A stretch of DNA of 64,000 nucleotides from Ruminococcus sp. (GTDB lineage Bacteria > Bacillota > Clostridia > Oscillospirales > Acutalibacteraceae), in the NCBI GenBank assembly GCA_017457955.1, contig JAFTGL010000005.1:1-64000 (forward strand), written 5' to 3'. The notes under the pieces were generated by a model. That model searched no databases, was not told where the DNA came from, and saw nothing but the letters and a program-made list of their open reading frames with translations. Below, one piece after another: positions 1 to 64,000 of the stretch. Every line of letters starts with the position of its first letter. Within the stretch, counting starts at the first letter, position 1. Made by a program: the position numbers and the translations under genes.

Positions 1-1206
1 GGAAGTGTTCAGCGTGGTGTAGACCGTGAAGGTATCGCCTACGTTGAATTCCTGTGTCTCAGTCTCGCCGTCAAGACCGCGTACGGTGACGGTCGCTTTT
101 CCTGCCACAGTGGGCTCGGGTGCTTCGGTCTCAGTAGGTGCAGGAGGATTGGTGGGTTCGGGAGCTTCTGTCTCGGTAGGTGCGGGAGGATCGGTCGGCT
201 GCGGCGCTTCGGTCTCGGGAGCCTGAGTCGGCTCAGGTGCAGGCTTATCAAAGGTCGCGTTGACGGTCAAATCAACTCCGGAAGCAACTACACCCTTATT
301 GACCAACCTGGTTAAACCGTCATCTGCAGCAGCCAGCATGGTCAGCGTGTTTCTGACTTCGCCTGTACCGCCCGTGGTAACCTTGTACTCGGTAACGATA
401 GCCAAATCATCGTCAGAATCAAACACAAACCCGTTCGGCGTAGAGGCATTGTACTGAATGTTACCGGGCGCATACAATCTGCCCATAGCGGCTTCGCCGA
501 GTACCGGGAATACAGCGTCTGTATTCACAAACATATCTTCGTCGGTTAAGGTATCATTCAGCGAAAGAATACTGTCTGTAAAGGTCTGGGTCGCGCTCAA
601 AGCAGCAATCGGGCTATTTGAGGCAACGTTCAGAGAAGTATAAACCTTGAACGTATCGCCTATGTTGAATTCTTTTGTCTCAGACTGACCGTTTAAACCG
701 TAGATGGTGATAGTGGCAGTCTTTAAAGGTTCCTCAGTCGGCTGAGGAGCCTGGGTCTCAGTGGGCTCGGGAGCCTCGGTCGGCGCGGGCTCGGTAGGCA
801 GAACGTCGATCGGCTCGCCGATACCCTTGCCCTCTGCCTCGTGCTTATGCGCTACATAGCAGCGGAGCAGCCATACGTCGTTGCCGTTGATCGTTTTCTC
901 CTGTCCGATCTCGGCATCTACAAAACAGTCGGCTACTCTGAAATCAACAGAATCCTTGGAAATCTGGTCGTACCTAATGAATCCCGCTTTCTTCGCGATC
1001 GAACTCTTCAGAGCAAAGACGTCATTGCCATCGACTCTGCCGTTGCGGTCGATATCGCCAAGAAGAGGGGGATCATACGGGGGATCCTGATAGATGGCCT
1101 CTTCGTCATCAGCTGCGGCTGAGGTCTGAACGATGCCGACAGAAAAGATCGACAACAGCATCGTCAAAGCCAGTATCATACTGATGACTTGCTTAGTTTT
1201 TCTCAT
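1..1206 (-). CDS. Secreted dockerin protein with cohesin-like tandem domains (3' part missing)
   Basis: The ATG at 1206 follows the strong RBS AGGAGGAG, and the frame stays open for 402 codons to the left edge, so the C-terminus is outside the window. Residues 1-32 form a signal peptide. Residues 48-100 look like a dockerin: a calcium loop (DIDRNGRVDGND) and a second repeat with NGNDVWLLRCYV. A Pro/Thr/Glu linker (about 110-140) follows. Next comes a beta-sandwich-like domain of about 150 residues (ATITIYGLNGQ... GDTFKVYTSLNV... DSILSL). After a second PT-rich linker, a second copy begins (VTVRGLDGETETQEFNVGDTF) and is cut by the edge. The repeated domain has cohesin-like features, but this is by eye only. 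The protein probably takes part in extracellular complex assembly or substrate binding. The dockerin call is firm; the cohesin call is tentative. Confidence 0.8.
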   Translation of the reverse strand, partial: MRKTKQVISMILALTMLLSIFSVGIVQTSAAADDEEAIYQDPPYDPPLLGDIDRNGRVDGNDVFALKSSIAKKAGFIRYDQISKDSVDFRVADCFVDAEIGQEKTINGNDVWLLRCYVAHKHEAEGKGIGEPIDVLPTEPAPTEAPEPTETQAPQPTEEPLKTATITIYGLNGQSETKEFNIGDTFKVYTSLNVASNSPIAALSATQTFTDSILSLNDTLTDEDMFVNTDAVFPVLGEAAMGRLYAPGNIQYNASTPNGFVFDSDDDLAIVTEYKVTTGGTGEVRNTLTMLAAADDGLTRLVNKGVVASGVDLTVNATFDKPAPEPTQAPETEAPQPTDPPAPTETEAPEPTNPPAPTETEAPEPTVAGKATVTVRGLDGETETQEFNVGDTFTVYTTLNTS

Positions 1207-1302
1207 GTTATCTCCTCCTGATTCACACCGAAAAAACATAGTTTTTCAGCGCGGTCAATTTAACTGAGCTTACCCCGCGGGTACACTCTCGCTATTATGT
1301 TA

Positions 1303-1331
1303 ATTATATTACAAAGGCGTAATCTTTTCAA
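1303..1331 (-). promoter_or_regulatory. Promoter of the dockerin gene
   Basis: On the minus strand TTGAAA is followed after 17 bases by TATAAT. The transcript would have a leader of about 90 nt containing a hairpin (CTGAAAAAC pairing with GTTTTTTCGG) before the RBS. Confidence 0.7.
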
Positions 1332-1432
1332 TAAATCCGTAACCTTTTATCGAAATGGGAGCATAGAAAAATCAACCCTGTTTTTGGGGGTTTTGCACAA
1401 TTATGGAAATGGTTTTTCTATAATTCTCACAA

Positions 1433-1461
1433 AGAAAAATGGACCTCCGCGGGGGAGGTCC
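1433..1461 (-). terminator. Terminator of rpoBC
   Basis: GGACCTCC and GGAGGTCC pair around a 5-base loop just after the rpoC stop. On the minus strand the hairpin is followed by ATTTTTCTTT. Confidence 0.85.
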
Positions 1462-1477
1462 ATAAGACTGAAATCGT

Positions 1478-4400
1478 TTATTCTTCGGTCGGAGCAACAG
1501 GAGCAGTGGGGATATAATTCTCCTCCAGCTCGATGTTGTTGTAGCGCGTCATACCGGTACCGGCGGGAACCAGCTTACCGATTAGGACGTTCTCCTTCAA
1601 GCCGACCAGCGGGTCGACCTTGCCCTTGATCGCAGCGTCGGTGAGCACACGGGTGGTCTCCTGGAAGGAAGCCGCGGACAGGAAGCTGTCGGTCGCGAGT
1701 GAAGCCTTTGTGATACCCAGCAGAAGCTGTGTCCAGGTCGCTTCTTTCAGACCCTCTTCACCGTCCGCAATACGCTCTTTAATTTCTTTATTCGCATAAA
1801 GAACGTCGGTACGGTTGTACATCTGACCGGGCATGAAGTCGGTAGAACCCGGATCGTCGACTCTGACCTTCTTGAGCATCTGGCGCACGATAACCTCGAT
1901 GTGCTTATCGTTGATATCAACACCCTGCAGGCGGTAGGTGCCCTGTACCTCGCTGATGAGGTAATCCTGTACAGCCTTCGCGCCCATGATCTCGAGAATG
2001 TCGTGCGGGTTGACGGCGCCGTCGGTGATCTTGTCGCCCTTCTTGATGTGCTGACCCTCTTCTACCGCGACACGGAAGCCGAAGGGGATCAGATAGCTCT
2101 TCTCTTCGGAAGTCTCGGTGTTATAGACGATCGCGTGACGGGTGTTCTTGATCTCTTCAAAGCGGACGTCGCCGTCGATCTCGGAGATGATAGCGAGGTT
2201 CTTCGGCTTACGGGTCTCGAACAGCTCTTCAACACGCGGCAGACCCTGTGTGATATCCTCCGCGGATGCGACGCCGCCCGTATGGAAGGTACGCATCGTC
2301 AGCTGTGTACCTGGCTCGCCGATAGACTGCGCGGCGATAATACCGACCGCTTCGCCGACGGTGACAGGCTGACCGTTCGCGAGGTTCGCGCCGTAGCACT
2401 TCTTGCAGACGCCGTGCTTTGAGCGGCAGGCGAGGATGGAGCGGATCTCGACGCTCTCGACGCCGGAATTGCAGATGATATCTGCTTCCTTCTCGCCCAT
2501 GAGGGTATCCTTGGATACCAGAACGTTGCCGTTCTCGTCACAGAAGTCGCGAACAAGGTAGCGGCCGAGCAGACGCTCGTGCATACCCTCGATGACCTGC
2601 TTGCCGGAGGTGATGTCAAAGACCTCGAGACCTTCGTTGGCATGGCAGTCGTCGTCGCGGATAATGACTTCCTGCGAAACGTCGACCAGACGGCGGGTCA
2701 GATAACCCGAGTCGGCGGTACGAAGTGCGGTATCGGCAAGACCTTTACGCGCGCCGCGGGAAGAAATGAAGTACTCTAAGATGTTCAGACCTTCACGATA
2801 ATTCGCACGGATCGGAATTTCGATGGTCTTACCGGAGGTGTTCGCGATCAGTCCGCGCATACCCGCGAGCTGACGGATCTGGCTCATAGAACCACGCGCG
2901 CCGGAATCAGCCATCATGAAGATCGGATTATATCTGTCCAGATTGCTCTGGAGCTTTTCGGTAACGTCGTTGGTCGCCTTTTCCCAGATCGTGAGGACCT
3001 TTTCGTATCTCTCCTGATCGGATCTAAGACCCATGTTGAACTCTTCGCGGATCGCGTCAACGTCAGCCTCAGCCTTAGCGATGATCTCACGCTTTTCCTC
3101 GGGGATGGTGGCGTCGCAGACAGCGACGGTGATCGCGCCGATGGTAGAATATTTATAGCCCTGCGCCTTGACGTTATCGAGCACTTCGGCGGTCACCTCG
3201 GTGCCGTGAACGCGTATGCAGGCGTCAATGATCTTACCGAGCTGCTTCTTGCCGACGAGGAAGTCGATCTCAAACTTGAAGAGGTTCTCCTCCTCGCTTC
3301 TGTCGACAAAGCCCAGATCCTGAGGGATCGCACGGTTGAAGATGATCTTACCGACAGTGGTGTCGATGATGCCGCTCTTCTTTACGCCGTCGATCTCCAT
3401 CTCGCGTCTGACCTTGATCTTGCTGTGCAGGGTAACGTAACCGGTCTGGTACGCCATGAGCGCTTCGTCGACGTCCTTGAAGACCTTGCCCTCGCCGGGT
3501 TCGCCGTCCTTGTCAAGAGTCAGGTAATAGGAACCTAAGACCATATCCTGTGTCGGAACGACGACAGGCTTACCGTCGGAAGGCTTCAAGAGGTTGCCGG
3601 CAGCAAGCATGAGGAAACGGGCCTCAGCCTGCGCCTCGGCGGACAGCGGTACGTGGACAGCCATCTGGTCGCCGTCGAAGTCGGCGTTGTACGCGGTACA
3701 TACCAGCGGGTGGAGCTTTAAGGCACGACCCTCTACCAAAACAGGCTCAAACGCCTGAATACCTAATCTGTGCAGTGTGGGAGCGCGGTTAAGCAGAACG
3801 GGATGACCCTTGATAACGACCTCGAGCGCGTCCCAGACCTCGGGCTTCGCTCTCTCGACAGCCTTGCGGGCAGCCTTGATGTTCTGGCTTACCTTTGTCT
3901 CGACCAGACGCTTCATGACGAAGGGCTTGAACAGCTCGAGCGCCATTTCCTTGGGCAGACCGCACTGGTACATCTTCAGCTCAGGACCGACGACGATAAC
4001 CGAACGGCCGGAGTAGTCAACACGCTTACCCAGAAGGTTCTGACGGAAACGTCCCTGCTTACCCTTGAGCATATCGGACAGAGACTTCAAGGAACGGTTG
4101 GAAGGACCGGTAACGGGACGGCCGCGTCTGCCGTTGTCGATCAGAGCGTCGACCGCTTCCTGCAGCATACGCTTCTCGTTGCGGATGATGATATCGGGAG
4201 CCTCCAGCTCGAGCAAACGGGCAAGACGGTTGTTGCGGTTGATGACGCGGCGGTACAGATCGTTCAGGTCGGAGGTCGCGAAACGGCCGCCGTCGAGCTG
4301 TACCATGGGGCGGATATCCGGCGGGATGACGGGCAGAACTTCCATGATCATCCACTCGGGACGGTTGCCGGAGAGACGGAACGCCTCCACGACCTCTAAT

Positions 4401-5029
4401 CTCTTAGAGAGTCGCGCTCTCTTCTGAGAGGTGGAGCAGTTCTCGATCTCTTCCTTGATCTCTGCGGAGAGAGCATCGAGGTCGATCTCTTCGAGCAGGT
4501 CGCGGATCGCCTCGGCGCCCATGCCCGCGGAGAAATCGTCCTCATACTTCTCGCGCATATCGCGGTACTCCTGCTCACTCAGAAGCTGGAGCTTGGAGAG
4601 TTCTCTTGCGTCGCCGGGATCGGTGACGATATAGGAGGAGAAGTACAGGACCTTCTCCAGTGTTCTCGGGGAGATATCCAGCATGAGAGAGATTCTCGAC
4701 GGGATACCCTTGAAATACCAGATGTGCGATACGGGAGCGGCAAGCTCGATATGACCCATGCGCTCACGTCTTACTTTGGCGCGGGTGACCTCAACGCCGC
4801 AGCGGTCGCAGATCTTGCCCTTGAAGCGGATGCGCTTGTACTTGCCGCAGTGACATTCCCAGTCCTTGGTAGGTCCGAAAATGCGCTCGCAGAAAAGGCC
4901 GTCGCGCTCGGGCTTTAAGGTACGGTAGTTGATCGTCTCCGGCTTTTTGACCTCGCCGTAAGACCATTCTCTTATTTGATCGGGAGAAGCAAGACCGATT
5001 TTGATTGAATCAAATACATTATTATCCAT
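1478..5029 (-). CDS. rpoC: RNA polymerase subunit beta'
   Basis: This is the beta' subunit of RNA polymerase, 1183 residues, a normal length for Firmicutes without large insertions. The N-terminal zinc site ([19 protein letters not shown]) is intact. The catalytic magnesium-binding motif [12 protein letters not shown], the second zinc cluster ([11 protein letters not shown]) and the trigger-loop region ([20 protein letters not shown]) are all present. The ATG at 5029 follows AGGAGGGG at good spacing. It lies 19 bases after rpoB and shares its transcript, ending at the hairpin at 1433-1461. Nothing suggests damage. Confidence 0.98.
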
Positions 5030-5048
5030 AATAACAGCCCCTCCTTAC

Positions 5049-8846
<3,798 letters not shown>

Positions 8847-8939
8847 ATCACTCCTTCTTTTTTGATACGGATCATATGTGTCGGGACAGTGCCGTGCGCG
8901 GCGGATGAAGAAAATGACAAAATTGTTTTCATTCACCTC

Positions 8940-8968
8940 TTGACAAACGGCTCCGACTTTGATAATAT
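8940..8968 (+). promoter_or_regulatory. Possible birA promoter facing the rpoB promoter
   Basis: TTGACA, 17 bases, TAATAT on the plus strand. It would start near 8975 and give birA a leader of about 280 nt, overlapping the 5' end of the rpoB transcript in antisense by about 40 nt. I found no closer birA promoter and no recognisable structured RNA in 9060-9257. Confidence 0.5.
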
Positions 8969-9023
8969 ACTTTGTCGAAAATTCCGTCTGCAGTGCAAGG
9001 CGTAAATGTTCCCATAATGATAC

Positions 9024-9051
9024 ATTGTAGTATTCTAAAGGATTTCGTCAA
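9024..9051 (-). promoter_or_regulatory. Promoter of rpoBC
   Basis: On the minus strand TTGACG, a 16-base spacer, and TACAAT. The predicted leader to the GTG start of rpoB is about 170 nt. Confidence 0.65.
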
Positions 9052-9257
9052 GAAAGTCAAGTGATTTTTTGAAATTTTCTGTTTTTAATTCGATTTCGCA
9101 ATTATAACAAAAATTCTTTTGTTCTCGAAAGTATCTGGAACGCCCGACAGCGTTGTAAGTTTTAAAGGCTGTTTTCGCACCCTTCTTTATATAAAGTTAC
9201 CAATTCCTGTGTTAACCATCGAAATTTTTGAGCAATAGTCTACTAAGGATGAGAAAA

Positions 9258-10004
9258 ATGCTGTTACAAAAAGAAAAAATCCTTTCAAAAATCCATTCCC
9301 CTATCGCCGTCCATCTCTACGACAGGGTGGATTCCACCAACAATGAAGCCAAACGCCGCCTTGATACGGACGGCATGCACCTCTACGCCACCACCCACCA
9401 GACCGCGGGCAGGGGCAGACGCGGTCACGACTTCTACTCGCCGAAGGATACAGGGCTGTACATGACCCTCTCCTTTCCCCTGTCGGGCGATCCCGCCGAT
9501 ATCCAGAAAGTCACCTGCGCCGCGGCGGTCGCGGTATGTGAGGCGATCAGCGCGTTGAGCGATCGGCGCCCACAAATCAAATGGGTGAACGACATTTATA
9601 TCGACGGCAAAAAGGTCGCGGGGATCCTGACAGAGCTGCTGTGCGATAAAGAAAATCAGCCTGCCGCCGTCATCGTCGGTATCGGGCTGAATCTGACCAC
9701 CGAGCACTTCCCTGCCGAATTCGCCGACAGAGCGGGCAGTATCGGCGACATCGAACCGAATGATCTGTGCGGCACGATCGCGGATCGGCTGATAATCCTT
9801 TTTGAAAGTCTCGGCGATAATTCCGTTATAGAAAAATATAAACAACTGAACCTATGTATCGGTCACACCGTAGCCTTTACCAAAGACGGCTTCGAGCACA
9901 AAGCAAAAGCCGTCGACATCACTGCCGACGGCGGTCTTGCGGTAGAGGAAAACGGAAAACGTACCGTTCTCCACTCGGGAGAGATCAGCGTCATCGTGCG
10001 CTGA
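9258..10004 (+). CDS. birA: Biotin--[acetyl-CoA-carboxylase] ligase
   Basis: The enzyme activates biotin as biotinyl-AMP and attaches it to the lysine of biotin carboxyl carrier proteins. The catalytic BPL/LplA fold is visible: VDSTNNEAKRR, the biotinyl-AMP loop GRGRRGHDFYSP, and KWVNDIYIDGKKVAGIL. The C-terminal SH3-like domain covers about the last 45 residues. There is no N-terminal winged-helix domain, so this is a monofunctional ligase and not the E. coli-type repressor. I start at the ATG at 9258, with AAGGATGAG before it, giving 248 residues. In-frame starts at 9228 (TTG) and 9249 (ATG) are less well placed. The gene is divergent from rpoB. Confidence 0.93.
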   Translation: MLLQKEKILSKIHSPIAVHLYDRVDSTNNEAKRRLDTDGMHLYATTHQTAGRGRRGHDFYSPKDTGLYMTLSFPLSGDPADIQKVTCAAAVAVCEAISALSDRRPQIKWVNDIYIDGKKVAGILTELLCDKENQPAAVIVGIGLNLTTEHFPAEFADRAGSIGDIEPNDLCGTIADRLIILFESLGDNSVIEKYKQLNLCIGHTVAFTKDGFEHKAKAVDITADGGLAVEENGKRTVLHSGEISVIVR

Positions 10005-10022
10005 TCTCTTTTTATTTTTCCG

Positions 10023-12413
10023 TTATTCAGCGCCTTTGAGCGCTTCTACCATATCTATCTTCTTGTTCTTGCGCGCGACCATCAGCCCGACCAGCAGCGA
10101 TACGCCGAAGGTCAGCAGTACGGACACGCCGTAGGTCAGCGGGCCTAACATCAGCTTCATCTCATACTCCCCCGCGAGGGCTGTCAGCAGCCACTGCAGT
10201 ACCCCGACGCCGGCGGGAAGTCCCACCAGAATACCGATGACGGTCAGCCAGATGTTCTGCGAGATCAGCAGGCGTCCGATATCGCGGTTGCGGAAGCCCA
10301 GCACCTTCAAGGTCGCAAGCTCCCTCGAACGCTCCACATAGCTCATCAAGCCTAAGTTGTACAGCACCACGATACCGAGGATCACGGCGGCGATCACAAG
10401 GATGATGACCATGCTGTCCATGATCTCGACAAAGCTGTCGAAGGTGTCCATCAGCTGTCCCTTGTCCTGCTTGCCCGCGATCAGATCGGAGGACGGGATC
10501 TCATCGGCTGTTTGATCGGTATAGATCGCGGTGACGGTATAGTCGATCCCGAGCTTGTCGGCGAGCACGTCCGTCATCGTGACGCTTTCGGTCATCACGG
10601 AGCGGTTATAGCCCAGCACCTTCGCCTCATAAGTCTCGGTCTCACCGTAGGGCGAGAAGGTGATCGTATCGCCGATCTCCGCCCTGTCCTTGAGACGCAG
10701 GCAGAGGTATACGCCCTCGTCGCTGAGATCGATCTTCTGATTCCCTTCATCGATAATATTCATCAGCCCGTGCGGGATATGTACGATATCCAGCGAGACC
10801 GTGTCGCCGTCGAGGCTGATGCCCGAGAGGCTCTCCCAGTCGCCGCCGAGTTCTTCGGCAAGGCTCTTTGACTTTTTCACATCCGCGTTATCGTTCAGGT
10901 TCACCTTGGTGGTGTAGGCGGAGATGTCGTTGTCGAGCAGGTCGAGAAAACCTGCCATCGTATCGCGCATGCCCAGTCCGCCAACCATCAGCACCATACA
11001 GCCGATGACGCCGACCAGCGTCATTGCCGAACGGCTCTTGTGACGGCTGAGATCGCGGATATTCCACTTGGTGCCGAATTTCAGCCTGTCCCAGCCTTTC
11101 AGCCGTTCAAAGACCGTCTTGCGCATTTTCTTCGGCGCGTAGGGACGCAGCGCATCGGCGGCAGTGCCCTTCAGCTGCTGACGGACGGACAGGAAGCTGA
11201 TGAGCGTCAGCAGGATCACCGTGCCTGCCATCACGGGATAGCAGAACGCGGGGATAGCGGCTGACCAGTCGGGCATATCGAAATAGGTGCCCATCATACC
11301 GTTCTCGCTCATGATCGCCTTGCACACCGCATAGCCGAGGGCGATCCCCAGCCCTGTTCCCGCGATACCGATGAACAGTCCGTAAGAGGTATAGTGTCTG
11401 AGGATCCTGCGATTCTTGAAGCCCAGCGCTTTGAGCGTGCCGATCTGGAGCTTTTCCTTTGTCGCGATACGGTGCATGGTGGTGACCATCGTGAGGATCG
11501 CGATCATCAGGAACAGCACCGGCAGTACCGAACCCATCGTCTTGCCTTCTTCGGCTTCACCCATCGCTTCCTTGTACACGACGTGATCGTCCTTCGGCGT
11601 GACCATGATGGTACGACCCAATTTCTCCTTCACCGCGTCCTCGAGATCGGCTTTGTCCATATCGGAGATCAGGTTCACCTGCGCGTATACCTGATCCATC
11701 GCATCCTCTGCGGAGTCTGCGCCGACAAACAGGCGCGTCAGTCCTTCGTCAATGAAAACGTCGGGTACGCCCGCGCTTTTCAGCTCGTCCGAGAAGCTGT
11801 CTTTCATCTTATTTTCTACCGTATCCCGCAGTTTTTTCGGCGAGATATAGGCATAGCCGAAGGTGGTGTAGTCGGGCATGAGCTGGTTTTTGTCGGCGAC
11901 GCAGATCATGTGCTCGCCCGCCTTGATCAGCCCGACGATCTCGCCCGAAAGCTCCGTGCCCTGGAATTCAAGGGTCAAAGTATCGCCGAGGGCATAACCG
12001 TTTGCCGCGGCGAATTTGTCCGACAGCCAGAAGCCGTCGCCGTTCTCGTCATATTCTTCTCCGCTCATCAGCATGAAGGTCGACACAGAATAATTCTCGC
12101 TGACGTCCAGCGCGAGCGACTTGTTCTTCTCGCCCTTGATATCGAGATTCACGGACAAAAAACGCGTCGCGGCGTCAACTCCGTCGATCTGTTGGATCTT
12201 TTCGATATCCTTTTCGGTAAAGCCCTCCTGCGAATACAGGCGGTAATCGGCGTAGCGGGTATCTTCAAAGAACCGCCCCGTGTCATACTCGATCGTGTAC
12301 CACTCCATATTGAAGCCGAGGAACATGCCCACGCCCAGCGTCATCATGATGATCATAGAGAGGAACTGCGCCTTGTAGCCCCACGCGGTGCGGAATAACT
12401 TACGTATCAGCAT
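10023..12413 (-). CDS. FtsX/MacB-type ABC transporter permease
   Basis: A 796-residue membrane protein with the duplicated FtsX-like layout. TM1 is at the N-terminus, followed by a large extracellular domain and three helices. A second extracellular domain and three more helices follow (VMIILVIAAVILGIVVLYNL and later ones). The linkers carry the family motif around GTLKALGFKNRRIL and ATLKVLGFRNRDIG. Such permeases work with a MacB/LolD-type ATPase in export of peptides, lipids or toxic compounds, or as mechanotransmitters. The start ATG overlaps the stop of the ATPase gene (TAATG), so the two are translationally coupled. The substrate cannot be told from sequence; the HMA gene at the head of the operon hints at metal stress. 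Confidence 0.88.
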   Translation of the reverse strand: MLIRKLFRTAWGYKAQFLSMIIMMTLGVGMFLGFNMEWYTIEYDTGRFFEDTRYADYRLYSQEGFTEKDIEKIQQIDGVDAATRFLSVNLDIKGEKNKSLALDVSENYSVSTFMLMSGEEYDENGDGFWLSDKFAAANGYALGDTLTLEFQGTELSGEIVGLIKAGEHMICVADKNQLMPDYTTFGYAYISPKKLRDTVENKMKDSFSDELKSAGVPDVFIDEGLTRLFVGADSAEDAMDQVYAQVNLISDMDKADLEDAVKEKLGRTIMVTPKDDHVVYKEAMGEAEEGKTMGSVLPVLFLMIAILTMVTTMHRIATKEKLQIGTLKALGFKNRRILRHYTSYGLFIGIAGTGLGIALGYAVCKAIMSENGMMGTYFDMPDWSAAIPAFCYPVMAGTVILLTLISFLSVRQQLKGTAADALRPYAPKKMRKTVFERLKGWDRLKFGTKWNIRDLSRHKSRSAMTLVGVIGCMVLMVGGLGMRDTMAGFLDLLDNDISAYTTKVNLNDNADVKKSKSLAEELGGDWESLSGISLDGDTVSLDIVHIPHGLMNIIDEGNQKIDLSDEGVYLCLRLKDRAEIGDTITFSPYGETETYEAKVLGYNRSVMTESVTMTDVLADKLGIDYTVTAIYTDQTADEIPSSDLIAGKQDKGQLMDTFDSFVEIMDSMVIILVIAAVILGIVVLYNLGLMSYVERSRELATLKVLGFRNRDIGRLLISQNIWLTVIGILVGLPAGVGVLQWLLTALAGEYEMKLMLGPLTYGVSVLLTFGVSLLVGLMVARKNKKIDMVEALKGAE

Positions 12414-13114
12414 TACCACTCCACCTCGTCGGCGCTCATGGGATTCTCCTGCTCCTGTACCGAGCGGATCTTACCGTTCTTGACGCGGATCACGACGTCT
12501 GCCATCTTCGCGATGCTCTGGTTATGGGTGACGATGACGATGGTCTTGCCGTAGCTTTTCGCCATCTTCAGCAAGAGCTTCAAGACCATCACGCCGGTCT
12601 CGGAGTCGAGCGCGCCTGTCGGCTCGTCGCACAACAGGATCTTCGGATTTTTTGCCAGCGCGCGAGCGATCGAAATGCGCTGCTGTTCGCCGCCGGACAG
12701 CTCCGACGGGAAGTTATGTAAATGGTCGCTCAGTCCCACCTCGGCGATCATCTCCTTCGCGCTGAGGGCGTCGGGGGCGATCTCGGAGACCAGCTGAACG
12801 TTCTCATAGACCGTCAGCGTCGGGATCAGGTTGTAAAACTGGAACACAAAGCCCACCGTCGCGGCACGGTAGTCGGCAAGCTCGTTATCCGACAGCGTCG
12901 AGATATCCTTGCCGCCCACGGTGATCTTACCCTCACTCGGGCTGTCGAGACCGCCCAACAGATTCAGCAGTGTGCTTTTGCCCGCGCCCGAAGGCCCTAA
13001 AATCACGACGAATTTGCCCTCGTCAAGGGTGAAGCTGACATTATCGAGCGCTTTCAGCTCATGCTCGCCGCTGGTATAGATCCTTGTCACATCTTCAAAC
13101 TGTACGATCGCCAT
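12413..13114 (-). CDS. MacB/LolD-type ABC transporter ATP-binding protein
   Basis: A 233-residue ATPase. Visible are Walker [10 protein letters not shown], the Q-loop ([12 protein letters not shown]), the signature LSGGEQQR, Walker [10 protein letters not shown] with ALDSETG as D-loop, and the switch histidine in IVIVTHN. It energises the permease encoded immediately downstream. The ATG at 13114 follows GGAAGGTGAT; a longer frame reaches further upstream into the HMA gene but lacks an RBS. The HMA gene ends 4 bases before this start, so the three genes form one operon. Confidence 0.93.
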
Positions 13115-13118
13115 GATA

Positions 13119-13373
13119 TCACCTTCCAAACAGCGAAAAACGCTTTTTCTCATACGGCGCGGACTTCACGCCTGTCACCTTGTAGCCTGTCTTGCCGATC
13201 GACTCGATCAGCTTTTCTTCATCCAGCGGGCTGTCGCTGAGGATCTCGGTCACTCCCTTGCTGTGGGAGGACGTCACCTTCTTCACGCTGAAATCCGCGC
13301 GGACGGTATCGTTGATGTGGCTCTCGCACATGGAGCACATCATGCCGTCTATCTGCAATGTTGTCTTTATCAT
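13119..13373 (-). CDS. Heavy-metal-associated (HMA) domain protein
   Basis: A short protein of 84 residues with one HMA-type ferredoxin-like domain. The metal-binding loop reads GMMCSMCESHIND (CxxC), followed by the usual beta-alpha-beta pattern. The C-terminus is short and basic (KKRFSLFGR). Such proteins carry Cu(I) or similar soft metals, or serve as sensors. I start at the ATG at 13373 because GGAG lies 8 bases before it; a GTG at 13382 is too near the RBS. It is the first gene of the operon with the ABC transporter and sits behind a promoter with paired palindromes, so metal-responsive control is likely but not shown. Confidence 0.8.
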   Translation of the reverse strand: MIKTTLQIDGMMCSMCESHINDTVRADFSVKKVTSSHSKGVTEILSDSPLDEEKLIESIGKTGYKVTGVKSAPYEKKRFSLFGR

Positions 13374-13397
13374 ATTCAACACTCCATATAACCTATA

Positions 13398-13413
13398 GTT
13401 AGCTCATACTAAC
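13398..13413. promoter_or_regulatory. GTTAG-N6-CTAAC palindrome, copy 1
   Basis: Inverted repeat lying between the attenuator-like hairpin and the RBS of the HMA gene. The same half-sites occur in copy 2, 77 bp away. It resembles operators of DtxR/MntR-like metalloregulators in general form only. Confidence 0.6.
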
Positions 13414-13420
13414 CCTGCAT

Positions 13421-13443
13421 CAAAAAAGAAACCGCTGTTTCTT
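13421..13443 (-). terminator. Attenuator-like hairpin in the HMA operon leader
   Basis: On the minus strand AAGAAAC pairs with GTTTCTT around a 4-base loop and runs into six T. It lies about 50 nt after the promoter and about 50 nt before the first gene, so it could stop transcription early. The stem is weak (7 bp, AT-rich). Confidence 0.45.
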
Positions 13444-13474
13444 CTTCAACAGAGGTCAAATACCTTTGATATCG

Positions 13475-13490
13475 GTTAGTCTTAGCTAAC
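13475..13490. promoter_or_regulatory. GTTAG-N6-CTAAC palindrome, copy 2, at the start point
   Basis: Inverted repeat beginning 4 bases after the -10 box of the HMA operon promoter, so a bound protein would cover the transcription start. Confidence 0.65.
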
Positions 13491-13493
13491 CCC

Positions 13494-13522
13494 ATTATAA
13501 GCCTATATGGGTATTTTGTCAA
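13494..13522 (-). promoter_or_regulatory. Consensus promoter of the HMA-ABC operon
   Basis: TTGACA, 17 bases, TATAAT on the minus strand. Both boxes match the sigma-A consensus exactly, as expected for a gene held off by a repressor. Confidence 0.85.
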
Positions 13523-13525
13523 GTA

Positions 13526-13550
13526 TACCGCGGACAAAAAGCCCGCGGTA
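13526..13550. terminator. Hairpin after spoVAC
   Basis: TACCGCGG pairs with CCGCGGTA around a 9-base loop, 8 bases after the spoVAC stop. There is no clear T tract after it on either strand, so its role as terminator is uncertain. It abuts the HMA promoter. Confidence 0.4.
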
Positions 13551-13557
13551 TTCTCTG

Positions 13558-13992
13558 TTATGCACGCGTTACCCAGTAAATCAATCCGTACAGCACTGCC
13601 GCGGCGGTTCCGTACACCAGCACAGGACCCGCAATAACGAACATCTTTGCCGCCAAGCCCGTGATCAACCCTTCTGCCTTGAACTCGATCGCGGGCGAGC
13701 TCATCGCGTTCGCAAAGCCCGTGATCGGCACCAGCGTCCCCGCGCCGCCGTGCTTCGCAAGCCGCTCATACTGATGGAGCGCCGTGAGCAGGATACCGAT
13801 GAAGATCAGCGTCACGGAGCACAAGGTCTTAGCCGTGTCCTCGTCGGCGCCGAGGTACTTGTACAGCTCCAGTATCCCCTGCCCGATCATACAGATCAGC
13901 CCGCCTATGAGAAAGGCTTTGAGACAGTCGCGCCATATCGGACTGTCCTTAGAGCGTTGTTTAACAAGCTCTGCGTAATTTTGCTTTGTCAT
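13558..13992 (-). CDS. spoVAC: Stage V sporulation protein AC
   Basis: A 144-residue inner-membrane protein with about four hydrophobic segments. Family landmarks are FLIGGLICMIGQG and GTLVPITGFANAMSSPAIEF, ending with AKMFVIAGPVLVYGT. SpoVAC acts as a mechanosensitive channel in the spore inner membrane and takes part in dipicolinate uptake and release. The gene stands alone here; spoVAD and spoVAE are not beside it. GGTGAT precedes the ATG, and a sigma-G-type promoter lies directly upstream, which fits forespore expression. Confidence 0.92.
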   Translation of the reverse strand: MTKQNYAELVKQRSKDSPIWRDCLKAFLIGGLICMIGQGILELYKYLGADEDTAKTLCSVTLIFIGILLTALHQYERLAKHGGAGTLVPITGFANAMSSPAIEFKAEGLITGLAAKMFVIAGPVLVYGTAAAVLYGLIYWVTRA

Positions 13993-14006
13993 ACTATCAC
14001 CGAAGA

Positions 14007-14036
14007 TAGTGTGCCGCCCTATTCACAAAATATTCA
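14007..14036 (-). promoter_or_regulatory. Sigma-G/sigma-F type promoter of spoVAC
   Basis: On the minus strand TGAATA, a 17-base spacer, and CACACTA. This is close to the forespore consensus (TGAATA, then CATACTA). Confidence 0.75.
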
Positions 14037-14063
14037 CCAATTTTTTAAATCTGCTTCTTGTAA

Positions 14064-14092
14064 TTGACCCCATATAGATATATAATTATACT
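14064..14092 (+). promoter_or_regulatory. Promoter of nifS-thiI
   Basis: TTGACC, 17 bases, TATACT. Transcription would begin near 14099, only about 20 nt before the nifS ATG. Confidence 0.7.
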
Positions 14093-14119
14093 GATATTTT
14101 AGTGAAAGTCAGCAGTACT

Positions 14120-15250
14120 ATGGAAATACACTATTTAGACAACAGCGCGACCACGCAGGTGTGTCAGGCGGCGGCGGACGCCGCGTACAAACTCATGCGT
14201 GAGAACTACGGCAACCCCTCGTCCCTGCACAAGCTGGGGATCAGAGCGGAAGAAGCGGTGGAAGAAGCGCGTGCGGCCGTCGCGCAGTCGCTGTCTGTTG
14301 AAGCAAAAAACATAACCTTTACCTCGGGCGGTACGGAAGCGAACAACACCGCGATGTTCGGCGCGGCGCAGGCGTTAAAACGCCGCGGCGACCGCATCAT
14401 CGTCTCGTCTGTCGAGCACAGCTCCGTTTATGAGAGCGCGAAACGCCTTTCTCAGCTTGGCTACGACGTACAGTACATCCCCGTTGACCGCGATGGGATC
14501 GTCGATCTTGAAGCGCTCAAAACACTCCTGACCGACAAAACCATCCTCGTCAGCGTGATGGCAGTGAACAACGAGACAGGCTCCGTCCAGCCTACAGAGC
14601 GGATCGCAAAGCTCGTGCACAAGCTCAGCCCCGACGCGCTGTTCCACTGTGACGCGGTACAGGCATACTGCAAAATGCCGCTGAAACCGAAGAACCGGGG
14701 CGTTGACCTCATGACCGTCAGCGCGCACAAGATCCACGGTGCGAAAGGCTGCGGCGCTCTATACATCCGCGACGGCGCGAGAATTCTGCCGCTCCTTTAC
14801 GGCGGCGAACAACAGCACAAAATGCGCCCCGGCACGGAAAGCTCCCCGCTGATCGCGGCATTTGGCGCGGCGATCAAAGAGGCGAATATTTCCGAAAATA
14901 TGGAAACTATCAAGCGTCTGAATACCTACGCGCTGGAAAAGCTCCGCGTGATCGACGGCGTCACGATCAACTCGCCCGAAAGCGCCCTGCCATACATCAT
15001 CAATCTCTCGGTCGAGGGTATCCGCAGTGAGACCATGCTCCACCACCTTGAGAGCCGCGGCGTGTACGTCAGCTCCTCGAGCGCCTGCGCCAAAGGCAAA
15101 CGCAGTTATGTCCTCGAGGCGATGGGTCTGCCCGACGAGCGGATCGACAGCTCCCTGCGCGTCAGCTTCTCGAAGTATAACACAACAGAGGATATCGACG
15201 CGCTGATCGAGGGACTGCAAAGCGGTATACAAACCCTGCAAAGAAGATAA
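14120..15250 (+). CDS. nifS: Cysteine desulfurase (NifS-like)
   Basis: A PLP enzyme that takes sulfur from cysteine and passes it as persulfide. It has 376 residues from the ATG at 14120. The PLP lysine is K204 in SAHKIHGAKG, and the persulfide cysteine is C323 in SSSSACAKGKR. The N-terminal YLDNSATT and SGGTEANNTA are typical. thiI begins 14 bases downstream, so the sulfur is most likely used for 4-thiouridine in tRNA. A GTG at 14102 is an alternative start, but neither codon has a good RBS, and the promoter lies so near that the mRNA would have a very short leader. Confidence 0.93.
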   Translation: MEIHYLDNSATTQVCQAAADAAYKLMRENYGNPSSLHKLGIRAEEAVEEARAAVAQSLSVEAKNITFTSGGTEANNTAMFGAAQALKRRGDRIIVSSVEHSSVYESAKRLSQLGYDVQYIPVDRDGIVDLEALKTLLTDKTILVSVMAVNNETGSVQPTERIAKLVHKLSPDALFHCDAVQAYCKMPLKPKNRGVDLMTVSAHKIHGAKGCGALYIRDGARILPLLYGGEQQHKMRPGTESSPLIAAFGAAIKEANISENMETIKRLNTYALEKLRVIDGVTINSPESALPYIINLSVEGIRSETMLHHLESRGVYVSSSSACAKGKRSYVLEAMGLPDERIDSSLRVSFSKYNTTEDIDALIEGLQSGIQTLQRR

Positions 15251-15264
15251 ACAAGGAAGATATT

Positions 15265-16440
15265 ATGAAAGAAATCGTACTGATCAAGCTCGGCGAGATG
15301 GTCTTGAAGGGACTCAACCGCCGCACCTTTGAGGACGTGCTCCTCAAAAACATCAAATACCGTCTGCGCGGACTCGGCAGATTTGAGATCAAGATCGCCC
15401 AGTCCACCATTTACATCGATCCTCTGTCCGAGGATACCGACCTCGACGACGTATGCGAGCGCATCGGCGAAGTGTTCGGCATCGTTACCTTCTCCCGCGC
15501 GTGCGTCTGCGAGAAGGAGCTTGACGACATTCTGCAAAAAGCCCCCGCATACTGCAAAGAATACCTCGAGGACGCAAAGACCTTCAAGGTAGAAAGCAAG
15601 CGCTCTGACAAGCGTTTTCCCTATAAATCCCCCGAGATCTCGGCACAGGTGGGCGGCAAGTTGCTCGAGACCTGTCCTCACCTCAAAGTGGACGTCAAAA
15701 ATCCCGATGTCACCGTGACCGTAGAGGTACGTGACTTCGGCGCCTACATCCGCTGTGCGACCATCCGCGGACAGGGCGGCATGCCTGTCGGCACGTCGGG
15801 GCTGGCGACCATCCTCATCAGCGGCGGTATCGACTCCCCCGTCGCGGCGTACATGATGGCAAAGCGCGGTTTGAAGCTCAACGCCGTGCACTTTGAAAGC
15901 CCGCCTTACACTTCTGAACGCGCGCTGATCAAGGTCGAAAAGCTCTTAAAACAGGTCAGCCGCTACGCGGGCTCTATCGAAATGCACACCGTTCCGCTGA
16001 CCAAGGTGCAGGAAGCCATGCGCGACCGCTGCCCCGAAGAGCTGTTCACCATCCTGCTCAGACGCGTGATGATGAAAATATCCACCCGTATCGCCGAACA
16101 GACCAAGTCGGGCGCGCTGATCACGGGCGAGAGCCTCGGTCAGGTCGCGTCCCAGACCATGTACGCCCTGAACTGCACCAACGCCGCCGCGGGCAAGATC
16201 GTGTTCCGACCGCTGATTGGCATGGACAAGCAGGAGATCATCAATATCTCGCGCCGTATCGGCTGTTTCGAGACGTCCATCGAGCCGTATGAGGACTGCT
16301 GTACCGTTTTCACCCCGAAGCATCCGCGCACAAAACCCATCCTGCATTTTGTCGAGCAGGCAGAGCGCGAGGCAAATCTCGACGAGCTGATCGAGGAAGC
16401 GATACAGAACACCACCGTAAAGACCATCGACTTTTCATAA
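15265..16440 (+). CDS. thiI: tRNA 4-thiouridine synthase
   Basis: ThiI adenylates U8 of tRNA and exchanges oxygen for sulfur. The 391 residues contain an N-terminal ferredoxin-like region and THUMP domain (to about 165) and an adenine-nucleotide PP-loop (SGGIDSP, 186-192). A DCCTVFTPKHP motif sits near residue 340. As in other Firmicutes, the C-terminal rhodanese domain of the E. coli enzyme is absent, and the NifS partner encoded just upstream would supply sulfur directly. AAGGAAG precedes the ATG. Confidence 0.95.
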   Translation: MKEIVLIKLGEMVLKGLNRRTFEDVLLKNIKYRLRGLGRFEIKIAQSTIYIDPLSEDTDLDDVCERIGEVFGIVTFSRACVCEKELDDILQKAPAYCKEYLEDAKTFKVESKRSDKRFPYKSPEISAQVGGKLLETCPHLKVDVKNPDVTVTVEVRDFGAYIRCATIRGQGGMPVGTSGLATILISGGIDSPVAAYMMAKRGLKLNAVHFESPPYTSERALIKVEKLLKQVSRYAGSIEMHTVPLTKVQEAMRDRCPEELFTILLRRVMMKISTRIAEQTKSGALITGESLGQVASQTMYALNCTNAAAGKIVFRPLIGMDKQEIINISRRIGCFETSIEPYEDCCTVFTPKHPRTKPILHFVEQAEREANLDELIEEAIQNTTVKTIDFS

Positions 16441-16460
16441 CCATATAAAGAAGGATTCAT

Positions 16461-18383
16461 ATGTATCAATGTGAATTATTTTCCATCAAAAAGAATACAG
16501 CGGACTTTGAAACTGTCAGTGCCGCGCGGCAGGAGATCTCCGCGTCTCTCGCGACGTTGGGTATCGAGCTGAAAAACGTCACGGAGCTGAACGCCGATCC
16601 GAAGAAGCTGTCCGCCGGCGTCGGCAAATGTCTCTCGGACGGCGACAGGGATATGTTTATCTTCGTAAACGCTCTGGACACGCAGGATAACGCATCCTTC
16701 CGCAAGCTGTTTTACCGCGCGATCAGCGACCTCGAAGGCAGTATCAAAGCCGACGAGAAGCACAAGGGACTGACCGCGAAGCTCAAGGTCTCTTCCCTCG
16801 GCGACCTCGGAAACGGCTACAAGGGCTACTGCTTCAGCTTAGGCGGCAAGCGCTTCATCGCCCTGCCGCAGGCGTCCCTATGCTCAAAGGACATCAAGAC
16901 TCTCATCAGCGACGGTATCCGTCAGTCGGAGGACGTCTTTGTCCGCGGCCGAGAAAAATATCCCGAGGGTATCGCCTACTATGACGGCAAGGGCAACGAA
17001 GCCGACTCCGACCTCAACCGTGATTCGCTCACCGATAAGATCGCCCCGCCGAAGAAACAGGGGTTCTTCAAATCGTTCATCCCGCTGAAAGAAGACTCGA
17101 AAAAGATGAAGATCCGCAAGGTCGTGGTGCTCATCGCCCTCGCCGCCTTCATCGGCGCACTAATCTATGTGCTGGAGTTCTTCATCTTCGGACCCATGCG
17201 CAACAACGCCGTCACCAGCGAGATCCAGGAGATCGCCTATAGCAAGTCCGATGACAGCAGTGAAGAAGGCGGTCCCGCGCAGGACTGGGACGCGCTCAAA
17301 GAGATCAACGACGAGATCGTCGGCTGGATCACCATTCCCGATACCGTCATCGACTATCCCGTGCTGTATCACGAGGGCGACGACCGCTACAACCAGTATT
17401 ACATCAAGCGCACTTATAAGAAAGAAAGCTCCGAGTACGGCAGTATCTTTGTCGACTACCGCTCTTCAGACGGCACCCACTCCCGCAACGTCATCATGCA
17501 CGGTCATGATATGAACGACGGCAGTATGTTCGCGGGCATGCTGAAATACTCGCCCAAGGGCGACCTCAAAGGCGACCTCGAATACTATCAGGAGCACCCC
17601 GTCATCATCTTCAACACCCCCGACGGCGACGCGAAGTACAAGATCATCTCGGTGTTCAAGACCTCGACCCGCTATGAGCACGGTGAGTTCTTCAACTACA
17701 TGCAGGGCGATTTCAACTCCGATGCGGAGTTCATGAACTTTGTCTACAACACCCGTATCCGCTCGTTCTTCAACATCCCCGTCACCTGCAACGAGGACGA
17801 CCAGATCATTACCCTGTCCACCTGCTGCTATGAGTTCTATCAGTGGCGGTGCGTCATCGTCGCCCGCAAGGTGCGCCCCGGCGAGGACGAGAATGTCGAC
17901 GTGAGCCTCGCCACGCGCAACTCCGCTCCCCTGTTCCCCGACGTTTACTACCAGCGCTACGGCGGCGAGCGCCCCGATCCCGGCACCTTCAAGAGCGCCA
18001 ACAAGGACGGCAAGGTCGACTGGTACGACGGCAAGGGCAACCTGGAAGGCTCAGAAGATCTGACCGCGACTCTCGCGTCCAATCCGACCGAACCGCCGAC
18101 CGAAAAGCCGAAGAAGAATACTCCCAAGGCGACAGAACCGCCGAACTACACCTACTACCCTGTCACCTACCGCAACTATGACGGTACCCAGTACGCCGCC
18201 TACAACGTGAAAGAGGGCGATCCCGTTCCCGTACCCGAGGGCACGCCGGGGATCCCGCCCGACGACGAGTATTACACCTACAGGTTCACCGGCTGGAACC
18301 GCGACGTCGACGGCGTGGACTTCGACCACATCAACATCGGCATCGACATCTACCCCAACTTTGAAGCGATAGAAAAACAGTAA
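16461..18383 (+). CDS. Class B sortase with MoCF/CinA-like N-terminal domain and InlB-type repeat
   Basis: A 640-residue membrane protein with an unusual build. Residues 1-155 form a soluble domain resembling a degenerate MoaB/CinA-type fold; the ending CFSLGGKRFIALPQAS recalls the conserved LPG-P tail. After a linker comes one TM helix (about 218-243). The sortase B domain is at about 275-472, with histidine H349 in HGHDMNDGSMF, cysteine C455 in TLSTC and arginine R463. Then a Thr/Pro linker (540-562) and a Listeria-Bacteroides (InlB B) type repeat to the end. The sortase should join proteins at the cell surface by transpeptidation; no obvious substrate with a sorting signal is in the window. 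The next gene encodes a second MoCF-like domain alone. GAAGGA precedes the ATG. Confidence 0.88.
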   Translation: MYQCELFSIKKNTADFETVSAARQEISASLATLGIELKNVTELNADPKKLSAGVGKCLSDGDRDMFIFVNALDTQDNASFRKLFYRAISDLEGSIKADEKHKGLTAKLKVSSLGDLGNGYKGYCFSLGGKRFIALPQASLCSKDIKTLISDGIRQSEDVFVRGREKYPEGIAYYDGKGNEADSDLNRDSLTDKIAPPKKQGFFKSFIPLKEDSKKMKIRKVVVLIALAAFIGALIYVLEFFIFGPMRNNAVTSEIQEIAYSKSDDSSEEGGPAQDWDALKEINDEIVGWITIPDTVIDYPVLYHEGDDRYNQYYIKRTYKKESSEYGSIFVDYRSSDGTHSRNVIMHGHDMNDGSMFAGMLKYSPKGDLKGDLEYYQEHPVIIFNTPDGDAKYKIISVFKTSTRYEHGEFFNYMQGDFNSDAEFMNFVYNTRIRSFFNIPVTCNEDDQIITLSTCCYEFYQWRCVIVARKVRPGEDENVDVSLATRNSAPLFPDVYYQRYGGERPDPGTFKSANKDGKVDWYDGKGNLEGSEDLTATLASNPTEPPTEKPKKNTPKATEPPNYTYYPVTYRNYDGTQYAAYNVKEGDPVPVPEGTPGIPPDDEYYTYRFTGWNRDVDGVDFDHINIGIDIYPNFEAIEKQ

Positions 18384-18386
18384 ATC

Positions 18387-18827
18387 ATGAAATATAACAT
18401 CATCTTTTATCTTTCAAAAAAAACTTCATACTGTGAAAAGGCGCTGAAAAAAGCGTTCTTCTCCATCGGGGGCGAGGCGCACCGCGTCTCCTCCGCTACC
18501 ACGCCCATACAGCTTGGTGAGGAAGTCGCCCGCAGTCTGAAGATCTGCCCGCTGACGGTCATCATCGGCGGACTGCACACGGACGGCGACGACAATCTCT
18601 CGACCGTCCTCTCGCGCGTATTCTCCAACTCTTCCCTGACCCTCGAAAACATGCGCAAGCTCAGCGGTGACAGCGGCAGCGAGGGCTACATCGTGCGGTA
18701 CAAGAGCCAGATCCTCTTAGCGCTGCCCGACTCCCCTGCCGATATCACATCCATGTGCAGTGAAAATCTGCTGGATTTCATCAGGGAGAAAGTAACTGTA
18801 TCGGAGAACGGTTGCGGGAAAGCCTGA
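18387..18827 (+). CDS. Stand-alone MoaB/CinA-like domain protein
   Basis: A 146-residue cytoplasmic protein, starting 3 bases after the sortase stop and therefore coupled to it. The sequence LGEEVARSLKICPLTVIIGGL, then HTDGDDNLSTVLSRVF and ILLALPDSP, follows the order of motifs in MoaB/MogA/CinA domains (acidic GG-L-DD, then LPG-P). The usual GTG and PG residues are altered, so cofactor binding is doubtful. It is probably a paralogue of the N-terminal domain of the sortase protein. The function is unknown. The assignment to this fold is by motif order only. Confidence 0.75.
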   Translation: MKYNIIFYLSKKTSYCEKALKKAFFSIGGEAHRVSSATTPIQLGEEVARSLKICPLTVIIGGLHTDGDDNLSTVLSRVFSNSSLTLENMRKLSGDSGSEGYIVRYKSQILLALPDSPADITSMCSENLLDFIREKVTVSENGCGKA

Positions 18828-18859
18828 CGGCTTTTGATTGGAATAGTGCTGCATAAAAT

Positions 18860-18894
18860 AACGCTCGCGACTCTTTGAAAAAGTCGCGAGCGTT
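18860..18894. terminator. Bidirectional terminator between nifS operon and htpG
   Basis: A 13-bp perfect stem (AACGCTCGCGACT with AGTCGCGAGCGTT) lies between convergent genes, with T/A-rich flanks on both sides. Confidence 0.85.
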
Positions 18895-18950
18895 TACATT
18901 TATTTTAGTATTGTTCGAGCAAAGCGAGTATCCGAAACCATTCACTAAGC

Positions 18951-20839
18951 TCACGCCATGAGATCACACACAAGATCGCTGATCTCGGCAGGGTTATCGA
19001 GCGAAAGACCGTTGATCAGCCTTGCCTGCGCGTAGAGGATCTTGCTGTACTCGCCGAGCTTGTCTTTGTCGGTCTCATACAGTGACAGGAGCTTCTCCTT
19101 GATCGGGTGCTCCATGTTGATCTCGAGGACGGTCTCAGCTTTGATGTTCTGACCCTCCGCGCCGGGCATTTTGTTCAGGATTTGCTCCATGCCCACGGAT
19201 ACCGCACCTTCGCTGGAGAGGCATACCGCGTGGTTTTTCAGCGTGTTGGTATAGCGCACTTTCGCGACCTTGTCGCCGATGGCTTCTTTCATGAATTTGA
19301 AGAGCTCTTCGGACTTGTCGTTCTCTTCCTTGAGCTCTGCCTTCTCTTCCTCGTCGCCGAGGTCGAGATTGTCGGTGCAGACGTTGAGGAACGCCTTATT
19401 ATCGTAATTCTGTAAAATCTGTACGCAGAACTCGTCGATGTCCTCGGTCAGGTACAGCACCTCATAGCCCTTGGCAATAACGGACTCCACCTGCGGAAGC
19501 ATGGCGATCTTCTCGACCGTCTCGCCGACGGCGTAGTAGATCTTGTCTTGATTCTCTCTTGCTCTGTCGAGGTACTCGCGGAGTGTGGTATACTTGCCCT
19601 CGTTGGATGTTTTGAACAGCAGAAGATCCTGCAGTTCATCCTTGTTCATGCCGAAGGACTGGTACACGCCCCATTTGAGCTGAGCGCCGAACTCCTTGAA
19701 GAATTTCTCGTAATTCTCGCGGTCGGTTTTCAGCATTTTGGAAAGCTCGGAAGCGATCTTCTTCTCCAGCGCCTTCGCGATGATTTTCAGCTGGCGGTCA
19801 TGCTGGAGCATTTCGCGGGAGATGTTCAGGCTCAGATCGGCGCTGTCCACCAGACCCTTGACAAAGCTGAAATGGTCGGGCAGAAGATCCTTGCACTTCT
19901 CCATAATCATGACGGAAGAGGAATAGAGCTGTAAGCCCTTCTCATAGTCGCGGCTGTAGTAATCATACGGCGCGTGGGACGGGATGAACAGCAGGGCGGT
20001 GTAGGTTGCGGTGCCCTCGGTGGACTGGCGGATGACCTTCAAGGGAGCGTCGTAGTCGTCAAACTTCGACTTATAATACGAGGTATATTCCTCGTCGGTG
20101 ACCTTAGACTGCGGCTTCTTCCAGATGGGAGTCATGCTGTTGAGGGTCTCGTCCTCAAAGACGTCCTCATACTCGTCCTCGCTCCCCTCCTTCTTCTGAC
20201 GGTGAGAGGTGAGCATTTTGATCGGGTAGCGGATGTAGTCGCTGTACTTTTGACCAGCTCGCGGATACGGTAGGTCTCGAGGAACTCGCCGTACTTTTCG
20301 TCGTCGGTATCTTCCTTGATGTGCAGGGTAATGACGGTGCCCGCTTTCTCTTTATCGCAGGGCTTGATGGTGTAGCCGTCAGCGCCCGAGGATTCCCAGA
20401 GATAGGCTTCATCCGCGCCGAAAGCACGGGACTCAACCTTGATGTTGTCGGCGACCATGAACGCCGAGTAGAAGCCTACGCCGAACTGACCGATGATGTC
20501 GATGTTCTCATGCTGATTCTCGTCGTCGGTCTTGAAGTCGAGCGAGCCCGAATGGGCGATCGTGCCGAGGTTGTTTTCCAGCTCCTCTTTGGTCATGCCG
20601 ATACCGTTGTCGGTGATCTTGAGGATACGGTTGTCCTTGTCGAGGTCGAGACGGATCTCGAAATCGTCATGGCTGAGCCCGACACTGTCGTCGGTCAGAG
20701 AACGGAAATAGAGCTTGTCGATCGCGTCACTGGCGTTACTGATCAGCTCACGCAGGAAGATTTCTTTATGGGTATAGATGGAGTTGACCATCATATCCAG
20801 CAGTTTTTTGGATTCTGTCTTGAATTGCTTTTTCGCCAT
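18951..20839 (-). pseudogene. htpG: Chaperone HtpG (Hsp90), interrupted by a one-base frameshift
   Basis: Hsp90-family ATP-driven chaperone. The N-terminal ATPase part begins [20 protein letters not shown] at the ATG at 20839 (RBS AGAAGG). It has [15 protein letters not shown] and the lid motif [11 protein letters not shown]. At 20248-20251 the frame is lost: a run of four A on the coding strand stands where five are needed to read [15 protein letters not shown]. Reading resumes in the next frame ([19 protein letters not shown]) through an intact middle and C-terminal domain to 18951. With the base restored the protein would be 629 residues, normal for HtpG. The cause may be sequencing error, strain-level inactivation, or less likely slippage. 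A CIRCE operator lies upstream. Confidence 0.92.
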
Positions 20840-20899
20840 ATGGTTTACCTTCTTTGTACAACATAATAAGGAGACAAGCTCCCGCCTGTCACTGATTTT

Positions 20900-20927
20900 A
20901 TTATACTCCAAATTTTAGCACTGTCAA
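20900..20927 (-). promoter_or_regulatory. Promoter of htpG
   Basis: TTGACA, 16 bases, TATAAT on the minus strand. The -35 box lies inside the CIRCE element, so HrcA binding would block it. Confidence 0.8.
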
Positions 20928-20941
20928 GGTTAGAGTGCTAA
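20915..20941. promoter_or_regulatory. CIRCE operator (HrcA site)
   Basis: On the minus strand TTAGCACTC, nine bases, CAGTGCTAA: one mismatch from the consensus inverted repeat. It indicates heat-shock control of htpG by HrcA, which in many Firmicutes is not the case for htpG. Confidence 0.9.
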
Positions 20942-20978
20942 TTCTTTGTGAACATTCTATTAATTTGAGTATATAAAT

Positions 20979-21006
20979 AAGAGCCACCCCGTGCGGAATG
21001 GCTCTT
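20979..21006 (-). terminator. Terminator of serCA
   Basis: AAGAGCCA pairs with TGGCTCTT just after the serA stop; the minus strand continues with ATTTATAT. Confidence 0.75.
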
Positions 21007-21022
21007 GAAGTAAAAGAAAGAT

Positions 21023-22171
21023 TTATTTGATGACTCTGTATCTCACGATACCGTCAACGCTCTTGATCGCGTCCTCAGCGTCAGCGTTAGGAGCGGTGGC
21101 GTCGATGATGGTGTAGGCATAGTCGCCGCGGCTCTTGTTCTCCATGTTCTCTACGTTGCCGCCGATGATCTCAAGGAGCTTAGAGATGATCTTCGGGGTG
21201 TTCTGGTGGAACACGCAGAAGCGGACGTCGCCTGTCTTGGGCATGGAAACGTTCGGGAAGTTGACGGAGTTCTTGACGTTGCCCAGCTCCAGATACTGCT
21301 TGACCTCATCAGCAGCCATGATCGCGCAGTTGTCCTCGCTCTCGGGAGTGGATGCGCCCAGGTGAGGCAGGGCGACAACGCCGTCTACGCCGATCAGATC
21401 CTGGGTAGCGAAGTCGGTGACGTAAGAAGCGATCTTGCCGCTCTTCAAGCCGTCGATGATGTCAGCGGAGTTGACCAGACCGTCGCGGGAGAAGTTGAGG
21501 ATGCGGACCTCGTCCTTCATCTTCGCGATGCTCTCGGCATTGACCATGCCGCGGGTACCGTCGTTGAGAGGCAGATGGAAGGTGACGTAGTCAGCCTGCG
21601 CGTACAGCTCGTCGATGTTCTTGACGGTCGCTACGTGACGGGAGAGGTGCAGAGCAGCGTCAACGCTCAGGTAGGGGTCGTAGCCGACAACGTGCATGTG
21701 AAGCGCTCTTGCCGCGTTCGCGACCAGTACGCCGATCGCGCCGAGACCCACGACGCCGAGGGTCTTGCCCTTGATCTCGGGACCGACAAACTGGCTCTTG
21801 CCCTTTTCTACGGTCTTGAGGCAGTTGGGATCGTCCTTCAAGGTCTTGTTCCACGCGATACCCTCACTGAGCTTGCGGGAACCGAGGAGCATGCCCGCGA
21901 TGACCAGCTCCATAACGGCGTTCGCGTTCGCGCCGGGAGTGTTGAATACGCAGATGCCCTTTTCGGTGCACTTATCGAGCGGGATGTTGTTGACGCCCGC
22001 GCCGGCACGCGCGATGGCGAGCAGGCTTTCGGGCAGCTCCATGTCGTGCATGGAAGCGGAGCGGACGAGGATACCGTCAGGAGCGGCGCACTCGTCGACG
22101 CAGTTATAGTTGTCGCCGAGTCTGTCGGTGCCGACAGCGGCGATCTTGTTGAGCTTTAAGATGTTATACAT
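21023..22171 (-). CDS. serA: D-3-phosphoglycerate dehydrogenase
   Basis: First enzyme of serine synthesis; oxidises 3-phosphoglycerate with NAD. The 382 residues hold the split substrate domain, the NAD-binding domain with GVVGLGAIG, and the catalytic region ALPHLGASTPESEDNC. The C-terminal ACT domain of about 65 residues (VRFCVFHQNTPKIISKLLEI) could bind serine as feedback inhibitor. The usual serine-binding signature is not confirmed. GGGAG precedes the ATG. It follows serC on the same strand, separated by a long inverted repeat. Confidence 0.93.
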   Translation of the reverse strand: MYNILKLNKIAAVGTDRLGDNYNCVDECAAPDGILVRSASMHDMELPESLLAIARAGAGVNNIPLDKCTEKGICVFNTPGANANAVMELVIAGMLLGSRKLSEGIAWNKTLKDDPNCLKTVEKGKSQFVGPEIKGKTLGVVGLGAIGVLVANAARALHMHVVGYDPYLSVDAALHLSRHVATVKNIDELYAQADYVTFHLPLNDGTRGMVNAESIAKMKDEVRILNFSRDGLVNSADIIDGLKSGKIASYVTDFATQDLIGVDGVVALPHLGASTPESEDNCAIMAADEVKQYLELGNVKNSVNFPNVSMPKTGDVRFCVFHQNTPKIISKLLEIIGGNVENMENKSRGDYAYTIIDATAPNADAEDAIKSVDGIVRYRVIK

Positions 22172-22189
22172 AGAAATCTCCCTTTATTC

Positions 22190-22344
22190 AATTAGGAATG
22201 AGTAATGAGGAATTAGGAATTGTCGGCGGGCAAACCCGCACCCGTTTTATATAGAAAGCTGAAACGCATCCGCTCCATCATTTAGGAATCAAAAGTCGAA
22301 AGGCTTTCCCATAATTCCTCATTCCTAATTCCAAATTCCTAATT
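22190..22344. repeat. Intercistronic inverted-repeat element, copy 1
   Basis: Both ends are made of short tandem units of the type GGAATTA/GGAATGA in inverted order, so the transcript would fold into one long stem. The core carries GGCGGGCAAACCCGCACCCG and, on the other side, TCGACTTTTGATTCCTAAATG. It begins 2 bases after the serC stop codon and ends 18 bases before the serA start. Copies 2 and 3 share the core. Confidence 0.8.
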
Positions 22345-22346
22345 CA

Positions 22347-23432
22347 TTACTTGTTCTCTTCTTCAAACTTCTTCATGAACGCGACCAGCTTCTCTACGCC
22401 CTCATAAGGCATAGCGTTGTAGATGGAAGCGCGCATGCCGCCGACAGAGCGGTGACCCTTGATGTTGATGAAGCCTGCTTCCTTCGCAGCCGCGACAAAC
22501 TTCGCGTCGAGCTCATCGTTGCCGGTGACGAACGGAACGTTCATCAGAGAGCGGTCCTCAGCGACGACAGTGCCCTTGAACATCTCGGAAGAATCGAGGA
22601 AGTCATACAGCAGCTTCGCCTTCTTTTCATTGCGCTCCTTCATCTTCTCCAGACCGCCGATCTCGTTCTTGATCCACTCGAGGACGAGCTTCATGATGTA
22701 GATGGTGTAGCAGGGCGGGGTGTTGTACATGGAGCCGTTGTCGGCGTGGATCTGGTAGTTGAACATGGTCGGGCAGATGTCTCTCGCCTTGCCGAGCAGA
22801 TCCTCGCGAATGATACAGATGGTCACGCCCGCGGGAGCTACGTTCTTCTGAGCGCCGCCGTAAAGCATACCGAACTTAGTAACGTCGATCGGCTCAGAGA
22901 GGAAGCAGGAAGAAATATCCGCGATCAGCGGAACGTCGCCTGTATCGGGCAGCTCATGGTAAACGGTGCCGTAGATGGTGTTGTTCATGCAGATGTAGAA
23001 GTAGTCTGCATCGGGGGTGAAGGTGCTCTTGTCGAGCTTCGGGATATAGGAGAAGGTCTTGTCGGCAGAGGAAGCGACGATGTTGACCTCGCCGTAGCGG
23101 GCAGCTTCCTGCGCGGCCTTCTTCGCCCACTGACCCGTGATGACATAGTCAGCCTTGCCGGAGCCGTTCATGAAGTTGAGCGGGATCGCGGCGAACTGGG
23201 ATGAAGCGCCGCCCTGTAAGAACAGGACCTTGTAGTTGTCGGGAATGTTCATGACTTCGCGTAAGAGAGACTCAGCCTCGTTGATGATCGCGCCGTACTC
23301 CTTGGAGCGGTGGGACATCTCCATGACCGACTGACCTGTACCCTTGTAGTCGAGCATTTCGTCAGCGGCAGTCTTTAATACGCTTTCGGGCAGCATCGAG
23401 GGACCTGCCGAAAAATTGTAAACTCTTGCCAT
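22347..23432 (-). CDS. serC: Phosphoserine aminotransferase
   Basis: Second enzyme of serine synthesis; transfers the amino group of glutamate to 3-phosphohydroxypyruvate with PLP. The 361 residues begin MARVYNFSAGPSMLPESVL. The PLP lysine is in YGGAQKNVAPAG, and phosphate-binding residues occur in GGASSQFAAIP and GHRSVGGMRASIYN. The ATG at 23432 follows AGGAGGT; a longer frame upstream is not supported. serA is downstream; serB is not present. Confidence 0.96.
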   Translation of the reverse strand: MARVYNFSAGPSMLPESVLKTAADEMLDYKGTGQSVMEMSHRSKEYGAIINEAESLLREVMNIPDNYKVLFLQGGASSQFAAIPLNFMNGSGKADYVITGQWAKKAAQEAARYGEVNIVASSADKTFSYIPKLDKSTFTPDADYFYICMNNTIYGTVYHELPDTGDVPLIADISSCFLSEPIDVTKFGMLYGGAQKNVAPAGVTICIIREDLLGKARDICPTMFNYQIHADNGSMYNTPPCYTIYIMKLVLEWIKNEIGGLEKMKERNEKKAKLLYDFLDSSEMFKGTVVAEDRSLMNVPFVTGNDELDAKFVAAAKEAGFINIKGHRSVGGMRASIYNAMPYEGVEKLVAFMKKFEEENK

Positions 23433-23487
23433 AGCATATACCTCCTGATTGTATTCTATTTGGATATACAATATCTTGTGTCACGGA

Positions 23488-23504
23488 GTTATCTATATGA
23501 TAAC
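23488..23504. promoter_or_regulatory. Palindrome in the serC leader
   Basis: GTTATC-TATAT-GATAAC lies a few bases after the predicted serC start point. It could be an operator; no regulator is known. Confidence 0.4.
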
Positions 23505-23514
23505 ATCCGTTACA

Positions 23515-23543
23515 ATTATATGACAAAATCCCCGTTAATTCAA
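23515..23543 (-). promoter_or_regulatory. Promoter of serCA
   Basis: TTGAAT, 17 bases, TATAAT on the minus strand. Confidence 0.7.
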
Positions 23544-23604
23544 TAACAAAGCCAAAATCAGGTGTAACAATTTTACAAAGAATTTTTGAATTTTTTGTAT
23601 ACTT

Positions 23605-23641
23605 TGCAAAAAACAACTGTCGCAAGCAATTTTGCGACAGT
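23605..23641 (-). terminator. Terminator after the 54-aa peptide gene
   Basis: ACTGTCGCAA pairs with TTGCGACAGT around a 6-base loop; the minus strand continues TGTTTTTTG. Confidence 0.9.
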
Positions 23642-23666
23642 CATCTATTTGTTATAAGCTACTGTT

Positions 23667-23831
23667 TTACCGACCCATCATGAGCGGAACACCCTCGTAC
23701 TTATCGGTATCGACTGTGCTCGAAGTCGTAATCACATCCTCTTTTTCAAATTCAGTTATACTGAGCCGTATACGCTCGTAGGTCTCGGCAGGAGCCTTTG
23801 ACATTGCATTTCTGCTGTAAAGATTTGTCAT
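23667..23831 (-). CDS. 54-residue peptide with EDVITTS motif
   Basis: A small gene of 54 codons that begins 14 bases after the stop of the BspA-like gene. The RBS GGGGGT lies 6 bases before its ATG. It ends before the operon terminator. The product reads MTNLYSRNAMSKAPAETYER at the start and then ITEFEKEDVITTSSTVDTD and YEGVPLMMGR. There is no signal peptide or membrane segment. Short gut-clostridial peptides with an E-F-E-x-E-D-V-I-T-T-S stretch look familiar to me, but I know of no defined function. Position, RBS and terminator support a real gene. Confidence 0.65.
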   Translation of the reverse strand: MTNLYSRNAMSKAPAETYERIRLSITEFEKEDVITTSSTVDTDKYEGVPLMMGR

Positions 23832-23845
23832 ATTAATACCCCCGT

Positions 23846-25705
23846 TCAGTCAAAGTAAGCGTTCGCCGCCTGATTATACAGATAGGTCGCCTTACCCAAA
23901 TTCTTCTCATTGACACTGGTTTTGCTGTGGGTCATCAGTGTTCTAGCATAGTCGAGCACAGAGTAACGATAACTCTGTCCGCCGATGGTAAATGTCTGCA
24001 AATTATCCAGCTCCGCCGCAGGCAAATTGCACTGCTCAAAGTATACATACGGAAGCTTTGTCTCGTCACAGCGGTAATTCGTTTCATTCTTTACTCTGTC
24101 ATAAGCCGCTTGATCTGTGATGGTGTAATAATGTCTCAGCGAGGTTTCTGTCAGATATACTGTGCTTGAACCGTAATAATTCAGACCGAAAGCCGATGTA
24201 TTGGCGGTCATGTCGCTCATGCACCCGCCGCCATTCGCGGATGAGATAGCATTGTTTACCATTTCCGGAGTAACCTCGTTCATAACATATCCGTCCACGT
24301 TTTTATTGGCGAGATTGTCGGTCTGTACGTTGAATACGAGTTGTGCCTTGGCGCCGTAGTTCAGCATTTCTTTCGCGAGTATCACCAGCTCCGCCTGCTT
24401 AGATACGGTGTTTTCGGGCATACTGATGATATACTCACAGTAATCACGCACACTGTAATCGTCGTATTCATCGGTATACTCATTCCCGTTAATATAAGCT
24501 GTCGCGTGGATCGTGCTCGCCATTTCGGCAGCTGCTACGTTGCAAGTGGTCTTAAACAGCCCCAACGCCGTATCATAATCCGTTGATTTTACGGTAAAGG
24601 AAGTGCTGTCCTCCGGCCATTCAAAGTCTATACTGACAGTTTTTGTCCCTTGCTTCACCTCGTCAACCGTCAGGCCTGCAACAGTCACATCGATATAGAA
24701 ATTGACTGCGATATCCCCGTTAAGCGAAAGAGAGTGCCCGGCAAAAAACTTCTTTCTCACGGGAGTGAACACAGCTGTATAGGTAATATCGCCGGTCACA
24801 GGCGGGAGCTCATAATTAAGATCATAAGTGTTTTCTCCATCTGTCCAACCTGAAAAGGTATAGGTGTAGCGAGCGTCATCGGGTTTGGTCGGCGTTATCC
24901 CCTTATAGGTGGGGTGGATCTCTGTTTCGAGCTTATATTCCTCGCTTCTGACCAGCTGACTGCCGTCCCAGTTTAACCAATCAACGTCACAGTAACCGAT
25001 CCACTTGTAGGTGGTAGTCTCCGTCGGAGGAGCGATCACAGCCATGTAATCATTGCCGGAAACACGAGCTGCCGTGGGCTCACCCTTGATGCGCCAGCCG
25101 TTTCTGCGATTTTCTCCATTTGATAATACCATTTTGCCTTGAACGCCAATTGTAAATTTCTCAGACAACGTCAAGGTTCTGGGATTACAACCCTCAAATA
25201 AATCAACAAATAAAGTTACCTTGCTTGTATCGAAGGAGGACAAGTCCAGTTCCCTCAGCGAAGAACAACCGCTGAACATCTGATACATATCGGATACACG
25301 ACTGGTATCCCAGCCGGACACATCAAGCGAGGCGAGCTGTCCGCAGTCAAGAAAAAAGTTATTTAATGTTGAAACACCGGAAGTATCCACTCTGCTGAAA
25401 TCCATCGATTTACAGACTTGGAAGCCATTAAACAAGGCTTGCGTCCAACCACCGAATTTCACGCCATCCAGAGCAGTGATCGATTTAACAGCCCATTTGT
25501 TTAGGTTCCCCCAACCACCGCTATCAGACCGGAATGTGCCGGAAATAAGAACCATCTCGCCGGTCTCGTTATTCAAGCTATATACGGCGCCGGAGGGTGT
25601 TGTATACTCGATCGCCTCCGCAGAAGCAGAAACCGGTACGACCGCAAAAACTCCCAATAAAAGTGCGGCTGCCACAACAATACACAGTAGTTTTCTAATA
25701 GTCAC
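23846..25705 (-). CDS. Secreted BspA-like (DUF285) surface protein
   Basis: A 619-residue exported protein. Residues 1-30 are a signal peptide ending VPVSASAEA. Residues 60-175 carry leucine-rich DUF285-type repeats (LDVSGWDTSRVSDMYQMFSG, then LDLSSFDTSKVTLF). Around 225-320 are InlB/flg_new-like segments (FSGWTDGEN, YTAVFTPV). The last 300 residues begin FFAGHSLSLNGDIAVNFYID, a domain I cannot name. No sortase signal or TM anchor is visible at the C-terminus. I start at the GTG at 25705, which has AGGAGG 8 bases upstream; an in-frame ATG at 25723 lies before that RBS. The gene is divergent from an XRE regulator and shares a palindromic operator with it. Confidence 0.82.
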   Translation of the reverse strand: MTIRKLLCIVVAAALLLGVFAVVPVSASAEAIEYTTPSGAVYSLNNETGEMVLISGTFRSDSGGWGNLNKWAVKSITALDGVKFGGWTQALFNGFQVCKSMDFSRVDTSGVSTLNNFFLDCGQLASLDVSGWDTSRVSDMYQMFSGCSSLRELDLSSFDTSKVTLFVDLFEGCNPRTLTLSEKFTIGVQGKMVLSNGENRRNGWRIKGEPTAARVSGNDYMAVIAPPTETTTYKWIGYCDVDWLNWDGSQLVRSEEYKLETEIHPTYKGITPTKPDDARYTYTFSGWTDGENTYDLNYELPPVTGDITYTAVFTPVRKKFFAGHSLSLNGDIAVNFYIDVTVAGLTVDEVKQGTKTVSIDFEWPEDSTSFTVKSTDYDTALGLFKTTCNVAAAEMASTIHATAYINGNEYTDEYDDYSVRDYCEYIISMPENTVSKQAELVILAKEMLNYGAKAQLVFNVQTDNLANKNVDGYVMNEVTPEMVNNAISSANGGGCMSDMTANTSAFGLNYYGSSTVYLTETSLRHYYTITDQAAYDRVKNETNYRCDETKLPYVYFEQCNLPAAELDNLQTFTIGGQSYRYSVLDYARTLMTHSKTSVNEKNLGKATYLYNQAANAYFD

Positions 25706-25733
25706 TATAATTACCTCCTGCATAATTCTTTTT

Positions 25734-25773
25734 AATTGCAGTTATAGTACTTTTTAGTACTATAACTGCAATT
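25734..25773. promoter_or_regulatory. 40-bp perfect palindrome between BspA-like and XRE genes
   Basis: An 18-bp arm, TTTT, and the exact inverted arm. On the minus strand it starts at the -10 box of the BspA-like gene and covers its start point. Likely operator of the XRE regulator encoded beside it. Confidence 0.75.
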
Positions 25774-25799
25774 GTATCATAGTCTTGTGGTAAAGTCAA
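25771..25799 (-). promoter_or_regulatory. Promoter of the BspA-like gene
   Basis: TTGACT, 17 bases, TACAAT on the minus strand, running into the palindrome. Confidence 0.75.
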
Positions 25800-25825
25800 T
25801 AATAATTTCGTAATCAGGTGATACG

Positions 25826-26056
25826 GTGTACTTTAAAAGGATAAGGGATTTGAGAGAGGATCACGATCTGAAACAGGTTGATGTCGCAGCTTACTTAGGG
25901 ATCGCCCAAACTGTCTATTCAAGATATGAAAGGGGCTTTCAGACAATCCCTGTTGAGCATTTAATACGTTTATCCGAGCTTTATCATGTCTCGACAGATT
26001 ATATCCTCGGACTTTCTTCGGTCAGTGCGAGCGATCAGAATTCTGACCGAAAATAA
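25826..26056 (+). CDS. XRE-family transcriptional regulator
   Basis: A 76-residue DNA-binding protein made almost wholly of one Cro/C1-type helix-turn-helix. Key parts are IRDLREDHDLKQVDVAAYLG, the recognition helix IAQTVYSRYERG, and LIRLSELYHVSTDYILGL. There is no effector domain. The GTG start follows AGGTGAT. It stands alone, divergent from the BspA-like gene, with the palindrome in the gap, so it most likely represses that gene and perhaps itself. Confidence 0.88.
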   Translation: MYFKRIRDLREDHDLKQVDVAAYLGIAQTVYSRYERGFQTIPVEHLIRLSELYHVSTDYILGLSSVSASDQNSDRK

Positions 26057-26150
26057 CATATTGCTACACAATTAGAAAACACAAATAGGTTGTCAGCTGA
26101 CTCTTTCGTATCGAATAGCGATACTGACACCGGACGCTGATAAAATGATT

Positions 26151-26176
26151 AAGGGGCTGTCGTACAACAGCCCCTT
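26151..26176. terminator. Bidirectional terminator
   Basis: AAGGGGCTGT pairs with ACAGCCCCTT between the convergent XRE and M18 peptidase genes. Confidence 0.8.
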
Positions 26177-26198
26177 ATATTCTTAAAAAGAACTATAT

Positions 26199-27590
26199 TC
26201 AGTTGAACAGCCCGTAGAACGCCTTGTGCGCCATGTAGATATCGGCCTTGCTGATAACCTCAAACGGCGCGTGCATGCACAGCACCGGGATACCGAGGTC
26301 TACCACGTCGACGTTCATGTTGGCAACGTACTTCGCGATCGTACCGCCGCCGCCGATGTCGACCTTGCCCAGTTCTCCGACCTGCCACTTGACGTTGTTT
26401 TTCGCGAGCATGGCGCGGATCTCGCCCATAAACTCGGCGGAAGCGTCAGAGGTATCGTACTTGCCGCCGTGACCCGTGTACTTCGAGATCACGACGCCCT
26501 CGTTGATAAAGGAGCAGTTCTTCGGCTCATACGCCGAGGAGAAGGTCGGGTCGAACGCCGCGTTCACGTCAGCCGACAGGCACTTTGATTTACTCAGTAC
26601 CCTGTAGCCCTCGTTGCCGTCGACCTTCGCAAGGTCATAGATGAAGTAGCGGAGAAAGTCGCTCTGCATGCCCGTGTTGCCGTCGGAACCCGTCTCTTCC
26701 TTATCGGTCAGGTAAGTGATACAGGTGGACTCGGGGATCTTCGTCTCAAAGAGCGCCGTGACGGACGGATAAGCGCAGCACTTGTCATCGTGACCGTAGC
26801 CGCCGATCATGGAGCGGTCAAAGCCGACGTCGCGGGTAGGATAGGCAGGGCAGAAATTCAGCTCCGCAGAGAGGAAGTCGCTCTCTTCGATCCCGAAGCG
26901 GTCGTTGAGTATCTTCATCACGTTCAGCGCGATCAGATCCTTTTCGTCGCTGTCGTCAAAGGGAAGCGAGCCGATCAGGATGTTCAGATCCTCGCCCGTG
27001 AAGGCTTTGGACATCGTCTTGGTCGCCATCTCTTTATCGAGGTGGGGCAGCAGATCGGTGATGAGGAAGCACTCGTCCTTCGGATCGTCGCCGATACGGA
27101 TATCCACGACGGAACCGTCGAGCTTCACCACTCTGCCGTGCAGGGCGAGGGGTACGGTCGTCCACTGGTACTTCTTGATACCGCCGTAGTAGTGGGTCTT
27201 GAACAGGGCGAGTCCGTTGCTCTCATACAGCGGATTGGGCTTTAAGTCGATGCGCGGGGAGTCGATGTGCGCGATCGCCAGCTTCACACCGTGGTCGGTG
27301 CCGCTTTTGCCGATCACCGCGAGACCGATCGCCTTCTCACGGTTGACGATGTAGACCCTGTCACCGGGCTGGTACTTCTTGTCGGGTTCAAAAGGAGTGA
27401 AGCCCTCTTTCTCGGCAAGCGCTTTCACGTAGCTGACCGCCTCGCGCTCGGTGCGGGAGTTGTCGAGGAAGGTCTTGTAGCCCTCGCAGTAGGCGTCGGC
27501 TTCCTTTAAGAGATCCGCGGAATAATCCGCAGCGCCCTTTCTCTCCTTCATCATCAATTTTTCTTTGAGTTCCTTTGCGTTTTCGCTCAT
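26199..27590 (-). CDS. M18 family aminopeptidase
   Basis: A cytoplasmic zinc aminopeptidase of 463 residues, the usual length for bacterial M18 enzymes. Metal and catalytic motifs are AHIDSPRIDL, GYGHDDKCCAYPS, LTDKEETGSDGNTG, SADVNAAFDPTFSSAYEP and CMHAPFEVISKAD. It trims N-terminal residues from peptides. GGAGG precedes the ATG. It is the last gene of a minus-strand row that begins with DUF951-prfA, and is separated from the transglycosylase gene by inverted-repeat element copy 2. Confidence 0.93.
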   Translation of the reverse strand: MSENAKELKEKLMMKERKGAADYSADLLKEADAYCEGYKTFLDNSRTEREAVSYVKALAEKEGFTPFEPDKKYQPGDRVYIVNREKAIGLAVIGKSGTDHGVKLAIAHIDSPRIDLKPNPLYESNGLALFKTHYYGGIKKYQWTTVPLALHGRVVKLDGSVVDIRIGDDPKDECFLITDLLPHLDKEMATKTMSKAFTGEDLNILIGSLPFDDSDEKDLIALNVMKILNDRFGIEESDFLSAELNFCPAYPTRDVGFDRSMIGGYGHDDKCCAYPSVTALFETKIPESTCITYLTDKEETGSDGNTGMQSDFLRYFIYDLAKVDGNEGYRVLSKSKCLSADVNAAFDPTFSSAYEPKNCSFINEGVVISKYTGHGGKYDTSDASAEFMGEIRAMLAKNNVKWQVGELGKVDIGGGGTIAKYVANMNVDVVDLGIPVLCMHAPFEVISKADIYMAHKAFYGLFN

Positions 27591-27610
27591 AATAAACCTC
27601 CGGTTTCTTT

Positions 27611-27744
27611 AATTAGGAGTTAGAAATTAGGAATTAGGAATTGTTGGTGGGCAAAGCCCACACCCTTTTTATTATTTACAGAAACACTTCCGTTAAAACT
27701 GACAGGCGTCCAATTTTCTAATTCCTCATTCCTAATTCCTCATT
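27611..27744. repeat. Intercistronic inverted-repeat element, copy 2
   Basis: Same build as copy 1: AATTAGGA-type units at one end, inverted TCCTAATT/TCCTCATT units at the other, and the shared core GGTGGGCAAAGCCCACACCC in the same orientation as copy 1. Its end supplies the TGA stop codon of the transglycosylase gene. Confidence 0.8.
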
Positions 27745-28372
27745 GATAATATATCTTCTTATACATCTCATACGCGTCCTCGACGCGGTCGACGTAATGC
27801 TCGGTTTCTTCATACGGGATATGGCTCAGCGTCTTGCCGTCCGGGGAATACGCGCTGTCCTCGAGCCAGCTGCCGACGTTGGCAGTGCCCGCGTTGTAGG
27901 CTGCCGCGGCGGTCTTGATATCGTTGTTGTGCTCACTGAGCAGGATACTCAGCAGATAGGTGCCGTAGCGGATGTTGATATCGGGATCGTACAGCGAGTC
28001 GGCGGAGTAGACGATCTCCCCCTCCAAGTGCTCCTGCAGCCACTCAAAGGTCGAGGGCATGATCTGCATGAGACCCATCGCTCCCGCAGCGCTCTCCACC
28101 TCGGGGCGAAAGCCGCTCTCGGTACGGATGACGGCATAGACCAGCGGTTCTTCCACATTGAACTCCTTCGCGTACCTCGTGACCTGCTCTGAATAGCTCT
28201 GCGGATAGAACACGCCGTAGACCTTGCGCTTGGTGCCCTTGAAGGCGTCGTCGGGCGACAGGAAAAAGAACACCAGTACGATCACGAACACCACCAGCAC
28301 AAAGGTGACGAGGAATCCCAGCGCGCCGTGACCCTTTGTCTCGCGCGAATGACGGCTTTCATAGCGGCTCAT
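27740..28372 (-). CDS. Membrane-anchored lytic transglycosylase (Slt-like)
   Basis: A 210-residue protein with a basic N-terminus and one TM helix (about 18-40), then an extracellular SLT domain. The catalytic glutamate is in VIRTESGFRPEVES, followed by GAMGLMQIMPST and AAAAYNAGTANV. It cleaves peptidoglycan glycan strands with formation of anhydromuramic ends. Its ATG overlaps the stop codon of the tsaC-coaE gene (ATGA). The final stop lies inside repeat element copy 2, so the original C-terminus may have been slightly different. Confidence 0.92.
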   Translation of the reverse strand: MSRYESRHSRETKGHGALGFLVTFVLVVFVIVLVFFFLSPDDAFKGTKRKVYGVFYPQSYSEQVTRYAKEFNVEEPLVYAVIRTESGFRPEVESAAGAMGLMQIMPSTFEWLQEHLEGEIVYSADSLYDPDINIRYGTYLLSILLSEHNNDIKTAAAAYNAGTANVGSWLEDSAYSPDGKTLSHIPYEETEHYVDRVEDAYEMYKKIYYQ

Positions 28373-29985
28373 CGATTCACCGACCTTTCATACAGCTTAT
28401 CCACCTCTTCGCTCAGCTCCCTGAGCGATCCGTTATTATACAGTATATCGTTGCAGAAGCTGAGAAAGAACCCTTCGTCAAACTGCGCCGACATCCGCAG
28501 GGCAACGTCCTCGCGGGAGATCCCGTCGCGCATAAGGAGCCGTTCCATACGGATCGCTTCATCCGCGATCACGCCGATCACACGGTCGCAGTAGACTTCC
28601 ATCCTCGCTTCAAAGAGCTGGGACGCATCGAAAAAGACGGTGTCCGCGTCAGCCGTTTCAGCCTTACTGAGCATGATAGAAGCGATCTTCGGGTGGGTGA
28701 TGGCGTTGAGCACGGCGGTCCTGCCGGGCTTGGAAAAGGCGATCTGCGCCACAAGACGCCGATCAAGCGAACCGTCGGCTTTCAGCACATCGCCGAACGC
28801 CGCGCATAACATCGCCTTGACCTCGCTGTCCTCCACCGCCTCGCGTGCCGCTTCATCGGCGGAGATCACGACGGCGCCCATCTCGCTGAGCATGCGGCTG
28901 ACTTCGCTTTTGCCCGCGCCTGTCTGCCCTGTCAGCCCGATCACGCGCTTTGTCGGCAGGTCGATCACCTCGAACGCCGCCGCGCGGATCAGACGGTTGT
29001 ACAGCGCCATGCCGACGCCCGTCGCCGAGGGACAGTGCGCGTAGACGGTTTTCACGCCCTGCAGTTCATCCACAGCCCGCAGCGCGTCAAACAATGCCTG
29101 CGCCTGCTGCTTCTCATCGGTTTCGCTCCCCATGGTAATGCAGGGGGCATGGATCTTTGACACATCCTCGATATAGCACAGCGCCGCGATGCTCTTGTCG
29201 CGGGCATAGAGACGGTTGAGATAGTTGATGTATTTTTCATCACTGCCGCGCAGGAGAATGACTCTCGCTTTCGGCGCGTAATGCTTGTATTTCATGCCCG
29301 GCGAAGCGGCTTTCTCGTTATTTTCAAGTTTGTTCAAGACAGCCTTGTCCACCTCGATCGGTCCGATGACTGCCTCGATCTCCTCGCGGGTGATGATACC
29401 CGGGCGCAGGATGCGCGGGATATCCGTCGCAAGGGTGATGACCGTGCTCTCCACGCCGACGCCGCATGCCCCACCGTCGAGAACGGCTTCGATCCTGCCG
29501 TCCATGTCGTCGATCACATGCTGTGCCGTAGTCGGGCTGGGCTTGCCCGAGGTGTTCGCGGATGGCGCGGCTAAGGCGAGACCGCTTGATCTCAACAATC
29601 TCTGCGCGTCGGGATGGGACGGGATACGGATGGCGACCGTGTCGAGTCCCGCGCTGACCTCGTCGGGGATGACATCCCCCTTCTCCATGATGATCGTCAG
29701 CGGTCCGGGCGAGAACGCCTGAGCCAGCTTGACTGCCTTTTCGGGGATACTGCGCACCAGATGAAGGCGTTCGATGTCGGAGAACTCAGCCACGTGCACG
29801 ATCAGCGGGTTGTCCATCGGGCGGCCTTTGGCTTCAAAGATACGCCGCACCGCTTCACCGTTGAGCGCGTCGGCGGCAAGCCCGTAGACCGTCTCGGTCG
29901 GCATAGCGACCAGACCGCCGTCGGTCAGGATGGCAGCCGCCTTTTTGATATCTTCAGTTGTGTTCTTTAAGAATAAAGTGTTCAT
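28369..29985 (-). CDS. TsaC/Sua5 threonylcarbamoyl-AMP synthase fused to dephospho-CoA kinase
   Basis: A 538-residue fusion. Residues 1-210 are the YrdC/Sua5 domain that makes threonylcarbamoyl-AMP for the t6A base of tRNA. Landmarks are PTETVYGLAADA, KGRPMDNPLIVH, SPGPLTII and APSANTSGKPSPT. The Sua5 C-terminal domain follows (SPGMKYKHYAPKARVILL, to about 340). From about 347 a complete dephospho-CoA kinase (CoaE) begins, with P-loop GLTGQTGAGKS at 350-360, and makes CoA from dephospho-CoA. The two reactions are unrelated. The DNA shows no stop or start between them. The region before the ATG lacks a good RBS, perhaps because repeat element copy 3 ends only 8 bases upstream. Confidence 0.9.
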   Translation of the reverse strand: MNTLFLKNTTEDIKKAAAILTDGGLVAMPTETVYGLAADALNGEAVRRIFEAKGRPMDNPLIVHVAEFSDIERLHLVRSIPEKAVKLAQAFSPGPLTIIMEKGDVIPDEVSAGLDTVAIRIPSHPDAQRLLRSSGLALAAPSANTSGKPSPTTAQHVIDDMDGRIEAVLDGGACGVGVESTVITLATDIPRILRPGIITREEIEAVIGPIEVDKAVLNKLENNEKAASPGMKYKHYAPKARVILLRGSDEKYINYLNRLYARDKSIAALCYIEDVSKIHAPCITMGSETDEKQQAQALFDALRAVDELQGVKTVYAHCPSATGVGMALYNRLIRAAAFEVIDLPTKRVIGLTGQTGAGKSEVSRMLSEMGAVVISADEAAREAVEDSEVKAMLCAAFGDVLKADGSLDRRLVAQIAFSKPGRTAVLNAITHPKIASIMLSKAETADADTVFFDASQLFEARMEVYCDRVIGVIADEAIRMERLLMRDGISREDVALRMSAQFDEGFFLSFCNDILYNNGSLRELSEEVDKLYERSVNR

Positions 29986-29992
29986 TTCTTTT

Positions 29993-30152
29993 AATTAGGA
30001 ATTAGTAATGAGGAATGAGGAATGAGGAATTGTGGGAAACACTTCGTGTTTTGATTCCTGAATGATAAAGAAGAAACGTATCTTTCTCATATAATAATCT
30101 GGTGCGGGTTTACTCGCCATTCATTCCTAATTCCTAACTCCTAATTCCTCAT
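29993..30152. repeat. Intercistronic inverted-repeat element, copy 3
   Basis: Ends made of GGAATTA/GGAATGA units in inverted order. The core (GTGTTTTGATTCCTGAATGAT and GGTGCGGGTTTACTCGCC) matches copy 1 in the opposite orientation. One end overlaps the last codons and the stop of prfA. Confidence 0.8.
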
Positions 30153-31217
30153 TGATTCTTTCAGCTGTTCCGCCCTCTGCGCGGTCACCAGCGCGTCGAT
30201 GATCTCATCGAGACCGCCGTTCATGATCTCGTCCAGCTTGTACAGCGTCAAGCCGATTCTATGATCGGTCACGCGGCTCTGCGGGAAATTATAAGTGCGG
30301 ATCTTCTCACTGCGGTCGCCTGAGCCGACCTGGGAGCGTCTGTCGGAGGCAATGGCTTCGTTCTGCTTATCCTGCTCCATTTTCAGCAGGCGGGATTTGA
30401 GCACCTTCATCGCCTTGTCCTTGTTCTTGTACTGCGACCGCTCGTCCTGACATTCCACCACCATGCCCGTGGGCTTGTGGGTGATACGGATCGCGGAAGA
30501 GGTCTTGTTGATATGCTGACCACCCGCGCCCGAGGAACGGAAGGTATCGATCTCGAGGTCGTTGGGGTTGATGTCCACTTCCACGTCGTCCGCTTCGGGC
30601 AGGACGGCGACCGTCGCCGCCGAGGTGTGGATACGCCCCGAGCTTTCGGTCTGGGGCACGCGCTGGACACGGTGGGTGCCCGACTCAAACTTGAAGCGGC
30701 TGTAGGCGCCCGCGCCGCTGACGATGAAGGAGACTTCCTTATAGCCGCCCAGTCCCGTTTCATTCAGGCTGACGACCTCTGTCTGATAGCCCTTTTTCTC
30801 GGCGTACATGCTGTACATACGGTAGAGGTCGTAGGCAAAGAGCGAGCTTTCCTCGCCGCCCGTACCGCCGCGGATCTCCACGATGACGTTGCGCTCGTCG
30901 TTGGGATCCTTCGGCAAAAGCAGGATCTTCAATTCTTCCTCGAGTACGGGTAAAGAACGCTTTGCTTCATCCAGCTCCGCGTTCGCCAGCTCCCGCAGTT
31001 CTTCATCCGCGGAGTTGTCCTCTAAGAGCATGAGGCTCTCTTCGATCGTGCTCTGCGCCGCTTGATACTCGCGGTATTTCTTCACCACAGGCTCGATCTG
31101 CGCGTATTCGAGCATGACCTTGCGGTAGGTCTCAGGATCGGACACGACGTCCGGCTCATACATCCGCTTCTCGAGCTCATTGTATCGCTTGTCAAATATC
31201 TCTAATCTGCTGAACAT
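30141..31217 (-). CDS. prfA: Peptide chain release factor 1
   Basis: RF1 reads UAA and UAG and triggers peptide release. The 358 residues contain the catalytic GGQ loop (SSGAGGQHINKTSSAIRITH) and the RF1-type codon-recognition region with RVPQTESSGRIHTS. The N-terminal alpha domain (1-105) is complete. The last codons (MRN and TAG) are formed by the end of repeat element copy 3, so the natural tail was probably replaced by the insertion. It starts 3 bases after the DUF951 stop. prmC, often next to prfA, is not here. Confidence 0.96.
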   Translation of the reverse strand: MFSRLEIFDKRYNELEKRMYEPDVVSDPETYRKVMLEYAQIEPVVKKYREYQAAQSTIEESLMLLEDNSADEELRELANAELDEAKRSLPVLEEELKILLLPKDPNDERNVIVEIRGGTGGEESSLFAYDLYRMYSMYAEKKGYQTEVVSLNETGLGGYKEVSFIVSGAGAYSRFKFESGTHRVQRVPQTESSGRIHTSAATVAVLPEADDVEVDINPNDLEIDTFRSSGAGGQHINKTSSAIRITHKPTGMVVECQDERSQYKNKDKAMKVLKSRLLKMEQDKQNEAIASDRRSQVGSGDRSEKIRTYNFPQSRVTDHRIGLTLYKLDEIMNGGLDEIIDALVTAQRAEQLKESMRN

Positions 31218-31220
31218 ACA

Positions 31221-31424
31221 TTATCCTTTGATACTGATTTTTTCCAAGTCCCGATATACTTCCCGTATATTGTGCTCGACCTTTTTGCGGGGAACCATGA
31301 CCTCCCGACCGCAGCCGAGACAGCGGATCTTGAAGTCCATCCCGACGCGCAGGACAGCAAAACGGTGATTCCCGCAGGGGTGGGGCTTTTTCATGACGAG
31401 CTCGTCGTTCACACGAATATCCAT
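31221..31424 (-). CDS. DUF951 family protein
   Basis: A 67-residue cytoplasmic protein typical of Firmicutes: MDIRVNDELVMKKPHPCGNH, then MDFKIRCLGCGREVMVPRKK. A C...CxxC set with histidine suggests a small zinc ribbon, possibly binding nucleic acid. GGAGGG precedes the ATG at 31424; a longer frame upstream is not supported. It heads the prfA operon. No function has been established for the family. Confidence 0.85.
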   Translation of the reverse strand: MDIRVNDELVMKKPHPCGNHRFAVLRVGMDFKIRCLGCGREVMVPRKKVEHNIREVYRDLEKISIKG

Positions 31425-31450
31425 AGAACCCTCCGAATACATACTGATAT

Positions 31451-31479
31451 AGTATACCATATACAGGAAAAAAATGCAA
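31451..31479 (-). promoter_or_regulatory. Promoter of DUF951-prfA operon
   Basis: TTGCAT, 17 bases, TATACT on the minus strand. Confidence 0.7.
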
Positions 31480-31517
31480 ATACTCTTTGCTACATCTTGT
31501 GAAATGCTATCAAACTC

Positions 31518-31546
31518 TTGACTATATATAGTTTTTAGAGTAGAAT
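31518..31546 (+). promoter_or_regulatory. Promoter of the phosphatase/sulfatase-like gene
   Basis: TTGACT, 17 bases, TAGAAT. The leader holds a hairpin (GGTCGGC with GCCGATC) shortly before the start codon. Confidence 0.65.
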
Positions 31547-31627
31547 ATAGAGTGATAATTTATATGCATATCATCTAAAAAACGGTCGGCAATAACAGCC
31601 GATCGGGTTTCAATGAAAAGGTACATT

Positions 31628-33688
31628 ATGGAAGATAAACATTTATCTGTCAAACATCGCTTTGCCTTCGGCGCGCTGGTCGCGGCATTCTTCGCCTCTA
31701 CCCTGCTCGTTTACGGACCGCTTTCACTGTACGTGAACGGCAACGACGAGATGTGGTTCAGCTTCCGCTCACTGCTCTCGCCTGTCATACTCGTCGCGCT
31801 GATCGGCTTTACCGTCATGACGGTACTGCTGTCCCTGCCGAAAGGCGGGATCCACAAGATCCTCTGCTGTCTGATCTTCGGCGTCTCGCTGGGGCTGTAT
31901 ATCCAGTGCGGCTTCTTCAACATCAGCTACGGCTCGGGCGTGCTGGACGGCTCCCAGATCGCGTGGAAGGACTACACCACCTACGGCGCGATCGACTCCG
32001 CGATGTGGGCGGCGTGTATCGCCCTGCCCTTCGCGCTGTACATGGTTTTCAAGCGTTCATGGCGGCATATCCTCATGGTCACCGCCGTCTTTCTCATGCT
32101 TATGCAGGTGGGCGGGCTGGCGGTCAACCTCTACCAGAACCAGAACTCGCTGAACAAGCTCAGCCATGAGGTCACCGTTGACGGCATGTATGAGCTGTCC
32201 GACACCGACAACACCCTTGTCTTTATCCTCGGCTCGATGGACAAGAGCTACTATGACAGCTACAAGGAGTCCCATCCCGAGATCGAAGAACAGCTGAAGG
32301 GCTTCACCGAATACGAAAACGTCCTCGGCACAGGCTCCGATTCTCTTGTCTCCGTACCGTCCATGCTGACGGGCGAGGTCTATAAAAAGGAAACCAAATA
32401 CACCCGCTTCATCGACAACGCGTGGAACACCTACAACGCCTATGACGTGCTCGACAAGAACGGAGTAGATACGCGCATTTACTCCGACGACAAGTATTTC
32501 GGCAACGCCGCCGTGCGCAAGGTGGAGAACATTGCCGACCGCGCGCAGGACAGCGAGGCATACCAAGTCATCGGCAACACCATGTACCGCTACACGATGT
32601 ACAATGCCGTGCCCCACTACTTAAAACAGCTTTTCTGGATGAGCCTGAACGACTACTCGTCCTTCAAGAGCAACAGCACCTACACCCCGGGCAACGACGA
32701 TAAGTTCTACGCCGATTTTGAGAGTAATGGCGGCTTCACCTACACCGACGATTACGACGCCGCGGTGCGTATCTATGACCTCAAGGGCGCTGAGCGCCCC
32801 TACCGTCTGACTGCCACAGCCGAAAAGGATACCGACGGCACCAGCCTCGACGAGCAGATCGAGGGCGAGTTCTACATCATCCTGCAGATGATCGACGACC
32901 TCAAGGAAAACGGCAAGTTCGACAACGCACGTATCATCATCACTGCCGACAACGGCGACAAGGAGATCAACCAGCGGCCCGTCCTTCTCTACAAGGACAA
33001 GGGCAGCAAGGAAGCCTACAAAACCAGCACGGCGCCTGTATCTCTCTTTGACCTGCCCGCGACCCTTGCCTCCACCGTCACCGACGATTACAAGGATATC
33101 GGCACGGGAGTGAGCTTCAAGGACGCGGAAAAATCCCCGTGGAACCGCCGCCGCTTCTTCTACCTCAACACCGGCTCGAACGCCGAGTCCCGCATCGAGG
33201 AATACAAGACCAACTCCCCTGCCATCGGCAAGGATGAACTGAAGCTGGTCAAAAGCTATTACATCAACGGCGGCAAGATCGACAACTACATCCTCGGCAC
33301 GGAGCTGACCTTCACCGAGGACGAGACCGCCGCTATCTACTGCAAGGACGGCTTCGGTCACACCAACGGCTGGCGCACGATCATCAACGCGACCTCCGCG
33401 ACAATGGAGATCCCCATCGAGGACATCCCCGAGAACATCGAGGATATGCACGCCTACTTCAACGTGCTGAACATCTATGAAGAGACGCAGTGCGTCATCA
33501 GCGCCAACGGCGAAGAGGTCTACTCCGGCAGACTCACCTCCGACGTCCGCGCCAACGGTCTGAACTTCCTGATCCCCGCCGACGTCATCGGCAGAGACAA
33601 GACCGTCACCCTCACCTTCTCCTTCCCCGAGCTCAGTGAGGACACCGACGTCATTGCACTGACGTCGTTCAAGATCTATACGCAATAA
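31628..33688 (+). CDS. Membrane protein with alkaline-phosphatase/sulfatase-like domain
   Basis: A 686-residue protein. The first 160 residues hold about five TM helices, followed by a large extracellular domain. This recalls LTA synthases and phosphoethanolamine transferases: NTLVFILGSMDKSYYDSY at the first metal site, GSDSLVSVPSMLTGE at the nucleophile position, and ARIIITADNGDKE near the second metal site. Two usual residues differ: the nucleophile seems to be Ser instead of Thr, and the D-H-G motif reads D-N-G. Activity is therefore uncertain. The last 130 residues form a beta-rich domain. It may modify surface glycans or lipids. The ATG at 31628 (AAAAGG upstream) is preferred over 31613. 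Confidence 0.75.
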   Translation: MEDKHLSVKHRFAFGALVAAFFASTLLVYGPLSLYVNGNDEMWFSFRSLLSPVILVALIGFTVMTVLLSLPKGGIHKILCCLIFGVSLGLYIQCGFFNISYGSGVLDGSQIAWKDYTTYGAIDSAMWAACIALPFALYMVFKRSWRHILMVTAVFLMLMQVGGLAVNLYQNQNSLNKLSHEVTVDGMYELSDTDNTLVFILGSMDKSYYDSYKESHPEIEEQLKGFTEYENVLGTGSDSLVSVPSMLTGEVYKKETKYTRFIDNAWNTYNAYDVLDKNGVDTRIYSDDKYFGNAAVRKVENIADRAQDSEAYQVIGNTMYRYTMYNAVPHYLKQLFWMSLNDYSSFKSNSTYTPGNDDKFYADFESNGGFTYTDDYDAAVRIYDLKGAERPYRLTATAEKDTDGTSLDEQIEGEFYIILQMIDDLKENGKFDNARIIITADNGDKEINQRPVLLYKDKGSKEAYKTSTAPVSLFDLPATLASTVTDDYKDIGTGVSFKDAEKSPWNRRRFFYLNTGSNAESRIEEYKTNSPAIGKDELKLVKSYYINGGKIDNYILGTELTFTEDETAAIYCKDGFGHTNGWRTIINATSATMEIPIEDIPENIEDMHAYFNVLNIYEETQCVISANGEEVYSGRLTSDVRANGLNFLIPADVIGRDKTVTLTFSFPELSEDTDVIALTSFKIYTQ

Positions 33689-33722
33689 GATCATCGTTAA
33701 CATTTCAATCACAACAAGAACA

Positions 33723-33752
33723 GGAGCGCTTCACTCGAAGCGCTCCCTTTTT
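33723..33752 (+). terminator. Terminator
   Basis: GGAGCGCTTC pairs with GAAGCGCTCC around ACTC, followed by CTTTTTC. Confidence 0.92.
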
Positions 33753-33759
33753 CATTAGA

Positions 33760-33789
33760 AAAGGTTCCGTACCGAAGCACGGAACCTTT
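33760..33789 (-). terminator. Terminator of the nagB-glmM operon
   Basis: An 11-bp stem (AAAGGTTCCGT with ACGGAACCTTT) 20 bases after the glmM stop; the minus strand continues with TTCTAATG. Confidence 0.75.
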
Positions 33790-33808
33790 GATACTATTCA
33801 GACAAAAA

Positions 33809-35155
33809 TCAGGCTAAATGACCGTTTTTCTTGATAATGTCGATGACCTGATCGACATACTTCTCGCAGATCTCGTCACTTCCTGCCTCGACCATGACGC
33901 GGATGACAGGCTCGGTGCCGCTCTCGCGGACAAGGATTCTGCCGTCGTCGCCTAGCTCCTCGGTGACCTTCTTGACAGCCGCCTGGACGTCGGGGTCATT
34001 CTGCGCGTCGGGCTTCGACTTCACGCGGACATTCTTCAATACCTGCGGATAGAAAACGCAGGGAGCCGCCAGCTCGCTCATGGGCTTCTCCTTCGCCAGC
34101 ATGACCTCCATCATCTTGAGAGAGGTGAGGATGCCGTCGCCGGTGGTGGCGTACTTGCTGAAGATGATGTGACCGCTCTGTTCGCCGCCGATACGGTTGC
34201 CGGTCTGCACCATGTTCTCATAAACGTACTTGTCGCCGACCTTGGTCTTGTCGTACTCGATGCCGACCTTGTCGAGCGCCTTGTACAGACCGAAGTTACT
34301 CATAATGGTGGTGACGACCTTGTTGTTTAAGAGCTTTCCGCGCTCCTTCATATATAGACCGTAGACATAGAGGATGTGGTCGCCGGTGACGACGTTGCCC
34401 TTCTCGTCCACGCACAGGCAGCGGTCAGCGTCGCCGTCATAGGCAAAGCCGATATCCAGCCCCTTCTCGACCACAAACTTCTGTAAGTGCTCAATGTGGG
34501 TGGAGCCGCAGTCGGTGTTGATATTGTAGCCGTCGGGAGCGTCGTTCATGACGTAGGTCTTTGCGCCCAGCGCGTTGAACACACCCTTCGCGATCTGCCA
34601 TGCCGCGCCGTTGGCGACATCTAAGCCCACCTTTACGCCCTTGAAGCTGTATTTGCTCATGGAGATCAGGTAGCCGATGTAGCGGTTGCGTCCCTCGACA
34701 TAGTCAACGGTTCTGCCGATAGCGTCGCGCTCAGCGACGGGAATGTCGATCTTGCCGTCGATATATTCCTCTACCTTTAAGAGGGTCTCTTCCTCCATCT
34801 TCTCGCCGTTGCCGTTGAGCACCTTGATGCCGTTGTCATAGTAGGGGTTGTGAGAAGCGGAGATCATGATACCGCAGTCAAAGTCGTCGATACGGGTGAT
34901 GTAAGCGACGGAGGGGGTGGTGGTGACGTGCATGATGTAAGCGTCAGCGCCGCTTGCCATCAGACCGGTGCACAGCGCGTACTCGAACATGTACGAAGAA
35001 CGTCTGGTGTCCTTACCGATCAGCACCTTCGCCTTTTTGCCCTGATTCGCGCCGTAGTACCAGCCGAGGAAACGGCCGATCTTGATGGCGTGGTCAAAGG
35101 TCAGATCCTTGTTGGCTTCACCGCGGAAGCCGTCTGTACCGAAATACTTGCCCAT
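33809..35155 (-). CDS. glmM: Phosphoglucosamine mutase
   Basis: Converts glucosamine-6-phosphate to glucosamine-1-phosphate for UDP-GlcNAc. The 448 residues include the phosphoserine loop ISASHNPYYDNGIK, the metal-binding loop FAYDGDADRCLCVD, the sugar loop GGEQSGHIIF and the phosphate-binding RESGTEPVIRVM. The start MGKYFGTDGFRG is typical. It begins 5 bases after the acyltransferase stop, with AGAGG as RBS. It is the third gene of the ribozyme-led operon, which places all GlcN6P-handling steps under one control. Confidence 0.96.
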   Translation of the reverse strand: MGKYFGTDGFRGEANKDLTFDHAIKIGRFLGWYYGANQGKKAKVLIGKDTRRSSYMFEYALCTGLMASGADAYIMHVTTTPSVAYITRIDDFDCGIMISASHNPYYDNGIKVLNGNGEKMEEETLLKVEEYIDGKIDIPVAERDAIGRTVDYVEGRNRYIGYLISMSKYSFKGVKVGLDVANGAAWQIAKGVFNALGAKTYVMNDAPDGYNINTDCGSTHIEHLQKFVVEKGLDIGFAYDGDADRCLCVDEKGNVVTGDHILYVYGLYMKERGKLLNNKVVTTIMSNFGLYKALDKVGIEYDKTKVGDKYVYENMVQTGNRIGGEQSGHIIFSKYATTGDGILTSLKMMEVMLAKEKPMSELAAPCVFYPQVLKNVRVKSKPDAQNDPDVQAAVKKVTEELGDDGRILVRESGTEPVIRVMVEAGSDEICEKYVDQVIDIIKKNGHLA

Positions 35156-35160
35156 TTTGA

Positions 35161-35817
35161 TTACCTCTTTTCTACGATCTCGCCGCTGTTTTTGTAAATG
35201 CAGTTCTCCGGAACCACGCCGCGCACGCAGGAGGTCGGATAGACGTTAGAGTGTCTGCCGATCACGGTGCCGGGGTTGCAGACGGCGTTGCAGCCGACCT
35301 CGACATAGTCGCCGAGCATCGCGCCGAATTTTTTGAGACCGGTCTCGATCTTCTCGGTGCCGTTATGTACCACGACGAGCTGCTTGTCGGACTTGACGTT
35401 CGAGGTGATGGAACCCGCGCCCATGTGGGAGAAGTAACCGAGGATCGAGTCGCCGACGTAGTTGTAATGCGGGGTCTGCACGTGGTCGAACAGGATGACG
35501 TTCTTTAATTCCGCGGAGTTGCCGACGACGCAGTCAGCGCCGACCAGAGCCGAGCCGCGGATGAAAGCGCACTGGCGCACCTCGGTGTTCGGGCCGATGA
35601 TGCAGGGAGCGCCGAGATAAGCGGAATCAAAAACCTTGGCGGTCTTGTGGACCCAGACCTGGGGAGCACGCTCCTCATAGTCGTCGCCCAGCGTCGCGCC
35701 GAGTTCGATGATCATGTCCTTGATACCCTTCAGCGCTTCCCACGGATAGGTAAATCGGGAAAGATAATCCTTCGCGAGGGTGTGGTCAAGGTCATATAAA
35801 TCCTTGATAGTATACAT
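35161..35817 (-). CDS. Left-handed beta-helix acyltransferase, GlmU C-domain-like
   Basis: A 218-residue hexapeptide-repeat protein without a nucleotidyltransferase domain. The motif GNSAELKNVILFDHVQTPHY, then NYVGDSILGYFSHMGAGS and NVKSD, parallels the acetyltransferase part of GlmU. There the histidine before Y-x-G-D is catalytic. It most likely acetylates glucosamine-1-phosphate or a related sugar phosphate. Its ATG overlaps the nagB stop (TAATG) and glmM follows 5 bases later, so all three are coupled. A longer frame extends into nagB but has no RBS. A separate uridylyltransferase would be needed elsewhere. Confidence 0.85.
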   Translation of the reverse strand: MYTIKDLYDLDHTLAKDYLSRFTYPWEALKGIKDMIIELGATLGDDYEERAPQVWVHKTAKVFDSAYLGAPCIIGPNTEVRQCAFIRGSALVGADCVVGNSAELKNVILFDHVQTPHYNYVGDSILGYFSHMGAGSITSNVKSDKQLVVVHNGTEKIETGLKKFGAMLGDYVEVGCNAVCNPGTVIGRHSNVYPTSCVRGVVPENCIYKNSGEIVEKR

Positions 35818-36608
35818 TAAAGTCTCTCCTTCTTCTCGATATCGAGGAAGTATTTGTAAGCGCCGACGGTCAGCTCGTCGCAGGCAGCCTCGTCGCAGGC
35901 GATGATCGCGCCGTTGTGCATCTGCAGAGCGGAACAGGTCCACTTGTGGCTGACAGAGCCCTCTACGGTCTCAGCCAGCGCCTTCGCCTTATTGTGACCG
36001 TTGATGAGGATGAGAACTTCCTTACTGTCGGTAACGGTGCCTACGCCGACAGACAGCGCCTGAGCGGGAACAGCCTCGGGATCGTTGCCGAAGAAGCGGG
36101 AGTTCACGATGCGGGTGTCGGTGGTCAGGTTGCGGACGCCGGTGCGGGAAGAAAGGCTGGTGAACGGCTCATTGAACGCGATGTGACCGTCAACGCCGAT
36201 ACCGCCCATGAACAGGTCGATGCCGCCGTAGGATGCGATCTTCTCTTCATAGCGAGCGCACTCGCCCTCGGGATCGTCGGTCATGCCGTTGAGGATGTTG
36301 ATGTTCTCGGGCTTCATGTCGACGAGGTGATCGAAGAAGTTGTCGTGCATGAAGTACCAGTAGCTCTGGTCGTGCTCGTGAGGCAGACCGAGGTATTCGT
36401 CCATGTTAAAGGTGACGACGTTCTTAAAGCTGACCTCGCCCGCCTGATTCATGCGCGCCAGTTCCTTGTAAACGCCGATGGGCGAAGAACCGGTCGGCAG
36501 GCCGAGGATAAAGGGGCGATCCTCTTTGTGGTTGTTGATCTTCCTGGCGATGTAATCCGCAGCCCATTTGCACATCTTATCATAATTGTCCTGAATAATA
36601 ACTCTCAT
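35817..36608 (-). CDS. nagB: Glucosamine-6-phosphate deaminase/isomerase
   Basis: Interconverts glucosamine-6-phosphate and fructose-6-phosphate plus ammonia. The 263 residues contain [27 protein letters not shown] (catalytic Asp), [14 protein letters not shown] (catalytic His) and [11 protein letters not shown]. Start [12 protein letters not shown] at 36608 follows GGAGGT. The gene usually serves catabolism, but here a glmS-type ribozyme lies in its leader and glmM follows in the operon. I infer that it may make GlcN6P from fructose-6-phosphate and ammonia in place of GlmS. No nagA or sugar transporter gene is near. Confidence 0.95.
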
Positions 36609-36694
36609 AATATACCTCCGTAAATATCGGTAAAGTTTATTTTTTATATAAGCGACAGGAGAACCTCTGTTACAGTGTTGATTCTGCTTTTTCC

Positions 36695-36834
36695 TTTCTC
36701 CCTTACGACCCGCCGTGCTGAAAATATATAAATATACCTTCTTTTCCCAAAACGCTTCAGCACACAGCCGTGACAGCATCCGCCGAATCTTTCGATCGCT
36801 GCCAACCTCGTCAACCCATTACGGTCCCGGCGCT
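36695..36834 (-). ncRNA. glmS-type self-cleaving ribozyme in the nagB leader
   Basis: The minus strand reads AGCGCC at the expected cleavage site (between 36834 and 36833). It continues with a short P1 (GACC/GGTT), GTTGACGAGG, the P2 arm TGGCAGC, ATCGAAAGATTCGGCGGATG, and the closing arm GCTGTCA. These are the conserved core pieces of glmS ribozymes in correct order. A further stem (GTGCTGAA with TTCAGCAC, 36715-36763) follows in the P3 position. GlcN6P would trigger cleavage and lower expression of the operon. The 3' border is approximate. Confidence 0.85.
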
Positions 36835-36915
36835 AATAAACCCCTTATCCTCCTTCCGCAAGGCTATTTTACATCATCGGGCAGTCATATCATATATATG
36901 TACCCAATCGTCAAA

Positions 36916-36944
36916 AGTTTACCATATATATAGGGAAAAGTCAA
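36916..36944 (-). promoter_or_regulatory. Promoter of the ribozyme-nagB operon
   Basis: TTGACT, 17 bases, TAAACT on the minus strand. A second candidate lies at 36887-36914 (TTGACG, 16 bases, TGATAT), nearer the ribozyme. Confidence 0.6.
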
Positions 36945-36971
36945 GAAAAAAGGCTCTCCGGACGGAGAGCC
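36945..36971 (-). terminator. Terminator of galE
   Basis: GGCTCTCC pairs with GGAGAGCC around four bases; the minus strand continues with six T. Confidence 0.9.
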
Positions 36972-36991
36972 GAAATCTTCTGTTTTTATCA

Positions 36992-37999
36992 TCAATATCC
37001 CTGCGGATTGTTCTTCTGCCAGTTCCAGCTGTCGCGGCACATTTCGTCGATGCCGTACTGCGCTGTCCAGCCGAGCTCCTCTTTCGCTTTGGAAGCGTCC
37101 GCGTAGCACTCCGCGATATCGCCCGCGCGGCGGGGCTTGATATCGTAGGGGATCTCGATGTCGTTGACTTTCATGAACGCCTTGACGATATCCAGCACGC
37201 TGTAGCCGACGCCGGTGCCGAGGTTGAAGATCTCCGTGCCCTTGTGCGCGGCGGCATACTCGATGGCTTTCAGGTGACCCTTCGCCAGATCCACGACATG
37301 GATGTAATCACGCACGCCGGTGCCGTCGGGGGTGGGATAATCGTTGCCGAACACGCCGAGACGCGGCAGTTTGCCGACCGCTACCTGCGTGATATAGGGC
37401 ATGAGGTTGTTCGGGATACCGTTGGGATTCTCGCCGATCAGTCCGCTTTTGTGCGCACCGATGGGATTGAAGTAGCGCAGCAGCACCACGCTCAGCTCCT
37501 TGTCGGCAGACGCGGCGTCGGTCAGGATCTGCTCGTTCATGTACTTTGTCCAGCCGTAAGGATTGGTGCACGAGGTCGGCATTCCCTCTTTGAGCGGCAC
37601 TTCCTCGGGAATACCGTAAACGGTCGCCGAAGAACTGAACACGATATTGTTCACGCCGTGCTTCTTCATCACTTCCAGAAGCGTCAGCGTAGTGTCGATA
37701 TTGTTGCGATAGTAGCGCACGGGGATCGCACAGCTCTCGCCCACCGCTTTCAGACCCGCGAAGTGTACCACGGCGTCGAAGTTCTCTTTCTCAAACATCG
37801 CGTCCACCGCGGCGTTGTCTGCGACGTCCAGCTCATAGAACGCGGGACGCTTGCCTGTGATGGTCTCGATGCGGTCGATGACCTTCGGGGAGCTGTTGTC
37901 GAGGTTGTCGGCGATGACGACCTCATACCCCGCTTCCAGCATTTCCACGGCGGTATGGCTGCCGATATAGCCCGCACCGCCTGTCAGTAAAACTTTCAT
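36992..37999 (-). CDS. galE: UDP-glucose 4-epimerase
   Basis: Short-chain dehydrogenase of 335 residues that interconverts UDP-glucose and UDP-galactose. It shows LLTGGAGYIGSHTAVEM (NAD binding), VVHFAGLKAVGES, FSSSATVYG and the catalytic NPYGWTKYM (Y-x-x-x-K). The C-terminal substrate region ends SWNWQKNNPQGY. AGGAGGCTG precedes the ATG. It lies behind the PglF-like gene on the same strand, separated by a small inverted repeat, so both may serve surface polysaccharide supply. Confidence 0.96.
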   Translation of the reverse strand: MKVLLTGGAGYIGSHTAVEMLEAGYEVVIADNLDNSSPKVIDRIETITGKRPAFYELDVADNAAVDAMFEKENFDAVVHFAGLKAVGESCAIPVRYYRNNIDTTLTLLEVMKKHGVNNIVFSSSATVYGIPEEVPLKEGMPTSCTNPYGWTKYMNEQILTDAASADKELSVVLLRYFNPIGAHKSGLIGENPNGIPNNLMPYITQVAVGKLPRLGVFGNDYPTPDGTGVRDYIHVVDLAKGHLKAIEYAAAHKGTEIFNLGTGVGYSVLDIVKAFMKVNDIEIPYDIKPRRAGDIAECYADASKAKEELGWTAQYGIDEMCRDSWNWQKNNPQGY

Positions 38000-38014
38000 G
38001 TCAGCCTCCTCTGC

Positions 38015-38102
38015 CGAATGAAGAACTAAGAAGTATGAAATAAGAAATAACCGTCTTTTTCAAAGCTCTTCTTTTTTCTCAGTTCTTATTTCTTAACTCT
38101 TA
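38015..38102. repeat. Intercistronic inverted repeat, copy 4 (different sequence)
   Basis: Ends are made of AAGAACTAAGAA/AAATAAGAAATAA units and their inverse (TTCTTATTTCTTAACTCTTAG). Same design and place as copies 1-3 but with other units. It starts exactly at the TAA stop of the PglF-like gene. Confidence 0.7.
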
Positions 38103-39995
38103 GTTTATATTATGATGGAACGTATCCACCATTTTCTCCAGCTGTTTGACGGTCGCTTCGTTGTCGTTGGTCTCGACGATCTCGTGCAGTTCGTTCAGCT
38201 GAGCGTTCAGTTCATCGGCGTCAATATCGATCTGGTTGCCGATGAATATTTTCTTGTTGTCGGTTTTCTGCAAGCCCTCTTCATCCATCAAAAGCTCCTC
38301 ATAGAGCTTCTCGCCGGGGCGCAAGCCTGTAAACTTGATCTCTACGTCGCGGTAAGGCACCTTGCCGTACATGCGGATGAGGTTCTCGGCAAGAGTGGTG
38401 ATCTTCACGGGATCACCCATGTCGAGGACGAAGATCTCGCCGCCCTTCGCGATTGCTCCCGCTTCCAGCACCAGCGATACCGCCTCGGGGATGGTCATGA
38501 AGTAGCGGATGATATCGGGATGGGTGACGGTGACGGGACGTCCCGCCTCGATCTGTCTGCGGAACAGCGGGATGACCGAACCGTTTGAGCCGAGCACATT
38601 GCCGAAGCGCGTGGTGACAAATTCCGTCTTGCTTCCCTGCTGGGATTTATCCTGTACGATCATCTCACAGCACCGCTTGGTCGCTCCCATGACGTTGGTC
38701 GGATTGACCGCCTTATCGGTAGAGATCATGACAAACTTCTCGACCTCGTACTTCTCGGAAAGGTTGACCATGTTCAGCGTGCCGAAGATATTGTTCTTCA
38801 CCGCCTCGGTAGGAGAGGTCTCCATCAGCGGAACATGCTTGTGCGCCGCCGCGTGGAATACCACATGCGGATGATACTCCTGAAAGATCTGCTCCATCTT
38901 CTTACAGTCGCGGACAGAAGCGATCAGCGTGATAAGATTCAGGCTGTCGCCGTACTCGATATACAGCTCCTGCTGGATATCATAGGCGTTGTTCTCATAG
39001 ATATCCACGATGACGATCTGCTCGGGATGGTACTTCGCGATCTGGCGCACCAGCTCAGATCCGATGGAACCGCCGCCGCCCGTGACCATGCAGACCTTGC
39101 CGTAGATAAAATCACGGATCTTCTTTTTATTGAAGGTGATCGGGGGTCGTCCGAGAAGATCTTCGATCTTGATATCCTTGACCTGCGAGAGGATCTGGTG
39201 GTCGTCGTCGCCCAGAAACAGCTGGCTCAGATACGGCACCGTCTTGATACGGCAGCCCGACTCGGAGCAATAGCCCATGATCCGCTTGCGTTCATCCTCG
39301 GTACAGGAAGGAATGGCAAAGATGACCAGCTCGATATTATACTGGCGGCAAACGAGGGGGATGTCCTTCGTCTGACCGACGACGTCTACTCCGCTGACTT
39401 TCGTGCGGTACTTTGACATATCGTCATCCACCAGACAGACGGGCAGGATAGAATTGGAGGGATTGTTGGGATCGTTCTGAGCGTATTTGATCTCCTGCAG
39501 AATCATGCGCGCCGCGTTGCCCGCGCCTACGATCAGCGTGCGCTCGCGGTCAGTGCTTTCCTGCTCGCCCGAGCGGATCAGCGTCAATAAGGTTTTGCGG
39601 AAAATCAGACGGAAACCGACGATCGCCGCGACGGTGACAAGTGTATTGACCACCAGATACCGCCATGAAGCGGGATGTCCCATATAGCGCGCAAAGCCGA
39701 AGCTGATACCGAGTCCCACGGCAGTTGCCACAGCGGACAGCACAAAATCCAGCGCCTTCAGCTCGCGCCACGCCTTGTTGTACGAACCGAACACAAACAG
39801 CAAAAAGAAACAGAACAGCACGTTCAGTCCCATAATGCCGAACACGCGTACCGGCTGGATGGCAAGACCGATGGTATCATTATGAACGACGATCCCGTAC
39901 AGCGACAGCAGCGCGTTGCTGACCAGCGTCGACAGCGCGACAGTCACCGCGTCGGCGATCATCAAAAAGATTTTTCTCACATTGACTTTTTTCAT
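38100..39995 (-). CDS. Membrane nucleotide-sugar 4,6-dehydratase, PglF/CapD-like
   Basis: A 631-residue protein with four N-terminal TM helices (about 10-125), then a Rossmann-like domain (LIVGAGNAARMILQEIK, to about 275). A short-chain dehydrogenase domain follows (VTGGGGSIGSELVRQ; HAAAHKHVPLME; ISTDKAVNPTNVMGATKR). The catalytic Tyr is replaced by Met before Lys, as in PglF/FlaA1-type UDP-GlcNAc 4,6-dehydratases. The product would be a 4-keto-6-deoxy sugar for surface glycans. The DegT aminotransferase at 40538 could act next on it. I start at the ATG at 39995; a TTG lies two codons before. Confidence 0.92.
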   Translation of the reverse strand: MKKVNVRKIFLMIADAVTVALSTLVSNALLSLYGIVVHNDTIGLAIQPVRVFGIMGLNVLFCFFLLFVFGSYNKAWRELKALDFVLSAVATAVGLGISFGFARYMGHPASWRYLVVNTLVTVAAIVGFRLIFRKTLLTLIRSGEQESTDRERTLIVGAGNAARMILQEIKYAQNDPNNPSNSILPVCLVDDDMSKYRTKVSGVDVVGQTKDIPLVCRQYNIELVIFAIPSCTEDERKRIMGYCSESGCRIKTVPYLSQLFLGDDDHQILSQVKDIKIEDLLGRPPITFNKKKIRDFIYGKVCMVTGGGGSIGSELVRQIAKYHPEQIVIVDIYENNAYDIQQELYIEYGDSLNLITLIASVRDCKKMEQIFQEYHPHVVFHAAAHKHVPLMETSPTEAVKNNIFGTLNMVNLSEKYEVEKFVMISTDKAVNPTNVMGATKRCCEMIVQDKSQQGSKTEFVTTRFGNVLGSNGSVIPLFRRQIEAGRPVTVTHPDIIRYFMTIPEAVSLVLEAGAIAKGGEIFVLDMGDPVKITTLAENLIRMYGKVPYRDVEIKFTGLRPGEKLYEELLMDEEGLQKTDNKKIFIGNQIDIDADELNAQLNELHEIVETNDNEATVKQLEKMVDTFHHNIN

Positions 39996-40049
39996 ACCCA
40001 ATCTCTTTTCTATGGAAACGAAAATCGAAACACATAATTAATCATTGTA

Positions 40050-40078
40050 ATTATATTACGCATCCATGCGAATGTCAA
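40050..40078 (-). promoter_or_regulatory. Promoter of the PglF-like gene
   Basis: TTGACA, 17 bases, TATAAT on the minus strand. Confidence 0.85.
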
Positions 40079-40090
40079 TCATTTTCCGCG

Positions 40091-40121
40091 GCATAATCGG
40101 CGTCCTCTCCCCATATACATT
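40091..40121 (+). promoter_or_regulatory. Possible sigma-E promoter of spoIIID
   Basis: GCATAATC, 15 bases, TATACATT, near the mother-cell sigma-E consensus. spoIIID is sigma-E dependent in Bacillus. Confidence 0.45.
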
Positions 40122-40159
40122 TACCAATTACTTTACCAATCAATTCGGGGAGGTTTTCC

Positions 40160-40435
40160 ATGAAAGGAAACTTGGAAGAACGCGCCGTGCGCTTAGGCGA
40201 GTATATCATAGAACACAAAAGCACCGTGCGCGATACCGCCGCGGCGTTCGGTATCAGCAAATCCACCGTCCACAAAGACCTGACCGCCCTGCTGCCGAAG
40301 CTGAACGCGGGGCTTTATCAGGAGGTGCGCGCCGTTTTAGACGTCAACAAGGAGGAACGCCACCTGCGCGGCGGAGAAGCGACAAAGCAAAAATATATGC
40401 TGCTCCATCGTGCCGCCGCAGAACAGAATCAATAA
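40160..40435 (+). CDS. spoIIID: Sporulation transcriptional regulator SpoIIID
   Basis: A 91-residue DNA-binding protein of the mother cell that tunes sigma-E and sigma-K genes. The helix-turn-helix is TVRDTAAAFGISKSTVHKDL, and LYQEVRAVLDVNKEERHLRG with basic GGEATKQKY forms the C-terminal part. The length fits the family. GGGGAGG precedes the ATG. It is placed alone between two divergent or separate glycan genes. Confidence 0.95.
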   Translation: MKGNLEERAVRLGEYIIEHKSTVRDTAAAFGISKSTVHKDLTALLPKLNAGLYQEVRAVLDVNKEERHLRGGEATKQKYMLLHRAAAEQNQ

Positions 40436-40456
40436 CACACCGACAATAACTTTCTC

Positions 40457-40485
40457 TTTACATTAACGAACACAGGGTGTATAAT
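40457..40485 (+). promoter_or_regulatory. Promoter of the DegT aminotransferase gene
   Basis: TTTACA, 17 bases, TATAAT. Confidence 0.7.
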
Positions 40486-40537
40486 ATATCCTGTAATAAT
40501 ATGGTAACTAATGTTATCAGTTTACAGGAGACCCGTT

Positions 40538-41749
40538 ATGATGAATATACCCTTTTCCCCTCCCGATATCTCCGAGGACGAGATCGCGGAGGTTGTCGAT
40601 ACCCTGCGTACAGGCTGGATCACTACCGGTCCCAAGACCAAGCTCTTTGAACAGCAGATCGCGAAGCTCTGCGACACCAAAAAGGCGGTTTGCCTCTCAT
40701 CCCAGACAGCGTGTGCCGAAATGACCCTGCGCGTATTGGGCGTAGGACCCGGAGACGAGGTCATCGTACCCGCCTATACATACACCGCCTCCGCTTCGGT
40801 CATCTACCATGTCGGCGCGACGCCGATCATGATCGACTGCAAGCCTAACTCCTATGAAATGGACTACGACAAGGTCGAGGAAGCCATCACCCCCAAAACG
40901 AAGGTCATCATTCCCGTAGACCTCGCGGGCGTGATGTGCGACTATGACCGCATTTTTGAGATCGTCGAGAAGAAGCGTTCCGTCTTCAAGCCGTCCGAAA
41001 ATCCCGTTCAGCTTGCGCTCGGGCGCATCATCGTCATGGCTGACGCCGCTCACGCCTTCGGCGCGCAGTGGCACGACCGCATGTGCGGCTCTGTCGCGGA
41101 CTTCACTAACTTCTCCTTCCACGCGGTCAAGAACATGACCACCGCAGAGGGCGGCGCCGCGACATGGCGCGAGATCCCCGGCGTGGACAGCAACGACCTG
41201 TACAAGCGCTACATGCTGATGACCCTGCACGGTCAGACCAAGGACGCCTTCACCAAGGACAAGGGCACCTCGTGGGAGTACGACGTCGTCGATACCCAGT
41301 ACAAGTGCAACATGCCCGACGTGCTCGCCGCCATCGGCCTCGCGCAGCTCAGGCGCTATGAGCAGATGCTCAACCGCCGTCATGAGCTGATCACCCGCTA
41401 CAACAAGGCGTTCGAGGAGCTCGACGTCCAGGTGCTCGATCACCGCGGCAAGGATCACCGCTCCAGCGGTCATCTGTACTTCGTCCGCTTCTTAGGCAAG
41501 GATGCCGCGTTCCGCAACCGCTTCTATGACGAGATGAAGAAGCGCGGCGTCACCTGCAACGTGCACTTCAAGCCCCTGCCGATGATGACGGCGTACAAGC
41601 AGAAGGGCTTTGATATCGTCGACTATCCCTACGCCTACAACATGCACAAGAACCAGCTGACCCTGCCGATGAACTCGGTTATTACGGACGAAGAGGCAGA
41701 CTACGTCATCAAGACCTTCATCGAGGTCTACAACAAGCTCACGAAATAA
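40538..41749 (+). CDS. DegT/DnrJ/EryC1/StrS family sugar aminotransferase
   Basis: A PLP enzyme of 403 residues that aminates keto-sugar nucleotides. It shows MMNIPFSPPDISEDEIAEVV, the cofactor lysine in FSFHAVKNMTTAEGG, and DAAHAFGAQW. The end KNQLTLPMNSVITDEEADYV is family-typical. The likely substrate is a UDP-4-keto sugar, perhaps from the PglF-like dehydratase encoded nearby on the other strand; that link is inference. AGGAGA lies before the ATG at 40538. It has its own promoter and terminator. Confidence 0.92.
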   Translation: MMNIPFSPPDISEDEIAEVVDTLRTGWITTGPKTKLFEQQIAKLCDTKKAVCLSSQTACAEMTLRVLGVGPGDEVIVPAYTYTASASVIYHVGATPIMIDCKPNSYEMDYDKVEEAITPKTKVIIPVDLAGVMCDYDRIFEIVEKKRSVFKPSENPVQLALGRIIVMADAAHAFGAQWHDRMCGSVADFTNFSFHAVKNMTTAEGGAATWREIPGVDSNDLYKRYMLMTLHGQTKDAFTKDKGTSWEYDVVDTQYKCNMPDVLAAIGLAQLRRYEQMLNRRHELITRYNKAFEELDVQVLDHRGKDHRSSGHLYFVRFLGKDAAFRNRFYDEMKKRGVTCNVHFKPLPMMTAYKQKGFDIVDYPYAYNMHKNQLTLPMNSVITDEEADYVIKTFIEVYNKLTK

Positions 41750-41754
41750 ATCAG

Positions 41755-41777
41755 AAAGGCTGCGCAAGCGGCCTTTT
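41755..41777 (+). terminator. Terminator
   Basis: AAAGGCTGC pairs with GCGGCCTTT (one T-G pair), loop GCAA, then T. Confidence 0.7.
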
Positions 41778-41815
41778 GAAATATCACCGCGATCTCACCA
41801 TAAATTTATAAAAAA

Positions 41816-41846
41816 TTCACTTTTTCGCAAATATTTGTACTATAAT
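41816..41846 (+). promoter_or_regulatory. Promoter of the two-component operon
   Basis: A perfect TATAAT at 41841-41846 with a weak TTCACT 19 bases upstream. Confidence 0.5.
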
Positions 41847-41880
41847 GTAAAAGAACAGAAACCATAACGAGGTGAACCTT

Positions 41881-42570
41881 ATGACCAACCGAAAAATCCT
41901 GATCGTCGACGACGACCAGAACATCTGCGAATTACTCCGTCTTTACATCGAGAAAGAGGGCTACTCCACCGCCATCGCCAACGACGGCGAACAGGCGCTC
42001 GAACTCTTTGACCGTGAACAGCCCTCCCTTATCCTGCTTGACATCATGCTGCCGAAGATGGACGGCTGGCAGGTATGCAGAGAGATCCGCAAAACCTCCG
42101 ACTGCCCCATCATCATGCTCACCGCCAAAGGCGAGGTCTTTGACAAGATCCTCGGTCTGGAGCTGGGAGCCGACGACTATGTCGTCAAGCCCTTTGAAGC
42201 GAAAGAGGTCGTCGCGCGTATCCGTGCCGTCCTGCGCCGCATGGGCACTTCCGACGAGGAAGCAGTCAAGGAAGTCCGCTGGGACAAGCTCACCATCAAC
42301 CTCACCAACTATGAGCTGATCGTCGACGGCAAGCAGATCGACACCCCGCCCAAGGAGCTGGAGCTTTTGTATCACCTCGCGTCCAACCCCAACAAGGTAT
42401 TCACCCGCGACCAGCTTCTCGATCAGGTCTGGGGCTTTGAATACTACGGCGACAGCCGTACCGTAGACGTCCACGTCAAGCGTATCAGAGAGAAAATCGA
42501 CGGTGTCTCCGACAAATGGGAGCTGCGCACCGTCTGGGGAGTAGGCTACAAGTTTGAAACAAAAGGCTAA
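41881..42570 (+). CDS. OmpR-family response regulator
   Basis: A 229-residue regulator. The receiver domain (ILIVDDDQN) has the phosphoryl-accepting D54 (LLDIMLPKMDG), MLTA and VVKPF. The C-terminal winged helix runs from about 130 and includes ELELLYHLASNPNKVFTRDQ and GDSRTVDVHVKRIREK. The ATG at 41881 follows GAGGTG. The kinase gene overlaps its 3' end, and an HtrA-type protease follows, so envelope stress is a likely signal. Confidence 0.96.
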   Translation: MTNRKILIVDDDQNICELLRLYIEKEGYSTAIANDGEQALELFDREQPSLILLDIMLPKMDGWQVCREIRKTSDCPIIMLTAKGEVFDKILGLELGADDYVVKPFEAKEVVARIRAVLRRMGTSDEEAVKEVRWDKLTINLTNYELIVDGKQIDTPPKELELLYHLASNPNKVFTRDQLLDQVWGFEYYGDSRTVDVHVKRIREKIDGVSDKWELRTVWGVGYKFETKG

Positions 42571-44128
42571 GAAACCGACCAAGGGAAAAGCGCCCTACTT
42601 CCGCGTAAGGCGCTCCCTGTTCAAAAAATATCTCATATTCGGTATCGCCATCCTGCTGACAAGCTTCATCGCGCTGAGCGTGACGATGTACATCTTCGTC
42701 AACCGCTACTGGGAAGAAGAGAAAAAGATCACCCTCGTCAATAACGCGAACCACGTCGTGAACGTTATCGAGAACTCCTCCACCTACTTTCCCGCCTCGC
42801 ACACGCTGGTGCTCAACGACAACGGCCTGATGGGTCAGACGATCAGCAGTATCTCGGCGATCATCGACGCGGATATCTTCATCGTCGACAATACGGGAAA
42901 CTGCCTGTACTGCACCGAGGACGACGGCTGTATCCACGAGACCAAGGTCCTGCCGTCCTACGTGATGGGACTGACGACCAGCGGCGAGTTCTTTGAGTCC
43001 GGCACGCTGGAGGGATATTATCCCGACGGCAGGTACACCGCGGGCGTACCGCTCATGGGTGAGACCGACTACGGCACCGGCATCATCGCCTTCTGCTACG
43101 TCTCCACCCCCGCGACCTTCGTCTCGGGACTTCCGGTCACCTTTTTGCAGGTCTTTCTGACCGCGGCGGCAGTCATGCTGGTGCTCATCATGATCTTTGT
43201 CGCGTACATGTCCTACAGCATGTCGAAGCCCTTAAAGCAGATGTCTGCCGCGGCGAAAAAGTTCGCTGTCGGCGACTTCTCCGTGCGCGTCAAGGTGCGC
43301 TCCGACGACGAGATCGGCGAGCTTGCGACCGCGTTCAACTACATGGCTGACAGCCTGTCCTCCAGCGAGGGCATGCGCCGCACCTTTATCTCGAACGTCT
43401 CCCATGAACTGAAAACGCCCATGACCACGATCGCGGGCTTCATCGACGGCATGCTCGATGGCACCATCCCGCCCGAGCGTCAGCCGCACTACATGAAGAT
43501 CGTCTCTAACGAGGTCAAGCGCCTGTCGCGTCTGGTCACCTCGATGCTCAGCCTGTCGCGTATCGACCGCGGCGAGCTGAAGGTATCCCCGCAGAAGTTC
43601 GACCTCTTCTCCATGCTCATCACGATCCTTGCGAGCTACGAACAGAAGATCGTCGCCCGCAGGCTGCACATTGCGGGGCTGGAGGACTTCAAGAGCATCA
43701 CGGTCAACGCCGACCCTGACCTGATGTATCAGGTCATCTACAACCTGATCGAAAACGCGGTCAAGTTCACCAACGAGGGCGGCACCATCCGCTTCGGCGT
43801 GGAAGAGACGCGCTACGATATCTCCGTCAGCATCTCGAACACCGGTCCAGGTATCCCGCCCGAGGATATCCGCTTCATCTTCGACCGCTTCTATAAAACC
43901 GACAAGAGCCGCAGTATGGATAAGAAAGGCATGGGTCTGGGTCTGTTCATCGCCAAGACCATCATGCGCCTGCACGGCGGCGACATCTTCGTCGATTCCG
44001 TTGTCAACGAGTACACCACCTTCACCATCCGTCTGCCGCGCACCGAGAACAACGCGCCCGGGATGAAAAATACTGCTCAGAACAACAAATACATCGACAC
44101 CACTGCCAACAGCGAAACCGAAGAGTAA
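42554..44128 (+). CDS. Sensor histidine kinase
   Basis: A 524-residue membrane kinase. TM helices at about 25-50 and 196-222 frame an extracellular sensor domain of about 145 residues with four cysteines. HAMP follows (to about 270), then the HisKA site H284 in SNVSHELKTPM. The ATPase has the N box LIENAVKF, the G1 box GPGIPPED, and G2 GMGLGLFIAK. The start is TTG at 42554, inside the regulator gene; no ATG lies near and the basic N-terminus fits. It phosphorylates the regulator encoded upstream. Confidence 0.94.
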   Translation: MKQKAKKPTKGKAPYFRVRRSLFKKYLIFGIAILLTSFIALSVTMYIFVNRYWEEEKKITLVNNANHVVNVIENSSTYFPASHTLVLNDNGLMGQTISSISAIIDADIFIVDNTGNCLYCTEDDGCIHETKVLPSYVMGLTTSGEFFESGTLEGYYPDGRYTAGVPLMGETDYGTGIIAFCYVSTPATFVSGLPVTFLQVFLTAAAVMLVLIMIFVAYMSYSMSKPLKQMSAAAKKFAVGDFSVRVKVRSDDEIGELATAFNYMADSLSSSEGMRRTFISNVSHELKTPMTTIAGFIDGMLDGTIPPERQPHYMKIVSNEVKRLSRLVTSMLSLSRIDRGELKVSPQKFDLFSMLITILASYEQKIVARRLHIAGLEDFKSITVNADPDLMYQVIYNLIENAVKFTNEGGTIRFGVEETRYDISVSISNTGPGIPPEDIRFIFDRFYKTDKSRSMDKKGMGLGLFIAKTIMRLHGGDIFVDSVVNEYTTFTIRLPRTENNAPGMKNTAQNNKYIDTTANSETEE

Positions 44129-44223
44129 CGGTATCCCGCGGCAGTTCTCATACGATACGCCTGCCCGCCCACCGCAAGCGCATCCCGACCAAATCCGTGG
44201 GCGGAAAGGTATAGGAAACCAAC

Positions 44224-45938
44224 ATGGAAGATTTTTCAAACCGGTACCGTCCCGAGGACGAGTATGAAGCCTTAGAGAACACGGACGCTTCGGCAGATAT
44301 CCCTGCCGAAGCTGAGTCCGCCGAGCCGATCGCACCGCAGTCTGCTCCCGAGGCGCCTGTCCAGACCCCGACTCAGCCGCTTTATCAGCAGCCTCAGCCG
44401 CAGTATATGCCCCCGCAGCAGACTTACTACCCCGCGTATCCTCAGCAGCCTGTACAGCCTGTCAGACCCCGGCCCTACCAACAGCCGCCTGTACAGCCGC
44501 AGTATATGCCCCCGCAGAGTACGCCCGTGTATCCGCAGGCGTATCAGCAGCCGCAGCAGCCTGCCGCACAGCAGCCTTATCAGCCGCAGACAAATCCCTA
44601 CCGCGCTCCCGCACAGCCGCAGAATCCTTATGCGCAAGGCTACAGCCAACAACAGCCCCAGCCGCAGGTTCCCGTACAGCAGAAGCCCACTACCCCCACA
44701 GGCACCAAAGTGTTTATCATCATCCTCTGCGCGTTGCTTGCAATGATGGTCATCGGCTTCATCGTCTACGTCGCTTCGAACAGCGGCAATCATAAGAATA
44801 ACGACCAAATCCCCTCAGGCGGTTTTTCCATCTCGACGGCGATGATGACGACGGCGAAGAGCTCAACCCCTTCGGCGGTTTCATCAATGGCAACAGTACC
44901 GGCTATAATGAGGTCGAGGATGAGATCACCTTAAAAGAGGATAACGGCGAGACCCATCAGCGCGACGACGACAACGAAGCATCCGTCGGCGAGCCGGATG
45001 AAACCGCGAAGAACATCACCCTCAATCCTCTTCCCAAGGATAAGGACGATGAAAAATACAGCACCCAGAGCGCCTATACTGCCGTCTCTGACAGCGTCGT
45101 GACCGTCATCTGCTATGAGGATGAGATCACAGACGACGAAAGCGATATCGTCGCGCAGGGCACCGGCACGGTCATCTCCTCCGACGGCTACATCGTCACC
45201 AACGCCCATGTGATCGGCAACAGCCGCGTGTACCTGATCAATATTGTTTTCAACAGCGGCGACAAGTATCAGGCGAAGGTCATCGGCTATGACACCTGGA
45301 CCGACCTCGCGGTGCTGAAGATCGACGCGAAAGACCTAAAGGCGGTCACCTTCGGCGACTCCGACCTGATTGAGATCGGCGACGACGTCATCGCAGTCGG
45401 CAGTCCCGGCGGCGAAAAGTTCAAGAACTCTCTGACAAAGGGCATCGTCTCCGCGGTCGACCGCGAACTGACCATCAACAAGTACGTCCGCTATATCCAG
45501 AGCGACGCCGCCATCAGCCCCGGCAACTCCGGCGGTCCCCTGTGCAACATCTACGGTCAGGTCATCGGCATCACCACCGCCAAGACCATCGCGACCAACT
45601 TCGAGAATATGAGCTTCTCTATCCCCTCGACCACCGTCGAAGAGATCATCGGCGACCTTATGCACTACGGCTATGTCAAGGGACGATGCCGTATCGGTAT
45701 CTCCGGCACAGAGATCGGCGCCGAGGAAGTCTCTTACTACGAAATTCCCGCAGGCGTAGAGATCGGCGTGATCGACGAGAACGGTCCTCTCGCGGGCACC
45801 AAGATCGAAGTGGGCGACATTATCACCGAGCTGGACGGTCAGGAGATCACCTCCTTCCAGGACATCTATGACGTCCTCGCCGACCATAAAGAGGGCGACA
45901 AGGTCACCATCAAAGTACAGCGCCCGATCGACAACTAA
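44224..45938 (+). pseudogene. Membrane-anchored HtrA/DegP-type serine protease, with one-base frameshift
   Basis: The protein starts at the ATG at 44224 with an acidic stretch and a long Pro/Gln/Tyr-rich cytoplasmic tail (about 36-158). One TM helix (162-184) follows. At 44823-44827 five T stand where six are needed; reading then continues in the next frame with FFHLDGDDDDGEELNPFGGF. The trypsin-like domain shows His in YIVTNAHVIG, Asp in WTDLAVLKID and Ser in SPGNSGGPLCN. A PDZ domain forms the last 90 residues. The restored length is 571 residues. Without the base the gene stops at 44934 just after the anchor. The preceding 95 bases hold a hairpin (CCGCCCAC with GTGGGCGG). It follows the two-component genes and is likely their target. 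Confidence 0.88.
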
Positions 45939-45977
45939 CAACGGACGCAATTTATCAAACTGAATATTAAAATCGTC

Positions 45978-46027
45978 AAGGCGGCTTTGAACTCGTTTTT
46001 GAGTTTTGAGCCGCTTTGTTGATATTT
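45978..46027 (+). terminator. Terminator after htrA
   Basis: AAGGCGGCT pairs with AGCCGCTTT, with an inner GAACTC/GAGTTT stem, and a T tract at 46024-46030. Confidence 0.75.
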
Positions 46028-46031
46028 TTTC

Positions 46032-46060
46032 TTGATTTTTCCAAATCCATATGCTATATT
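46032..46060 (+). promoter_or_regulatory. Promoter of the lipoprotein gene
   Basis: TTGATT, 17 bases, TATATT. Confidence 0.6.
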
Positions 46061-46138
46061 GTGAAAAAAGAACCTCTCAGAACCTTTTGCGGTATCTGTT
46101 TGGTTCTGTTTTAAATCAATAAGAAAGAGGTTTTTAAA

Positions 46139-46696
46139 ATGACTAAGAAAGTACTCGCCATCGTTCTCGCCGCTATCCTTGTCGTATCGGCATGCAGCGT
46201 GCTTCTCACCGCCTGCGCCAAGTCCGACACAGCGGCTACCACAGCTCCCACTGCCGCGGCAACCACAGCGGCAACCACCGCTGCCGCAACTACAGCTCCC
46301 GCCGCCAACAACGACTCAGCCGAGGGCAATGACAAGGGCAATGACAGCGCCAATAACGATACCGCCCAGTCCGCGAACAACGACGCGGCAAGCAGCGCTG
46401 ACAACGACGAGGACAGCGATACCGTCAGTGAAGACGAGAAGATCCTGCACGATTACGAAGGCGACACCAACAAGAATTTCCAGGACGTTGTTGAAACCGT
46501 TTACAACCTCTATGGCAGCGAAGGCGATACCGCTACCTATGAGGGCAAGGTCCAGACCAACGACGGCGCCGTATGGTTCAACGTTGTCATCAATGACAGC
46601 AACGGTGATCTTGTCGGCTCCTACTATGTCGACGACGCAGGTGACGCGATCCTGACCACAGTCCAGATGGAAGCCTACGCAATGGAACATCAGTAA
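46139..46696 (+). CDS. Small lipoprotein with Thr/Ala- and Asn/Asp-rich linker
   Basis: A 185-residue exported protein. The signal peptide ends at LLTAC (C26), a lipobox, with VVSAC seven residues earlier. Residues 30-105 are low-complexity (TTA repeats, then NDS/AANND). The remaining 80 residues form a small folded domain (YEGKVQTNDGAVWFNVVIND, then SNGDLVGSYYVDD). I do not recognise the domain. It has its own promoter, RBS (AAGAGG) and terminator. Confidence 0.82.
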   Translation: MTKKVLAIVLAAILVVSACSVLLTACAKSDTAATTAPTAAATTAATTAAATTAPAANNDSAEGNDKGNDSANNDTAQSANNDAASSADNDEDSDTVSEDEKILHDYEGDTNKNFQDVVETVYNLYGSEGDTATYEGKVQTNDGAVWFNVVINDSNGDLVGSYYVDDAGDAILTTVQMEAYAMEHQ

Positions 46697-46717
46697 ACGA
46701 TCACTCCAAAAAAAAGA

Positions 46718-46754
46718 AACAGCACTTTCGATCTCTCGAAAGTGCTGTTATTTT
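46718..46754. terminator. Bidirectional terminator
   Basis: A 14-bp perfect stem (AACAGCACTTTCGA and its inverse), loop TCTC, with T tracts on both strands, between convergent genes. Confidence 0.95.
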
Positions 46755-46764
46755 TATACAGGTA

Positions 46765-47478
46765 TCACAGCCGATCCAGTACCTCTCCGACCTTGTCGTG
46801 GATCACGAGGTCGGCATAGCCGTCATACGGCGTCTCGTCACGGTTAATCAGTATCATATGATCGCCGCCGTAATAGCGCACATACGAAGCCGCAGGGTAC
46901 ACCGTCAGCGAGGTTCCCGCCACAATCAGCGTATCGGCTCGGCGGATATCGTCGAGCGCTGACATGACCGTATCCTCGGGCAGAGGTTCTTCATAGAGCA
47001 CCACGTCGGGCTTGATGATGCCGCCGCAGTCACAGCGCGGAACACCGTCGCAGGCGGTGATCTTCTCCACGCCGTACTTTTTGCCGCAGCTCATGCAGTG
47101 ATTGCGCAGTACCGAGCCGTGCAGCTCATGCACGCGTTTGCTTCCCGCCGCCTGGTGCAGACCGTCGATGTTCTGGGTCACGACGCTTTTCAGCTTGCCC
47201 TCCCTCTCCCACTGAGCGAGCTTTAAGTGCGCCTTGTTGGGCTTTGCGGAAAGGCACAGCATCTTGTCGCGGTAGAAGCGGTAGAACTCCTCGGGCTTTT
47301 GCTTAAAGAAGGTATGGCTGAGGATTTCCTCGGGAGGGTAATCGTACTTTTGGTGATAGAGCCCGTCCGCCGAGCGGAAATCGGGGATACCGCTCTCGGT
47401 CGAAACGCCTGCCCCGCCGAAGAACACGATACGGTGTGAGCTGTCGATGATCTCCTTTAGCTTTTCAAAATCTGTCAT
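46765..47478 (-). CDS. cobB: NAD-dependent protein deacylase (sirtuin)
   Basis: A 237-residue SIR2-family enzyme that removes acyl groups from lysine using NAD. It has [29 protein letters not shown] with the catalytic histidine in HELHGS, and a zinc site formed by CMSC and [22 protein letters not shown] is also present. GGGAGG precedes the ATG at 47478; the frame is open further upstream without support. Gene neighbours give no hint of its target. Confidence 0.95.
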
Positions 47479-47523
47479 AACACGAACCTCCCGTAAAAAT
47501 AGTATATTACCATTATAGCGCAG

Positions 47524-47547
47524 AAAAAAAGCGGGGACAACCCCCGC
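47524..47547 (-). terminator. Terminator of the 5S rRNA gene
   Basis: GCGGGG and CCCCGC pair around ACAA; the minus strand continues with seven T. It lies about 90 bases after the 5S gene. Confidence 0.85.
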
Positions 47548-47633
47548 CGTAAAAACACTTGCAAATTTTCTGCAAATCATATTTAAAAACATATATAAAA
47601 AAACAACCACCCTACTGGGTGGAAGCCTTTATG

Positions 47634-47750
<117 letters not shown>

Positions 47751-47777
47751 TGTTGTGTTCCTCAAGGAACAGTTGCT

Positions 47778-47806
47778 ATTATAGCACCGCATTTCGGAAA
47801 ATGCAA
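47778..47806 (-). promoter_or_regulatory. Promoter of the 5S rRNA gene
   Basis: TTGCAT, 17 bases, TATAAT on the minus strand. The short leader holds GTTCCT/AGGAAC, a small hairpin. Confidence 0.8.
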
Positions 47807-47864
47807 GTATTTTTTTACAATTTTTTAATAAATCTTAAATTTTCGTTTTATTTCATAGTTTTAT

Positions 47865-47893
47865 TTGACTATCCGAGGTGATTTGAGTACAAT
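47865..47893 (+). promoter_or_regulatory. Promoter of the binding-protein gene
   Basis: TTGACT, 17 bases, TACAAT. Confidence 0.7.
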
Positions 47894-47948
47894 AAAGATA
47901 TATGCGGTGTTATCCGTGTATAAAAGCAGAAATCAAAGAGGTGTTATT

Positions 47949-48992
47949 ATGAAACGCGTTTTATCTATCGCTTTAGCGCTGTGCATGCTCCTGTCATGCG
48001 CGGTATTCTTCACCGGCTGCAGCGTCACAGGCAGCAGCGAATATCCCGTGACCGTCCGCGATACGGTCATTGAGAAAGAGCCGCAGAACATCGTTGTCCT
48101 CAACGACGTCCTCGCCGACATCGTCTCTTACATCGGCTACGACATCAAGATGGTCGGACGCTCGACCGAGTGCGATCAGGACTTCCTGTACGTCGTACCC
48201 ACCGTCGGCACGGCGGCGTCGCCCGATCTTCCTGCCATTACCTCTGCCGGCACGGACTTGGTCATCGCCGACAGCTCGCTGGGCGCGGATGTGAAAAGCA
48301 ATCTGGAAGCCGAGGGGATCACCGTCCTGCTTCTCGACGTTCCCAACAACGAAGAAGAGCTCAAACAGCTTTACATCGATCTCGGCACAGCCTTGGGCGG
48401 CAGCACCACCGGCAGCGCGAAGGGCGAGGACGGCTACAATGATCTGCTGGACATGCTCGGCACGATGAACACCGCTACCTCCAACGTCGTCCAGACAGTC
48501 GCTTACCTTTATATAAATGAGAACGGCGAGCTGTGCACCTTTGTCAAGGGCGATCTCGATTACAAGTTCTTCAACTACAACGGCAACAGCAACGTCTTTC
48601 TGAATCAGGCAGAGCCGCAGGTCAACGTCAGTGAACTGCGTATCGGCTCCCCGAACTACATCTTCTACGACAGCGAGGATGTCCTCACCTATTTAGCGGC
48701 AGACGAAGAGCTCAACCACCTTAACGCACTGGTGAACAACCGCACCATGCAGATCCCGAAGACCGCTTTCCGCCGCTACGGTACATCCGCCGAGGACGCT
48801 GTGTTCCAGATCCTTAACTTCATCGAAAAGGACAACAAGGCGACCTCCGACGAAGCGACAGCGGATATCGCCGCGACCGCCGCAGCGGAAGAGACCGCCG
48901 CTCCTGCCGCGACAGAAGCCGTCACCGACGCTCCCGTTGAAGAAGCCGAGGAAGATGAGAACGTCATCACCTTCAGCGTTCAAGATGAATAA
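47949..48992 (+). CDS. Periplasmic-binding-protein-like lipoprotein (BtuF/FepB type)
   Basis: A 347-residue lipoprotein: signal peptide MKRVLSIALALCMLLSC and lipobox FTGC. The mature part begins like class III binding proteins for siderophores or cobalamin (IVVLNDVLADIVSYIGYD, then GTAASPDLPAITSAGTDLVI). The last 60 residues are an Ala/Glu/Thr-rich tail. No permease or ATPase gene is near, so it may serve a transporter encoded elsewhere or have another role. GAGGTG precedes the ATG at 47949. Confidence 0.82.
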   Translation: MKRVLSIALALCMLLSCAVFFTGCSVTGSSEYPVTVRDTVIEKEPQNIVVLNDVLADIVSYIGYDIKMVGRSTECDQDFLYVVPTVGTAASPDLPAITSAGTDLVIADSSLGADVKSNLEAEGITVLLLDVPNNEEELKQLYIDLGTALGGSTTGSAKGEDGYNDLLDMLGTMNTATSNVVQTVAYLYINENGELCTFVKGDLDYKFFNYNGNSNVFLNQAEPQVNVSELRIGSPNYIFYDSEDVLTYLAADEELNHLNALVNNRTMQIPKTAFRRYGTSAEDAVFQILNFIEKDNKATSDEATADIAATAAAEETAAPAATEAVTDAPVEEAEEDENVITFSVQDE

Positions 48993-49008
48993 TAATCCAA
49001 ACATTTAT

Positions 49009-49043
49009 ACAGCCTTCGCTATCATGCGAAGGTTGTATTTTTT
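49009..49043 (+). terminator. Terminator
   Basis: ACAGCCTTCGC pairs with GCGAAGGTTGT, followed by ATTTTTT. Confidence 0.92.
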
Positions 49044-49076
49044 ATGTCTGCTTTTAAAAAGCTTTACCATAACAAA

Positions 49077-49100
49077 AGCCCCTCCGCAAGCGGAAGGGCT
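49077..49100 (-). terminator. Terminator of the L,D-transpeptidase gene
   Basis: AGCCCTTCCGC and GCGGAGGGGCT pair on the minus strand, followed by TTTGTT. Confidence 0.85.
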
Positions 49101-49109
49101 GATGGACTG

Positions 49110-50345
49110 TTATTCTGCTACTGTGACAGTTCGCGTCACACGGGTCTTTAAATGGAAATCGTCGGTGACCGTATAGGTCAGGTTATAGACGCCCGGCTTG
49201 TCGCTGATGACGACGCCCGCGACCTTCACGCGGTCGGTGATATCATTGCCGCAGATATCGGCGGCAGATACGCCCGTCATCGGTTCAAAGCGTTCGCCCT
49301 TATTGATCTGAACATCATCTGTACCCGCAAGCGTCGGCATTTTGCCGAGGTAGGGATTGCCCTCCGTATCGTCGGTGGGGTCCCACACCGCGTCGGCGGG
49401 GATCTTCACCGCGGCGGGCTTGCCCAGCGGGTCGGAGCCGGCGTCGGCGTCGATGACGCGCACAGGCGTGTCGACGTCACAGTTCTTCATGATCCAGTAT
49501 ACGTCCGACACCATCATGCGCACACAGCCCTGCGAAGCGGGTTCGCCGAGCTTGTTGAACTCGTCCGCTTTCAGCGCGTCGTGCCGTGTGACCGTATAGG
49601 GAACGCTGTGGAAGAGGAAATCATCCTTGAAGCCGGAGACGAACATGCCGTAAACGTCGTCATACAGCGGGTGCCACGGCTCCTGGAAATAGATGGAGAA
49701 GTCGCCCGTGATGGTGGTGAACTCGCCGCCCTTGCCGCAGGAGCAGACCATCGCCCTGACCGGCACGGTGAAATTCCCGCTGTCGTCTTTGGTATAGACG
49801 GTCACGGTGTTGGTGCGGCGGTTGACGGTGATGCTGTAGATGTCGCGCCTGCCGGTCGCCACATTCGCGGCGAGAGCCTCTTCGTTCGCCTTGATCGCGG
49901 TCGTCACCTCATCGGGACGATCCGGCTCGGTGTTTTCGGAAACAGTAAACTCGCACTGAGCGGAGAAGTTCCGCGCCGAGGCTGTCACGACAGCCGTACC
50001 GACACTGAGCGCGTCGGTATGACCTGCGTCATCCACGCGGACAATAGTAGGATCGGAGGATGTGAACACGACCTCTTTCATGTCGATCGCCGACGGCATG
50101 CTGAGCATACAGATGTCGCCTGTCTTGACTGCCATCTGCGAAGCCTTGCCCTCGCTCATTTCCAGATTCAGCGCGCCGTTGTCCTCAGCAGACCTGTTCG
50201 CACGCAGGAAAAAGATCAGCGCGACCGCCGCCGCAAGAAGCACGACCGCTCCCGCGATCACCGCAATTTTTATGATATTGTTTTTCGTGTGAGATTGACC
50301 ATAGCGATATTTGCTGCCGTATCTCATTACTTTCATCGGTTTCAT
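49110..50345 (-). CDS. L,D-transpeptidase (YkuD) with Ig-like domains
   Basis: A 411-residue membrane-anchored protein. After a basic N-terminus comes one TM helix (about 24-47). A bacterial Ig-like (BIG2) domain covers 58-138. The YkuD domain (about 165-300) has histidine H246 in FLFHSVPYT and cysteine C274 in SQGCVRM. The end (about 335-411) looks like a DUF5011-type Ig domain (GVYNLTYTVTD). It should make 3-3 cross-links in peptidoglycan. The -10 box ends 7 bases before the ATG at 50345, so the mRNA would be leaderless or begin at the in-frame ATG codons at 50336 or 50327. Confidence 0.92.
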   Translation of the reverse strand: MKPMKVMRYGSKYRYGQSHTKNNIIKIAVIAGAVVLLAAAVALIFFLRANRSAEDNGALNLEMSEGKASQMAVKTGDICMLSMPSAIDMKEVVFTSSDPTIVRVDDAGHTDALSVGTAVVTASARNFSAQCEFTVSENTEPDRPDEVTTAIKANEEALAANVATGRRDIYSITVNRRTNTVTVYTKDDSGNFTVPVRAMVCSCGKGGEFTTITGDFSIYFQEPWHPLYDDVYGMFVSGFKDDFLFHSVPYTVTRHDALKADEFNKLGEPASQGCVRMMVSDVYWIMKNCDVDTPVRVIDADAGSDPLGKPAAVKIPADAVWDPTDDTEGNPYLGKMPTLAGTDDVQINKGERFEPMTGVSAADICGNDITDRVKVAGVVISDKPGVYNLTYTVTDDFHLKTRVTRTVTVAE

Positions 50346-50352
50346 AAACCCG

Positions 50353-50381
50353 ATTATACACGATTTCGCTCAATTAATCAA
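50353..50381 (-). promoter_or_regulatory. Promoter of the L,D-transpeptidase gene
   Basis: TTGATT, 17 bases, TATAAT on the minus strand, directly before the coding region. Confidence 0.75.
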
Positions 50382-50426
50382 GTTACAGTTTATTTCGGCA
50401 CAAAAGTGCCTGATCAAGCCTGTTTT

Positions 50427-51803
50427 TCACTTGATAAGAATGATCGGCAGACCGAGGGACTGCACACCGCCGCGGAACACCTCGACGGGCTTGTCGTTGA
50501 TCAAATTCGTATAAACGCCATCGGGGAAGTCGACTTCGACATATCCTGCGCCGTCTTTTACGGTAAAGACGCCCAGCGCCTTTCTGCCGTCCTTCTCGTG
50601 CGAAGCGATCAGGAAGCGGTCTTCCTGTGCCTTCACGGTGTATACGCTGTCCTTGAAAAGCGGATCGCGCTTGATCTTTGCGAGCACACGCATGAGCGGC
50701 AGCAGCTCCGGCGCGGCATGCTCCTTTTTGACTGCCGTCGCGGTTACACCGTCGCCGTCCGGCACAACGGAGATCGCATAGGACTGCGCTTTCATCCGGA
50801 TATCATTTTCATCGTCGGTGAAGATATCATCCTTGTCAAACAGGCTCGGCAGGTGCTCGGCGCCGTACTCCTGACCCGCGTAGATCAAGGTCAGTCCCTT
50901 CTGGAAGTAATTGAATGCCGTCCAGTTCGCCAGACTGAGCCGATCGGGGATCAGGAACGCCGCTCTTGTCTGGTCGTGATTTTCAAGGAAACGCAGCTTC
51001 ACATAGTTTTCGGGATAGATGTACTCCTGACGGTTGACTGCCTCTGCATATTCTTCGAGCGTCCCCTTGCCGCTGAGATAGGCACGGAACTTTCCGTAGA
51101 CGTCATAGTCGTAGCACATGTCGAACGCCTGATAGATCTCGCTGTCTGAGAGAGCCGTCAGTCCCCTGCCGCGCATGTAGGTGATGAATCCCGGCTCCAC
51201 GGACTCGCTCAGCCAGATGCAGCCGCTGCGCACCTCTTCGACCGCTTTGCGTGCTTCGAGCCAGAATTCGAGCGGGATCAGCGGCGCGACGTCACAGCGG
51301 AAGCCGTCGACGATCTCAGCCCACATCCTGAGCGTCTCGATCTGATAGCTCCATAATTCTTTATTAGAATAATCTAAATCAATGATATCCGTCCAATCGC
51401 CGACGCGGTTGCCGAAGGACCCGTCCTCTTTATGGTAGAACCACTCGGGATGCTCTTTACACAGCACCGAGTCGGGCGAGGTGTGGTTATACACCACGTC
51501 GATGATGCACTTCATGCCGTGCGCGTGGATATCCTCCACCAGCGCCTTGAAGTCGTCGAGCTTACCGAACTCGGGATTCACCGCGCGGTAGTCGCTGATG
51601 GCATAGGGTGAGCCGAGTGTGCCCTTTCGCTGAGCCTTCCCGACGGGATGGATCGGCATGAGCCAGATGACATCCGTGCCGAGAGCTTTGATATCGCCCA
51701 GCCTTTCTCTCACCTTTTCAAAGGTTCCCTCCGCTGAAAAATTGCGGACAAACACCTGATACATGACCATGTTCCTGAGCGCTTTTGAAGTTTGCTGTGC
51801 CAT
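50427..51803 (-). CDS. GH13 alpha-amylase family glycoside hydrolase
   Basis: A 458-residue (beta/alpha)8 enzyme without signal peptide, so it acts in the cytoplasm on imported sugars. The four GH13 regions are visible: DVVYNHTS, GFRCDVAPL (nucleophile Asp), IWLSESVEPG (acid/base Glu) and FLENHDQTR. The C-terminal beta domain is at about 375-458. It could cut maltodextrins, isomalto-sugars or transfer glucosyl units; specificity is not clear. It is divergent from a sugar ABC importer, which supports a role in oligosaccharide use. GGGAGG lies before the ATG. Confidence 0.92.
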   Translation of the reverse strand: MAQQTSKALRNMVMYQVFVRNFSAEGTFEKVRERLGDIKALGTDVIWLMPIHPVGKAQRKGTLGSPYAISDYRAVNPEFGKLDDFKALVEDIHAHGMKCIIDVVYNHTSPDSVLCKEHPEWFYHKEDGSFGNRVGDWTDIIDLDYSNKELWSYQIETLRMWAEIVDGFRCDVAPLIPLEFWLEARKAVEEVRSGCIWLSESVEPGFITYMRGRGLTALSDSEIYQAFDMCYDYDVYGKFRAYLSGKGTLEEYAEAVNRQEYIYPENYVKLRFLENHDQTRAAFLIPDRLSLANWTAFNYFQKGLTLIYAGQEYGAEHLPSLFDKDDIFTDDENDIRMKAQSYAISVVPDGDGVTATAVKKEHAAPELLPLMRVLAKIKRDPLFKDSVYTVKAQEDRFLIASHEKDGRKALGVFTVKDGAGYVEVDFPDGVYTNLINDKPVEVFRGGVQSLGLPIILIK

Positions 51804-51856
51804 AATGAAGCCTCCCTTTTTGCTTTTTATTGATAATCAGAATCATGTTTAAACTT

Positions 51857-51885
51857 ATTATACAAGCTCCTTTCGCGCTTGTAAA
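51857..51885 (-). promoter_or_regulatory. Promoter of the GH13 gene
   Basis: TTTACA, 17 bases, TATAAT on the minus strand. The rest of the 310-base gap to the binding-protein gene holds the divergent promoter below and a weak cre-like AGAAAGCGCTCT at about 51902. Confidence 0.75.
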
Positions 51886-52024
51886 TAGATTTTCCGCAAT
51901 CAGAAAGCGCTCTTTTTTCGCCCTGATAAAACCGTTCGACAGTCCTCTGCTCCGAAAGGTTTAATACAAATCACTTTTACTTGACAAAATTACAAAATCG
52001 TACCATTTTTACTTCCAAAATCTG

Positions 52025-52053
52025 TTGACATTATGGCCTGTTTTTTATATAAT
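52025..52053 (+). promoter_or_regulatory. Consensus promoter of the sugar ABC operon
   Basis: TTGACA, 17 bases, TATAAT: an exact sigma-A match. Confidence 0.88.
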
Positions 52054-52115
52054 TTACTTGATAACATACATAGAGTATGTGTCGACCGAAAAAATTTTTT
52101 AAAGGAGAAATTGAC

Positions 52116-53426
52116 ATGAAAGCAAAAAGAATTTTAGCGATCGTACTGGCTGTTATGCTGGTACTGTCCCTCGCAGCCTGCGGCGCTAAGACCGACAACA
52201 GCGGCGACGATAGCGGCAAGACCGCTTCCGGCGGCTCCGTTTACTGGCTCAACTTCAAGCCCGAACTGGACGAGACTCTCCAGAGCTTAGCGACTAAGTA
52301 CACCGAAGCAAAGGGCGTAGACGTCAAGGTCGTCACCGCGGCTTCCGGCACCTACAGCCAGACTCTGACCTCCGAGATGGACAAATCCGCTCCTCCCACA
52401 CTGTTTGTTATCGGCAACCAGCAGGGCGTTAAGGACTGGAAAGACTATGCGCTGGATCTGAAAGATACCGCTATCGCAAAAGAGCTGAACACCGACGCTT
52501 ACAACCTCTATGACGAGGACGGCAAGCTCGTTTCCATCGGCTACTGCTATGAGTGCTACGGCATCGTAACCAACAAGGACCTCATCGAGGCTGCCGGCCA
52601 CACCATGGACGAGATCAAGGACTTCGCAGGTCTCAAGGCTGTTGCTGAGGACATCCACGCCCGCGCTGAGGAACTGGGCTTCGACGCTTTCGCGGCTCCC
52701 GACATGGACGACGCGAACTCCTGGAGATTCACCGGTCACGTAGCGAACCTCGAGTACTTCTACGAAGAGAAGGAAGCAGGCGGCTGGACCGAGTGCCCCG
52801 CAGAGCTCACCGGTAAGTACATCGACAACTATAAGAACCTCTATGATCTGGCTACCCAGAACGCTACCGTTGCTCCTGCCGACCTCGCTACCGGCGGTCA
52901 CGATCCGGCTAACGAGTTCAAGACCGGCAAGGCTGCGTTCTTCTTCACCGGTTCCTGGGATTACGCTGATCTCTCCGCTGCTCAGCCTAACGTCACCATG
53001 ATCCCCTACTACTGCGGTGTTGACGGCGAAGAAAAAGCCGGTCTGAACTGCGGTACCGAGAACTGCTGGGCTGTCAACAGCAAGGTAAGCGAAGCTGACC
53101 AGCAGGCTACCATCGACTTCATGGTATGGCTCGTTTCCGACCCTGACGCTTCCGCCGCTATGGTAGAGCAGCTCGGTATCATGCCTTACACCAATGCTGT
53201 CGCGTCCACCAACGGCTTCCTCAACGACGCCGCGAAGTACACCGAGGACGGCTGCTACGTCATGGATTGGGCTACCAACTATCAGCCCAACGTTGACGAG
53301 TATCGTGCCGCTCTGGTATCCGCTCTGAACCAGTACAACGCTGATCAGACCGACGACAACTGGGCTGCTGTCAAGACCGCTTTCGTAGACGGCTGGGCTA
53401 CTCAGTATGCTGCTACCAACGCTTAA
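52116..53426 (+). CDS. Sugar ABC transporter substrate-binding lipoprotein
   Basis: A 436-residue family 1 extracellular solute-binding protein. The signal peptide ends with lipobox LAACG. The sequence VYWLNFKPELDETLQSLATK, KTGKAAFFFTGSWDYADL and a late AMVEQLGIMPYTN segment are typical of maltose or oligosaccharide binders. It uses GCT and GAC-rich codons more than its neighbours, as highly expressed genes do. AAAGGAG lies before the ATG at 52116. Two permease genes follow after an attenuator-like hairpin. No ATPase gene is here, so a shared MsmK-type ATPase is probably used. Confidence 0.93.
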   Translation: MKAKRILAIVLAVMLVLSLAACGAKTDNSGDDSGKTASGGSVYWLNFKPELDETLQSLATKYTEAKGVDVKVVTAASGTYSQTLTSEMDKSAPPTLFVIGNQQGVKDWKDYALDLKDTAIAKELNTDAYNLYDEDGKLVSIGYCYECYGIVTNKDLIEAAGHTMDEIKDFAGLKAVAEDIHARAEELGFDAFAAPDMDDANSWRFTGHVANLEYFYEEKEAGGWTECPAELTGKYIDNYKNLYDLATQNATVAPADLATGGHDPANEFKTGKAAFFFTGSWDYADLSAAQPNVTMIPYYCGVDGEEKAGLNCGTENCWAVNSKVSEADQQATIDFMVWLVSDPDASAAMVEQLGIMPYTNAVASTNGFLNDAAKYTEDGCYVMDWATNYQPNVDEYRAALVSALNQYNADQTDDNWAAVKTAFVDGWATQYAATNA

Positions 53427-53459
53427 TCTGAACATTTAAGCACATTCATCAGAACCTTT

Positions 53460-53494
53460 CGGGGCGGGCGCTGCGCCCGTCCCGATTTTGTTTT
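53460..53494 (+). terminator. Attenuating terminator between binding protein and permeases
   Basis: A 12-bp GC-rich stem (CGGGGCGGGCGC with GCGCCCGTCCCG) followed by ATTTTGTTTT. Partial read-through would give more binding protein than permease. Confidence 0.85.
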
Positions 53495-53560
53495 CAAACG
53501 AGAATTAATAAGATAATCCGATCGTTCCTTTGAGAGATAACTCTCGGAAAGGAGGAAAAA

Positions 53561-54496
53561 TTGAGCAAAACCAGAAGACTTCGCTCTCATAACGGCTCCA
53601 TGCGTCAGCGTTCGATACGCCGCTGGGGATGGCTGTTCTTAGGTCCTGTCGCGGCGGCGTTTGTGATAGGCTTCGTATGGCCGTTCATACAGGGAATTTA
53701 CCTTTCCTTCTGTAAATTCCGCACCACATCCGACGCAAGACTCCTCGGAACACAGGAGGGCGAGGGTCTCTTTGATAACTATTCAAAAGCGGTTACCGAC
53801 CCCAGCTTCCTGCACAGCTTCTGGTACACCGCGCTGTTCGCGATCGTCAGCCTGATCCTCATCAACGTGCTGGCGTTCATGGTAGCCTACGCCCTGACAC
53901 AGGGCATCAAGGGCTCCAACCTTTTCCGTACCGTCTTCTTCATGCCGAACCTTATCGGCGGCATCGTACTGGGCTACATCTGGTCGATGATCTTCGACGG
54001 TATCCTCTCCCACTTCGGCACCTCTATCCTGATGGAATCCAAATACGGCTTCTGGGGGCTGATCATCCTCATGTGCTGGCAGCAGATCGGCTACATGATG
54101 ATCATTTATATCGCAGGCCTGCAGGCTGTCCCCGAGGACATGCTCGAAGCGGCAAAGATCGACGGCGCCACCAAGAGCCAGACGCTCTTCAAGGTCATCA
54201 TCCCCAACGTCATGCCGTCCATCACCATCTGTACCTTCCTGAGCCTGACCAACGGCTTCAAGCTGTTTGACCAGAACCTCGCCTTAACAGGCGGTCAGCC
54301 GTTCATTATCCAGGAAGGCGGTTCCGTCATCAAGACGACTGAAATGCTCGCGCTGAATATCTTCAACACCTTCTACGGCTCCAACGCGACCTCTCAGGGC
54401 ACCGCGCAGGCGAAGGCAGTTCTGTTCTTCATCTTAGTTGCGGGTCTGGGTCTGCTGCAGCTGGGCTACACGCGCAAGAAGGAGGTGCAGCAGTAA
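53561..54496 (+). CDS. Sugar ABC transporter permease (MalF-like)
   Basis: A 311-residue inner-membrane protein with six TM helices and the EAA loop that contacts the ATPase (EDMLEAAKIDGATKSQTLFK). The start is TTG at 53561 with AAAGGAGG upstream; the RBS is partly paired in a hairpin (53526-53553). It pairs with the second permease, whose start overlaps its stop. Together with the binding protein upstream they import an oligosaccharide, probably an alpha-glucan fragment given the GH13 neighbour. Confidence 0.93.
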   Translation: MSKTRRLRSHNGSMRQRSIRRWGWLFLGPVAAAFVIGFVWPFIQGIYLSFCKFRTTSDARLLGTQEGEGLFDNYSKAVTDPSFLHSFWYTALFAIVSLILINVLAFMVAYALTQGIKGSNLFRTVFFMPNLIGGIVLGYIWSMIFDGILSHFGTSILMESKYGFWGLIILMCWQQIGYMMIIYIAGLQAVPEDMLEAAKIDGATKSQTLFKVIIPNVMPSITICTFLSLTNGFKLFDQNLALTGGQPFIIQEGGSVIKTTEMLALNIFNTFYGSNATSQGTAQAKAVLFFILVAGLGLLQLGYTRKKEVQQ

Positions 54497-55356
54497 TGAG
54501 TAAACAGAAAACCTTAGCGGGCGAACGCCGCCGCAAGACGATCATGTCGGTGGTGCTGTCTGTCATCTGTATCATCTACGTCCTGCCCGTCCTCTCGGTC
54601 GTCATCAACTCGTTCAAGCTGAACACCTACGTCAAGACCGACACCTTCGCGATGCCGCTCGGCGATATGTGGGCAGGCTTCTCGAACTTTATCAAGGGCA
54701 TGACCTTCGGTAACTATCCGTTCTACAAGAGCGTTCTGTATACCGTCCTGATCACCATTCTGTCCACCGCGCTGATCCTCATATTCTGCTCGATGGCGGC
54801 ATGGTACATCGCCCGCGTGAACAGCCTGTTCTGCAAGATCTTCTACTATCTGTGCGTATTCTCGATGGTAGTGCCCTTCCAGATGGTCATGTTCACCCTC
54901 TCTAAGACTGCCGATCAGCTCCACCTCAACACCCCGTGGACGATCCCGGTCATCTACCTCGGCTTCGGGGCAGGTCTTGCGATCTTCATGTTCGTCGGCT
55001 TCGCAAAGTCCATCCCGATCGAGATCGAGGAAGCCGCCTCTATCGACGGCTGCGGACCGCTTCGCACCTACTTCAAGGTCGTATTCCCGATGCTCAGACC
55101 GACCATGATCTCTGTCGGTATCCTCGAGATCATGTGGGTATGGAACGACTATCTCCTGCCCTACCTGGTTCTCGATATCAACGAATACCGCACCATCCCG
55201 ATCCACATCCAGTACCTCAAGGGAAGCTACGGTACCGTTGACCTCGGCGCGACGATGGCGCTGATCCTGCTGTCGATCATCCCCGTGATCATCTTCTACC
55301 TCATTTGTCAAAAGTACATCATCAAGGGTGTCGCCGCAGGCGCGGTCAAGGGCTGA
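54496..55356 (+). CDS. Sugar ABC transporter permease (MalG-like)
   Basis: A 286-residue membrane protein with six TM helices and the EAA motif IEIEEAASIDGCGPLRTYFK. Its ATG overlaps the TAA of the previous gene (TAATG), and GGAGGTG lies inside that gene. It completes the importer channel. The operon ends at the hairpin at 55380. Confidence 0.94.
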   Translation: MSKQKTLAGERRRKTIMSVVLSVICIIYVLPVLSVVINSFKLNTYVKTDTFAMPLGDMWAGFSNFIKGMTFGNYPFYKSVLYTVLITILSTALILIFCSMAAWYIARVNSLFCKIFYYLCVFSMVVPFQMVMFTLSKTADQLHLNTPWTIPVIYLGFGAGLAIFMFVGFAKSIPIEIEEAASIDGCGPLRTYFKVVFPMLRPTMISVGILEIMWVWNDYLLPYLVLDINEYRTIPIHIQYLKGSYGTVDLGATMALILLSIIPVIIFYLICQKYIIKGVAAGAVKG

Positions 55357-55379
55357 TCTGTATATTACACAATAACAAT

Positions 55380-55412
55380 GGAGCCGTCCATGTGGCGGCT
55401 CCTGCTTTTTTG
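55380..55412 (+). terminator. Terminator of the sugar ABC operon
   Basis: GGAGCCG pairs with CGGCTCC, followed by TGCTTTTTT. Confidence 0.85.
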
Positions 55413-55419
55413 CAAAACG

Positions 55420-55447
55420 ATTGCTTTTCCATGAAGAATGGTATAGA
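55420..55447 (+). promoter_or_regulatory. Promoter of the methyltransferase gene
   Basis: ATTGCT, 16 bases, TATAGA. The -10 box ends only 8 bases before the ATG, so the mRNA would be leaderless or nearly so. Confidence 0.5.
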
Positions 55448-55455
55448 ATAGCAGT

Positions 55456-56598
55456 ATGAAAGATTTTTGTAAATACGCGAAAAAATGCAATTCCTGTCAG
55501 CTGTGCAACTTAAGCTATGAGGAACAATTGCGATACAAAGAGAATATCTGCCGCAGACAGCTCGGCGCGATGTGCCGCGTGGAGAAAATCACCTCTTCCC
55601 CGAAGATCATGGGCTATCGCAACAAGGCGCAGTTCGTCTACAAGCGCGAGGGCAAGCGTATCATGAGCGGTCTGTACAAATCCGCGACCCACAGCGTCAT
55701 GACGGCTGAGCGCTGCGCGATCTGCTCCGCCAAAGCGAATGAGCTCACCAAAACGCTCGCAAAGCTCTTTCAGAGCTTCAAGATTCAGCCCTACGACTAC
55801 TATACCGGCAGAGGGTGGCTGAAAAGCGTTGTGATCCGTGAAGCCGCCGCGACGGGAGAATGTATGGTCGTCATCAACGGCGCGGACGGCGTCTTTCCCG
55901 CGAAGCGTACCTTCGCGACCGCCCTGCAGAAGGCGTGTCCCGACCTGACCACCGCCGTCGTCACCGTCAACCGCGACCGCGGCAAGCTGTTCACAGGCAG
56001 GCAGAGCGAGATCCTTTTCGGCAAGGGGACGATCACCGACGTCCTGTGCGGTGAAAAATTTCTCCTCTCCCCCTCCTCGTTCTATCAGATCAACCACGAT
56101 CAGACCGAACGGCTTTATGCCAAAGCGGTAGAGCTTGCCGATCTCAGCGGAACCGAAACCGTCCTCGACGCCTACTGCGGGATCGGCACCATCGGCATCA
56201 TCGCATCCCGCAAGGCAAAGCTCGTCCACGCGGTCGAGCTGAATCCTGCCGCCATCGGCGACGCGAAAAAGAACGCCAAGCTGAACGGCATACAGAACAT
56301 CCGCTTCACAGCCGCCGACAGCAAGGACTATGCCGCCGCGCTCGCTCAGGATGGCGCGCGTATCGACGCCGCCTTCATCGACCCGCCCCGCGCGGGCTGT
56401 ACCGCGGGCTTTCTTAAGGCGCTCAGCAAGCTCAGCCCCGAACGTATCGTCTACAACTCCTGCAATCCCGAGTCGCAAGCGCGCGATGTCCGCGTTCTCG
56501 GCAGACTTGGCTACCGTGCTGAGGTCTGTTATCCCTTTGACATGTTCCCATTCACCAATCATTGCGAATCCATCGTTCTTCTGACAAAGCAGACATAA
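55456..56598 (+). CDS. RNA (uracil-5-)-methyltransferase, RlmCD/TrmA family
   Basis: An SAM-dependent enzyme of 380 residues that methylates C5 of uridine in 23S rRNA or tRNA. The N-terminus has a cysteine cluster (CKYAKKCNSCQLC) likely to hold an iron-sulfur cluster; the usual TRAM domain before it is missing or very short. The catalytic part has SFYQINHDQTERLY, SAM motif VLDAYCGIGTIGI, IDPPRAGC and the nucleophile region VYNSCNPES. The final glutamate (NHCESIVLL) is in place. No RBS is visible before the ATG. Confidence 0.93.
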   Translation: MKDFCKYAKKCNSCQLCNLSYEEQLRYKENICRRQLGAMCRVEKITSSPKIMGYRNKAQFVYKREGKRIMSGLYKSATHSVMTAERCAICSAKANELTKTLAKLFQSFKIQPYDYYTGRGWLKSVVIREAAATGECMVVINGADGVFPAKRTFATALQKACPDLTTAVVTVNRDRGKLFTGRQSEILFGKGTITDVLCGEKFLLSPSSFYQINHDQTERLYAKAVELADLSGTETVLDAYCGIGTIGIIASRKAKLVHAVELNPAAIGDAKKNAKLNGIQNIRFTAADSKDYAAALAQDGARIDAAFIDPPRAGCTAGFLKALSKLSPERIVYNSCNPESQARDVRVLGRLGYRAEVCYPFDMFPFTNHCESIVLLTKQT

Positions 56599-56606
56599 GA
56601 GCATAT

Positions 56607-56639
56607 AAAAACGCGAGAGTGATTTCACCCTCGCGTTTT
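56607..56639. terminator. Bidirectional terminator
   Basis: AAAACGCGAGAGTG pairs with CACCCTCGCGTTTT (one mismatch) between convergent genes. Confidence 0.88.
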
Positions 56640-56659
56640 CTTATTTTGATCGTTTATTC

Positions 56660-58867
56660 TCAGTACGTTTTACCGATGTCATACGGGGTCGCAAGTCCTG
56701 CCAGATAATACTGAATGGCAGTCACGTCCGTCACATCCAAGTAATCGCTGCCGTCCACATTCGCGTGGGCAAGCGTATAGACCGAAACAGGAACGTCGAT
56801 GCGGCAGATGTACCGCTGTACCAGAGCCGCGTCGATCGACTCCACCGCGCCGTTGCCGTCTGCGTCTCCGAGGATCAGCACGGGCTTTTTCGGGGTATTC
56901 GCGACATGCGTCACGTCCTTATCTCCCTCAACCGCTACGGGATAGGTCTTTTTGATCCCGTTATTTGATGTGACGGTGATCGTCGCAGAGCCTTCCTGCA
57001 GCGCATAGACCATACCGAAATCATCGACATATACGGTATCCGGATCACTGCTTTGATAGCTGAAAGTCGCAAAGGCGTTCGTCGGTCGTACGTCAGGCGT
57101 GATCTTGAACATCGTACCCACGCCCATCTCGGCGCCTGCCTTATTATTCGTCCACGGGAGATAGAACTTTGTCAGCGCCGCAGATGAAGTATAGTTCGAG
57201 CCGACCGTACTCCCGCCGTAGGAGTTCGAACCCGAGCATTTGACGGTCGTATTGCTCTTCAGCGTAGACGCCTTGCTGTTGGAGGTGATCCAGATACCCT
57301 CCGCGGAACAGTTGCGGATACGGTTCCAGTTCACTTCGTTTGCGGTAGATTTGTCGCCCATGAACAGACCGATGTTCTTGGTGCCGATGATATCGTTGTC
57401 ATAGATATTGGTAATCTTCATCGCATACGTGCCAATACCGTACTTGCCCGTGTTCTCGATATGGTTGTACTGCACCGTATCCACGCTGCCGCCGTTGGTA
57501 CCGTCGAGCTGGATACCGTTGACCTCGGCGCCGATGATCGTGTTGAAGCTGACAGCCGACGCCGTAACGTTACTTCTCAGCACGATGCCGTAGTAGTTGT
57601 CGCTGTGCACGGTGTTCTTCGAGCAGAGGATCTCGTTGGAGCGGATCTCGACATTGCGCGCGTCCTCCACACGGATACCGTTGCCGCGGATATCGATAAA
57701 GTTGTCATGGATAGAGACGCCGTCGAGATAGTAGTCGCCCGCGGGCAGACCGCCGCTTTTGTCGGATGACTCTACGGGAGATTTCGCGCTGAGCTTTTCG
57801 CCCAGCACGGCGATACCCTGACTGGAGTAGGAAGCGTAGATATCGTCCTTCGTACCGACATTGGTCAGGACGTTGTAGGCGATGTTGATATTTGCCTTTG
57901 AGGGCTTTTGATAGCTGTCCGAAGCATGCGCTGTCGTACCGCCCTCAGCGGCAAGGACGCTCGGCAGATAGGTACAGCCGCCCGGCTCTGCGTAAACGGT
58001 GATACCGCGCGGAGCGTTATCGATCGAATTGGAGAGAATGTTGACGTTTGTCCAGCCCATCCCCTGCACCGCGATACTGCCGATGTTGGTAAACATATTG
58101 TTGCGGATCACGATGTTATCGTGCGGACGGTTATGCACCGCCGTATGGGAGCCGACCGCTCTGGGAACATTATCAAACGCGCAGTTCTCCACCAGCACGT
58201 TGGTCATCGGCAGATCCTCCGACCGCGCGTTAGTAATATGGAAGGACTGCAGTACGTCCAGCTGGATGACCTCATAGCCGTATTTGCCCTTCGACAGGTA
58301 CTGATCCTTAAAGGTGCAGTTGCGGATCGTCAGCCCGTCCACGCCGGCGTATTCCATCATGTGACCGTCCTTTTCGTTGAGCAGGGTCACGCCGTCCATG
58401 AGGAAGCCTTTGGTATGGAACGCCTTGATGATGGTGTTCTCGCCCATATTGCCGTCAAAAACACCGCCGATCAGACGGATATTCTCATATGCGTAGCCTG
58501 TTACGCCGTAGCTCTCGTTGTCCTCATCGCCGACGCGCAGCATATTGCCGCTGTCCGAGCGGGTCAAGGTGACGCCCTGCAGGACGAGCGTCGTGTTGCT
58601 GTAGATACGCAGCGCTCTGCCGAGGTTATACTCGCCCTCGGGAACAATGACCGTATAGGGCAGGTCTTCGGTCGCGTTCTCACGCGCCTCGTTCAGCGCG
58701 GACTGTACCGCCCAATAGAAGCCGTACTGCACATCCTCTTCGCTGACGTAGATCACGCCGGGCTCAGCCTCGTCGGGCGTCGCGGCGAAGGCTGTCAGCG
58801 GCAGGACGGAGAACAGTAATACTATTGTTAAGAATAATGCGGATATTTTTTGCATGAAAGATTTCAT
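56660..58867 (-). CDS. Secreted parallel beta-helix protein with C-terminal dockerin
   Basis: A 735-residue exported protein. The signal peptide (1-28) ends TAFAATP. A right-handed beta-helix (about 35-560) is seen from many NI-x-I-x-N-N rungs (IVIRNNMFTNIG, VEIRSNEILCSKN, VQYNHIENTGKYGIG). A BIG2-like segment follows (about 580-650: SSDPDTVYVDDFG, then GSATITVTS). The end is a dockerin with two calcium loops (DADGNGAVESIDAALVQRYI and VDGSDYLDVTDVTAIQYYLA). Such proteins act on pectin-like or other polysaccharides, or bind them; no catalytic family is assigned. GAGGTG lies before the ATG at 58867. Confidence 0.9.
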   Translation of the reverse strand: MKSFMQKISALFLTIVLLFSVLPLTAFAATPDEAEPGVIYVSEEDVQYGFYWAVQSALNEARENATEDLPYTVIVPEGEYNLGRALRIYSNTTLVLQGVTLTRSDSGNMLRVGDEDNESYGVTGYAYENIRLIGGVFDGNMGENTIIKAFHTKGFLMDGVTLLNEKDGHMMEYAGVDGLTIRNCTFKDQYLSKGKYGYEVIQLDVLQSFHITNARSEDLPMTNVLVENCAFDNVPRAVGSHTAVHNRPHDNIVIRNNMFTNIGSIAVQGMGWTNVNILSNSIDNAPRGITVYAEPGGCTYLPSVLAAEGGTTAHASDSYQKPSKANINIAYNVLTNVGTKDDIYASYSSQGIAVLGEKLSAKSPVESSDKSGGLPAGDYYLDGVSIHDNFIDIRGNGIRVEDARNVEIRSNEILCSKNTVHSDNYYGIVLRSNVTASAVSFNTIIGAEVNGIQLDGTNGGSVDTVQYNHIENTGKYGIGTYAMKITNIYDNDIIGTKNIGLFMGDKSTANEVNWNRIRNCSAEGIWITSNSKASTLKSNTTVKCSGSNSYGGSTVGSNYTSSAALTKFYLPWTNNKAGAEMGVGTMFKITPDVRPTNAFATFSYQSSDPDTVYVDDFGMVYALQEGSATITVTSNNGIKKTYPVAVEGDKDVTHVANTPKKPVLILGDADGNGAVESIDAALVQRYICRIDVPVSVYTLAHANVDGSDYLDVTDVTAIQYYLAGLATPYDIGKTY

Positions 58868-58889
58868 CGTATCACCTCTTTCATCTATC

Positions 58890-58918
58890 AATGTAAACCG
58901 ATTCGCAAAAAATGTCAA
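58890..58918 (-). promoter_or_regulatory. Promoter of the beta-helix gene
   Basis: TTGACA, 17 bases, TACATT on the minus strand. Confidence 0.75.
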
Positions 58919-58979
58919 GGGATATCTTTTTTATCTCTCTTTTTACCGAAATAGAATCAAAAAATATTGCAAAAAGGAA

Positions 58980-59008
58980 TTGTCAAAGCATCTTTTCTGT
59001 GCTAAACT
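58980..59008 (+). promoter_or_regulatory. Promoter of the NlpC/P60-like gene
   Basis: TTGTCA, 17 bases, TAAACT. Confidence 0.6.
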
Positions 59009-59052
59009 TCTAATGTATTAACCGAAGGCGATTCAATGAGGAAGTGCAGAAT

Positions 59053-61290
59053 ATGAAAACGTGTAAAAAGACTGTATCGCTCCTGCTTGCGATACTGACG
59101 GTCATGACCGTCATGCTCATCGGCGCTGTGCCGGCCGCGGTCAAGGTCGAGGCGGCAGGCTGGAACGGCTACAACTACGGCGGCGGTACGCTCTATGGCT
59201 ACCAGCCCATTCTGGATGCTTACGGCATCGACTATGACGTCTATATGAAATGGCTGGACGACCACGACGCAGACAGTCCCAACCCCAACTATTATCTGGG
59301 CACTCCCTACGTCGGCCAGGATCACCGCAATCCTCACGGCGACTGCGCGGGCGCTTACGGCGCTTACGACAGGCCCGGCGTAGAGGGCATGAACTGCACC
59401 GGCTTTGTATGGCACGTGCTGTACAAGGCGGCGGTACACTCGGGCGCGCCGAGCTACAAAATCAACCGCCTCGGCGTGATGGGAAGCGTTCTCTCTTCGT
59501 GGTACAGCAACGGCGTCTATCGCATCTGGTTCAACTCCGTGGAGGACGCCTATAATTCCGGCGTCTTGGAAAAAGGCGACGTCATGTGGCTGTACGGCAC
59601 CGGCGACAACCACAACGCCATCTTCTACGGCGACAGTCCCGAGGACTTCATCTACTGGGACAGCGCCGGCGCGAGGAACCGCTACTGCGAAGTCCATGCC
59701 ATCGGTCAGAGCCGCGGTCTGTGGGTCGCGAAGGTCACCCGACCGAACAACATAGAACTGCATATCAACACCGCCTCGGGCGGCAGCGGCACCAAGTTCG
59801 GCACCAAGTACTGCGTGTTCGACAGCAAAGCGGAAGCTCAGAAAGCCCTTGACAATCCCGACAATGAGAGCGCGTGGGATGAGCGCATCGGCACCGTTGT
59901 GCTCAACAGCAGCGGTCACGGCGTTCTGCGCACCGGAAGCGCGCCTGCCGCGTCCGATCTGTGGTCGGGCGACAAGCCGAAAACCAATCACAGCTACTTT
60001 GACGCCGACGCGAAGCGCGTCAGCAGTAAAAGCACCTACTACGCGGTGCAGTGGAGCCACGGATCGGGTATCGAAGAGGACGAGACCATTCACGTCTTTA
60101 AGGATTCGGGCAACCGTACGGGATCGGGCTACCGTATCTTTGAATGTTACGCCCCCATCAAGGTCGATACCCCGCAGTTCACCACTGCCAAGACCGTTTA
60201 CAACGGTATCAGCTTGAAGTGGAAAGCTGTCAAGGGCGCGTATAAATACCGTATCTACTACAAGAGCAGCAAGGGCAGCTGGGTGAGGATGGCAGAGACC
60301 GACAAGACCTCTTACCTTGACACCGCCGTCAAGAACGGCACTTCCTACCGCTACACCATCCGCTGTATCGACAAGTACGCAAACCTCATCAGCGACTTCA
60401 ACACCGACGGCTGGCGCGTCACCTATACCAAGCTCGATACCCCCGAGATCACCGCGCATGAAACCACAGGCGAGGGCGTACAGCTGACATGGAACGCGGT
60501 CGAGGGCGCCGAGAAGTACCGCGTCTATTACAAGAACAGCAAGGGCAGCTGGACACGCATGACCGAAGCTGCCGATACCTCCTACACCGATATGGCAGTC
60601 GCGCCCGGAGAAACCTATACCTACACCGTACGTTGTGTCGACAGCGAAGGCGACTTTACCAGCGACTATGACAAGACAGGCTGGAAACATACCTTCAAGG
60701 GCTTTGATACGCCGACGGTTGAGACCATCACAAGCGAAGGCGACGGCATCCGCCTGCAGTGGACGCCGATCGAGGGCGTGCAGAAGTACCGCGTCTACTG
60801 CAAAAAGAGCGACGGCAGCTGGGCGCGTATCGCAGAAACTGCCGATACAGAATACCTTGACGAAGTCGTCACCTTGGGCAGCTCCTACACCTACACCGTC
60901 CGCTGTGTCAACAACAAGGGCTACTTTGTCAGCGGCTACAATAAAAACGGCTGGAAATGCACCTATGAAGGCGTTGCCACGCCTGAGATCACCGAGATCA
61001 CCGGCGAAGCCGACGGCGTTCATCTCAGCTGGGAGCCGGTTGAAGGCGCGAGCACCTACCGCGTCTACTACAAAAACAGCAAGGGCGGCTGGACGCGCTT
61101 TGCCGAGACCTCCGACACAAGCTGCGTCGACGACGCGGCCGCGCTGAATACCGCCTACACCTACACCATCCGCTGTGTCAACAGCAAAGGCAGCTTCACA
61201 AGCGACTATAACAAGACAGGCTGGACCTACACCTATACCGGCGCAGAGACGCCGACAGACCCGCCCGTCGAAGAACCGACAGCAGAATAA
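59053..61290 (+). CDS. Secreted NlpC/P60-like protein with four FnIII-type repeats
   Basis: A 745-residue exported protein. The signal peptide ends near VEAAG (35). Residues 80-235 look like an NlpC/P60-type cysteine peptidase or amidase: Cys115 in GMNCTGFVWHVLYK and His187 in GDNHNAIFYGD. An intermediate region follows (to about 365). Then come four tandem fibronectin-III-like repeats of about 90 residues, each with LxWxxVxGAxKYRxYYK, a YTxRC segment and a closing GW. The last residues are a PT-rich tail without sortase signal. It may cut peptidoglycan peptides. The repeats are also similar at DNA level. The ATG at 59053 has AGGAAG upstream. Confidence 0.85.
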   Translation: MKTCKKTVSLLLAILTVMTVMLIGAVPAAVKVEAAGWNGYNYGGGTLYGYQPILDAYGIDYDVYMKWLDDHDADSPNPNYYLGTPYVGQDHRNPHGDCAGAYGAYDRPGVEGMNCTGFVWHVLYKAAVHSGAPSYKINRLGVMGSVLSSWYSNGVYRIWFNSVEDAYNSGVLEKGDVMWLYGTGDNHNAIFYGDSPEDFIYWDSAGARNRYCEVHAIGQSRGLWVAKVTRPNNIELHINTASGGSGTKFGTKYCVFDSKAEAQKALDNPDNESAWDERIGTVVLNSSGHGVLRTGSAPAASDLWSGDKPKTNHSYFDADAKRVSSKSTYYAVQWSHGSGIEEDETIHVFKDSGNRTGSGYRIFECYAPIKVDTPQFTTAKTVYNGISLKWKAVKGAYKYRIYYKSSKGSWVRMAETDKTSYLDTAVKNGTSYRYTIRCIDKYANLISDFNTDGWRVTYTKLDTPEITAHETTGEGVQLTWNAVEGAEKYRVYYKNSKGSWTRMTEAADTSYTDMAVAPGETYTYTVRCVDSEGDFTSDYDKTGWKHTFKGFDTPTVETITSEGDGIRLQWTPIEGVQKYRVYCKKSDGSWARIAETADTEYLDEVVTLGSSYTYTVRCVNNKGYFVSGYNKNGWKCTYEGVATPEITEITGEADGVHLSWEPVEGASTYRVYYKNSKGGWTRFAETSDTSCVDDAAALNTAYTYTIRCVNSKGSFTSDYNKTGWTYTYTGAETPTDPPVEEPTAE

Positions 61291-61307
61291 ATACAGACAT
61301 AAAGAAA

Positions 61308-61337
61308 ACGGGAGTTCCGAAAGGGACTCCCGTTTTT
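61308..61337 (+). terminator. Terminator
   Basis: ACGGGAGTTCC pairs with GGGACTCCCGT, followed by TTTTT. Confidence 0.92.
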
Positions 61338-61415
61338 TCACCTTTGAGTCATTTGCGCATAGCATAACAACAAGGGAAAATCCCTGTTCTCACAAAACGG
61401 ATAAGGATTATATAT

Positions 61416-62198
61416 ATGAACTTAGATGTCTTTTTCGGGCTGGCGGTACCGTTTCTCGGCACGTCTATCGGCGCCGCAGCCGTTTTCTTTATGCAGCGGG
61501 AGCTGAGCGAGAACCTTTCCCGCGCGCTGACGGGCTTCGCGGCAGGGGTCATGGTCGCCGCGTCGGTATGGAGCCTGATTCTCCCCGCGATCGAGCAGTC
61601 ACAGGACATGGGGCGGCTGTCGTTCCTCCCCGCGCTGATCGGCTTCTGGCTTGGCGTGCTGTTCCTCTTGCTTCTCGACAAGGTCATTCCCCATCTGCAC
61701 AGGGGGCTGAGCGAATCAGAGGGTCCCAAAAGCTCCCTCAAACGCACCACGATGATGGTGCTGGCGGTCACCCTGCACAACATCCCCGAGGGCATGGCGG
61801 TCGGCGCTGTCTACGCGGGGTTGCTGTCGGGCTCCGCCGATATCACCGCGGGTGGAGCGTTCGCGCTGGCGCTCGGGATCGCGATCCAGAACTTTCCCGA
61901 GGGCGCGATCATCTCCATGCCGCTTCGCGCACAGGGTCAAAGAAAGCCCAAAGCCTTTCTGTACGGCGTGCTGTCGGGCGCGGTGGAGCCGCTGTTCGGT
62001 TGGCTGACGATCATCTTCGCGGCGCTGGTCGTACCCGCTATGCCCTATCTGCTGTCCTTCGCCGCGGGCGCAATGATCTACGTCGTGGTCGAGGAGCTGA
62101 TCCCCGAGATGTCGCAGGGAAAGCACTCCGATATCGGGGTGATCTTCTTCTCGGTCGGCTTTTCGGTGATGATGACTTTGGACGTAGCGTTAGGGTAA
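61416..62198 (+). CDS. ZIP family metal transporter
   Basis: A 260-residue membrane protein with about eight TM helices that takes up zinc or other divalent ions. The metal sites of TM4 and TM5 are HNIPEGMAVG and QNFPEGAIISM, and a short histidine loop (PHLHRG) lies between TM3 and TM4. The length is normal for the ZupT/GufA branch. AAGGA lies before the ATG. It stands alone between two terminators. Confidence 0.94.
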   Translation: MNLDVFFGLAVPFLGTSIGAAAVFFMQRELSENLSRALTGFAAGVMVAASVWSLILPAIEQSQDMGRLSFLPALIGFWLGVLFLLLLDKVIPHLHRGLSESEGPKSSLKRTTMMVLAVTLHNIPEGMAVGAVYAGLLSGSADITAGGAFALALGIAIQNFPEGAIISMPLRAQGQRKPKAFLYGVLSGAVEPLFGWLTIIFAALVVPAMPYLLSFAAGAMIYVVVEELIPEMSQGKHSDIGVIFFSVGFSVMMTLDVALG

Positions 62199-62206
62199 CA
62201 TAAAGA

Positions 62207-62230
62207 AAGGGCTGTCGCACGACAGCCCTT
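62207..62230. terminator. Bidirectional terminator
   Basis: AAGGGCTGTCG and CGACAGCCCTT pair between convergent genes. Confidence 0.85.
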
Positions 62231-62244
62231 CGCTATATCAACTA

Positions 62245-63765
62245 TCAAAATTTCAGATCATACCAGAGCAGGAAGGCATAGACCGCGTAGACGCGGTTCC
62301 ATAACAGCGCTTCGCCGCCGATGAAGCGATCCCACATGTCCTTGATCTCATCCTGATCAAAGAACTTCTTCGAGCTTTCGCCAAAGAGCTTTTCCTCGAC
62401 AGGCTTATTGTAACGCTCGTCGCTCAGCCATTGACGCACAGGCACGGGGAATCCGACCTTCTTGCGGAAGGCGGCTTCATGCGGGAGCTTTTCGGACGCC
62501 GCCATACGGAACACGATCTTGTTCTGCTCGCCCTCAAACTGGTACTCGGCAGGGATCCTGCGCGCCACGTTGAACAGTCTGAGATCGGAGAACGGCGTGT
62601 GCAGCTCCACATCGCAGGCGGTAGAGGTACGGTCGGTGTTCAGATAGATATCGCCCTCGAGCCAGAACGAAATGTCGATCGTCAGCTTCTGCGCTAAAGG
62701 AGCCTGTCCCTGCACCTCGTTCCACATTTCCATCAGCGGATCGGCTGCTTTGACGGAGGTATCATAGTCCTTCATCAAGGAGCGCACCACGGGCTCGGAC
62801 ATGATATGCGAACAGGTCAGGTAGACCCAGTCGCTCGGCAGCTCGCGCTTATGGGCGTTGTAGCCGCCGAAGAATTCGTCGATACCCTCGCCCGAGTAGA
62901 TGACCTTCGCGTGCTCACGCACCGCCTGACAGCCCAGCGAGAACGCCACAGCGGACGCGTCGCCCAGCGGCTGACCCATCTTGTCCATCACGGTGGGGAT
63001 ACGGTCAAAGAACTCCTGCGGGGAGATCATCTTCACGCGGAAGCCCTTGCCTAAATATTTCGCAGTCTCCTCGGCGAGGTGCGCCTCGCTGAAAGCGGCT
63101 TCCTCATAGCCGACGGTGTTGGCGCAGACAGCGTCGCCCGCCGCTAAAAGGTAGGAGGAATCCACGCCGCCCGAGAGGAACGACTCCTTGTAGGAAAGCT
63201 CCTCGTCATCGCGCTCTTCGTCAAAGATCTCCTTTACGACCGCGCGGATCTCCTGCGCGAATTCCTCAGGGGACTTGCTATTGTCGGGCTCAAAGGTCGG
63301 CATGAAATAGCGGTGAACGTCCGCAGACCGACCGTCCCAGATCAGGTAATGACCGGGCTGGAGCTTATATACGCCCTCATAAAAGGTCTCTGCGCCGATC
63401 GGATAGCCGTAGAACAGATACTGCTGCAGCATGCGCATGTTGAGCTTTTTCGTATACCGCTCATCCGACACGATCGCGTCGATATCACCCGAGCAGAGCA
63501 GCTCGCCGCCGACAACGGCATAAAACATCTGCTTCTGACCGACCTGATCGCGGAATACATAGAGCTTATCCGTCTCATCGTCAAAGATCGCGAACGCAAA
63601 CGCACCGTAAAGGTGCTCAGGGAGCCCCACGCCCCACTTCTCAAAGCCGCGGCGCAATACCGCTTCTTCCCTGTCCTTGCGGCTGAGCGGGAGCGCGATA
63701 TTGAGCTCCGCGCATAACTTCTTCCAGTTGCGGATATATCCGCTGAAATACCTTACCTGTATCAT
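62245..63765 (-). CDS. Asparagine-synthetase-like protein without the glutaminase cysteine
   Basis: A 506-residue protein of the AsnB/beta-lactam synthetase family. The N-terminal Ntn-like domain (1-180) is recognisable (GAFAFAIFDDETDKLYVFRD, then GQKQMFYAV) but lacks the catalytic Cys2: it starts MIQVRYFSGY. The synthetase domain is complete, with PP-loop FLSGGVDSSYLLA and YSGEGIDEFFGGY. It could make asparagine from ammonia or amidate or cyclise another substrate. I start at the ATG at 63765, with AAAGGA 10 bases upstream; an ATG at 63774 is too close to that RBS. Confidence 0.88.
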   Translation of the reverse strand: MIQVRYFSGYIRNWKKLCAELNIALPLSRKDREEAVLRRGFEKWGVGLPEHLYGAFAFAIFDDETDKLYVFRDQVGQKQMFYAVVGGELLCSGDIDAIVSDERYTKKLNMRMLQQYLFYGYPIGAETFYEGVYKLQPGHYLIWDGRSADVHRYFMPTFEPDNSKSPEEFAQEIRAVVKEIFDEERDDEELSYKESFLSGGVDSSYLLAAGDAVCANTVGYEEAAFSEAHLAEETAKYLGKGFRVKMISPQEFFDRIPTVMDKMGQPLGDASAVAFSLGCQAVREHAKVIYSGEGIDEFFGGYNAHKRELPSDWVYLTCSHIMSEPVVRSLMKDYDTSVKAADPLMEMWNEVQGQAPLAQKLTIDISFWLEGDIYLNTDRTSTACDVELHTPFSDLRLFNVARRIPAEYQFEGEQNKIVFRMAASEKLPHEAAFRKKVGFPVPVRQWLSDERYNKPVEEKLFGESSKKFFDQDEIKDMWDRFIGGEALLWNRVYAVYAFLLWYDLKF

Positions 63766-63800
63766 AAACCCCATGTCCTTTCGTGTCGGAATATGTCAAA

Positions 63801-63829
63801 ATTATACCACCGAAAGCAAAGCGAGTCAA
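63801..63829 (-). promoter_or_regulatory. Promoter of the asparagine-synthetase-like gene
   Basis: TTGACT, 17 bases, TATAAT on the minus strand. Confidence 0.85.
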
Positions 63830-63922
63830 TATTTTTGACAGACGGCAAACGACCAAAGACGCTTCCGTCTTTTTTCATGATTTTGTTCACAGAATCGCCA
63901 TCTTTTATTCACTAATTGTCCG

Positions 63923-63951
63923 TAGACAGTATAGGGAATTTTTGCTATAAT
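63923..63951 (+). promoter_or_regulatory. Promoter facing the right edge
   Basis: TAGACA, 17 bases, TATAAT. It should serve a gene that begins beyond the window; no start codon with RBS is seen before 64000. Confidence 0.65.
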
Positions 63952-64000
63952 GTTATACTGAAAAATGTAAAAAAACTTTAGGATTGATTTCAGGTACCAT

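Follow-up and report, generated by a model that had tools for sequence, protein, structure and literature searches.

The window, by which we mean the whole 64,000-nucleotide stretch of Ruminococcus sp. DNA that was analyzed, carries three closely spaced genes on its reverse strand. The first, nagB (35817..36608, −), encodes a glucosamine-6-phosphate deaminase/isomerase of 263 aa that scores 381.1 bits against TIGR00502 (cut-off 236.9) and thus belongs to the NagB family; searches against PDB sequences also match it to deaminases (best E = 4e-101). The second (35161..35817, −), whose ATG shares one base with the stop codon of nagB, encodes a left-handed β-helix acetyltransferase of 218 aa. Profile and homology searches relate this protein to the C-terminal half of GlmU and to archaeal GlmU-type enzymes, and it falls under every full-length GlmU cut-off; it is therefore GlmU-like in the acetyltransferase half only and is not a full-length, bifunctional GlmU. 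Five bases separate it from the third gene, glmM (33809..35155, −), which encodes a phosphoglucosamine mutase of 448 aa (TIGR01455, 541.5 bits; cut-off 447.55). The gene calls of the original prediction, which placed a GlmU-like acetyltransferase and glmM behind nagB, hold. The span that it gave, 35161–36834, covers the acetyltransferase gene (act below), nagB, and the leader as far as the expected cleavage-site A36834, but the ribozyme reaches 36845 and glmM falls outside.

The inferred promoter of the operon is a sigma-70-like site, TTGACT-17-TAAACT with a TG ahead of the second box (36916..36944, −), assigned by consensus only in a stretch where seven promoter-like sites were found and 2.4 were expected. 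A terminator-like hairpin with a T run (36952..36971, −; consensus scan only) closes the upstream galE-like gene (36992–37999, −), an ORF named by inspection, and a second terminator-like hairpin, with a weak T tail, lies 3′ of glmM (33722..33747, −; consensus only). The only Rfam hit in the window other than the one described next is a 5S rRNA match (47634–47750, −), and no tRNA was found in the window.

Judged by its sequence, the nagB leader contains a complete glmS-class self-cleaving ribozyme (36647..36845, −), comprising the core, a P3 with an insertion, P4, and P4.1, which heads the compact nagB/GlmU-like acetyltransferase/glmM operon. The Rfam covariance model RF00234 matches 36845–36676 (−) with 38.8 bits (E = 1.5e-5), above its gathering score of 37, and this is the sole glmS-class match in the window and in the whole assembly. 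A scan of the window for TTAGCGCC..GGTTGACGAGG gives a single occurrence, and none of 100 shuffles contains the pattern. We also built a model, R2, from an alignment of 26 relatives (24 of the genus and two of family f14) from which the window was left out; it aligns end to end with 36845–36647 (−) at 139.3 bits, with P4 and P4.1 included and intact. Together with the shuffles, this score rules out a chance match, and the ribozyme core that the original prediction had recognized in the nagB leader is confirmed by both models. A core model, R1, scores 94.5 bits on the window, which belongs to its training set. The R2 alignment places a 48-nt insertion in P3 (36717..36764, −), and the low Rfam score is probably due to this enlarged P3, which causes the Rfam alignment to misplace the 3′ part including P4. 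The catalytic core (36765..36845, −; alignment A2) spans the region of helices P1, P2, P2.1, and P2.2. The expected cleavage site (A/GCGCC, 36833..36834, −) follows from homology to the conserved AGCGCC motif, within which the cut presumably falls between A36834 and G36833.

In alignment A2, 45 of the 84 core columns are invariant across 48 sequences of the genus, AGCGCC among them. In the same 48 core sequences, P1 and P2.1 together show 27 cells with double changes, a number that none of 500 shuffles reaches, and 99.4% of cells are paired, which none of 500 shuffles equals; only three pairs carry such changes, however, and 75 of 500 shuffles reach this figure. The R2 consensus structure has 33 pairs, 15 of which have changed on both sides one or more times; P4 and one outer helix also covary in this consensus of 26 relatives. 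Because kinship among the sequences can beat such shuffles, we give the known fold more weight than the covariation numbers. A conserved core and covarying helices thus accompany the covariance-model score; the usual site, the leader of glmS, is replaced by the leader of nagB, and site is not a defining feature of the class. The window score barely above the Rfam threshold and the altered P3 would suit a relic, or an RNA with another ligand, in which a glmS-like fold moved with the cassette and no longer responds to GlcN6P. We find this very improbable in light of the invariant columns, of the compensatory changes in P1, P2.1, and P4, and of RF00234 scores of 56–72 bits at 28 of the 48 places in the genus.

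The assembly from which the window derives (1.83 Mb, 15 contigs, 74% complete) has one nagB and a full glmS (C3:172767–174587, 768 bits) on the same contig as the nagB operon. The idea that NagB replaces GlmS in this organism and gives it a GlmS-independent route to GlcN6P is therefore contradicted, and the genome is not a case of GlmS replacement of the Giardia kind. In principle, GlcN6P could be made here by both GlmS and NagB. The search for glmS elsewhere in the genome, proposed with the prediction, hence returned an intact gene, but one without a detectable ribozyme: none was found at the glmS region by the RF00234 scan of the assembly, by an Rfam rescan of the locus, or by R1, a model that is tuned to nagB-type ribozymes (43.7 and 27.1 bits on two of glmS type) and that a divergent ribozyme could escape. 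As nagA has no match in the 74%-complete assembly, the locus does not resemble a catabolic nag regulon in this respect, and the combination that would speak against the prediction, a glmS with its own ribozyme together with a nagA/nagE set under joint control with nagB, did not turn up in this genome.

We surveyed 100 genomes of the genus, the own genome included. Ribozyme counts in all surveys of more than 40 genomes are lower bounds, with stricter filters and at most 7, 9, or 25 candidates scored per genome. RF00234 is present in the genus at at least 48 places in at least 46 of the 100 genomes, and the gene behind it is nagB at 47 of the 48; the remaining place (G045, L047) runs off its contig. 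At each of the 27 places read far enough (of the 48; window included), act and glmM follow nagB. A nagB (TIGR00502) was matched in 53 of the 100 genomes, among them all 46 with the ribozyme, and no ribozyme was found in the genomes of the 100 that lack nagB. The other seven nagB genomes consist of five with a different nagB (G016, G025, G041, G055, and G099; 35–39% identity over the aligned part), G004, where the contig ends within nagB, in front of act-glmM, and G052, which retains a remnant.

All gene absences reported here rest on draft genomes. For nagA, none of the 100 genus genomes exceeds the cut-off of 225.65 bits (best partial match, 34.5 bits; weak partial matches in 56 genomes), which 7 of 14 controls pass. 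For glmS, 87 of the 100 genomes are above the cut-off, including 42 of the 46 with ribozyme-nagB. The genomes below it are G004, G006, G014, G016, G025, G033, G041, G055, G057, G059, G076, G085, and G099, and 10 of these 13 carry nagB or a piece of it. Four of the 13, namely G016, G033, G055, and G099, are at least 90% complete, and each of these carries nagB. In the genus, nagB presence and glmS absence show no significant association (Fisher p = 0.07 for all genomes and p = 0.11 for those with ≥90% completeness). A hidden ribozyme in the glmS leaders of the genus was also considered, and R1 found none at 31 loci (of 87 glmS genomes), nine of them from ribozyme-nagB genomes.

Beyond the genus, the pairing with glmS prevails. 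Across 394 genomes of the order, RF00234 is found at at least 100 places in at least 99 genomes, two of them in the own genus; of the 98 places outside it, 86 lie before glmS, two before nagB, and one before glmM, and the remaining nine have no glmS, nagB, or glmM behind the ribozyme in the stretch read. Two loci of family f19 (L189 in G174 and L192 in G214) have the ribozyme ∼170 and ∼135 bases, respectively, ahead of an ORF that by eye resembles a Na/Pi cotransporter. RF00234 matches without glmS, nagB, or glmM behind them also occur at L171, L190, L193, L204, L208, L221, and L235, where mostly no clear same-strand gene is nearby in the stretch read (by eye). Among 300 genomes of family f14, at least 44 places in at least 44 genomes match, 34 before glmS, nine before nagB, and one before glmM-act-nagB, and none of the 44 ribozyme genomes has a second RF00234 match.

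Of the ten f14 genomes with a ribozyme of the nagB or glmM-act-nagB type, seven have glmS over the cut-off, G612 (65% complete) has a weak match only, and G373 and G543 have no match. G373, rated 100% complete, carries ribozyme-nagB with glmM elsewhere and no match to nagA; G543 (94% complete) carries ribozyme-nagB-act-glmM. At the G373 locus (L399), ribozyme-nagB has no adjacent act or glmM and lies downstream of ORFs that by eye resemble surface-sugar genes (UDP-GlcNAc 2-epimerase-like and cytidylyltransferase-like).

Within the genus, the five genomes with the different nagB (completeness 99% for G016, 97% for G099, 92% for G055, 83% for G025, and 66% for G041) have only weak partial matches to glmS and nagA, below the cut-offs, and pair this nagB with glmM. 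In all five (L124–L128), nagB lies directly behind a glmM that carries an XRE-type HTH domain at its N terminus, a fusion of 540 aa (Pfam run on one of the five; coordinates in L124, 2040–3662). The HTH-GlmM fusion could possibly be a self-regulating enzyme in place of the ribozyme. A hidden ribozyme at this glmM-nagB pair was sought and found at none of five loci with R1 and at none of three with Rfam. G016, G055, and G099 have a second, ordinary glmM.

Two further congeners show damaged genes. In G033, rated 100% complete and with ribozyme-nagB, glmS is broken over three frames with a stop (L398:1102–2816), possibly a pseudogene or an assembly error. In G052 (L130:6601–7300), a promoter-like box, similar by eye to that of the window, is followed by a short in-frame nagB remnant and act-glmM, with no ribozyme detected, and a single deletion appears to have taken the ribozyme and most of nagB together. 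In G373 and in the five congeners without glmS or nagA over the cut-off, it is plausible that NagB replaces GlmS, and in some relatives NagB is possibly the only known enzyme that makes GlcN6P.

A set of named relatives was drawn from the best 80 of 590 NagB loci in public genomes, many with rumen or gut sample names; it overlaps the sampled genomes through identical NagB sequences in at least six cases (L245/G062, L246/G042, L248/G094, L250/G018, L253/G027, and L261/G688). R1 finds the ribozyme at 36 of these best 80 loci (E below 1e-12), not counting a match at E = 0.5 that we discarded. Among the carriers is the named strain Ruminococcaceae bacterium P7 (L249), whose record does not bear a metagenome-assembly title and whose genome (G492) contains glmS but gives no match to nagA. 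The order is nagB-act-glmM at 18 loci and, with an extra glmM piece, at one more; act-nagB-glmM at three and, behind a glmS piece, at one more; act-glmM-nagB at two; nagB-glmM at two; nagB-act, cut by the contig, at one; glmM-nagB-glmS at one; and nagB alone at seven. At all 36 the ribozyme lies ahead of the first cluster gene, with the exception within L272 that the glmS piece is upstream of the ribozyme. The ribozyme-free L289 reads nagB-act-glmM-glmS.

These arrangements bear on which gene the ribozyme serves. All three genes usually stand together behind it, and glmM is the first gene in G434, which would agree with a ribozyme that serves the acetyltransferase and glmM, nagB being a passenger that balances the GlcN6P pool. 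Yet nagB follows the ribozyme with no act or glmM detected behind it at 7 of the 36 loci (one of which, L259, is near a contig end) and in G373, G052 keeps act-glmM while its nagB is a remnant and its ribozyme is undetected, and nagB-free genomes of the genus yielded no ribozyme; a passenger nagB is accordingly quite unlikely in our judgment.

At three named loci the operon genes are far closer to those of the window than glmS is: 88, 89, and 87% identity for nagB, act, and glmM in L272 versus 50% for glmS; 87, 85, and 85% in L289 versus 51%; and 76% for nagB and 83% for glmM in L299 versus 49%. These differences point to a transfer of the cassette between lineages, and the NagB tree, which mixes families, agrees. 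In this tree (midpoint root, bootstrap not settled), 84 of the 85 ribozyme-linked rows fall inside a single set (103 rows, support 96/91), in which the own genus and f14 are intermingled with records titled Lachnospiraceae and Erysipelotrichaceae and one Chloroflexota, titles that may be wrong for MAGs. The ribozyme label needs 13 changes on the tree, so a single clean gain is not supported. The main clade includes 19 NagB loci with no ribozyme assigned, and a search for a hidden one gave no match at the Rfam gathering score at any of them. The segment RTRIK of solved deaminases, which we take to be the GlcNAc6P allosteric site, reads RTGVR in the window NagB and in most NagB rows with or without the ribozyme; the lost allosteric arginine, common to ribozyme-free relatives too, was thus rejected as a marker of ribozyme-linked NagB.

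In the 32 named ribozyme-nagB genomes searched (of the 36 loci), glmS is at least partly present in 26. The other six (G494, G502, G512, G516, G523, and G529) all have nagA over the cut-off and could for that reason live by salvage. Since glmS is missing from 8 of 18 ribozyme-free nagB genomes versus 6 of the 32, its loss is not peculiar to ribozyme-linked NagB. There is also no clear difference in nagA, which is present in 14 of 32 ribozyme-nagB genomes versus 11 of 18 ribozyme-free ones.

Those 14 nagA carriers would suit an ordinary deaminase that disposes of surplus GlcN6P, with cleavage raising expression, for example by freeing the ribosome site or leaving a stable 5′-OH end, a catabolic, substrate-induced arrangement. 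NagB is usually catabolic (PMC4281351), and cleavage in these hosts might have such an outcome. Nevertheless, we regard this explanation as unlikely, as the ribozyme also heads act-first and glmM-first clusters and one that ends in glmS, not one of the 100 genus genomes has nagA over the cut-off, and the genes searched in G373 would then include no known source of GlcN6P. The effect of cleavage described for Bacillus subtilis is also the opposite, Collins and colleagues having reportedly observed in 2007 that it destabilizes the mRNA. The glmS ribozyme is a feedback switch of glmS, and negative feedback by GlcN6P is homeostatic if NagB makes GlcN6P; were NagB removing it, cleavage would allow GlcN6P to climb further.

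We therefore favor a biosynthetic NagB. Taking together the ribozyme, the gene cluster and its conservation, the lack of an above-threshold nagA among congeners, and the relatives without detectable glmS, all read from sequence, we consider it likely that the leader is a GlcN6P-activated ribozyme that gives negative feedback to an ammonia-using biosynthetic NagB operon, beside GlmS in this organism. NagB would convert fructose-6-phosphate and free ammonia to GlcN6P, GlmM would convert GlcN6P to GlcN1P, and the GlmU-like acetyltransferase, if GlcN1P is its substrate, would yield GlcNAc1P. A rise in GlcN6P would cause the leader to cut itself, the presumably co-transcribed mRNA would be lost, and synthesis would halt. 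NagB chemistry uses ammonia, ammonia is high in the rumen, and its use as the nitrogen source would spare glutamine. Gut ammonia at comparable levels is cited in the Akkermansia paper (PMC5902328).

The reversed NagB of the original prediction survives in this form: a biosynthetic, feedback-controlled enzyme appears to fit best with the neighbors, the nagA lack, and the glmS-less relatives, but the own genome keeps glmS, as do most genomes with ribozyme-nagB, so it is not evident why a NagB synthase would be required. More tentatively, at just short of even confidence, we suggest that ribozyme, nagB, act, and glmM form a horizontally spreading cassette through which gut bacteria can make cell-wall amino sugars from ammonia under feedback control by GlcN6P. 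In many hosts this route would duplicate GlmS, in some (G373, G543) it would replace GlmS fully and NagB would be essential, and a second lineage would have arrived at NagB-based synthesis as well, with the HTH-GlmM fusion instead of the ribozyme.

In two families of one order, as well as in other bacteria of the rumen and gut, the RNA class known from glmS is thus found ahead of the gene for another enzyme that converts these sugar phosphates into each other, and the regulation itself argues for the running direction of an enzyme filed as catabolic. If the proposal is right, NagB points the wrong way in the annotation and in the metabolic models of many gut bacteria, GlcN6P synthesis can draw on ammonia and dispense with glutamine, and entry to the amino sugars of peptidoglycan need not always be through GlmS alone.

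Compared with known glmS ribozymes (RF00234), the window element shares the sequence core, the cleavage motif, and the P1/P2.1/P4 architecture, and it likewise lies upstream of a gene for an enzyme of Fru6P/GlcN6P interconversion; it differs in standing before nagB, in the same-genome glmS having no detectable ribozyme, and in the very variable size of P3. The window NagB is homologous over its full length to the Escherichia coli-type enzyme (TIGR00502) and has the DGH..AFNEP motif, to which we ascribe an active-site role, but unlike the E. coli type it has the ribozyme, biosynthetic neighbors, and no nagA over the cut-off in its genus. A functional precedent is found in Giardia lamblia, whose NagB, an anabolic GlcN6P deaminase induced on encystment, was measured to make GlcN6P from Fru6P and ammonia efficiently, taking the place of the absent GlmS, according to the available portion of PMC4281351. 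G373 and the five glmS-less congeners would be comparable in having NagB-family GlcN6P synthesis without GlmS; unlike these bacteria, Giardia is a eukaryote, that portion mentions no ribozyme, and the window genome retains glmS. Akkermansia muciniphila is, like relatives such as G373, a gut bacterium with nagB and no glmS. In the available portion of PMC5902328, however, it needs GlcNAc or GalNAc, no ribozyme or glmM linkage is described, and the Km of its NagB is 41 mM with ammonium and 5.5 mM with Fru6P; because amination was judged unlikely in vivo at physiological levels, this enzyme is a counter-precedent to amination by NagB. A full-text literature search, with the 2011 and 2012 surveys of McCown and colleagues outside its scope, returned no report of a glmS ribozyme before nagB, nor do the available portions of PMC11602151, PMC7967978, and PMC3766115 contain one. 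Both the ribozyme class and the enzyme family are already known; what is likely new is the pairing of ribozyme and nagB, with a probably reversed role for the enzyme.
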